Assembly (NCBI GenBank): GCA_023262325.1
Contig: JALRBS010000211.1
Span: 1 to 33,836 of the forward strand
Length of the DNA stretch: 33,836 nt
DNA from: Ilumatobacteraceae bacterium
GTDB lineage: Bacteria > Actinomycetota > Acidimicrobiia > Acidimicrobiales > Ilumatobacteraceae
Direction of reading: 5' to 3'
Shown: in pieces, positions 1 to 33,836 of the stretch
How the letters are laid out: every line of letters starts with the position of its first letter
Numbering within the stretch: the first letter of the stretch is position 1
Made by a program: the position numbers and the translations under genes
The notes under the pieces: model-generated
Seen by the model: only the letters and a program-made list of their open reading frames with translations
Database searches by the model: none
Told to the model about the DNA's origin: nothing

Positions 1-1038
1 GTTCGTTAGCGCGAGGTCACCGGGATCTTTACCGCCAGGCAGTTGCGCAACCGAGACCTCGATTTCGTATTTCCGTTCCCACTCATAGAACCGTTCGGCC
101 GCGCCCTGACCAGCCGCATCGGCGTCGAACGCGAGCACTACCCGTCTGGCATAGCGCTTCAATAGCTTGACGTGTTCCTCGGTGAATGCGGTTCCGCAGG
201 TCGCCACCGCTGTCGGTACGCCGCTTCGATGAAAGCCGATGACATCGGTGTACCCCTCACAGACCACCGCGAGGTTCTGCCGTACGATCTCCGCTTTAGC
301 CCAATTCAACCCATACAGAATTCGCGACTTTGTGTAAATCGGTGTCTCTGGCGAGTTCTTGTATTTCGCGGGATCATCTGAACCCGGCAGGATTCGACCG
401 CCGACAGCCACAGGATCGCCGTTGTCGGTCATGATCGGAAAGACAACTCGGGCCCGTAACGAATCCTGCATGCGCTGTCGCCGATTACGAAACGCCAGTC
501 CAATTGTCTCGAGCGATTTCTCGTCGATCTTCGACCCGGTCGACAGGGCATCCCAATCATCTGGCGCCCAGCCAATTCGGTACTTACGCGCAGTGTCACC
601 ATCGATGCCTCGCGACCTGAGGTAGTCGCGAGCGGCGCGCGCATCAGGAGCAGTCAACAAACGTTGGTGGTACCACTCGACCGCAGTTTCCATCGCCTCA
701 ACGAGCACCTGACGGCGAGCGCGATCTTTCGACTGTCCAGTCGAGGTATACGTCAACTGGATACCGAGTTTGGCGGCGAGATATTCGATCGAACCGATGA
801 AGTCGACGTGCTCGATCTGCTGCACAAATGTGAACACATCGCCGGACGCGTCACAGCCAAAGCACTTATATCTGCCAGTCTCCTCGCGCACGTTAAAAGA
901 CGGCGTCTTCTCGCCGTGGAACGGACACAACCCGACCCAATTTCGACCGGTGCGACGTAGCTGGACATGTTGACCGATGACGTCAACGATCGACGCGGTC
1001 GCACGGATGCGATCGATGTCGTCGTCAGAGATGGCCAC
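1..1038 (-). CDS. dnaG: DNA primase DnaG, N-terminal 346 residues (C-terminus beyond left edge)
   Basis: Makes the RNA primers for replication with the DnaB helicase. The visible part starts with the CHC2 zinc-binding domain: C38, H41, C59 and C62 lie in CPFH...CFGC. The primase core follows, with the YKNSPETPIY motif and the TOPRIM motif EGYTDVIGF. The GTG at 1036-1038 fits family N-termini (VAISDDDIDRIR). The frame stays open upstream, but I see no better start and no Shine-Dalgarno site. Instead TACATT sits exactly 6 nt before the GTG, as in leaderless actinobacterial genes. The helicase-interacting C-terminus lies outside the window. It is 85 nt downstream of ppdK. The identity is certain; the start is likely. 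Confidence 0.95.
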   Translation of the reverse strand, partial: MAISDDDIDRIRATASIVDVIGQHVQLRRTGRNWVGLCPFHGEKTPSFNVREETGRYKCFGCDASGDVFTFVQQIEHVDFIGSIEYLAAKLGIQLTYTSTGQSKDRARRQVLVEAMETAVEWYHQRLLTAPDARAARDYLRSRGIDGDTARKYRIGWAPDDWDALSTGSKIDEKSLETIGLAFRNRRQRMQDSLRARVVFPIMTDNGDPVAVGGRILPGSDDPAKYKNSPETPIYTKSRILYGLNWAKAEIVRQNLAVVCEGYTDVIGFHRSGVPTAVATCGTAFTEEHVKLLKRYARRVVLAFDADAAGQGAAERFYEWERKYEIEVSVAQLPGGKDPGDLALTN

Positions 1039-1044
1039 AACGGG

Positions 1045-1050
1045 AATGTA
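1045..1050 (-). promoter_or_regulatory. Candidate -10 box (TACATT) for leaderless dnaG
   Basis: TACATT matches the actinobacterial TAnnnT -10 consensus and is followed by 6 nt and then the GTG start of dnaG, which would place the transcription start on the start codon. No clear -35 box is visible. This is an inference from spacing. Confidence 0.4.
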
Positions 1051-1103
1051 GTTGCTCAGCGACCGAACGCTGACGTCGCCACCCGGTAATCCTCCGTTGT
1101 TCG

Positions 1104-1119
1104 CGGGCGATGACGCCCG
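1104..1119. other. Small hairpin between ppdK and dnaG
   Basis: A perfect 6-bp inverted repeat, CGGGCG-ATGA-CGCCCG, begins 4 nt after the ppdK stop. No T-run follows it on the minus strand, so it is not a standard intrinsic terminator. It could attenuate read-through or protect the ppdK mRNA 3' end. Confidence 0.3.
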
Positions 1120-1123
1120 GGTG

Positions 1124-3778
1124 TTACTTCAGCGAATCGCTTGATCCGACGATGGCCTGTGCGGCCGCGAGTCGGGCGATCGGGATACGGAACGGTGAAC
1201 AACTCACGTAATCGAGACCAATCTTGCTGAACAGCTCGATCGATTCGGGATCACCGCCGTGCTCTCCGCACACCCCAAGTTTGAGTCCGGGTTTCGTTGC
1301 GCGACCGCGTTCGGCCCCGAGACGAACGAGATCGCCGACACCGCTTTGGTCGATGGTGTCGAAGGGGTTCCGCTTCAGCAGCCCCTGCTCGAGGTAGGCC
1401 GGCATCATTCGACTCTCGACATCATCTCGGCTAAATCCAAAGGTCAACTGAGTGAGGTCATTCGTGCCGAACGAGAAGAAGTCTGCCTCTTCTGCGATTT
1501 CGTCGGCACGAACCGCCGCACGCGGCGTCTCAATCATCGTTCCGATAGTGATGTTTGGCTTTCGGCGCATGCCCTTGAGCGCAGCATCGATCTCCGCCTG
1601 CACCCAGGACCGCGCAAGAGCAAGTTCTTCACGGGTCACCGTGAGGGGGATCATCACCTCAACGATCGGGTTGCCACCAGCCGCGCGTAACTTCAAGGCA
1701 GCGTCGAGCAACGCACGCACCTGCATTGCGTAGAGCCCCGGCTTGATGACACCAAGGCGCACACCGCGGGTGCCGATCATCGGGTTGTGCTCAGCCCAGC
1801 TCTCTGCGGCGCGAAGCAACTCGCTCTCACGACGTGTGAGGCCCTTCGTTGCCGACTTCACCCGAAGCTCTTCGACCGACGGCAAGAACTCGTGCAGAGG
1901 CGGATCGAGCAGACGCACCGTCACCGGCAGGCCATCCATCGCTTTCAGGATGTCTTCGAAGTCGGCCTGCTGCGCGACGCGAAGTTGTTCGAGTGCTGCT
2001 GCTTCTTTCTTCGGCGTGTCGGCGAGGATCATCGCCCGAACAATCGGTAGGCGATCAGGAGCCAAGAACATGTGCTCGGTTCGGCACAAACCGATACCTT
2101 CGGCACCGTTCGCGCGCGCAACCGTCGCATCGGCACCGGTGTCGGCATTCGCTCGCACCTTCATGCGTCCCTTGCGGATCGCATCTGCCCACTTCAAAAC
2201 CACTTCATACTCGGCCGGCGGCTTCGCTGCCGTGAGTTCAAGCGCTCCCACCACAATGTCGCCGGTCGTGCCGTCGAGCGAGATGACATCGCCTTGTCGC
2301 ACTGTCGTAGAGCCGACCGTAAACGACTTTCCGTCGATACGAATCGCGTCAGCACCAACGACCGCGGGGGTTCCCCAACCTCGAGCAACCACTGCGGCAT
2401 GACTGACAAGCCCACCTCGAGCGGTGAGAATTCCCTGCGCCACCATCATGCCGTGAACATCCTCGGGGCTCGTCTCGCTTCGAACGAGCACGACCTTCTC
2501 TCCCTTGTGGGCGGCTTGCTCGGCTTCGTCGGCGGTGAAATAGGCGCGACCAACCGCAGCACCCGGTGATGCACCAAGGCCCTTCGCGATAGGAGTGCCC
2601 TTCTTTTTGAACTGCGGATGCAGCACCGAGTCAAGATGCTCGGCAGTGACACGCATCACCGCTTCGTCGCGGGAGATTCGCCACGTTCGACCGCGGGTTC
2701 CCTTCGTGCCCTTCGTCATATCGACAGCCATCTTCAGCGCTGCCGCACCCGTGCGCTTACCAACACGAGTCTGCAACATCCAAAGCCGACCCTGTTCGAT
2801 CGTGAACTCGGTGTCGCACATGTCGGTGTAATGCTCCTCGAGGCGAACAAAGATCGCGAGAAGCTCGGTGTGAATCTTCGGGAAGATCTCGCGCATGTCG
2901 TCAAGATCGAGGGTGTTGCGTATGCCTGCAACGACGTCTTCTCCCTGAGCGTTCACGAGAAAGTCCCCGTACGGGCGGTTCTCACCTGTCGCGGCGTTTC
3001 GGGTAAAGCCGACGCCGGTACCGGATTGGTCGTCCCTATTACCGAACACCATCGTCTGCACGTTCACCGCAGTACCGAGCTCGTGGCTGATCTTCTCGCG
3101 GACGCGATAGGCGATTGCACGCGCTCCGTTCCAGGACTTGAACACGGCTTCGATCGCGCCATTCAACTGGTCGCGTGGATCCTGCGGGAACGGTGTGCCA
3201 GTCGCCCGTCGCACAGCAGCGAGGTAGGTCTTCACGAGACCTCGAAGCGCCGATGCGTCAAGGTCAGCATCATTGGTCGTGCCAGCCTTCAACTTCGCTG
3301 ACTCGAGCGGGTGTTCGAACAGGTGGCCGTCAACACCCATCACGATGCGTCCGTACATTGCGATGAAGCGACGGTACGAGTCATACGCGAAACGTTCATC
3401 GCCGGTGACCGCAGCGAGACCGACAACACTCTTGTCATTGAGACCGAGGTTCAAGACGGTGTCCATCATGCCTGGCATCGAGAACTTCGCACCCGAACGA
3501 ACGCTCACGAGCAACGGATCTTTCGCATCGCCGAGCTTGCGACCCATCGTCTTTTCGAGTTTGGCGACGTGACGCGTCACCTCGGCGTCCAGCCCCTCGG
3601 GCCACCCGCCATGCATGTAGTCGCGGCACGCATCCGTCGACACGGTGAACCCGGGAGGAACCGGAAGTTTCAACACCGTGGTCATCTCGGCGAGGTTCGC
3701 TCCCTTGCCGCCGAGGAGGTCCTTGTACGACATCGGGGGTTTTGGATGCTTGTGGTCAAATGCGTAGACGTAGGTCAC
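1124..3778 (-). CDS. ppdK: Pyruvate, phosphate dikinase
   Basis: Interconverts pyruvate, ATP and Pi with phosphoenolpyruvate, AMP and PPi in the cytosol, and so can run glycolytic or gluconeogenic. At 884 residues it is full length for the bacterial family (about 870-900). The N-terminal nucleotide-binding domain contains LLGGKGANLAEM and RSGAKFSMPGMMDT. The swivelling phosphohistidine domain has TARGGLVSHAAVVARG with catalytic His460. The C-terminal PEP/pyruvate barrel has Cys837 in GVCGEHGGDP. The Thr that commonly precedes the Ser-His pair in PPDKs (GGMTSHA) is Val here, so regulation by a PPDK regulatory protein at that Thr would not apply. The start is GTG without a clear Shine-Dalgarno site; TAGACT lies 8 nt before it. 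It is 45 nt downstream of ygfZ. Confidence 0.97.
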   Translation of the reverse strand: MTYVYAFDHKHPKPPMSYKDLLGGKGANLAEMTTVLKLPVPPGFTVSTDACRDYMHGGWPEGLDAEVTRHVAKLEKTMGRKLGDAKDPLLVSVRSGAKFSMPGMMDTVLNLGLNDKSVVGLAAVTGDERFAYDSYRRFIAMYGRIVMGVDGHLFEHPLESAKLKAGTTNDADLDASALRGLVKTYLAAVRRATGTPFPQDPRDQLNGAIEAVFKSWNGARAIAYRVREKISHELGTAVNVQTMVFGNRDDQSGTGVGFTRNAATGENRPYGDFLVNAQGEDVVAGIRNTLDLDDMREIFPKIHTELLAIFVRLEEHYTDMCDTEFTIEQGRLWMLQTRVGKRTGAAALKMAVDMTKGTKGTRGRTWRISRDEAVMRVTAEHLDSVLHPQFKKKGTPIAKGLGASPGAAVGRAYFTADEAEQAAHKGEKVVLVRSETSPEDVHGMMVAQGILTARGGLVSHAAVVARGWGTPAVVGADAIRIDGKSFTVGSTTVRQGDVISLDGTTGDIVVGALELTAAKPPAEYEVVLKWADAIRKGRMKVRANADTGADATVARANGAEGIGLCRTEHMFLAPDRLPIVRAMILADTPKKEAAALEQLRVAQQADFEDILKAMDGLPVTVRLLDPPLHEFLPSVEELRVKSATKGLTRRESELLRAAESWAEHNPMIGTRGVRLGVIKPGLYAMQVRALLDAALKLRAAGGNPIVEVMIPLTVTREELALARSWVQAEIDAALKGMRRKPNITIGTMIETPRAAVRADEIAEEADFFSFGTNDLTQLTFGFSRDDVESRMMPAYLEQGLLKRNPFDTIDQSGVGDLVRLGAERGRATKPGLKLGVCGEHGGDPESIELFSKIGLDYVSCSPFRIPIARLAAAQAIVGSSDSLK

Positions 3779-3786
3779 GAGGTCAA

Positions 3787-3792
3787 AGTCTA
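3787..3792 (-). promoter_or_regulatory. Possible -10 box (TAGACT) for ppdK
   Basis: TAGACT (TAnnnT) lies 8 nt before the ppdK GTG, which has no Shine-Dalgarno site. The spacing is slightly longer than in the better cases in this window, so this is weaker. Confidence 0.25.
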
Positions 3793-3823
3793 CGGAGCCG
3801 TGGAACGGCCACCACGTGCACGA

Positions 3824-4474
3824 TTAGGCCGTTGGTGAGGTCGTTCGACGAATGCGGGCAAGAACCGAGCCTCCGGCCGACGAGGTGACAACACCTAAAT
3901 GCCCATCGATATCGATGGTGCTGCCCACGGAGAGATCGCTCAGCGCCCCGACAATGCGATACGGCGACGACGCCCCGCGGGAATCCATACGCTCGACGAG
4001 TTCTTGACCCGGATAACAACCTTTCGAAAAGGATACGAGGTCGTGCAACATCGACAGTTCGGCGGGCAACGTCTCGTCAGGCACGATTTCGGTCCCCATT
4101 TTTGGCCAACCACGTGCCACGCGTTCCGTCTCAAGTTCACTCGAAGCTTCGCCTGCAGACTGCAGAGACTCAATCACAACGTCGACGCGAAGAAGGAATC
4201 GTCGCAACCGCGTTGCAACGCGAGCGGCAAATCCCGCATCGGTGTCGATGTCAAATCGTTCGTCACTAGTCCGACTCACACCAATGAGTGCCGAAATTCG
4301 ACCGGTTGGCTCGAGCAGCAGCGACCATCGTCGTTCGCCCATAGCCATTCCCGCAACGTCCTGAGCGAGTTGAGATTGCAGGTAACGCTCTGCGTCGCGT
4401 CCTTCGATCATGAGTCGATCGCGCGCTGACTGCGCCCACACCGACGTCGCCCATACCACGAGATCGTCAGCCAT
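3824..4474 (-). CDS. ygfZ: YgfZ/CAF17-type folate-binding protein
   Basis: A folate-binding relative of GcvT that, in known members, supports iron-sulfur enzymes. The signature KGCYPGQELVERM is intact, including the conserved Cys. The protein is 216 residues from the ATG at 4474, shorter than E. coli YgfZ (about 325), and the N-terminal domain looks reduced. I chose this ATG over the one 18 nt upstream because AAGGAGGG lies just before it. The first 8 nt overlap the trpE stop, which implies translational coupling. No iron-sulfur assembly gene is adjacent, so the context does not refine the role. Confidence 0.88.
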   Translation of the reverse strand: MADDLVVWATSVWAQSARDRLMIEGRDAERYLQSQLAQDVAGMAMGERRWSLLLEPTGRISALIGVSRTSDERFDIDTDAGFAARVATRLRRFLLRVDVVIESLQSAGEASSELETERVARGWPKMGTEIVPDETLPAELSMLHDLVSFSKGCYPGQELVERMDSRGASSPYRIVGALSDLSVGSTIDIDGHLGVVTSSAGGSVLARIRRTTSPTA

Positions 4475-6011
4475 CGACCCTCCTTGCGGCATGCGCTGAC
4501 TCGGTCATTCTTCGCGCCGCAGGAATTGCGGCAAGCAGCGCAGCAGCCTTATTGCGACACTCGAGGTCCTCGTCATCCGGATCCGAGTCCGCGACGATGC
4601 CAGCACCAGCTTGCAACGACGCCGTCACACCGTCAGAGCGGACAAACATCGTGCGAATACAAATCGCCGTGTCGAGGTTGCCTGACCAGTCGAGGTAGCC
4701 AACAACCCCGGCATAGGGACCCCGCTTTACCGGCTCGAGTGCATCAATGATTTCCATCGCACGGACCTTCGGTGCTCCACTGACAGTTCCTGCGGGCAAT
4801 GTCGCCCGAAGAACATCGATTGGACCGAGACCATCTCGTATGGTTCCGGTCACCTGAGACGTCAGGTGCATGACATGGCTATATCGCTCGAGTGTCATGA
4901 GCTCGTCAGGATGCACCGTGCCAAATTGTGCGACTCGTCCGACATCGTTTCGAGCAAGGTCGACGAGCATGACGTGCTCGGCACGTTCTTTCGGATGCTC
5001 AAGTAATTCCGCAGCCAGCCGACGATCGTGCTCATCGTCAACCCCGCGCTTTCGCGTGCCAGCGATTGGCCGACTCACGATTTGCTTTCCGCGCAGTTGC
5101 ACCATTGGCTCGGGTGACGAACCGACGATTGTCGCTTCCGCGTGACGTAAGAAATACATGTACGGGCTCGGATTCACTTGTCGGAGCACCCGATACACAT
5201 CAAATGGCTCGGCCTCAAGTTCGAGGTCGTATCGCTGCGCAAGAACGACCTGAAAAATGTCTCCGGCCAGAATGTGTTCTTTTGCGACCTTGACGGCCTC
5301 GACGTACCGACCGTTGCTCATCGTGGAGGGAACATCCGGCAGTCGTTCGCCGGCGACCGGTGGCTCAACTGGCACCGTCGAAAGTGGCTGCGCGAGTTTG
5401 GCAGCAGAGGCCTCTACCGCCTTCACCGCGCGCAGCCGCGCCTCGTGTAACGCTTCCTGGGTCAGCGACACACCATTGTCATCGCGGGTCACCACAGACT
5501 CGATGAGATAAATGCGTTGCCGCCAATGGTCGAATGCCGCCAGTGAGCCGATGATGCTCATCACCGCATCCGGCATGCCATGGTCGTTCGTCGGTGGGCT
5601 TGGTAATGCTTCGACCTCGCGGATGACGTCGTAGCCGAGGTATCCGACGACGCCGCCGTGAAGCGGTGGCAGTTCTGGAATCTCAGGGCTCGAATGCGCA
5701 TCCAACAGCGCCTCAAGCGCGGCCAGGATGCCAGCGCCATGTGGAACGGCGGCACCTAGCGAGCCATCAATTTCGATCTCACCGTCACGCAACACGATCG
5801 TCGCAACCGGATCACGACCGACGAAAGAGAAACGACTCCATCGCTCGCCATGCTCGACAGATTCGAGCAAGAAGCCCTGCCCATCGCCGACAAGTTTCAA
5901 GAACGCGGATACCGGAGTTTCAAGGTCGCCAAGTACCTCCGTCCAAACCGGCACGACGCTGTGGTCGCGCGCATACGTCATGAATTCGTCGACGGTCGGG
6001 TGAACGCGCAT
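4467..6011 (-). CDS. trpE: Anthranilate synthase component I
   Basis: Converts chorismate to anthranilate using ammonia from the TrpG subunit, the first step of tryptophan synthesis. It is 514 residues, full length. The tryptophan feedback site is visible as LLESVE near the N-terminus and NPSPYMYF in the middle. Catalytic regions include IVSRPIAGTRKRG, HVMHLTSQVTG and GTVSGAPKVRAMEI. The ATG shares its A with the hisI TAA stop (TAATG), so it is coupled to hisI. No trpG, trpD or trpC is in the window; the partner subunit must be elsewhere. The intact LLES and NPSPYM elements suggest normal tryptophan feedback inhibition. The chorismate-family alternative PabB is less likely because of the LLES element and the hisI context. 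Confidence 0.93.
   Translation of the reverse strand: MRVHPTVDEFMTYARDHSVVPVWTEVLGDLETPVSAFLKLVGDGQGFLLESVEHGERWSRFSFVGRDPVATIVLRDGEIEIDGSLGAAVPHGAGILAALEALLDAHSSPEIPELPPLHGGVVGYLGYDVIREVEALPSPPTNDHGMPDAVMSIIGSLAAFDHWRQRIYLIESVVTRDDNGVSLTQEALHEARLRAVKAVEASAAKLAQPLSTVPVEPPVAGERLPDVPSTMSNGRYVEAVKVAKEHILAGDIFQVVLAQRYDLELEAEPFDVYRVLRQVNPSPYMYFLRHAEATIVGSSPEPMVQLRGKQIVSRPIAGTRKRGVDDEHDRRLAAELLEHPKERAEHVMLVDLARNDVGRVAQFGTVHPDELMTLERYSHVMHLTSQVTGTIRDGLGPIDVLRATLPAGTVSGAPKVRAMEIIDALEPVKRGPYAGVVGYLDWSGNLDTAICIRTMFVRSDGVTASLQAGAGIVADSDPDDEDLECRNKAAALLAAIPAARRMTESAHAARRVDG
4478..4484 (-). promoter_or_regulatory. Ribosome binding site that decides the ygfZ start
   Basis: AGGAGGG followed by TCG and ATG. 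It lies inside the end of trpE and selects the inner ATG at 4474 rather than the one at 4492. Confidence 0.7.
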
Positions 6012-6382
6012 TACGGCTCAATAAGTGAGGTAAAGAAACAGGTTCGATTGCCGGTGTGACACGCGCCAGCGCCGTTCTGCACAACCTTGAAGAGCAACGT
6101 GTCCCCGTCGCAGTCGTACAAGGCTTCGCAGACCTCCTGATGGTCACCGCTCGTGTCACCCTTGCGCCACAGCTCCTGACGGCTCCGCGACCAATACACC
6201 ATTCGCCCTTCGGCGAGGGTACGCGCCAACGACTCTGGCGACATCCACGCCATCATGAGCACTTCGCCAGACGAAATATCTTGCGCGATCGCCGGAACGA
6301 GTCCGTCCGCATTAAACCGAATCGCAGCGAGCGTTTCGTCAGACAATGGGACCGATTGCCAGTTCGATGGTGCCGCGCTCAC
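6011..6382 (-). CDS. hisI: Phosphoribosyl-AMP cyclohydrolase
   Basis: Opens the adenine ring of phosphoribosyl-AMP in the third step of histidine synthesis and is a metal-dependent cytosolic enzyme. The family motifs are clear: [27 protein letters not shown] followed by DTSG, and the C-terminal cysteines in DCDGDTLL and [11 protein letters not shown]. It has the single-domain form (123 residues) without a fused HisE. I chose the GTG at 6380-6382 because upstream extension would run back into the cpn10-like gene, and TAGGAT lies 7 nt before this GTG. TrpE follows with a TAATG overlap, a linkage seen in other actinobacteria. Confidence 0.94.
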
Positions 6383-6389
6383 AAAATTG

Positions 6390-6395
6390 ATCCTA
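6390..6395 (-). promoter_or_regulatory. Candidate -10 box (TAGGAT) for leaderless hisI-trpE-ygfZ
   Basis: TAGGAT is followed by 7 nt and then the hisI GTG. A perfect TTGACA stands at 6406-6411, but only 10 nt upstream of it. That TTGACA would instead have AATTTT at 17 nt, directly against the GTG, so the exact promoter is ambiguous. Confidence 0.4.
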
Positions 6396-6431
6396 CGGTG
6401 CGCTCTGTCAATTGCTGAAACGTTGTTCGAC

Positions 6432-6758
6432 TCACAAGTAGAGGCCCGTGGAGGCCTCAATTCGTTCGGCCGCCACCGCATGAATGTCCCGTTCGCGCAA
6501 CATCACGAGATCTTCGCCATGCACCTCGATCTCGTAGCGATCCTCCGGACTGAATAACACGCGGTCTCCCACCTCGGCCGACCGAACGTTCTGGCCAAGG
6601 GCGACAACTTCTGCCCATATGAGTCGCTTCGCCATCTGCGCAGTCGCAGGGATGAGAATGCCACCAGAACTTTTACGCTCGCCGTCATCCTTGCCAATGC
6701 GAACGAGCAGCCGGTCGCTCAACATCTTGATTGGGAGCTTGTCGGAGGGAGTGCTCAC
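6432..6758 (-). CDS. GroES-like co-chaperonin (cpn10 family)
   Basis: A small protein (108 residues) of the cpn10 fold: [11 protein letters not shown], a mobile-loop-like [10 protein letters not shown] with the hydrophobic ILI triplet, [11 protein letters not shown] and the C-terminal RERDIHAV. It probably caps a GroEL ring or a specialised chaperonin, but no groEL is nearby, so it may be a second, orphan cpn10 rather than the main groES. The GTG at 6758 gives an N-terminus [11 protein letters not shown]; an internal ATG at 6725 is the alternative. The GTG is favoured by TACCCT 7 nt upstream. The C-terminus ends TGLYL. It diverges from the hydrolase gene with only 23 nt between the start codons. 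Confidence 0.85.
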
Positions 6759-6765
6759 CCAGCGA

Positions 6766-6775
6766 AGGGTACCGT
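6766..6775. promoter_or_regulatory. Compact bidirectional promoter (overlapping -10 boxes)
   Basis: The bases AGGGTACCGT hold TACCGT on the plus strand (6770-6775), 6 nt before the hydrolase ATG. They also hold TACCCT on the minus strand (6771-6766), 7 nt before the cpn10-like GTG. The two hexamers share the TA pair at 6770-6771 inside a GGTACC palindrome. Neither gene has a clear Shine-Dalgarno site. This suggests two leaderless transcripts from one site; it is inferred from spacing. Confidence 0.42.
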
Positions 6776-6781
6776 GAAGGC

Positions 6782-7441
6782 ATGGACCCTGCGCCTCCGA
6801 TGCCCGAAGGTTCGAATCAGCAACCGCCGGTTCACTTCCGAACGACGACGACGAAAACCTCCGACGGTCGCGAAATTGGAATCGAGTGTGCGATTCCCGA
6901 TGTCGTGACCGCGCTCGCCGTGCTCTGCCATCCACATCCCCTCTACGGCGGTACCTCAACACACCCGTTACTCCTCATGCTCGAGTCGCATTTGAACGCG
7001 ATTGGCTGCGCAACAGCGCGGTTCAACTTTCGTCACTCGTCCGGTAACACCATCGATGAAATGCCCGACGCACGGGCAGCGCTCGACGTGCTCGACGCCA
7101 TGACGCCGTCTGTTCCCCGCGTCCTCATTGGATACTCGTTCGGTGCGATCGTTGCTCTTCGCGTTGCACTATCGCTTCAACAATCGGAACTACCGGTTGA
7201 CTCAGTCGTCTTGGTTGCGCCACCACTTGTTGGAGTGCATCTCGAACCACCCACGACGTCAACGACGATTATCGCGATGGAGCATGACCAATTTTGCCCG
7301 CCGAGTGAACTTTTGTCACACCCACTCGCCGCCCAATCACACGTCATCACAGTGACGGGCGCCGATCACTTCCTGCACGGCGCGCTCAACAGAATTTGCA
7401 GCGAAGCCGTAGAAACAGTCACCACGCTCCTCGATGGATGA
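6782..7441 (+). CDS. Alpha/beta hydrolase
   Basis: A 219-residue serine hydrolase of unknown substrate. The oxyanion-region motif CHPHPLYGGT is typical of small bacterial alpha/beta hydrolases. The nucleophile elbow is GYSFG. The acidic residue is probably the Asp of MEHDQFCP, and the His is in GADHFLHG. The ATG at 6782 is preferred over a more upstream ATG (6731), because the upstream one would overlap the divergent gene and because TACCGT lies 6 nt before 6782. Its 3' end overlaps the convergent nitroreductase by 23 bp. No signal peptide is visible, so it is cytosolic. Confidence 0.87.
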   Translation: MDPAPPMPEGSNQQPPVHFRTTTTKTSDGREIGIECAIPDVVTALAVLCHPHPLYGGTSTHPLLLMLESHLNAIGCATARFNFRHSSGNTIDEMPDARAALDVLDAMTPSVPRVLIGYSFGAIVALRVALSLQQSELPVDSVVLVAPPLVGVHLEPPTTSTTIIAMEHDQFCPPSELLSHPLAAQSHVITVTGADHFLHGALNRICSEAVETVTTLLDG

Positions 7442-8066
7442 CGTCGGACGCGCCTCGTCGCGGACGTTGCGCACTGCGGCCTGCGGCACGCGCATCAGGA
7501 GAGGCCGGATCGGGATGACCGAACGCGACGATGCCAATGGTTTCGAGATGTTCGGGGACACCGAGTGCGGCGCGGATCTCTGCAATCGGTTCAGGGAACG
7601 CAAAGAACAATGCTCCAAGGTCGAGTGACTCAATGTGGAGCAACATCGACATCACCGCCATGCCGGCATCCACGGTCCAAAACGGCGTGGTCCACCGTTG
7701 AGTACCTTCACCGAGGTCGGTGTGTTGCTTGTCCGCTTCTGCATAACGCGCTACGTATGACGAAGGGTCAGTGAAGATAAGCAACAACACCGGCGCCTGA
7801 AGAAGCCCTTGCCAGCGAAATGTCGATCGACGCGCCGGAGCGAGCGAACGTCCCCACAGTTTTTCGCGCGCCTCGTCGACAAGTACAACAACATGCAAAC
7901 CCTGCGCATGACCTGCACTTGGTGCCTGCGTTGCCGCATCGATGACACCATCAATCAGTTCGTCGGAAATATCGGTCGGTAAAAACGCCCGGCACATCGC
8001 ACGGCGGCGCAACAAGCCTGCGAGCACCGCCGATGGCGTGTTGTCAGCGGGCGCCGAGCTTTGCAA
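7419..8066 (-). CDS. Nitroreductase family protein
   Basis: An FMN-dependent oxidoreductase of the nitroreductase fold; the substrate cannot be told from sequence. Family features are RRRAMCRAF near the N-terminus, DAATQAPSAGHAQ (the FMN-binding N-terminal helix), a central TVDAGMAVMSMLL helix and GIVAFGHPDP near the C-terminus. The longest form (215 residues) starts with TTG at 8066, overlapping the end of the upstream gene by 23 nt; GTG at 8027 would give 202 residues. Neither has a good ribosome site, so the start is open. The tail after GHPDP is Arg/Ala rich and overlaps the convergent hydrolase. Confidence 0.85.
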   Translation of the reverse strand: MQSSAPADNTPSAVLAGLLRRRAMCRAFLPTDISDELIDGVIDAATQAPSAGHAQGLHVVVLVDEAREKLWGRSLAPARRSTFRWQGLLQAPVLLLIFTDPSSYVARYAEADKQHTDLGEGTQRWTTPFWTVDAGMAVMSMLLHIESLDLGALFFAFPEPIAEIRAALGVPEHLETIGIVAFGHPDPASPDARAAGRSAQRPRRGASDVIHRGAW

Positions 8067-8700
8067 GGTCTTCGGCCATGGTCCAGCCGTAGGCGATGAG
8101 CACGCCGCCTTTATTGGGGTCGATGCCCTTGAATAAGCCCTTCACCGGAGCAGCGATCTTTTCGGGCTTCGAGGACTCGAAATCGACGAAGCCACCCTTC
8201 GGATTTTTCGGAGAGTTGAACTGCTCAGCAACGTACGAGGCATCGAGACCAAAGCGCTTCGCCAACCGTCGTCCCCACGCGCGCTCCTCGCCCACCGCAC
8301 GGGATCCCGGCGACGGGATGACGTCGTCGAGTTGCTTCAAGGCCTGCAACGCATCTGCCGTGGCGAAACGCCCACCGACGACGACATCTTCATCGGGAAA
8401 GGCCATCAGCGCACGATGAAAGGCCTCTTTCATGAGACCTTTCAGCACGGTGTCCCGCTTCGCATTTCGACGAACACTCATGACGCCGAGCAGCACACAT
8501 GGTGTTCCGCCAATACGTTCGAGCGTCGAGAACGTAAACCCGTGCAACGTTCCACCTTCACGAGCAGTCGTCGCGAGCACCCACTCCTCTTTGCACGTTT
8601 CCAAGAACGGCAACGAAAACGCGCCACCAAGCGCGCCCATCTCCTCAAGTTCCGCCTCGCTAACAGCGCTTGCGTCATTCGTGATTACTTCGAGTGCCAT
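8044..8700 (-). CDS. Conserved actinobacterial protein of unknown function
   Basis: A soluble protein of 218 residues that I recognise only as a conserved actinobacterial hypothetical. The layout is an N-terminal acidic region, then a central beta-rich part with GFTFSTLERIGGTPCVLLG, a basic stretch RRNAKRDTVLKGLMKEAF, then FPDEDVVVGGRF and GEERAWGRRLAKRFG, and a C-terminal IAYGWTMAEDLAKLG. The central segment has the feel of an acyltransferase-like fold, but I cannot show this. The ATG at 8700 has GGAGA 6-7 nt upstream, which excludes the longer reading. It follows dnaE by 70 nt and overlaps the nitroreductase. Confidence 0.8.
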   Translation of the reverse strand: MALEVITNDASAVSEAELEEMGALGGAFSLPFLETCKEEWVLATTAREGGTLHGFTFSTLERIGGTPCVLLGVMSVRRNAKRDTVLKGLMKEAFHRALMAFPDEDVVVGGRFATADALQALKQLDDVIPSPGSRAVGEERAWGRRLAKRFGLDASYVAEQFNSPKNPKGGFVDFESSKPEKIAAPVKGLFKGIDPNKGGVLIAYGWTMAEDLAKLGAR

Positions 8701-8750
8701 CCCTGATCTCCACGGAAAGTTCCCCCCTATTCTGCCATCTTCGATGCGAA

Positions 8751-8764
8751 CTCGGACATCCGAG
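8751..8764. other. Inverted repeat after dnaE
   Basis: CTCGGA-CA-TCCGAG, a perfect 6-bp inverted repeat, starts 6 nt beyond the dnaE stop on the minus strand. No T-run follows, so at best it is a weak or factor-dependent termination or processing site. Confidence 0.25.
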
Positions 8765-8770
8765 AGGGTC

Positions 8771-11700
8771 TCACAAGGCAACGACGTCGTGACCGAATGC
8801 GACGCGCAACGGCCCGACAGCCCGATTTGGGTCGACGCTGAACTCATCGCCGAGACGCAGCACCTTGCCGTCACCGACCTCAATTTCAACGGGCGCATCC
8901 CCACGATGATCGGAAATGATGTCTCGGAGGGCGATCAAGGTTGCACGATCAGGCATGCCACCCGGCATTCGAAGTCGCACAGGTCGCTGCGCTCCGTGTT
9001 CAAGTCCCGATAGCGCGTCGATCTCAAGTGCCATGAGGCTCATTCGGCTTTCATCGCGTCGGTCAAGCCGTGCTCTCACTGCAACGATCTTGTCATCGAC
9101 AATTGCGTGCTGCAGTTTCGTCAATGTTTTCGGAAAAACGGTCACCTCAACCGACGAATCGAGATCCTCGAGGACGAACACTGCCATCTGGTCGCCCTTT
9201 TTAGTGAATTTTCGGGTCGAACCAGTGATGATCCCACCAACGCGGACAACCGCGCCGTCCTCCATGTCCTCCAGGTCAACAATCGCATGTTCGGTCCGCC
9301 GTCGAAGCGCTGCCTCGACTCCAAGCAGCGGATGATCGGAAACATAGAGACCGAGCATCTCCTTTTCAGCGCGCAGGCGTTCCGGCTTCGGATACTCAAC
9401 CTCAGGAATATCAATTCGTTCGACTCTCGCGATTTCCGCTGAGTCGTCGCCATTCCAATCGCCGAACAGACTCAGTACTCCCTGATCACGCTCTCGACGA
9501 CGAACGACGGTCGTCTCGATGATGCGCTCATAGACCGACGCAAGTCCGAGCCGCGGGTGTCCGAGACCGTCGAATGCCCCACCGTTAATGAGCGACTCAA
9601 TTGTTCGTTTGTTGAGCACCTGCTCAGGAACCCGCTCAACGAATTCGTAGAACGATTCATACGCGCCATGTTCAGCGCGCTCCTCGACCAGCTGAGCAAC
9701 AAGCCCTTCGCCGACATTGCGCACCGCCGACATCCCGAAGAGAATCGCGCCCGGCGACCCCAACGGAAGCTCAACGTCGTCGGGAACTTCCGCCGCGAGC
9801 ATCGGCGCAAAGTCGCTCACTGAGCGATTGATATCAGGGGGCAGCACTCGAATACCGGACGCACGACAATCGGCCAGATAGGTCGCCGCTTTGTCGAGAT
9901 TGCTCTTCACACTCGTCAGCAGCGCCGAGAAATATTCGACTGGATAATGCGCCTTGAGATACGCCGTCTGATAGGTGATAAGTCCGTAGCCGAAGGTGTG
10001 ACTCTTGTTGAAGGCATAGTCGGCAAATTTCTCAATGATGTCGAACAGTTGCTTTCCGAGCGCTGCTCCATACCCGGTCGCATCACAGCCATGCTCAAAT
10101 TTTTCGCGCTCGGCTTGCATCAGGTCACGTTGCTTCTTGCCGCATGCCTTACGAAGGTTGTCGGCCTCAGCGAGCGAATACCCTGCGAACTGTTGTGCAA
10201 CGCGCATGACACTCTCTTGGTAGATCATCAGGCCAAACGTGTCGTGCAGCACTTCGCGGGCATCGTCATGGAAGAAATCGACGGGCTTGCGACCGTTCTT
10301 TCGATCGGCATAGTCGTTATGCATGTTCTCGCTCATCGGACCCGGGCGGTACAGCGCGAGCACAGCCGAGACGTCCTCGAAGGAGTTCGGTGCCATTCTG
10401 CGAAGCAGCTGTCGCATCGGCGGGGATTCCAGCTGAAACACACCGATGGTGTCGCCACGCGCGAGAAGTTCGAATGTCGCGGCGTCGTCAAGCGGAACCG
10501 TGTCGATGTCGAAAGACACGTCCCGCGTCGCTCGAATCATTGCCTGCGTGTCGGTGATGACATCGAGGTTTCGCAGACCTAGGAAGTCCATTTTGAGAAG
10601 GCCGAGTTCTTCAACTCCGTGCATCTCGTACTGCGTAACGACTGGTGCTTCCGACGGATCTTTGCCTGACTCAGGCTTGCGTTGAATCGGCAGATATTCG
10701 GTAACAGGTTCCTTCGTAATGACGACCGCGGCCGCGTGAATGCCGTCCGAGCGCTTCAAGCCCTCAAGGCCTTTGGCAACATCGACAACGCGCTGCACAT
10801 CGGGATCGCTCTCGTACATTGCCCGAAGTTCACTCGCCGCGTTGTAGCCATCGGCATACTTCTCATTTGCTTCGAAGCAATACTTCAGCGGGGTATCTCG
10901 ACCCATGACAAGCGGCGGCATTGCCTTCGCCACCCGGTCACCTAACGCATAGGGGTAGCCGAGCACCCTCGCAGCGTCGCGCACGGCGTTCCGTGCCTTG
11001 ATCGTCCCAAAGGTGATGATTTGCGCCACATGATCGCGACCGTACTTTTCGGCTGCGTACCGAATCATTTCGTCTCGATATCGAGAGTCGAAGTCCATGT
11101 CGATATCGGGCATCGAGATTCTCGACGGGTTCAAGAAGCGTTCGAAGAGCAGGTCATATTTGATGGGGTCGAGGTCAGTGATCCACAGGCAATAGGCAAC
11201 CGCACAACCGGCGGCGGAGCCGCGCCCCGGACCAACACGAATGTTCGAGTCGCGGGCGTGACGAATGAGGTCCCATACGACAAGGAAGTACGAGGCAAAT
11301 CCCATCGAGGCGATGACTTCGAGCTCGTAGGAGACGCGCTCAACAACACTGCTCGGCAGATCGACGCCCCACCGCCGGCGCGCGCCTTCCCACGTGAGAT
11401 GTTCGAGATACGACCGGTCGTCAGTGAAACCCTCGGGGATCGGGAAGGTCGGTAGTAACGCTTCACCGAACGTGATCTCGACATCGGCGCGCTCGGCGAT
11501 CCACAGGGTGTTATCGCATGCCTCAGGAATCTCGCGAAAAAGGTGACGCATCTCGTGCGCTGGCTTGAGGTAGTGCTCTTGCCCTTCAAACTTGAATCGA
11601 TCGGCATCGCTCATGAGCGAACCCGTCTGCACACAGAGCAACGCGTCGTGTGCTGCGTGATCGTCGCGATGGGTGTAGTGCGAATCGTTCGTCGCAAGCA

Positions 11701-12385
11701 GAGGGGCGCCGATACGTCGGGCGATGTCAACGAGTTGAGGATTCGTTCTGCGCTGGTCTGCGAGCCCGTGATCTTGCAGTTCGATGAACAGGTTGTCACG
11801 CCCGAAGATGTCCTGCAGTCGAGCCGCCTTCTCGAGTGCGCCCCGTTCATCGCCACGCATGAGGGACTGAAGAACATGTCCGCCAAGGCAACCCGTCGTT
11901 GCAATGAGCCCTTGTGAGTACTTCTCCAGCAACTCCCAGTCGATACGCGGCTTGTAGTAATAGCCCTCCAAGAACGCAAGGCTCGACAACTGAATCAGGT
12001 TTCGGTAACCCGTCTGATTCTCCGCCAGCAAGGTGAGGTGGTAATAGAGCTTCTGACCCGCCTCGGTGTCGCCACCCGAGTCATCGAGCCTGCCACGTCG
12101 AGCCGGTCGTTCATGCCGACTGTCGTGCGCCATGTACGCCTCGGTGCCGATGATCGGCTTAATTCCGCGTTGACGGCACTCCTTGTAGAACTCAAGTGTT
12201 CCGTACATGTTTCCGTGATCGGTAATACCGAGCGCAGGTTGACCATCGGCGAGTGCTGTCGCAACGAGTTCATCGAGCCGCGCCGCACCATCGAGCATCG
12301 AGAACTCGGTGTGAACGTGGAGATGGGTAAAGGAATCGGTCACTGAAGATTGAGGAAAGCGGATCGGTTTGTGATCACTCGACAT
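8771..12385 (-). CDS. dnaE: DNA polymerase III alpha subunit (DnaE1 type)
   Basis: The replicative polymerase catalytic subunit, 1204 residues from the ATG at 12385. The N-terminal PHP domain keeps all nine expected metal ligands: HLHVH, the Asp of SMLDG, TDHGNM, GTEAYM, YYHLTLLAEN, TTGCLGG and TNDSHY. The palm has PGRGSAAG and the catalytic aspartates in PDIDMDF (427, 429 and 431 from this start). Downstream are FGTIKARNAVRDAARVLG, ALYRPGPM and a C-terminal OB fold (GGIITGSTRKFTKKGD). Alternative starts are GTG at 12397 and GTG at 12343. The latter gives VTDSFTHLHVHTEF, close to many family N-termini; none has a Shine-Dalgarno site. It lies 66 nt downstream of bpa. Confidence 0.97.
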   Translation of the reverse strand: MSSDHKPIRFPQSSVTDSFTHLHVHTEFSMLDGAARLDELVATALADGQPALGITDHGNMYGTLEFYKECRQRGIKPIIGTEAYMAHDSRHERPARRGRLDDSGGDTEAGQKLYYHLTLLAENQTGYRNLIQLSSLAFLEGYYYKPRIDWELLEKYSQGLIATTGCLGGHVLQSLMRGDERGALEKAARLQDIFGRDNLFIELQDHGLADQRRTNPQLVDIARRIGAPLLATNDSHYTHRDDHAAHDALLCVQTGSLMSDADRFKFEGQEHYLKPAHEMRHLFREIPEACDNTLWIAERADVEITFGEALLPTFPIPEGFTDDRSYLEHLTWEGARRRWGVDLPSSVVERVSYELEVIASMGFASYFLVVWDLIRHARDSNIRVGPGRGSAAGCAVAYCLWITDLDPIKYDLLFERFLNPSRISMPDIDMDFDSRYRDEMIRYAAEKYGRDHVAQIITFGTIKARNAVRDAARVLGYPYALGDRVAKAMPPLVMGRDTPLKYCFEANEKYADGYNAASELRAMYESDPDVQRVVDVAKGLEGLKRSDGIHAAAVVITKEPVTEYLPIQRKPESGKDPSEAPVVTQYEMHGVEELGLLKMDFLGLRNLDVITDTQAMIRATRDVSFDIDTVPLDDAATFELLARGDTIGVFQLESPPMRQLLRRMAPNSFEDVSAVLALYRPGPMSENMHNDYADRKNGRKPVDFFHDDAREVLHDTFGLMIYQESVMRVAQQFAGYSLAEADNLRKACGKKQRDLMQAEREKFEHGCDATGYGAALGKQLFDIIEKFADYAFNKSHTFGYGLITYQTAYLKAHYPVEYFSALLTSVKSNLDKAATYLADCRASGIRVLPPDINRSVSDFAPMLAAEVPDDVELPLGSPGAILFGMSAVRNVGEGLVAQLVEERAEHGAYESFYEFVERVPEQVLNKRTIESLINGGAFDGLGHPRLGLASVYERIIETTVVRRRERDQGVLSLFGDWNGDDSAEIARVERIDIPEVEYPKPERLRAEKEMLGLYVSDHPLLGVEAALRRRTEHAIVDLEDMEDGAVVRVGGIITGSTRKFTKKGDQMAVFVLEDLDSSVEVTVFPKTLTKLQHAIVDDKIVAVRARLDRRDESRMSLMALEIDALSGLEHGAQRPVRLRMPGGMPDRATLIALRDIISDHRGDAPVEIEVGDGKVLRLGDEFSVDPNRAVGPLRVAFGHDVVAL

Positions 12386-12451
12386 CGAGCAAATCACAGG
12401 GATGTGGTTTAACGACAGTACCAGACGGGGGTGACGAAATCACCCGGGCAA

Positions 12452-12919
12452 TCACAAGTAGGTGCCCGGTCGATCGCCACTCGCCGGTGCGCTGTTCGGC
12501 AACTGACGCATTTGCTCAAATTGCTGTTTTGCGGCCATCTGCTGTGCAAACAACGTTGCCTGAATTCCGTGAAATAGCCCTTCAAGCCATCCCACAAGTT
12601 GCGCCTGCGCGACTCGCAACTCCCCTTCTGTCGGCACGGTCTCCGCGTCAAATGGTAACGCCAGCATTCGCAGCTCGTGACGAAGTTCAGGCGAGAGCGC
12701 CTCAGCAAGCTCAACGACTGAACGCTCGTACACCTCGGCAAGCCGCTCTCGACTTGCGTCGTCGAGTGGTGCCTGGCGGACTTCCTCGAGGAGTTGTTTC
12801 ACCATCGACCCAATCCTCAGCACTTTGCCCGGCTCGGTCACGCCGACTCCCTGATCATCGTCGCCGCCCGCCGTTACGACGTCTGGGTGCTCAACTGCTC
12901 CAAATTCCTGGTCACTCAT
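12452..12919 (-). CDS. bpa: Bacterial proteasome activator (Bpa/PafE)
   Basis: An ATP-independent ring activator that opens the 20S proteasome gate and feeds it unfolded proteins. The protein is 155 residues, slightly shorter than mycobacterial Rv3780. The central helices match closely (RIGSMVKQLLEEVR, AQAQLVGWLEGLFHGIQ, LFAQQMAAKQQ). The last residues are GTYL, equivalent to the GQYL docking tail of the mycobacterial protein that inserts between proteasome alpha subunits. The N-terminal 30 residues are acidic and probably disordered. The ATG has GGAG 8 nt upstream. Its presence implies that 20S proteasome genes exist elsewhere in the genome. It lies between a phosphodiesterase-like gene (55 nt upstream) and dnaE. 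Confidence 0.93.
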   Translation of the reverse strand: MSDQEFGAVEHPDVVTAGGDDDQGVGVTEPGKVLRIGSMVKQLLEEVRQAPLDDASRERLAEVYERSVVELAEALSPELRHELRMLALPFDAETVPTEGELRVAQAQLVGWLEGLFHGIQATLFAQQMAAKQQFEQMRQLPNSAPASGDRPGTYL

Positions 12920-12974
12920 CGCTCGTGCTCCGCCTTTTTGCCTTTTCGTTCACGCCCATGATCGCACTCCCAAA

Positions 12975-14084
12975 TTACCCATGACCGACCGAACCAACGA
13001 GAGGAACATACATCTCATCGGAGGTGAGCGATCCGTGGCGGCACACGAGATCGAATGGACCCGAATCTGCTGCATCATGCAGGCTCATCGACTCTCGAGC
13101 GGCAACCACGACGTCGCCGAGACGACCCACAACATGCGGCGGCATCCGGTCGCCGAACCAATGTTCCGCAAGCACCTGTGCCTGTGAGCGGACCCATGCC
13201 CGCGTTCCAAATTCACCTTGTGCGGCGTCGAGAAGCTCAGACTCCGCTCCGCGGCGAGCATGGAACCACCGCATCCGGCCTTCGCCAGACTGGCGCTCGA
13301 CGAGTCGAAGAAGCGCATCTGAAGGGTGCACGATGTCGTCACCCACGTGCACCTGACCGTGGTCAGCGGTGACGACGAGTGCTGCGTCGCTTGGAAGACG
13401 TTCGATGAGGTCGCTGACGAGCCGGTCAACGAGAGCGAGCTCGGCATCGTAGAAATCACCGAATCCACGTTCGTGAGCGATTTTGTCGAGCCCTGGGTAG
13501 TACGCGTGAACGAACGACGCTCCTTGCCGAACGAGTTCGCTCGTCACAATCGGGAGCGACGAAGGTGACCGATAGCCGTGCGCCCGGCCGCCACGAAGAT
13601 GCGCGTCTGAGAATGGGCTGCCAACGAGTTCCGCGGAGGTCACGTAATCAACCCGCTGACCGAGAAATCCCGGCACTGGCTGGAACTCGCTCGGCGGAAT
13701 GTCGGTGCGGCGACGACCCTCGTCGTCGGACCAGCGCAACATGTTCATCACCGCACCCGAAACAAGTACCCGATATCCAAGCACGCCATGTTCAGCCGGG
13801 GTCAGACCAGTCGCAATCGACGTCAGGGCGGTTGCCGTGGTGCTCGGCGCAACCGAGGTAATTGGCCCACCGACCATCGCCCCGAGCGTCGGAGCAATCG
13901 CCAGCCGATCGACGAGTTGATTCCAGCCGAGACCATCGATCACGAGCACGACAATCGCGCGAGCCTCACGTGCTACTGCGGGAATCCACTGTGGAGCCGC
14001 GCCAGAACCAAGAAGATGTGGCAATAGCCCGCAGATATTGGCGCCGCCATAATTAGGCAAGACCGGCTGATAACTGGCGTCCAT
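12975..14084 (-). CDS. Alkaline phosphatase superfamily protein (nucleotide pyrophosphatase/phosphodiesterase type)
   Basis: A 369-residue two-metal hydrolase. VLVIDGLGW supplies a metal Asp, and APSTTATALTSIATG holds the nucleophile Thr. YYPGLDKIAHERG and VTADHGQVHVG carry the further Asp/His ligands. These are the hallmarks of type I phosphodiesterase/nucleotide pyrophosphatases. The real substrate is unknown. No signal peptide or membrane segment is evident, so it appears cytosolic, unlike many secreted members. The ATG at 14084 is chosen because GGAGGGG lies 2 nt upstream, with GGAGG itself at 4 nt. It is divergent from the Rrf2 gene, with 117 nt between starts. Confidence 0.87.
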   Translation of the reverse strand: MDASYQPVLPNYGGANICGLLPHLLGSGAAPQWIPAVAREARAIVVLVIDGLGWNQLVDRLAIAPTLGAMVGGPITSVAPSTTATALTSIATGLTPAEHGVLGYRVLVSGAVMNMLRWSDDEGRRRTDIPPSEFQPVPGFLGQRVDYVTSAELVGSPFSDAHLRGGRAHGYRSPSSLPIVTSELVRQGASFVHAYYPGLDKIAHERGFGDFYDAELALVDRLVSDLIERLPSDAALVVTADHGQVHVGDDIVHPSDALLRLVERQSGEGRMRWFHARRGAESELLDAAQGEFGTRAWVRSQAQVLAEHWFGDRMPPHVVGRLGDVVVAARESMSLHDAADSGPFDLVCRHGSLTSDEMYVPLVGSVGHG

Positions 14085-14189
14085 CGCCCCTCCATGAGTC
14101 GACGTGTCGAGGTCAGCCATCAACCAAGTTCACCAGCAGAGAGTCAAATTGGCAACCCTCCAACGATCGCGAGAAGCCAATGAACGATC

Positions 14190-14195
14190 TACCAT
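14190..14195 (+). promoter_or_regulatory. Candidate -10 box (TACCAT) for leaderless rrf2 gene
   Basis: TACCAT is followed by exactly 6 nt and then the GTG of the Rrf2 gene, which has no Shine-Dalgarno site. It closely resembles TACCGT before the only other plus-strand gene. Autoregulation by the Rrf2 protein at this site is possible but not shown. Confidence 0.42.
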
Positions 14196-14201
14196 GGCGG
14201 C

Positions 14202-14651
14202 GTGCGGGTCTCAACACGTGGTGATTATGCCTGTCGAGCATTGTTGTCGCTCGCGCTGCGCGCCGATGAAGCAGGACCGACATCGGTGCGGGACATCGCT
14301 GAGCGAACCGCACTGCCGCAGCCTTACCTTGAGCAAATCCTTCTCGCGCTGAAAGGCGCCGGACTCGTGCGATCGAAACGAGGGGTCGGCGGCGGGTACG
14401 TGCTCGCGCGCGCTCCATCGAACATTCGACTTTCAGAGATTCTCTCCGCAGTTGACGGGCCGATCACGCTCGGCGACTTTGGCGAACCTCACACCGATGG
14501 TGCCTGCGATCACGAAGGACAATGTGTGTTGCTGTCGATCTGGAACGCGGCTGGCGATGTCATGCGAAGCCACCTCGAGGGTTACACACTTGCGACGATT
14601 GTCGAAATGGCGAATGGCTCTACGCCCTGGCCGCCGACCGCGGCTACCTGA
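14202..14651 (+). CDS. Rrf2 family transcriptional regulator
   Basis: A winged-helix regulator of 149 residues. MRVSTRGDYACRALLSLA and the helix-turn-helix around RTALPQPYLEQILLALKGAGLVRSKRGVGGGY match the family (IscR, NsrR, RsrR). The effector region has only two cysteines, in GACDHEGQC. IscR and NsrR use three, so a cluster with a non-Cys ligand, or a plain thiol or redox switch, is possible. There is a His between the two cysteines. The start is GTG without a Shine-Dalgarno site. It converges on rluD (27 nt between stops) and diverges from the phosphodiesterase-like gene. No iron-sulfur or nitric-oxide gene is adjacent to indicate its regulon. Confidence 0.9.
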   Translation: MRVSTRGDYACRALLSLALRADEAGPTSVRDIAERTALPQPYLEQILLALKGAGLVRSKRGVGGGYVLARAPSNIRLSEILSAVDGPITLGDFGEPHTDGACDHEGQCVLLSIWNAAGDVMRSHLEGYTLATIVEMANGSTPWPPTAAT

Positions 14652-14678
14652 CGAGATACACCCGCAGCCAGCCCGTAC

Positions 14679-15608
14679 TTAGCCATTCGGCGCGATTTCG
14701 AGCGTTGCAAGCATCGCTGAGAGGTCATCAGCAAGATCGCTCGTGAACTCGACACGTTGCCCAGTCGCAGGGTGGTCGAATTCGAGATGGGCCGCGTGCA
14801 GAAATGGACGCTGCAACCCAAGCGTTGGACGTCGTTGCCCGTACCAAGGATCACCGATGAGAGGGTGATTGATCGATGCGAGATGCACTCTGATTTGATG
14901 CGTACGTCCCGTTTCAAGGCTGCACCGTAGGAGCGAACAGGCCGCTGGTGCTCGATACTCCCCGACCACCACGTACTCGGTTCGTGCGTCTCGGCCATCG
15001 GCGACGACTGCCATTTTGAGGGGATCACGTCGCGACCGTCCGATGGGTGCATCGATGACGCCATGCGGCGCGTCCGGAACCCCCCACACCAGCGCCGCAT
15101 ATTGTCGAGTTGCCGAATGATCAGCGAATTGCGGCACCAACGCCTCGTAGGCCCGTTGGCTCCTCGCCACGACAAGCAAGCCTGTACTGCCGGCGTCGAG
15201 ACGATGGACGATGCCCGGTCGATGTTGTTCACCGACCGCGTGAATCTCCGGATACCGAGCAAGCAGCCCATTGACGAGAGTGCCCGATCTGTTGCCAGCA
15301 CCCGGATGCACCACCTGTCCGGCTGCCTTGTCGACGACGATGATGTCATCATCTTCGTAAATAACGACGACGTCGACATCTATCTCACCGGCCGGAGGTT
15401 GCTCAACTTCCAACATGTCAGGATCTGCTGAGACTGACTGCCCCGCACTTAGTCTGATCTTTCCGCTTCGCTCCACGGTTCCATCGACGGTCACCGCGCC
15501 GGCTGAAATGAGTGAGGCAGCGGTCGACCTCGAGATATCGAGGAGTAAGGCAACGATGCGGTCGACGCGCTCTCCATCAAGCGCTGACGGAACTTCTTCA
15601 TGAATCAT
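14679..15608 (-). CDS. rluD: Ribosomal large-subunit pseudouridine synthase, RluD type
   Basis: Isomerises uridines to pseudouridine in 23S rRNA. At 309 residues it has an N-terminal S4 RNA-binding domain (about 1-65) and an RluA/RluD catalytic domain. The catalytic Asp138 is in [12 protein letters not shown]; most relatives read HRLD..TSGL, so the Thr/Ser pair is swapped here. Other conserved motifs are [21 protein letters not shown] and FLHAAHLEF. The ATG at 15608 overlaps the lspA end by 11 nt and has AAAGGTG upstream. The lspA-rluD order is common in actinobacteria and Firmicutes. The exact target uridines are not certain. Confidence 0.93.
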
Positions 15609-16098
15609 GGTTCACCTTTGAAGCACGTCCTCGAGCCTCACGCGCCAGCGACAACACGAGCAAGGCTGCGCCGAGATTGATTGCAATGTCGGCAACGTTA
15701 AAGACCGGGAACCATTGAAAATCGATGAAGTCAACAACGGATCCGCGGAGCAATCCCGGCGATCGGACAACGCGATCCATGAAATTTCCTGTCGCTCCGC
15801 CAACGAGAAGCCCAAGCGCGATGGCGACCGCTCGAGTTCGCTGACGACTCATTGAGCGCGCAAGCACGACGATGATGAGAAAGGCAAGAACGGCGATCGC
15901 GGGACCGAACCCAGTGCCTGCTCCAAACGCCATCCCGGAGTTGTACGTGAGCCGCATCCGCAGCGTCCAGACGACATCTACAGGGCCATCTTTCAACGTT
16001 CCGAGCGCGATTTGCTTAGTGACTTGATCGGCGACAAGAACGACGAAACCGAGGATCCAAGGAGTTCGGCGAACAAGCCAGCCCGCCGTTTTCGTCAT
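15598..16098 (-). CDS. lspA: Lipoprotein signal peptidase (signal peptidase II)
   Basis: A membrane aspartyl protease that removes the signal peptide from diacylglyceryl-prolipoproteins. At 166 residues it has four hydrophobic segments, starting near 11-28. Family motifs are [32 protein letters not shown] and [11 protein letters not shown]. The catalytic aspartates are D123 (VVDFID) and D137 (NVADI). The ATG at 16098 forms an ATGA overlap with the upstream dksA-like stop, so translation is coupled; a GGAGGG lies 11 nt upstream. The first residues are basic, as expected for a cytosolic N-terminus. Extension to 16146 would run further back into the dksA-like gene and is not needed. Confidence 0.95.
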
Positions 16099-16598
16099 CG
16101 ACGACCAATCCCTCCAACTTTTTCTTCGACGAGCTCGGTCGCCCAAGGAATCGCCTCAAGTCGTTCACGTGGAATCGGCTTCATCGACATAACGGAGTAT
16201 CCGTACGTCCCTTGACCCATCCGCGCGAGCGCCGCGTCGATGTCTGCGACGGCTTCACGGGCTTGCGCACTGAGGGCGAGATCCCGCTCACGTTCGACCA
16301 CCATCGTGTCGCCTTCGCCGCCTTCATCGTCAAACTGCACATCGCCCATCTCGGCTTCTTCAATGAGTTGGTTCGCCTCTGCATCAAGCTGGTCAGCCTG
16401 ACCGATGAGACGTTCGCGTTCCGCGATGAGCATCGCTTGTTGCGACTTCAGAAACTTCACGTCGAAATCCTTGGTGTACGCGATGCCGTCCTTGGTGGTG
16501 CCACGAACCGTTGGTGCGACCGGAGCGGCAGGGACAGCCTTCTTCGCAGGAGCAGCCTTCTTCGCAGGGACAGCCTTCTTGGTTCGTGCCGATGCCAT
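16095..16598 (-). CDS. DksA/TraR-like protein lacking the zinc cysteines
   Basis: A 167-residue RNA polymerase secondary-channel-type protein. Residues 7-30 are a Lys/Ala/Pro tail built from KKAVPA-type repeats. Residues 45-125 form a coiled coil with an acidic tip region (DDEGGEGD followed by ERERDLALS). Residues 130-167 are the DksA/TraR finger remnant [14 protein letters not shown] followed by [15 protein letters not shown]. In zinc-binding relatives the pattern is GTYGxCxxCGxPIP and PWATLCVECx. Here those cysteines are S135, S138, L156 and E159, while everything around them is kept, so the fold is probably retained without zinc. The ATG has AAAGG 6 nt upstream. It sits between ileS and lspA. 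Confidence 0.88.
16528..16581. repeat. Three tandem 18-bp repeats inside the dksA-like gene
   Basis: Three consecutive copies of an 18-bp unit (GCAGGGACAGCCTTCTTC with 1-3 changes each) at 16528-16545, 16546-16563 and 16564-16581. On the minus strand each encodes a six-residue KKA(V/A)PA unit. In-frame copy-number change would lengthen or shorten the basic tail without breaking the gene. Confidence 0.85.
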
Positions 16599-16636
16599 TT
16601 GGAGCCTTTCTCTCAGCAGCCCGGGAGACTAGCGGT

Positions 16637-19600
16637 TTACGAGACGATCGGGGCGACAGCGAGATCAATTGTCTCCTCGCCGTCAATCGCCATCGCGTCA
16701 TGTGAGGTGACGAGGGTCTCGGCCGTCACCATTGATTCGTGAGCCTGAAATGCCTGCACGGTGGTCTCATCGCTTCGAAGCACCATAGAAACCCGATCGC
16801 TCACATTCAGGTCAAGCTCGCGGCGTTTTGTCTGAATACGTCGGATGAGGTCACGCGCAACACCTTCTTGTTCGAGCGCTTCAGTCACGACGGTGTCAAG
16901 CACCACAATTCCGCCGCCATTCGGGAGCGTCGCTGCCGCTCCATTTGCGTCCGAGACCAGTTCGAACTCAAATTCGCCGGGTTCAAGCACGTTGCCGCCG
17001 ACGGTTACGACGCCGTCAACAACGCTCCAATCCCCTGCCTTGTGTGCAGCGATCACCTGCTGCGTCGCTGCCCCAAGCCGTGGTCCAAGCGCCTTCGGGC
17101 TGAGCACGAGTCGCTCCGAACCGTGATCTGCAACCCGATCGGTGAGCACGACCTCTTTGAGGTTCACCTCGTCGCGAAGGATGTCGATATGTGGTGCGAC
17201 GAGGTCGACATCTGGAGTTGCGATCGTTGCTGAGGCGAGCGGGAGACGGACCCTCAAGCCTTCGTTCTTTCGGAGCGACAGCAAGGTCGAGCAGGCGTCA
17301 CGAACTCGTCCCATTCCGCGGGCCAGAGCTACGTCACGTGGGAGGTCGGCAGCGGACGGCCAATCTTGCAGGTGAACACTCGCTCCGCCGGTGAGCCCGC
17401 CGTGAATCTGCTCAGCGACCATCGGCAGTACCGGTGCAGCAACTTTGGTCAGCACAACAAGCGCCGTATGCAAGGTGTCAATTGCATCGACGTCGCCCTC
17501 CCAGAATCGGTCGCGACTTCGACGGATGTACCAGTTCGTCAGAGTGTCCAGGAACCGCTGAATATGCTCGCACGCTCCATAGAGGTCGTACGCGTCCATT
17601 GTCTCGGTTACCGAGTCGACCAACGTCGCAAGTTCGCCGAGCAAGTACCGATCAAGCACACCTTCCTGGTCTGTCCGATACGCACCGGTGCGATCTGCGG
17701 CACCCGCGTACAACGTGAGGAAGTAGTAGGCATTCCACAGCGGAAGGATGACCTGTCGAACGGTGTCTCGCATGCCGCTCTCAGTCACCGAAAAATCCGA
17801 ACCTCGAAGGATCGGAGACGACAGCAGGTACCAGCGCATGGCATCGGCGCCGTACACGTCAAACATCGAGTTGGGGTCAGGGTAGTTACGCAACGACTTC
17901 GACATTTTTGCGCCATCATCTCCAAGCACGATGCCGTGACTCACGCAATTCGAAAAGGCGGGGCGATCGAACAGAGCGGTGGCGAGCACATGCATGGTGT
18001 AGAACCAGCCTCGCGTCTGCCCGAGATACTCAACAATGAAATCTCCCGGGTAGTGATGCTCGAACCATTCGGCATTCTCAAATGGGTAATGCACCTGCGC
18101 AAAGGGCATCGAGCCTGACTCAAACCAGCAGTCGAGCACCTCGGGAACTCGGCGCATCATCGATCGCCCACTCGGATCGTCGGGGTTTGGCCGCGTCAGC
18201 AGGTCGATCGCTGGTCGGTGTAGATCGTGAACTGCAACTCCAAAGTCCGATTCGAGTTCGGCAACTGATCCGTACACGTCAATTCTCGGGAATGCGGGAT
18301 CATCACTCACCCACACTGGAATTGGCGAACCCCAAAAGCGATTTCTACTAATCGACCAGTCGCGTGCGTTCGACAGCCATTTCCCGAAACTTCCATCTTT
18401 TACGTGAGCTGGCACCCAGTTGATGCCCTGGTTGAGCTCAACCATTCGGTCACGAAATTCGGTCACTCTCACAAACCAGGATGAGATGGCGCGATAGACA
18501 AGCGGTTCAGCGCAGCGCCAACAATGTGGGTACGAGTGCATGTATGAGTCGTGACGAATGAGACGGCCGACGTCGCGTAGGCGCCGGATGATCGCAGGAT
18601 TGGCTTCGAAGACGTGCTCGCCCGCCCAATCCGAAATTTCGCTCGTGTACCGGCCGTGTTCGTCCATCGGACAGATCGTCGCGATGCCAGCTGCGGTGCA
18701 CGCATTCTGATCCTCTTCACCAAACCCAGGCGCCATGTGCACGATGCCCGTGCCGTCTTCCGTCGAGACAAAATCGCCGGGCAACACAACAAACGCATTT
18801 TCCGTGTCCGAAAGAAACGGAAATAACGGTTCGTAACGACGACCCACAAGATCGCTTCCTTTGAGGCTGCCGACAACCGTCGCCTCGGGAAACTGGGCCT
18901 CATAGGCGGCGAGCCGCGACGATGCGATCACCCAGCGGGAGCCGTCGTGTTCAATGACGGCATAGTCGATGTCCGGTCCCACTGCGAGGGCGAGGTTCGA
19001 TGGGAGCGTCCATGGAGTCGTCGTCCAGGCGAGAATACGCTCACCTGTTTCCAAGGTGAACCACACCGTAACTGCAGGGTCCTGCCGGTCGCGATAGACG
19101 TCGTCCATGCGAGTTTCAGTGTTCGACAGAGGCGTCTCACACCTCCAGCAATACGCGAGCACCCGAAATCCTTCGTAGATGAGCCCTTTGTCCCATAGGC
19201 GTTTAAACGCCCACATGACGCTTTCCATGTAGTCGCGATCAAGGGTTTTGTAGTCGTTGTCGAAGTCAACCCATCGGGCTTGACGCGTCACGTAGTCGCG
19301 CCACTGCTGCGTGAACTGTAGGACGCTTGTTCTGCATGCATCGTTGAACCGATCGACCCCGAAGGCGGTGATTTCAGGGTGACCGGAAATCCCAAGTTCT
19401 TTCTCTGCCTGCACCTCCGCAGGGAGTCCGTGACAATCCCAACCGAATCGCCGCTCGACTCGCCGTCCGCGCATTGTCTGATAGCGCGGTATCGCATCTT
19501 TCACGTAACCGGTGAGCAGGTGGCCGTAATGCGGAAGTCCGTTGGCAAATGGCGGACCGTCGTAGAACACGAATTCGTTGTCGCCATCAACACCTGCATC

Positions 19601-19705
19601 GCGCCGATCGATCGACGTCTGAAAGGTGTCTCCCTCTGCCCAGCGTCGCAATACGTCGCGCTCAAGTTCTGGGAGATTCGGCTGAGGAGATACAGGGGGG
19701 TACAT
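16637..19705 (-). CDS. ileS: Isoleucyl-tRNA synthetase, eukaryotic-like (type 2) form
   Basis: Charges tRNA-Ile. It is 1022 residues from the ATG at 19705. The class I signatures are HYGH at 59-62 ([17 protein letters not shown]) and KMSKS at 600-604 ([16 protein letters not shown]). [11 protein letters not shown] and the HYGH form mark the IleS2/eukaryotic-like branch; the usual bacterial IleS has HIGH and WDTHGLP. That branch is known for poor inhibition by mupirocin. The editing domain (about 200-400) and the C-terminal anticodon-binding region are complete. Two CWRC motifs occur (CWRCETPL and CWRCAEPL). No Shine-Dalgarno site is seen at the chosen ATG; longer readings would overlap sepF. 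Confidence 0.96.
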
Positions 19706-19765
19706 GGTTCGCGTTTCGATCAGATGGCCAACAGGCGTTTGCAGGCTATCGACGGGGACGCCCGA

Positions 19766-19783
19766 GGCGAGTCTTCTCTCGCC
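19766..19783. other. Hairpin in the sepF-ileS spacer
   Basis: A perfect 6-bp stem GGCGAG/CTCGCC with a 6-nt loop begins 3 nt after the sepF stop on the minus strand. It is not followed by a T-run. The 80-nt spacer is too short for a normal T-box and lacks the TGGnACC element. It may be a processing or stability element between the cell-division genes and ileS. A possible -10 (TAGCCT) follows at 19748-19743. Confidence 0.3.
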
Positions 19784-19785
19784 GC

Positions 19786-20295
19786 TTAGTGATCGCTGGA
19801 ACCGGACGGCTTCAGGAGATAGACGCCGTTCGCAACCTTTTCCATTGCCCCATCGAGGGCATAACACAGACCACTCGCGAAGTCGATGAGTCGGCGCGAC
19901 ACCTCGCGCTCACAGGCGTCGAGGTTCATGATCACCGGCTGCCCGCGCTTGAGAGCATCCGCAAGTTCTGGCGCTTGGTCAAAACGAGTTGGCCGAACCG
20001 TCTGCGGCTCATGTGTCGAACGAGATGATTTCGCTGAGCGAACGATGACTCCGGAATCGTCGTTCGTCGATTGGCGACGCGACGGCGAAGCATCAAAGTC
20101 ACGGCTTGGAAAGACGGGGCGACCTGAACTTGAACGCTCAACTTCCGGCTCGCGCTCCACCGCAATCCCTGAGCGAGAGGTCGTGTCCTGGCGCCGAACG
20201 CGCGGCTCGTACTCTTCCTCGAACTCTTCGTCGTCGTAATAGGCCTCATCCGGTCCAAGACCGAGATAGTCCATTGTGCGTTTCCACAGAGACAT
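19786..20295 (-). CDS. sepF: Cell division protein SepF
   Basis: The FtsZ membrane anchor and bundling factor that replaces FtsA in actinobacteria. At 169 residues, the first few ([14 protein letters not shown]) can form the amphipathic membrane-binding helix. Residues 15-90 are an acidic then Ser/Arg-rich disordered linker. The C-terminal domain (about 100-169) has [37 protein letters not shown] and the conserved [20 protein letters not shown]. The ribosome site GGAGGAG (20301-20307) is 5 nt from the ATG. No ftsA exists in this cluster, which agrees with SepF as the main anchor. Confidence 0.96.
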
Positions 20296-20300
20296 CGAAA

Positions 20301-20307
20301 CTCCTCC
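20301..20307 (-). promoter_or_regulatory. Strong ribosome binding site for sepF
   Basis: GGAGGAG followed by TTTCG and ATG, within the 61-nt spacer after the yggS-type gene. Confidence 0.65.
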
Positions 20308-20356
20308 TTCCTGAGAAGGCTAATCCAATCACGGAGTCCGGTGGCGGAGGGTTGGC

Positions 20357-21019
20357 TTAGCGACGATTACCAAGAATTGCAGTGCCGATCCGGACCATCG
20401 TTGACCCGGACGCAACAGCAATTTCAAGATCGCCCGACATACCGAAGTTGCGCACCCGAAGATTGTGCTCATCGGCGAGTTCACGAACGTGTCGAAACGC
20501 TCGGGCAGTTTCGGCGTCGCTGCCATTCGTTGGCCCGACGGTCATCAGCCCAGTGACGTTCAACCCGCCTTCGTTCGCCCGCCGAATGAGCGTCGGGACT
20601 GACCTCGGTGAACAGCCGCCCTTTCCCGCTTCCGCATTGGTGTTCACCTGGAGGTGAACTTCGCAACCGGGAATTCGTTTCGAAATCTCATCGATCAGCG
20701 ACTCTCGATCAACACTTGCGATGCAATCAACGAGACCGGTGAGCAGCCGCACTTTATTCGTCTGCAATTGGCCGATGAAGTGGGTTCGAACCCCACACTC
20801 ACGGGCGAACTCGATGTCCGCCGATTTGTTGCGCAGTTCTTGGGCGTAGTTCTCGCCGATCGCGACCGCGCCGGCCTCAACCACCCTACGGATGACCTCC
20901 CCAGAATGGGTCTTCGTTACGACGACAACGTCAACGGGACGTTCAGCAACCGCCCTGATATGACGTTCAACTTCATGAAGGCGGTCGCGTATGACCTCTG
21001 CGGTGAGATCCACGGTCAC
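20357..21019 (-). CDS. yggS: YggS/PLPBP family pyridoxal-phosphate homeostasis protein
   Basis: A PLP carrier with a fold like the alanine racemase barrel and no known catalysis. It is 220 residues. The PLP lysine is K36 in VVVVTKTHSGEVI. Other conserved parts are GENYAQEL, HFIGQLQTNK, QVNTNAEAGKGG and FGMSGDLEIAVASGSTMVRIGTAILG (positions about 190-217). The start is GTG at 21019, with a second GTG 6 nt downstream; neither has a clear Shine-Dalgarno site. It lies 24 nt after ftsZ and 61 nt before sepF, the normal place for this gene in actinobacteria and Firmicutes, but without the pgeF gene that often separates it from ftsZ. Confidence 0.94.
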   Translation of the reverse strand: MTVDLTAEVIRDRLHEVERHIRAVAERPVDVVVVTKTHSGEVIRRVVEAGAVAIGENYAQELRNKSADIEFARECGVRTHFIGQLQTNKVRLLTGLVDCIASVDRESLIDEISKRIPGCEVHLQVNTNAEAGKGGCSPRSVPTLIRRANEGGLNVTGLMTVGPTNGSDAETARAFRHVRELADEHNLRVRNFGMSGDLEIAVASGSTMVRIGTAILGNRR

Positions 21020-21043
21020 CCGTCAACTTGCCCGAACGCAGAC

Positions 21044-22114
21044 CTATTTGAGGAAGGACGGCACATCGAAGCCGTCGTCTTCCTCCTCGTCGTCGTCATC
21101 AGCGAAGAGTTCTGACAGCCGAGAGGTACTACCCATGGATGCGCTGTCGGATCCACCGAGGGAATCCACACGATCGAAACCTGCCGCTACGACCGTCACC
21201 TTGACTTCGTCGCCCATTTCGTCATCGATGACGGTACCGAAGATGAGGTTGACGTCGGGGTGCGCAACCGAGTGGATGATTTCGGCGGCAGCATTCATCT
21301 CGAACAAGCCCATGCTCGACGGACCGGTGATGTTCAGAAGCACGCCGCGAGCACCGTCGATGGCCGACTCGAGGAGCGGACTTGAAATTGCAGCCTTCGC
21401 CGCAGAGACCGCCCGCTCATCGCCACCAGCCTGGCCGATACCCATGAGAGCCGAACCAGCATTCGAGAGCACCATTCGCACGTCGGCAAAGTCAGTGTTG
21501 ATGAGGCCCGGAGTTGTGAGCAGATTGGTGATGCCCGACACTCCGTCGAGCAACACGTCGTCTGCCATCTTGAATGCGCTCAAGACGCTCGTCTTCTCAT
21601 TCGCCACCGACAACAGACGATCGTTCGGGATGACGATAAGAGTGTCGACCTTTTCTTTGAGCCGCTGAATTCCGGACTCTGCCTGCACCGCCCGTCGACG
21701 GCCCTCGAAGGCAAATGGTCGTGTCACGACGCCGATCGTCAACGCACCAGCGTTTCGAGCAATCTCAGCAATAACCGGCGCTGCGCCAGTTCCGGTACCG
21801 CCGCCCTCGCCAGCGGTGATGAATACCATGTCAGCGCCCTTCACCAACTCCGCAATTTCGGCCTCGTTTGCCTCTGCAGCACCTTTACCAACCTCGGGAT
21901 CGCTACCCGCCCCAAGACCGCGCGTGAGGTCACGGCCGATATCGAGTTTGACATCGGCATCGCTCATGAGGAGTGCCTGAGCGTCGGTGTTCACAGCGAT
22001 GAACTCGACGCCTCTCAGACCGGCGTCGATCATGCGGTTGACGGCGTTCACTCCGCCGCCGCCAACGCCAACAACCTTGATCACAGCGAGATAGTTCTGT
22101 GGTGAGCCTGCCAT
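21044..22114 (-). CDS. ftsZ: Cell division protein FtsZ
   Basis: The tubulin-like GTPase that forms the division ring. It is 356 residues. The GTP-binding signature GGGTGTG is at 104-110, the N-terminal loop is [15 protein letters not shown], and the T7 loop [10 protein letters not shown] that completes the neighbour's active site is intact. The conserved C-terminal tail is DVPSFLK, the SepF-binding end. The disordered linker before it is short and very acidic ([12 protein letters not shown]). The ATG has AAGGAAGG upstream. There are 211 nt between the ftsQ stop and this start, with no gene in them; a possible -10 TATGGT is at 22146-22141, so ftsZ probably has its own promoter. Confidence 0.98.
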
Positions 22115-22140
22115 TAGCGAGTCCTTCCTTGGCGACCATC

Positions 22141-22146
22141 ACCATA
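22141..22146 (-). promoter_or_regulatory. Possible -10 box (TATGGT) for ftsZ
   Basis: TATGGT lies 26 nt upstream of the ftsZ ATG, in the 211-nt ftsQ-ftsZ spacer, the longest non-coding stretch of the window. It would give a short leader that still holds the AAGGAAGG ribosome site. No -35 consensus is seen at the right distance. I see nothing else in the spacer beyond a short imperfect inverted repeat. Confidence 0.32.
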
Positions 22147-22325
22147 CGCGACGCTCATTCGTGCGGCGGGATGTCGTCGCGACTGAGCGTGGTGAGGTCT
22201 GTGTTGCATCGTTCGTTTCGATCTCATTCGGCACACGAGGACCTTCTTCGCGAAACTCCCCTTGCACACGTAGGGCGATGCTATCGCGGCGCGATGGTCT
22301 CGAATACGAGCCGCAGCAGATCGAC

Positions 22326-23279
22326 CTAACTCACCGTGACTTCGTCGGTAGAAACGTCGATGACCGAGCCGGGCAGCACACCACCTGCTGACATCACCGT
22401 CTCGAGTCGAACCAACTTGGGAAATAGTTCTCGAGCAGCGCCGAAGTTGATCTTCGTGTCGTCATCAAGCGTTACACGCAAGTCGGTGCCAGCGGCGTCC
22501 ACTTCGATGAGGCTGACCCTGTCTCGAATGCTCCCGGTGAGCGACGCTCCGAGCGCTGCCGCCCCAACCGGACCTGCAGGTGCGAATTCACCGACGGTCA
22601 GCAACGGCACATCGTTACAGACGAGAAGCAGGTAGTTGAATGGCCAGCCGTCGATGACGTCGAGTACGCGACCATCCGAATCGAGCACCCTGAATAAACC
22701 ATCGCTCCCCGGATAGGACAACACCGGTGTGCGCTCCCGAATGTCGATCTCAAGACCGAATGGCCACTTTGTTCGAACCACCGCATCAGCGACCCATGCA
22801 ATCGACTCAATCTCGACTTCAATGTCGGTCGTGTCGACGAGAATGACTGGTGTCCCTACGGCTCCGTCGATGATCTCATTTAGCTGTTCGGTGTTCGTGT
22901 ACACCTTTCCGGTGACGTACACCTCACTTCGTCGAACACCAAACCACGAGGAACCGAGCACCGCGAGCACCGCAACGCCAACGAGCACGACGATGCCTGC
23001 GATCGAGAGCCGGGTGAGGCGCTTTCGCCCTATCGCGCGTCGAATTGCGGCGCGACGATCTCTGAGCCGGCTGTCCATCGGCCGGCGCAGTTGCCGCGAA
23101 GCGGTCGATCGACCGGAATAATTTTCGTCCTCGATAACAACACGACCGGCGCTACGCCGTGGCGCACCGAGGTCACCGTCAAGATAGACCGCGTCAGGCG
23201 ACCCGTCGTCAGAAATTGAGACACGCCGTCGCAATCCAGGGTCGATCGCCCCTTGATCACCTCTTCTTGAATCGCGCAT
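22326..23279 (-). CDS. ftsQ: Cell division protein FtsQ (DivIB)
   Basis: A bitopic divisome protein linking early and late proteins. It is 317 residues. The long cytosolic N-terminus (about 1-90) is charged and Arg/Asp rich. One membrane segment follows (about 93-112, SIAGIVVLVGVAVLAVLG). Then comes the POTRA domain (VRRSEVYVTGKVYTNTEQL...) and the FtsQ/DivIB domain with RTKWPFGLEIDIRERTPVL and the VLDVIDGWP region. The order murB-ftsQ-ftsZ is the expected one. The ATG at 23279 lacks a clear Shine-Dalgarno site; TAGCGT stands 8 nt upstream (23293-23288), a possible leaderless promoter. The gap to murB is 63 nt. Confidence 0.93.
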   Translation of the reverse strand: MRDSRRGDQGAIDPGLRRRVSISDDGSPDAVYLDGDLGAPRRSAGRVVIEDENYSGRSTASRQLRRPMDSRLRDRRAAIRRAIGRKRLTRLSIAGIVVLVGVAVLAVLGSSWFGVRRSEVYVTGKVYTNTEQLNEIIDGAVGTPVILVDTTDIEVEIESIAWVADAVVRTKWPFGLEIDIRERTPVLSYPGSDGLFRVLDSDGRVLDVIDGWPFNYLLLVCNDVPLLTVGEFAPAGPVGAAALGASLTGSIRDRVSLIEVDAAGTDLRVTLDDDTKINFGAARELFPKLVRLETVMSAGGVLPGSVIDVSTDEVTVS

Positions 23280-23342
23280 CAGATGCGACGCTAGTCAGTG
23301 TCCTCAGCACCGCGCCGTCACCGATACTCACGCAACTATTCG

Positions 23343-24305
23343 TCAGTCATCCTCGAAGCCGAGTAGTCGCACTTCGCTTCGAAGGTGGTATCCCGTTTCT
23401 CGTTCGACCCGCCGTCTGACCTCGTCGATCAGTGACTTCACATCATCTGCTGAACCAGCAGGGTCCGCCTGAATAAAGTTCGCATGCTTCGTCGACACCT
23501 CGGCAGAGCCAAGCCGCAGTCCGCGAAGCCCAAGTTGATCAATGAGCGCACCAGCGCTCACCTCATGAGGAACTGGATTCACAAACACTGAACCGCAGTT
23601 CTGTCCGCCCGGCTGATTGTCGCGCCGCCAACGAACGATGCCCTCGAGACGTGCACCAATGGCATCGGGGTCATCGCCGACCGCTCGAAGTTGTGCCTCG
23701 ATGACAACGTGTTCGTCGGTAAGTGTGCTTGAGCGGAAGTCGAACGCGAACTCTCCCGGCTTCCACGATTCAGCGACACCTCGGGCGAGATCGACGACCA
23801 CCGCGCCCTCGAGTGCTTCGTTCATATCGGAACCGTGACCACCCGCATTCATGCGCAGCGCGCCACCAATCGTGCCGGGAATTCCAACGAGCCATTCCAG
23901 GCCGCCGACACCCTGCGCCGCGCATCGACGAGCGATCATCGGCAGCGATGCAGCAGCGCCGACATGAACCAACGTGTGATCACCACGACCGACCCCTTCA
24001 GGGATCTCAATCACATCAGCGAACGCCCCGAGCACGATGATGGCCCCACGCCATCCTCGGTCTGCAACGAGGGTATTCGAACCATTGCCGAGCGTGGAGA
24101 CTGGCACCTCGGCCGTGGCACATAGCTGCGCCATCGACATCAAATCTTCGACACTTCCGATCTCGACAAGAAGCGCCGCAGCGCCGCCAACTCGATACGT
24201 CGTTCGACTCCCTAACGGCGCGTGTTCGTAGACCGACGACATTGACGACAGCCGATTTCGACATTCCTGTGCGAGCGCTGCAACGTCGTCGAGTCTCGTG
24301 TTCAC
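23343..24305 (-). CDS. murB: UDP-N-acetylenolpyruvoylglucosamine reductase
   Basis: Reduces the enolpyruvyl group to lactyl to make UDP-MurNAc, with FAD and NADPH. It is 320 residues. FAD-binding motifs are TYRVGGAAALLVE, LGNGSN and GIPGTIGGALRMNAGG. The proton-donor Ser region is NCGSVFVNP. The C-terminal KHANFIQ and the catalytic Glu in LRSEVRLLG are present. It appears to be the short (type II-like) form. The GTG start overlaps the murC stop in a GTGA, so the two are translationally coupled. Confidence 0.96.
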   Translation of the reverse strand: MNTRLDDVAALAQECRNRLSSMSSVYEHAPLGSRTTYRVGGAAALLVEIGSVEDLMSMAQLCATAEVPVSTLGNGSNTLVADRGWRGAIIVLGAFADVIEIPEGVGRGDHTLVHVGAAASLPMIARRCAAQGVGGLEWLVGIPGTIGGALRMNAGGHGSDMNEALEGAVVVDLARGVAESWKPGEFAFDFRSSTLTDEHVVIEAQLRAVGDDPDAIGARLEGIVRWRRDNQPGGQNCGSVFVNPVPHEVSAGALIDQLGLRGLRLGSAEVSTKHANFIQADPAGSADDVKSLIDEVRRRVERETGYHLRSEVRLLGFEDD

Positions 24306-25756
24306 CCGACGCCGACCCCCACATTGCGACCGCGGGCCGCCAGGATCTCATCGGGCAATCCGGCGATATCACCACATCCCATCGAAAGGCATAGGTCGCC
24401 TCGTCGCAGATGCTGCGCAAGGTAGCGAACGAGATCCTCTCGTTTCGGCATCCACACGACGTGCGACCTCGGGTGCGCATCAAGCACCGCGTTCACCACG
24501 AGTTTTCCTGTTACCCCCGGAATTGGTTGGGTACCCGACGCGTAAATATCAGTCACCACGACGACATCAGCGTCCGTGAAACAGTCGGCATAATCGCGCC
24601 ATATTTCTGACATTCGATTGAATCGGTTCGGCTGGAACACTGCGAACACTCGCGACCACTGACCAGCCGGTTCTCGTGTTGCTGCCAGCACTGCGGCAAT
24701 TTCTGCCGGCAAATGCGCATAGTCGTCGACGAGCGTCGCGCCAGCACTGTCACCGCGCACATCGAAGCGTCGAGCAACACCGCCAAAACGCGTAAGCGCC
24801 TCGGCAGCAACGTTGGCGTCGACGCCGAGCTCAACAGCGAGCGCAAGCGCACCGGTCGCGTTCAGCACGTTATGACGACCGCGCAGGGGCAGGTGCACCG
24901 AAACACAGGATCCATCAACGAATGTGACGTCGAATTCGTACGCCCCGGGTTCGGCTCTCAGATGGGTTGCGCGAACGTCGTTACCTTCCGCGAATCCGTA
25001 CGTCGTCACCGACCGCGACGCGACGACCGAGCGGATGTTCGCGTCATCGCCACAGACGACGACCGGACCGTCGATTGAGTCGATATAGCGAGCAAATCCC
25101 TCAACGATGGCGCCGAAGGTTCCGTAGTTATCAAGATGATCGACGTCGATGTTGGTCAGTACGGTGCCAACGAGTGGAAGTCGAAGGTGCGTTCCGTCAC
25201 TCTCATCGGCTTCGACGACGAATGTGCCACTGCTCGACCAGTGAGCACCGGTTCCAGCGTCGGCAACATCCCCACCGATGACGAAACCGGGCTGTCGATC
25301 GTCGGCCGCAAGTATGAGCATCAGCATCGACGAGGTGGTCGTCTTGCCGTGCGTACCGGCGACCCCAACCGCTCCAGTTTGGCGGCAAATCGCGCCGAGC
25401 ACCTCGGAGCGGTGCACAGTAGGAATGCCGAGTTTGCGAGCTTCATCAAGTTCGTTGAGATCGAATGGAATTGCCGTCGAATAGGTCACCACATCTGCGT
25501 CACGAACATGGGCGCGGTCATGGCCGATATGCACGATTACTCCGAGGGCGCGCAACCGGTCAAGAATCTGCTGCTCCCGAATATCGCTTCCCGACACCTG
25601 GTGCCCCATTTCGGCAAGCGCGATCGCGATTGCGCTCATTCCTGGGCCTCCGACGCCCACCACATGAACTCGGCGAGGCGAGTCGAGTTCCCAGACCACC
25701 CGGTCCCGCGGAAACACCGGTGCTAAAGGTTCGGGACTGCTTGCCGCTGGAGACAC
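24302..25756 (-). CDS. murC: UDP-N-acetylmuramate-L-alanine ligase
   Basis: Adds the first amino acid, L-alanine, to UDP-MurNAc using ATP. It is 484 residues, full length. The Rossmann N-terminal domain has VHVVGVGGPGMSAIA, the P-loop is GTHGKTTT at 134-141, and VEADESDGT and DVDHLDNYGT form the central active site. The C-terminal domain has VDDYAHLPAEI and VFQPNRFNRM. The start is GTG at 25756 with no Shine-Dalgarno site, but TAGCCT lies exactly 6 nt upstream. So after the 58-nt gap from murG a new transcript may begin here. It ends in a GTGA overlap with murB. Confidence 0.97.
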   Translation of the reverse strand: MSPAASSPEPLAPVFPRDRVVWELDSPRRVHVVGVGGPGMSAIAIALAEMGHQVSGSDIREQQILDRLRALGVIVHIGHDRAHVRDADVVTYSTAIPFDLNELDEARKLGIPTVHRSEVLGAICRQTGAVGVAGTHGKTTTSSMLMLILAADDRQPGFVIGGDVADAGTGAHWSSSGTFVVEADESDGTHLRLPLVGTVLTNIDVDHLDNYGTFGAIVEGFARYIDSIDGPVVVCGDDANIRSVVASRSVTTYGFAEGNDVRATHLRAEPGAYEFDVTFVDGSCVSVHLPLRGRHNVLNATGALALAVELGVDANVAAEALTRFGGVARRFDVRGDSAGATLVDDYAHLPAEIAAVLAATREPAGQWSRVFAVFQPNRFNRMSEIWRDYADCFTDADVVVVTDIYASGTQPIPGVTGKLVVNAVLDAHPRSHVVWMPKREDLVRYLAQHLRRGDLCLSMGCGDIAGLPDEILAARGRNVGVGVG

Positions 25757-25762
25757 GTCGTA

Positions 25763-25768
25763 AGGCTA
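25763..25768 (-). promoter_or_regulatory. Candidate -10 box (TAGCCT) for leaderless murC-murB
   Basis: TAGCCT, 6 nt, then the murC GTG. It is the same layout as the dnaG and rrf2 sites. It lies in the only sizeable gap of the murE-murB block, so the mur genes may be two transcription units. Confidence 0.4.
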
Positions 25769-25814
25769 CGACGATGCGAACCACCGGTGTTGGCATGCCA
25801 GGCGCTGACGTACC

Positions 25815-26927
25815 TCAACTACCGATGGACAGCACAAGTGATGCGAGCCCGCCGCGATGGTGAATTTCGCCGCGTGCACGGGCCGAAGTCGACACAGCCG
25901 AACGACGTTCAGGCGTTGCGCGCAGCTGCTCAATCGCTGCCAAGATGCCGTTGATGTCACCGTCGTCAACGGTCACGGCCGCGCCAACTTCAGCGAGCCA
26001 ACGAACGTTCTCGCGCTGGTGATCGTCGGCGGCACCCGACCATGGAACGAGCACCGCCGGCGTACCGGTCGCTGCAACCTCGTGCACTGTGCTCGCACCG
26101 CCTCGTCCCACGAGCAGGTCAGCAGCGGCATATAGGTTCGCCACGTCGTCAACAAATTCGGCCCGTCGATACCACACACCGTGTTCGTCGACTAACGAGT
26201 CAGGCGTCCACACGTCACGCGCGCCGGTGACATGAAAGATCGCAAGTTCGGTGTCTTCTCGACGATCTCGCAACAGTTGTTGCACCGCGTCGTTCAGTAC
26301 ACCCGAGCCAAGTGAACCCCCGACAACAACAACAAGAAATCGATTCGGAGGAACACCGAGCCGCTCCCGAGCCTGAGATGCATCCGCAATGCGGTCGATC
26401 TTCAAGACCGCCTGTCGAAGTGGTGCTCCGACATGACGGGCATTCGGCAATCCTGAGTCGTCAAAGGCAACAGCGGATGCGACCGCCCAACGAGCGGCAA
26501 GTCGACTCGCACGACCCGGTATGCGGTCATAACTCACGACGACGATCGGGCGACGCACCACTTTGGCGGCGATAACTGCGGGCATGCTTGCGTAGCCGCC
26601 TACCGAAACGATGACGGAGGGGCGTTGGCGACGGAACCATCCGACTGTGCGAAGCGTCGCAGCGAACAGCTTTACTCCGAATGTGATGGTCGATCTCGAG
26701 AAACGCCGCTGGACCCCCACGACGTTGAGGAACTCATGCCGAAACGGTGTCATCGGCAACAGACGAGTTTCAACTCCCCGCTGCGCACCAATGTAGAGAA
26801 GATCGCCTACCGCGCATCCCTGCTCAACGAGCCCTTCGAGTACCGCAATTGCAGGAAGCACATGACCAGCGGTACCGCCGCCGGTGACAACGATCGGTCC
26901 GCGAACGCGACTCGTACCCATGGTCAT
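25815..26927 (-). CDS. murG: MurG glycosyltransferase (lipid II synthase), divergent acceptor motif
   Basis: Transfers GlcNAc to lipid I on the inner membrane face. It is 370 residues. The N-lobe has GGGTAGHVLPA (His22) and SVGGYASMPAVIAA. The C-lobe has the UDP-GlcNAc site GRGGASTVHEVAATGTPAVLVPW and DHQRENVRWL. The motif that is usually HEQN..PG reads VSYDRIPG at 131-138, so the conserved His, Glu and Asn are changed, while the surrounding helix is kept. The ATG at 26927 makes an ATGA overlap with the ftsW stop. Longer readings overlap ftsW and are not needed. Neighbours and the other motifs leave no doubt about the family. Confidence 0.95.
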   Translation of the reverse strand: MTMGTSRVRGPIVVTGGGTAGHVLPAIAVLEGLVEQGCAVGDLLYIGAQRGVETRLLPMTPFRHEFLNVVGVQRRFSRSTITFGVKLFAATLRTVGWFRRQRPSVIVSVGGYASMPAVIAAKVVRRPIVVVSYDRIPGRASRLAARWAVASAVAFDDSGLPNARHVGAPLRQAVLKIDRIADASQARERLGVPPNRFLVVVVGGSLGSGVLNDAVQQLLRDRREDTELAIFHVTGARDVWTPDSLVDEHGVWYRRAEFVDDVANLYAAADLLVGRGGASTVHEVAATGTPAVLVPWSGAADDHQRENVRWLAEVGAAVTVDDGDINGILAAIEQLRATPERRSAVSTSARARGEIHHRGGLASLVLSIGS

Positions 26928-28186
26928 GAGCCGCTTGCTTTGACTCCTCGACGTGAGATATTCAGCAACAGGGCGACACCAACCAAACATGCCACGAGCG
27001 AGGTGCCGCCGTGTGAGAAGAAGGGCAAGGTGAGTCCGGTCACCGGCAGCGCTCCGACAACTCCGCCGACGTTAATAATCGCTTGAATTGCGAGCCACGC
27101 AGTCACTCCGGCTGCGAGCAACATCCCGAAACGGTCCGGTGCCCGCAGCGCCGCCTGCATACCGAGAATGGTGAGCAACGTAAATCCACCGAGCACGGTG
27201 ATGACACCAAAAAGACCAAGTTCGTCAGCGATGACCGCGAAAATAAAGTCGCTGTGTGCCAGCGGGAGGTAGCCAAGTTTTGAGCGACTCCCGCCGATAC
27301 CTGATCCAGTGAGCCCGCCGTTTGCGATGCTCAGCATGCCCTGCCATACCTGATAGGCGTAGTGGTCCTTGTTGCCTTCGATGTCGAGGAAGGCGGTCAG
27401 TCGGGCGGTGCGCCGTGGCGTTGCTGCAATGATGAGTAGCCCGAAACCGGCGAGCGCTGACAGCGTCGACAGCAGGTGCATCCAGGGCACCCCGGCGATG
27501 AACGCCATGACAACAACAATCGACAGCAGGACGACCGCTGAACCAAAGTCTCCCTGAACCAAACTGCCAATTCCGGCGGCGCCCCCCATCAACCCGAGCG
27601 GCACGATCGTTCGCCGCCAGTCATTGAGGAGATGCTGTCGCCTCGTCAATACGTCAGCGGCGCCGACGATAACGGCGAGCTTGAAGATCTCTGACGGCTG
27701 AAATCCAACCGGGCCGATCGACACCCATGAGTTTGCATCATTGACCTCACGGCCTACGCCGGGCACGAGCGGAAGCGCCATCAGCGCCACACCAAAGATG
27801 CCAATTGGAATCACAAACTGTCGCCACACCTCATAGCGCACACGCAACACCACACTCATGAACGCAAGACCGACGACCGCCCATGTCGCTTGACGAATCA
27901 CCATCGAATAGGGCGAGCCATCGCCCGCCGCCCGCAAAGGACCGGACGCCGACAACAGCATGACAAGACCAAGCAACACCATGACGGCGACGACGGACAC
28001 AATTGCGTAATACGTCCTCGTTGCTTCAATGGTGTCATCTCGCCGGAACGCATCAGCAACACTCATTCGGTGGCTCTGCTGGTGACGCTTACCGGCCGCT
28101 CCGCTCGCCCGACGGCGTTGCGCCGCAGCAAGCGCGTCCTTGCGTCGGTCGGCCATGTTCCCACCGCGGTTCAACGCCATCGTCAT
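26924..28186 (-). CDS. ftsW: SEDS peptidoglycan polymerase FtsW
   Basis: The septal glycosyltransferase that polymerises lipid II in complex with FtsI. It is 420 residues with a basic cytosolic N-terminus of about 55 residues and about ten membrane segments. Conserved SEDS parts are WVSIGPVGFQPSEIFKLA, VQGDFGSAVVLL with the catalytic-region Asp, GSRSKLGYLPLAHSDFIFA and LPFFSHGGTSLVA. RodA-type alternatives are less likely given its place between murD and murG. The ATG at 28186 makes an ATGA overlap with the murD stop and has GGAGGT at 28192-28197. It ends in another ATGA overlap with murG. Confidence 0.96.
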   Translation of the reverse strand: MTMALNRGGNMADRRKDALAAAQRRRASGAAGKRHQQSHRMSVADAFRRDDTIEATRTYYAIVSVVAVMVLLGLVMLLSASGPLRAAGDGSPYSMVIRQATWAVVGLAFMSVVLRVRYEVWRQFVIPIGIFGVALMALPLVPGVGREVNDANSWVSIGPVGFQPSEIFKLAVIVGAADVLTRRQHLLNDWRRTIVPLGLMGGAAGIGSLVQGDFGSAVVLLSIVVVMAFIAGVPWMHLLSTLSALAGFGLLIIAATPRRTARLTAFLDIEGNKDHYAYQVWQGMLSIANGGLTGSGIGGSRSKLGYLPLAHSDFIFAVIADELGLFGVITVLGGFTLLTILGMQAALRAPDRFGMLLAAGVTAWLAIQAIINVGGVVGALPVTGLTLPFFSHGGTSLVACLVGVALLLNISRRGVKASGS

Positions 28187-29544
28187 CGTGCACCTCCGGT
28201 CGATTCGAGCGAAACCCGGGCTGAAAGGTCTCGCACCAGTCTTGCGAAATGTTCACCGCGTGCTGGGTATCCCCCGGTTGGATACCAATCGAAGCTCGCA
28301 CATCCCGGGGAGAGCACGACCTGCCCTTCGCCCCGCGCGAGGCGTGCGGCAATTTCAACCGCTCCCTCCATAGAACCAGCCGAAACCACTTCGGTCACGC
28401 CCTCAAACACAGAAGAAATTTCGCCCGCAGCCTCTCCAATCGCGACGACAGCACGTAACTCTCGTCCGGCGGCGCTCATCGGCGAAAGATCGAGATCTTT
28501 GTTTCGCCCACCGGCGATGAGAACGGCCTGCGGGAATGCTCGAATTGCCGCACTCGCCGCATGCGGTGTGGTCGCCTTCGAGTCGTTATAGAAGTCAACT
28601 CCATTCACCGCTGCAACCCACTCAAGCCGGTGCGGAGGTGCGGAGAAGGTGCGTAATGCATGCGCAACGTCGCTCGCGGTTGCGTGTCCAGATTCGATGA
28701 CGAGAGCGGCAGCGGCAAGCGCGTCGTCGATGTCGTGTGGAAGGGCACGTGGCATCTCACTGGTGCTGATGATCTTGCCGCACGGGCCGCAAAGCCACTC
28801 TCCATCGAGGTGGTATGCGCCGCCGCGACCGAATGTGACAGTTCGAGCATTCGATGACTCGAGGTGACGAGAAACAATCGTGTCATCGCAGTTGCCGATT
28901 GCAACGTCGGCGGGTGTCTGAAACCGAAAGAGGCGCGCCTTTGCCGCCTCGTATGACTCCATCGATCGATGCCAGTTCAGGTGATCGGGGGCAAGGTTGA
29001 GCCACACTGCGGCACGTGGGCGGAATGAGTCAGTCCACGCGAGCCGGAAACTCGTGCATTCGACGACATACACGTCGACATCAAGATCGATCGCCTCAAC
29101 GAGCGGCACGTCCGTGTTGCCGGCGGCAATCGACCGCACGCCTGCGGCAGTCAGCATTGAAACCGCCATCTCACAGGTCGTCGTCTTGCCGTCGGTGCCA
29201 GTGACAGCAAGTATCGGTCGCGGGCCGCCGGGACGTTGCTGCTCCCACTCGTAGGCAAGTTCAATTTCGCTCGCAAGCCGAACGCCCAAGTTCTGCGCCG
29301 TCGTGATGAGCGCGTGGTACTCGGGCACCCCCGGCGCGGGAACGACAAGATCGAATGCCGAGAGGAATGCAGGAAGTTCACCTTCGGGGGGTAGCGACCG
29401 GAGTGACAGTCCAAGCGAAGTGGCGGTTCGCTCCTTCTGGTCGTCGATGTTGTCGTCGGTGACGACGACATGGTGGCCGAACTTGAGCAGGGCACGAACA
29501 GTTGCCTCGCCTGCGATTGCGAAACCGTGCACGAGGGTTCTCAT
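28183..29544 (-). CDS. murD: UDP-N-acetylmuramoyl-L-alanine-D-glutamate ligase
   Basis: Adds D-glutamate to UDP-MurNAc-L-alanine using ATP. It is 453 residues. The N-terminal domain is LVHGFAIAGEATVRAL with PAPGVP. The P-loop is TGTDGKTTT (Lys120), with Asp where many relatives have Asn. ECTSFRLAWTDSFRP and NLAPDHLNWHRSMESY form the active site, and the C-terminal domain has NDSKATTPHAASAAI, AGGRNKDLDL and LSPGCASFDWY. The ATG at 29544 is set by AGGAGGG upstream and lies 1 nt after the mraY stop (TGAgATG). The ftsW start overlaps its stop. Confidence 0.97.
   Translation of the reverse strand: MRTLVHGFAIAGEATVRALLKFGHHVVVTDDNIDDQKERTATSLGLSLRSLPPEGELPAFLSAFDLVVPAPGVPEYHALITTAQNLGVRLASEIELAYEWEQQRPGGPRPILAVTGTDGKTTTCEMAVSMLTAAGVRSIAAGNTDVPLVEAIDLDVDVYVVECTSFRLAWTDSFRPRAAVWLNLAPDHLNWHRSMESYEAAKARLFRFQTPADVAIGNCDDTIVSRHLESSNARTVTFGRGGAYHLDGEWLCGPCGKIISTSEMPRALPHDIDDALAAAALVIESGHATASDVAHALRTFSAPPHRLEWVAAVNGVDFYNDSKATTPHAASAAIRAFPQAVLIAGGRNKDLDLSPMSAAGRELRAVVAIGEAAGEISSVFEGVTEVVSAGSMEGAVEIAARLARGEGQVVLSPGCASFDWYPTGGYPARGEHFARLVRDLSARVSLESTGGAR
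28192..28197 (-). promoter_or_regulatory. Ribosome binding site for ftsW inside murD
   Basis: GGAGGT, 5 nt before the ATG at 28186. It decides for that start over the ATG at 28180 and the one at 28156 (MADRRKD). Confidence 0.6.
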
Positions 29545-29545
29545 C

Positions 29546-30589
29546 TCACCCTCCTGCGACCCGGGTGAAGTCTGCGATAAAGATTGCGAGCGCAAGCGCA
29601 ACGAACACCGCAGAAAGCAACCAGAACCGAATAATCACCGTCGTCTCAGGCCAACCACTCAACTCAAAGTGATGGTGGACCGGCGACATTTTGAACAATC
29701 GACGACGACGTCCTGAGGCCTTGAACACCCCCATCTGCACCGCAACCGAACCAGCTTCAACGACGTTGATGCCACAGATAAGGATGAGCAAAAGATGGGT
29801 GTTCATCGTCAACGCGAGAAAGGCAAGCGCAGCACCGATTGCGAGCGCACCGACGTCACCCATAAAGATCCGCGCGGGCGCCGCATTCCACCAAAGAAAT
29901 CCGAGACATGCGCCCGCGAACGCTGCCGCAAGCACACCCATATCGAGAGGGTTGACTACCGCGTAAATGTCAGGATTTCGAAACGACCAATACGCAATGA
30001 TCGTGAACGCGCCAAACCCCATCAGCGCTGACCCACCCGCCAATCCGTCCAGACCATCGGTGACGTTGACCGCGTTTGTCGTTGCCCAAATGACAAGGCC
30101 CGCCCACAACACCCAGACCACCTGCGGAACGTCAAATCCCAAATCGCCTGCTCGAGTGAGGCTGATGGTCTCCTGAATTCCAGTCGACGACACGAGCCAC
30201 CAGGCGACACCAAAACTCATCAACATCGTGATGTAGTTCTTTTGCTTCCAGAAAATTCCCCGGTTGTGACGTTTGCGAACCTTGATCCAGTCGTCGAGTA
30301 GGCCCATCGCTGACATTGCGAGAATGCCAATCCACACGATCATCGCCTGATCTGAAAACGCAATCTGTCGCACATGAGCAACGATCCAACCGATCAGCGC
30401 GGCAACGACGATCGCCAGACCCCCCATTGTCGGCGTGCCCTGTTTACCCATGTGATGCTCGGGTCCGTGATCTTCCTTTCCCAAGATCGGTTGACCCTGA
30501 CCACGTTTCGTGAACCAGATAATGAGGAAACGGGTTCCAAACAGCGAGCACAGAGCGGCGACGCCACCGGCAATCATGATCGCGATCAC
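29546..30589 (-). CDS. mraY: Phospho-N-acetylmuramoyl-pentapeptide-transferase
   Basis: Makes lipid I from UDP-MurNAc-pentapeptide and undecaprenyl phosphate in the membrane. It is 347 residues with about ten membrane segments. Catalytic motifs are DDWIK (Asp99 and Asp100), NAVNVTDGLDGLA, FMGDVGALAIGA and the periplasmic-family signature SPVHHHFELSGWPET. QGTPTMGG near 50-57 is also conserved. The GTG at 30589 makes a GTGA overlap with the murE stop and has GGAGGAG 5 nt upstream. In most bacteria murF lies between murE and mraY; here it does not. Confidence 0.97.
   Translation of the reverse strand: MIAIMIAGGVAALCSLFGTRFLIIWFTKRGQGQPILGKEDHGPEHHMGKQGTPTMGGLAIVVAALIGWIVAHVRQIAFSDQAMIVWIGILAMSAMGLLDDWIKVRKRHNRGIFWKQKNYITMLMSFGVAWWLVSSTGIQETISLTRAGDLGFDVPQVVWVLWAGLVIWATTNAVNVTDGLDGLAGGSALMGFGAFTIIAYWSFRNPDIYAVVNPLDMGVLAAAFAGACLGFLWWNAAPARIFMGDVGALAIGAALAFLALTMNTHLLLILICGINVVEAGSVAVQMGVFKASGRRRRLFKMSPVHHHFELSGWPETTVIIRFWLLSAVFVALALAIFIADFTRVAGG
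29549..29555 (-). promoter_or_regulatory. Ribosome binding site for murD inside mraY
   Basis: AGGAGGG, 4 nt before the ATG at 29544. It overlaps the last codons of mraY and excludes the longer reading from 29601. Confidence 0.65.
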
Positions 30590-32028
30590 TGCCGCTCCTC
30601 CAACGCCCGCTGAACATGCTCCCGATCATCAAATTCAACAATGCGGTCGGCAAATTTCTGAGTTCGCTCGTGACCCTTGCCAGCGACAACAACGACCTCG
30701 CCGATCTCAGCATCTCGAATTATCGAGAAGATCGCCTCGGCACGATCGGTAATGGAGGTCACACGATGACTCACATCATCTGGCACGCCGCTCAGCACGT
30801 CTTGAATGATCGCTTCTGGATCTTCGGAGCGTGGATTGTCGGATGTGATCACGACCTTGTCGGCCCGCTCGCTCGCGATTCTCGCCATCTGCGGTCGCTT
30901 CGCACGGTCGCGTTGCCCACCACAACCGAAGACGATCGATATCGGGCCGTTCGGGTGAAGTTGACGACACGTATCGAGTAGCGAGCCAAGTGCTTCCGGG
31001 GTGTGCGCAAAGTCAACGACGACGACGATTCCGCCACCAAGGAACACCTCGAAGCGTCCGGGAACGGATTCGAGAGCCGAAAGCCCGGTCGCGATTGTTA
31101 CGTCCGAGAGACCGAGTGCTCGACAGGTTTCGATCGATGCGAGCGCATTCGACACATTTGGCAGCCCCACAAGTCGAACCTGAAATTTGCTGCCGCCATA
31201 TTCAAACACGGAGCCTTCAAACGACATTTCAAGATTGCTCACCGAACTCAGTGACCAGCACCGCGGCCGCATTCCAGATTCGGTGACGGTGTCGGCGAGC
31301 AGTCGCCCGTGCACGTCATCAGCGCTCACAATTTGGTGGACTGATGCGTAGTCCGAGAACAGCAAGGATTTCGCCCTGAAGTACGACTCGACGCTGCCGT
31401 GCACGTCGAGGTGATCGTGGCCGAGGTTGGTGAAGACGACCGCTTCGTAGTCGATGCCGCTAGTCCTGAATTCAGCGAGAGCGTGTGAGGACACCTCCAT
31501 CACGACAACCTCAACGCCCTCATCGCGCAAGTTGGCAAGATGACGTTGGAGGTCAGGCGCCTCGGGGGTGGTCATCGTGCCCTCGAGCGTTCCGATGACA
31601 CGAGTGTTCAATCCACCAGCACCCAGAACGCTTGCCGTCATCTGAGCGACCGTCGTCTTGCCGTTGGTGCCAGTGATGCCGATCATTCGGAGCGCCGACG
31701 AAGGGTTGCGATGCACGATCGACGCAATCGGGCCAAGCGCTTTCCGAACACCTTCAACGACGATCTGTGGAACCTCGAGTTCGAGTTGGTGATCAACGAG
31801 CAACGCCACCGCACCAGCGGCAACGGCTTCTTCAGCAAAACGATGCCCATCGAACTGGCGTCCTCTCACGCAGGCGAAGATTGAATTCGTCCTCACCGCG
31901 CGGGAGTCCATGACGAGATCATCAACGAGAACATCGGGCGAACCGACGAGTCGAACCGGTGGGATGTTTGATCGACCACATGCGTCGACCACTGCTCCAA
32001 GCGTTTGTGCTTGTTGCACTGTTGACAT
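30586..32028 (-). CDS. murE: UDP-MurNAc-tripeptide synthetase, meso-diaminopimelate type
   Basis: Adds the third residue to UDP-MurNAc-L-Ala-D-Glu using ATP. It is 480 residues from the ATG at 32028. The P-loop is GTNGKTT at 120-126, the carbamylated-Lys and ligand region is MEVSSHAL followed by NLGHDHLDVHGSVESYF, and the C-terminal domain has DFAHTPEAL and GCGGQRDRAKRP. The amino-acid selectivity motif is DNPR at 397-400 (DNPRSEDP), which marks meso-DAP-adding enzymes; lysine enzymes have DDPN or DNPA-like sequences. So the wall is expected to be DAP type. Longer readings up to 32136 overlap ftsI. The ftsI stop is 4 nt upstream, with GGGGGAG near the ATG. Confidence 0.96.
   Translation of the reverse strand: MSTVQQAQTLGAVVDACGRSNIPPVRLVGSPDVLVDDLVMDSRAVRTNSIFACVRGRQFDGHRFAEEAVAAGAVALLVDHQLELEVPQIVVEGVRKALGPIASIVHRNPSSALRMIGITGTNGKTTVAQMTASVLGAGGLNTRVIGTLEGTMTTPEAPDLQRHLANLRDEGVEVVVMEVSSHALAEFRTSGIDYEAVVFTNLGHDHLDVHGSVESYFRAKSLLFSDYASVHQIVSADDVHGRLLADTVTESGMRPRCWSLSSVSNLEMSFEGSVFEYGGSKFQVRLVGLPNVSNALASIETCRALGLSDVTIATGLSALESVPGRFEVFLGGGIVVVVDFAHTPEALGSLLDTCRQLHPNGPISIVFGCGGQRDRAKRPQMARIASERADKVVITSDNPRSEDPEAIIQDVLSGVPDDVSHRVTSITDRAEAIFSIIRDAEIGEVVVVAGKGHERTQKFADRIVEFDDREHVQRALEERQ
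30595..30601 (-). promoter_or_regulatory. Ribosome binding site for mraY inside murE
   Basis: GGAGGAG, then 5 nt, then the GTG at 30589. It supports the GTG over the ATG 12 nt downstream. Confidence 0.6.
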
Positions 32029-32032
32029 CACG

Positions 32033-33836
32033 TCATTCTCCCCCACAGGCCGGCGCCGTTGCAGGCGGCTGCATGCCGAGTTCGTGAGCAATCGTTGGCA
32101 CAAGGCGCGCGAAGACCGGCGCTGCTGCCGTTCCACCGAATCGGTTGATCGTCCCCGCTGGTGGCTCGTCGATACTGATGAGCACGGTCACCTCGGGATC
32201 CTCGGCGGGGAAGAATCCGACGAAACTTGCGTAGTACGAACGGTTTCCAAATTCGTCCTCGTAGCCACCGTTCGGCTGCGCCTTCAAGCCGGTTCCAGTC
32301 TTGCCGGCGACGTTGAACGAGTCGACCTGGGCCCGGGTTGCGGTACCCGAGCAGACGACATCAACCATCATCGACTGCATGACCTCGGCCGTTAGCGGCG
32401 ACACGACCTCATGGGTCGCCGATGGCGGGGTTGCGGCGATTGAGCCGTCTGTACCAACGATTCCGCGTACGAGTTTTGGCGCTACGTAGAGCCCATCGTT
32501 TGCGATGACATTGACCGCCGAGATGAGCTGGATAGGCGTGCTCGCAAGTCCCTGCCCGTATGCAACTGTCGCCTTCTCCGAGCCTTGTAGATCCGTCCAG
32601 TGCTTGAAGATGCCGGCGGACTCGCCCGGAAACCCGAGCGCCGTCACTTCACCAAGACCGAACGCTCGCATGAAATCCCAATGGCGTCGGTTCTGGACCT
32701 TCTGCTGCACATAAATGGTGCCGATGTTTGAGGACTCGACAAGAATTTGCCGAACGGTCATCTCCTCGTCTGGGTGTTCGTGGGAATCGCGAAGCCAGTC
32801 CTCGCCAAAGAGATCGCGCCACGGCACGACAAACGTCGTTTCTGGTCCAACGACACCGGTCTCGAGTCCGGCCGCAATTGTGATGACTTTTGCGACAGAG
32901 CCTGGCTCGTAGACATCAACGGCCGCATGATTACCGGGGCTGATCGCAACTTCTCCCGTCGTCGAATTTCGGCTCACCGACGCCATGGCGTAAAGCTCAC
33001 CGGTATCGGAGTCCATGACGATGCACGTACCGGCCTTCGAACCCGTCGTAGCAACGCGCTCAAGCAGTGCCTGCTCACAGGTGAACTGAATCGATCGGTC
33101 AAGGGTCAAAATCAGGTCGTCGCCTGGCATTGGCGAGGCGGACTCTTCGATGGTGCCCGGAATCGATCGACCGCCCGGAGCGACCTCGCGGGTAAGCGTT
33201 CCATCGGTTCCGGTGAGCAGGTCGTCGTACTGCATCTCAAGACCGGCGATGCCGATACCGTCGATGTCGGTGAGGCCGATCACCGAGCGTCCAGTGTCGC
33301 CACCAGGGAGCATGCGCGTCGGTTCGACGTCGACGTTGACACCCGAAATTTTCAGTGACGCAATCTGGTCACCGAGCGAGGCATCGACTTGTCGCCGAAC
33401 GTAGACGAAGCCGCGTTCCTTGCGAACCATTTCGTCGTAGAGCCGCTGCTGCTCGTCGACGTCGAGGTTCAACGTCGTTGCGAGCAGCGCAAGCGTCGCC
33501 CCCGGATCATCAATGAGTTTGGGATTGATGCTGATTGAAGCGGAAGGAATCGAAACGGCAAGTTCTTCCCCATTTCGATCGAAAATTGTGCCGCGATCCG
33601 CGGTAATTGTTGAGGTGCGCGTCCACTGACTTGCAGCTTCGGCGCGCAACGCGTCACCACCAGAGGTCTCGAACCCAATGATGCGTGAGGTCATCACCGC
33701 GATCGCAACGAACACAAGTCCGACGACGATCTGAATGCGTCGCCGCTGGTTACCGATCTGAAAGCGACCTTGCGCGACCTTCGTGTTGATCGTTCGAAGT
33801 CGTCGACTTGGAGCCGACTGCGTGCGTGGGCTCGAT
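32033..33836 (-). CDS. ftsI: Peptidoglycan transpeptidase FtsI/PBP3, N-terminus beyond right edge
   Basis: The class B penicillin-binding protein that crosslinks septal peptidoglycan with FtsW. 600 residues are visible, and the frame is open through the right edge with no start codon, so the real start is outside. Arg-rich residues (GNQRRRIQ) precede one membrane segment (VVGLVFVAIAVM). Then come the pedestal domain with RGTIFDRNGEELA and the transpeptidase domain. The active-site Ser is in EPGSVAKV (codon 32897-32899), SxN is VESSN, and KTG is AGKTGTG (Lys codon 32300-32302). No PASTA domain is present. It ends 4 nt before murE. Confidence 0.96.
   Translation of the reverse strand, partial: SSPRTQSAPSRRLRTINTKVAQGRFQIGNQRRRIQIVVGLVFVAIAVMTSRIIGFETSGGDALRAEAASQWTRTSTITADRGTIFDRNGEELAVSIPSASISINPKLIDDPGATLALLATTLNLDVDEQQRLYDEMVRKERGFVYVRRQVDASLGDQIASLKISGVNVDVEPTRMLPGGDTGRSVIGLTDIDGIGIAGLEMQYDDLLTGTDGTLTREVAPGGRSIPGTIEESASPMPGDDLILTLDRSIQFTCEQALLERVATTGSKAGTCIVMDSDTGELYAMASVSRNSTTGEVAISPGNHAAVDVYEPGSVAKVITIAAGLETGVVGPETTFVVPWRDLFGEDWLRDSHEHPDEEMTVRQILVESSNIGTIYVQQKVQNRRHWDFMRAFGLGEVTALGFPGESAGIFKHWTDLQGSEKATVAYGQGLASTPIQLISAVNVIANDGLYVAPKLVRGIVGTDGSIAATPPSATHEVVSPLTAEVMQSMMVDVVCSGTATRAQVDSFNVAGKTGTGLKAQPNGGYEDEFGNRSYYASFVGFFPAEDPEVTVLISIDEPPAGTINRFGGTAAAPVFARLVPTIAHELGMQPPATAPACGGE

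Follow-up and report, generated by a model that had tools for sequence, protein, structure and literature searches.

The 33,836-nt stretch of an Ilumatobacteraceae genome analyzed here, referred to as the window, carries between ileS and lspA a gene for a DksA/TraR-fold protein in which none of the four zinc-ligand positions of the finger is a Cys. We consider it quite probable that this protein is a regulator of the DdbA type which has a metal- and thiol-free finger and most likely works like DksA. With somewhat less assurance, we also favor the wider view that in the whole family the housekeeping DksA/DdbA regulator has exchanged its zinc finger for a metal- and thiol-free one by way of one-Cys intermediates that live on in sister families, with ileS co-directional in the same clade and with no zinc or redox reading. 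The orthologues offer a natural series at one locus, with four, three, one or no zinc ligands, and the purpose of the zinc site (folding as against sensing of zinc or oxidants) is therefore directly testable.

The gene, its locus and its predicted fold

The frame lies on the minus strand at 16,095–16,598 including the stop, begins with ATG and encodes 167 residues, among which there is neither a Cys nor a His. Its N-terminal tail (residues 1–36; 16,491–16,598, minus strand) is Lys/Ala/Pro-rich and H1-like in sequence and has low pLDDT. The predicted model then gives a first coiled-coil helix (residues 47–83; 16,350–16,460), an acidic coil tip (residues 84–98; 16,305–16,349) and a second coiled-coil helix (residues 96–129; 16,212–16,313), and sequence and model together delimit a finger domain without zinc ligands (residues 130–161; 16,116–16,211), all on the minus strand. 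Alignment with orthologues that stand at this locus and have a C4 finger places S135 (16,194–16,196), S138 (16,185–16,187), L156 (16,131–16,133) and E159 (16,122–16,124, all minus strand) at the first, second, third and fourth Cys positions; the frame and the four residues named in the initial annotation are exact.

PF01258, the Pfam zf-dskA_traR model of the C4 zinc finger, does not match the window protein, and the protein reaches none of the NCBIfam cut-offs, which we counted against a DksA-like reading: TIGR02420, the DksA equivalog, scores 34.9 bits against a cut-off of 115.5, and TIGR02890 (YteA) scores 63 against 134.4 bits. Among orthologues at the locus, PF01258 gave 45.7–56.7 bits in all five C4 proteins tried, 23.1–34.3 bits in all three one-Cys proteins and 13.4–14.5 bits in both zero-Cys proteins (cut-off 24.9). 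In a group of aquatic actinobacteria, the Pfam model of the C4 zinc finger misses what is apparently a main regulator.

The metal-free model, built from 45 alignment rows and no templates, has a mean pLDDT of 80.6, with 92, 94 and 89 for finger residues 131–140, 141–150 and 151–160. It predicts the antiparallel coiled coil and globular finger domain of the DksA/TraR superfamily, and the elements follow in the same order in the model of a C4 orthologue (L103). Foldseek listed P. aeruginosa DksA2 first (4ijj_A, E 1.2e-4, TMt 0.75) and E. coli DksA third (1tjl, E 1.9e-3). VIA gave Z 12.0 over 118 residues for 1tjl, Z 11.9 over 117 for 4ijj, Z 10.4–12.0 over 117–118 residues for the E. coli DksA chains together (1tjl, 5vsw, 7khi) and Z 8.5 for the best non-family chain, although for long helices a Z below ~13 may reflect only a common arrangement. 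Sequence matches to the solved chains 2kq9, 6ptg and 4ijj are weak (E 2e-4 to 2e-3). Structure modeling, proposed at the outset as a check, thus returned a predicted DksA fold, nearest to P. aeruginosa DksA2 and E. coli DksA. Because AlphaFold often folds a zinc finger in the absence of the metal, a metal-free model is no proof of a metal-free protein. The stretch behind the finger is shorter than that of DksA, the last helix of the model ending at residue 161, and we counted this against the reading as well.

The gene order is ileS, DksA-like gene, lspA, pseudouridine synthase (rluD), all on the minus strand. The ileS open frame lies upstream at 16,637–19,867, its start codon position being provisional; lspA occupies 15,598–16,098, and the RluA/RluD-type synthase that follows it (14,679–15,608) has S4 and PseudoU_synth_2 domains. 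The lspA frame is listed from 16,146 and most likely starts at the ATG at 16,098–16,096, which would overlap the TGA of the DksA-like gene at 16,097–16,095 (ATGA). We found lspA adjoining in 196 of the 201 loci kept for counting (L173, L174, L191, L192 and L205 are without a match) and in 30/30 loci from the wider phylum. Where ileS was matched in the stretch examined, it is co-directional with the DksA-like gene in 89/89 zero-Cys loci and opposite in direction in 53/55 one-, three- and four-Cys loci; where seen among the 30 phylum loci it is opposite in 24/24. These orientation counts make the run from ileS into the DksA-like gene a mark of the zero-Cys clade among the loci read, and since the sample contains near-copies, co-directional ileS is to be taken as one event, not many. 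The fixed place between ileS and lspA that the initial annotation described holds on the lspA side, in 42/42 loci read from the family, whereas outside the zero-Cys clade ileS usually lies on the opposite strand.

The gene was also said to stand away from zinc uptake genes, and indeed none is among the neighbors identified. No Rfam family reached its gathering score in the window, so no T-box leader was seen ahead of ileS, and the best match in 15,900–20,400 (E 0.29) is chance-like. A promoter and terminator scan of 14,500–20,800 found none but was uninformative, its results lying below the shuffled means. Beyond this run, sepF, a gene for an alanine-racemase-N-domain protein and ftsZ lie directly upstream of ileS (19,786–22,114, minus strand); a gene for an Rrf2-type regulator (14,202–14,651, plus strand) adjoins the pseudouridine synthase gene on the other strand; and a bacterial proteasome activator gene (PF10759; 12,452–12,919, minus strand) adjoins dnaE.

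Cysteine classes and their phylogeny

Protein patterns brought in relatives from many Ilumatobacteraceae, Acidimicrobiaceae and acIV actinobacteria and from other Actinomycetota. We searched 395 genomes, 373 of which gave a match and 22 none. The loci read were chosen among the better matches of the 373, and weak matches of other orders (e.g. f44, f47, f49, f52) were left out. From 227 assembled loci we kept 201 for counts and dropped L151 as a duplicate of L001, L100, L102 and L150 as cut by a contig end, L101 for a broken frame, L107 as belonging to another phylum and lying off the locus, L187 for a frame read past its stop, L152 as a mini-protein, and L131–L146, L148 and L149 as paralogue places or places without a match.

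The 201 loci hold 186 distinct sequences, with zero Cys in 94, one in 34, three in 12 and four in 46. In the window's family, each of the 42 loci read encodes a protein with zero Cys and has lspA adjoining, which bears out the suggestion that the ligand-free protein is the normal form in this lineage. Other families of the same order have one Cys (mostly CSR, with the fourth position taken by Y, F or H) or four; other orders of the class (20 loci read) have three (C-A/G/S/T-C-C) or four. A C4 query was used to draw the 30 phylum loci; they comprise 24 CCCC and 6 CCCD fingers, a count that is no census because such a query favors C4 forms. Relatives with intact cysteines at this locus had been named in advance as a sign of isolated decay. 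Such relatives exist, though solely outside the window's family: other families of the order have them, as do more distant groups, and they mark an older state and not isolated decay.

In a tree of 115 rows with the four trait columns masked, which included 24 of the 94 zero-Cys rows and excluded L147, these 24 rows form one clade (100/100), and the tree needs 5 changes among the four Cys classes as against 57.9 in shuffles. FastTree applied to the 186 rows set the 94 zero-Cys rows on one side of a branch with support of 100. The zero-Cys clade falls among one-Cys rows, with a weak joining branch (87/27). Stepwise loss is the simplest reading because families at the same locus keep one, three or four Cys; the ligands were probably lost from four Cys to one and then to none, an order that rests on weak branches. 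One CCCC row (L192, genome G314) is placed among one-Cys rows, and its family, f35, consists of this row and a single one-Cys row; regain, transfer and tree error are the candidate explanations.

Selection, the coil tip and likeness to DdbA

Each of the 94 distinct zero-Cys sequences has S135 and E159; S138 is kept in 96%, Y134 in 95% and L156 in 85%; S135 is encoded by TCN in 105 of 109 loci and by AGY in 4. In 25 close pairs, which are not independent, dN/dS is 0.039 for the first helix, 0.016 for the second and 0.018 for the finger, and the tip has a pN of 0.000. D97 is present in 94/94 and E95 in 93/94 zero-Cys sequences.

The tip, its register counted back from the finger, reads ExxExD (E92, E95, D97) as against DxxDxA in DksA, a difference that we counted against likeness to DksA. 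We take E92, E95 and D97 to be the counterparts of D71, D74 and A76 in E. coli DksA. The 46 four-Cys rows have E92 in 39, E95 in 38, D97 in 14 and Gly at position 97 in 21, and since E92 and E95 are thus present in most of them, the change from Asp to Glu predates the loss of the ligands. To our knowledge, actinobacterial RNA polymerase lacks Si1, which would explain the shorter C-terminus. According to the accessible text of PMC9239242, the finger of TraR sits at the secondary channel entrance, its C-terminal helix contacts beta Si1, and the tip aspartates of DksA and TraR are required for function. The conservation of the tip would fit contact with the RNA polymerase active site.

We propose that the finger domain folds through side-chain packing that would replace the zinc site. 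The coiled coil would enter the secondary channel of RNA polymerase, bringing its acidic tip close to the active site, the finger would seat at the channel entrance, and the Lys-rich tail may touch DNA. In the window's family the finger would have turned metal- and thiol-free, probably in steps. With neither metal nor thiol in its finger, the protein should therefore need no zinc to function and should not sense redox state through thiols.

The DdbA type of Streptomyces (SCO2075) combines a DksA-like body with a histone-like part, as the window protein does; in the accessible part of a review (PMC11942623), DdbA is described as influencing RNA polymerase together with ppGpp and as organizing DNA and affecting its conformation, and its deletion as altering chromosome compaction and spore resistance. 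The window protein has a Lys-rich, H1-like tail ahead of its DksA-like body and a place beside lspA, and by analogy this tail and this neighbor fit the DdbA type. Eight actinobacterial genomes of one genus (7.1–9.9 Mb) have a Lys/Ala-rich tail joined to a finger (7 CCCC, 1 CCCD) in a gene that adjoins lspA. Our guess is that this genus is Streptomyces, and SCO2075 presumably adjoins lspA and ileS. Compared with the C4 loci of the DdbA type, the window protein has no ligands and a short tail, and ileS is on the same strand. Lys/Ala/Pro-rich tails precede orthologues of classes C4, C3, C1 and C0, and in 198 of the 201 loci the mean number of Lys and Arg in the 40 residues before the core is 9.2, 8.0, 11.9 and 8.4, respectively.

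Alternative readings and the question of zinc

The initial annotation had suggested a selected form and not decay, and a finger dN/dS of 0.018, indicative of purifying selection, together with zero Cys in 42/42 family loci upholds this. Isolated decay is ruled out by the same 42 loci, the one supported clade and the strong purifying selection; decay of a single copy was likewise rejected, given the clade, the invariant S135 and E159, the 42/42 family loci and the low dN/dS. That the gene is degenerate throughout and on its way to loss could draw on the one broken copy (L101) and on the family genomes without a match (8 of 37 at the locus, a count that we held against our preferred explanation), but the finger dN/dS and the invariance of S135 and E159 across 94 distinct sequences of one clade leave it with almost no credence. 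We consider it quite unlikely, though less far-fetched, that this is mainly a nucleoid protein that has kept the fold, binds DNA through its tail and no longer uses its coil as a DksA-like polymerase regulator: the tails present in every Cys class, the altered chromosome compaction on ddbA deletion (PMC11942623, accessible part), the ExxExD tip and the short C-terminus would all agree with such a role, yet no stretch of the protein is as conserved as the tip (D97 in 94/94, E95 in 93/94, pN 0.000), in keeping with a role at the active site of the polymerase, and the window tail has only ~36 residues.

It is unlikely that the loss of Cys was adaptive, a response to zinc scarcity or oxidizing conditions after the manner of DksA2, the zinc-starvation copy of Pseudomonas. 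A protein without Cys cannot be thiol-oxidized, and the absence of Cys and His leaves no thiol or imidazole to bind zinc and no thiol-oxidation switch; DksA2 is moreover the nearest solved fold in Foldseek. Against this, the single L31 (CSCG..CNEC), L36 (C..C..C..H) and L33 (three Cys) found in the window genome, the only three zinc proteins looked at, keep their Cys ligands and give no sign of general zinc sparing; no zinc uptake gene is among the neighbors identified, and zero-Cys genomes range from 1.5 to 6.2 Mb. PF01258 matches elsewhere in 31 of 150 family genomes, all of at least 2.6 Mb, and 17 of 20 such paralogue loci read have all four Cys, with 3 unresolved by the pattern. The adaptation to zinc scarcity put forward in the initial annotation is therefore not borne out. 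It is very improbable that a metal other than zinc is bound, be it by E159, by acidic residues or by an oxygen site: E159 is invariant, but S135, S138 and L156 make no good site, the window protein has no His or Cys, and the zero-Cys fingers have one His in 15/94 and none in 79/94. Likelier than adaptation to zinc scarcity would be drift by way of folding for which zinc was dispensable, later fixed by packing that involves Y134, L156 and E159.

A second copy with cysteines, for which a genome search had been suggested, was not found: in the window genome (2.23 Mb, 221 contigs, 96.7% complete) PF01258 has no match, and a C4 paralogue that would cover a zinc role was rejected on this basis. The arrangement of a second copy beside a C4 DksA, known from DksA2, is likewise absent by PF01258. 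Three genes of the FUR family were found, among which a Zur member was not distinguished.

Zinc-independent DksA proteins are already established (DksA2, RSP2654 and SMc00469; PMC9239242, PMC9213440, accessible text). P. aeruginosa DksA2 (4ijj) has a zinc-independent finger and a DksA fold like that predicted for the window protein; two Cys remain in it, and it is an additional copy that is produced only under zinc starvation (PMC9213440, accessible text), whereas the window protein has zero Cys and is the only full-length copy found in its genome. The proteobacterial R. sphaeroides RSP2654 and S. meliloti SMc00469 have no C4 finger and function like DksA according to the accessible text of PMC9239242, and are compared here by that description. 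C. trachomatis DksA (6ptg) has one Cys in its finger stretch YGICDVSGEEIPLARLMAIPYATMTVK, like the one-Cys orthologues of the window's order, whereas the window protein keeps none. E. coli DksA and F-plasmid TraR, unlike the window protein, have a C4 zinc finger, a DxxDxA tip and a longer C-terminal helix. No zero-Cys DksA of Acidimicrobiia was apparent in the literature searched (titles and the starts of abstracts, with few subscription papers covered), and the sole co-mention of DksA and Acidimicrobi among the matches concerns Acidihalobacter. As far as this search extends, the novelty lies in a housekeeping orthologue that has lost all its ligands throughout the family loci read, together with living intermediates and the DdbA-type tail.

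Several smaller observations concern gene copies and a related protein. The broken copy (L101) lacks the second helix and the greater part of the finger, and its two matched pieces lie in different frames; this copy may have been either lost or misassembled. Contigs G006:C18, G007:C19, G018:C2, G043:C79 and G047:C112 and loci L034, L036, L040, L047 and L094 start near or in the Lys/Ala-rich tail, no more than a few hundred bases from the core; contig breaks at the tail may therefore conceal the gene where a genome gave no match. TIGR02890 located one further place in the window genome, a finger-only mini-protein, GTYWVDEVTGEPIPNDLLAAHP, of 61 residues with no coil and no Cys (L152:1459-1641; G000:C87:2405-2587), which has no Pfam match. 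If the wider view of the family given at the start is true and this mini-protein is ligand-free too, the small genomes of the family would be without any zinc-binding DksA/TraR protein. The mini-protein was matched in 52 of 61 family genomes searched, 51 of them at E 1.5e-7 or better, with weaker extra matches mostly at orthologues of the window gene, and among the 20 mini-protein loci read, 2 (L299 and L302) keep one Cys.
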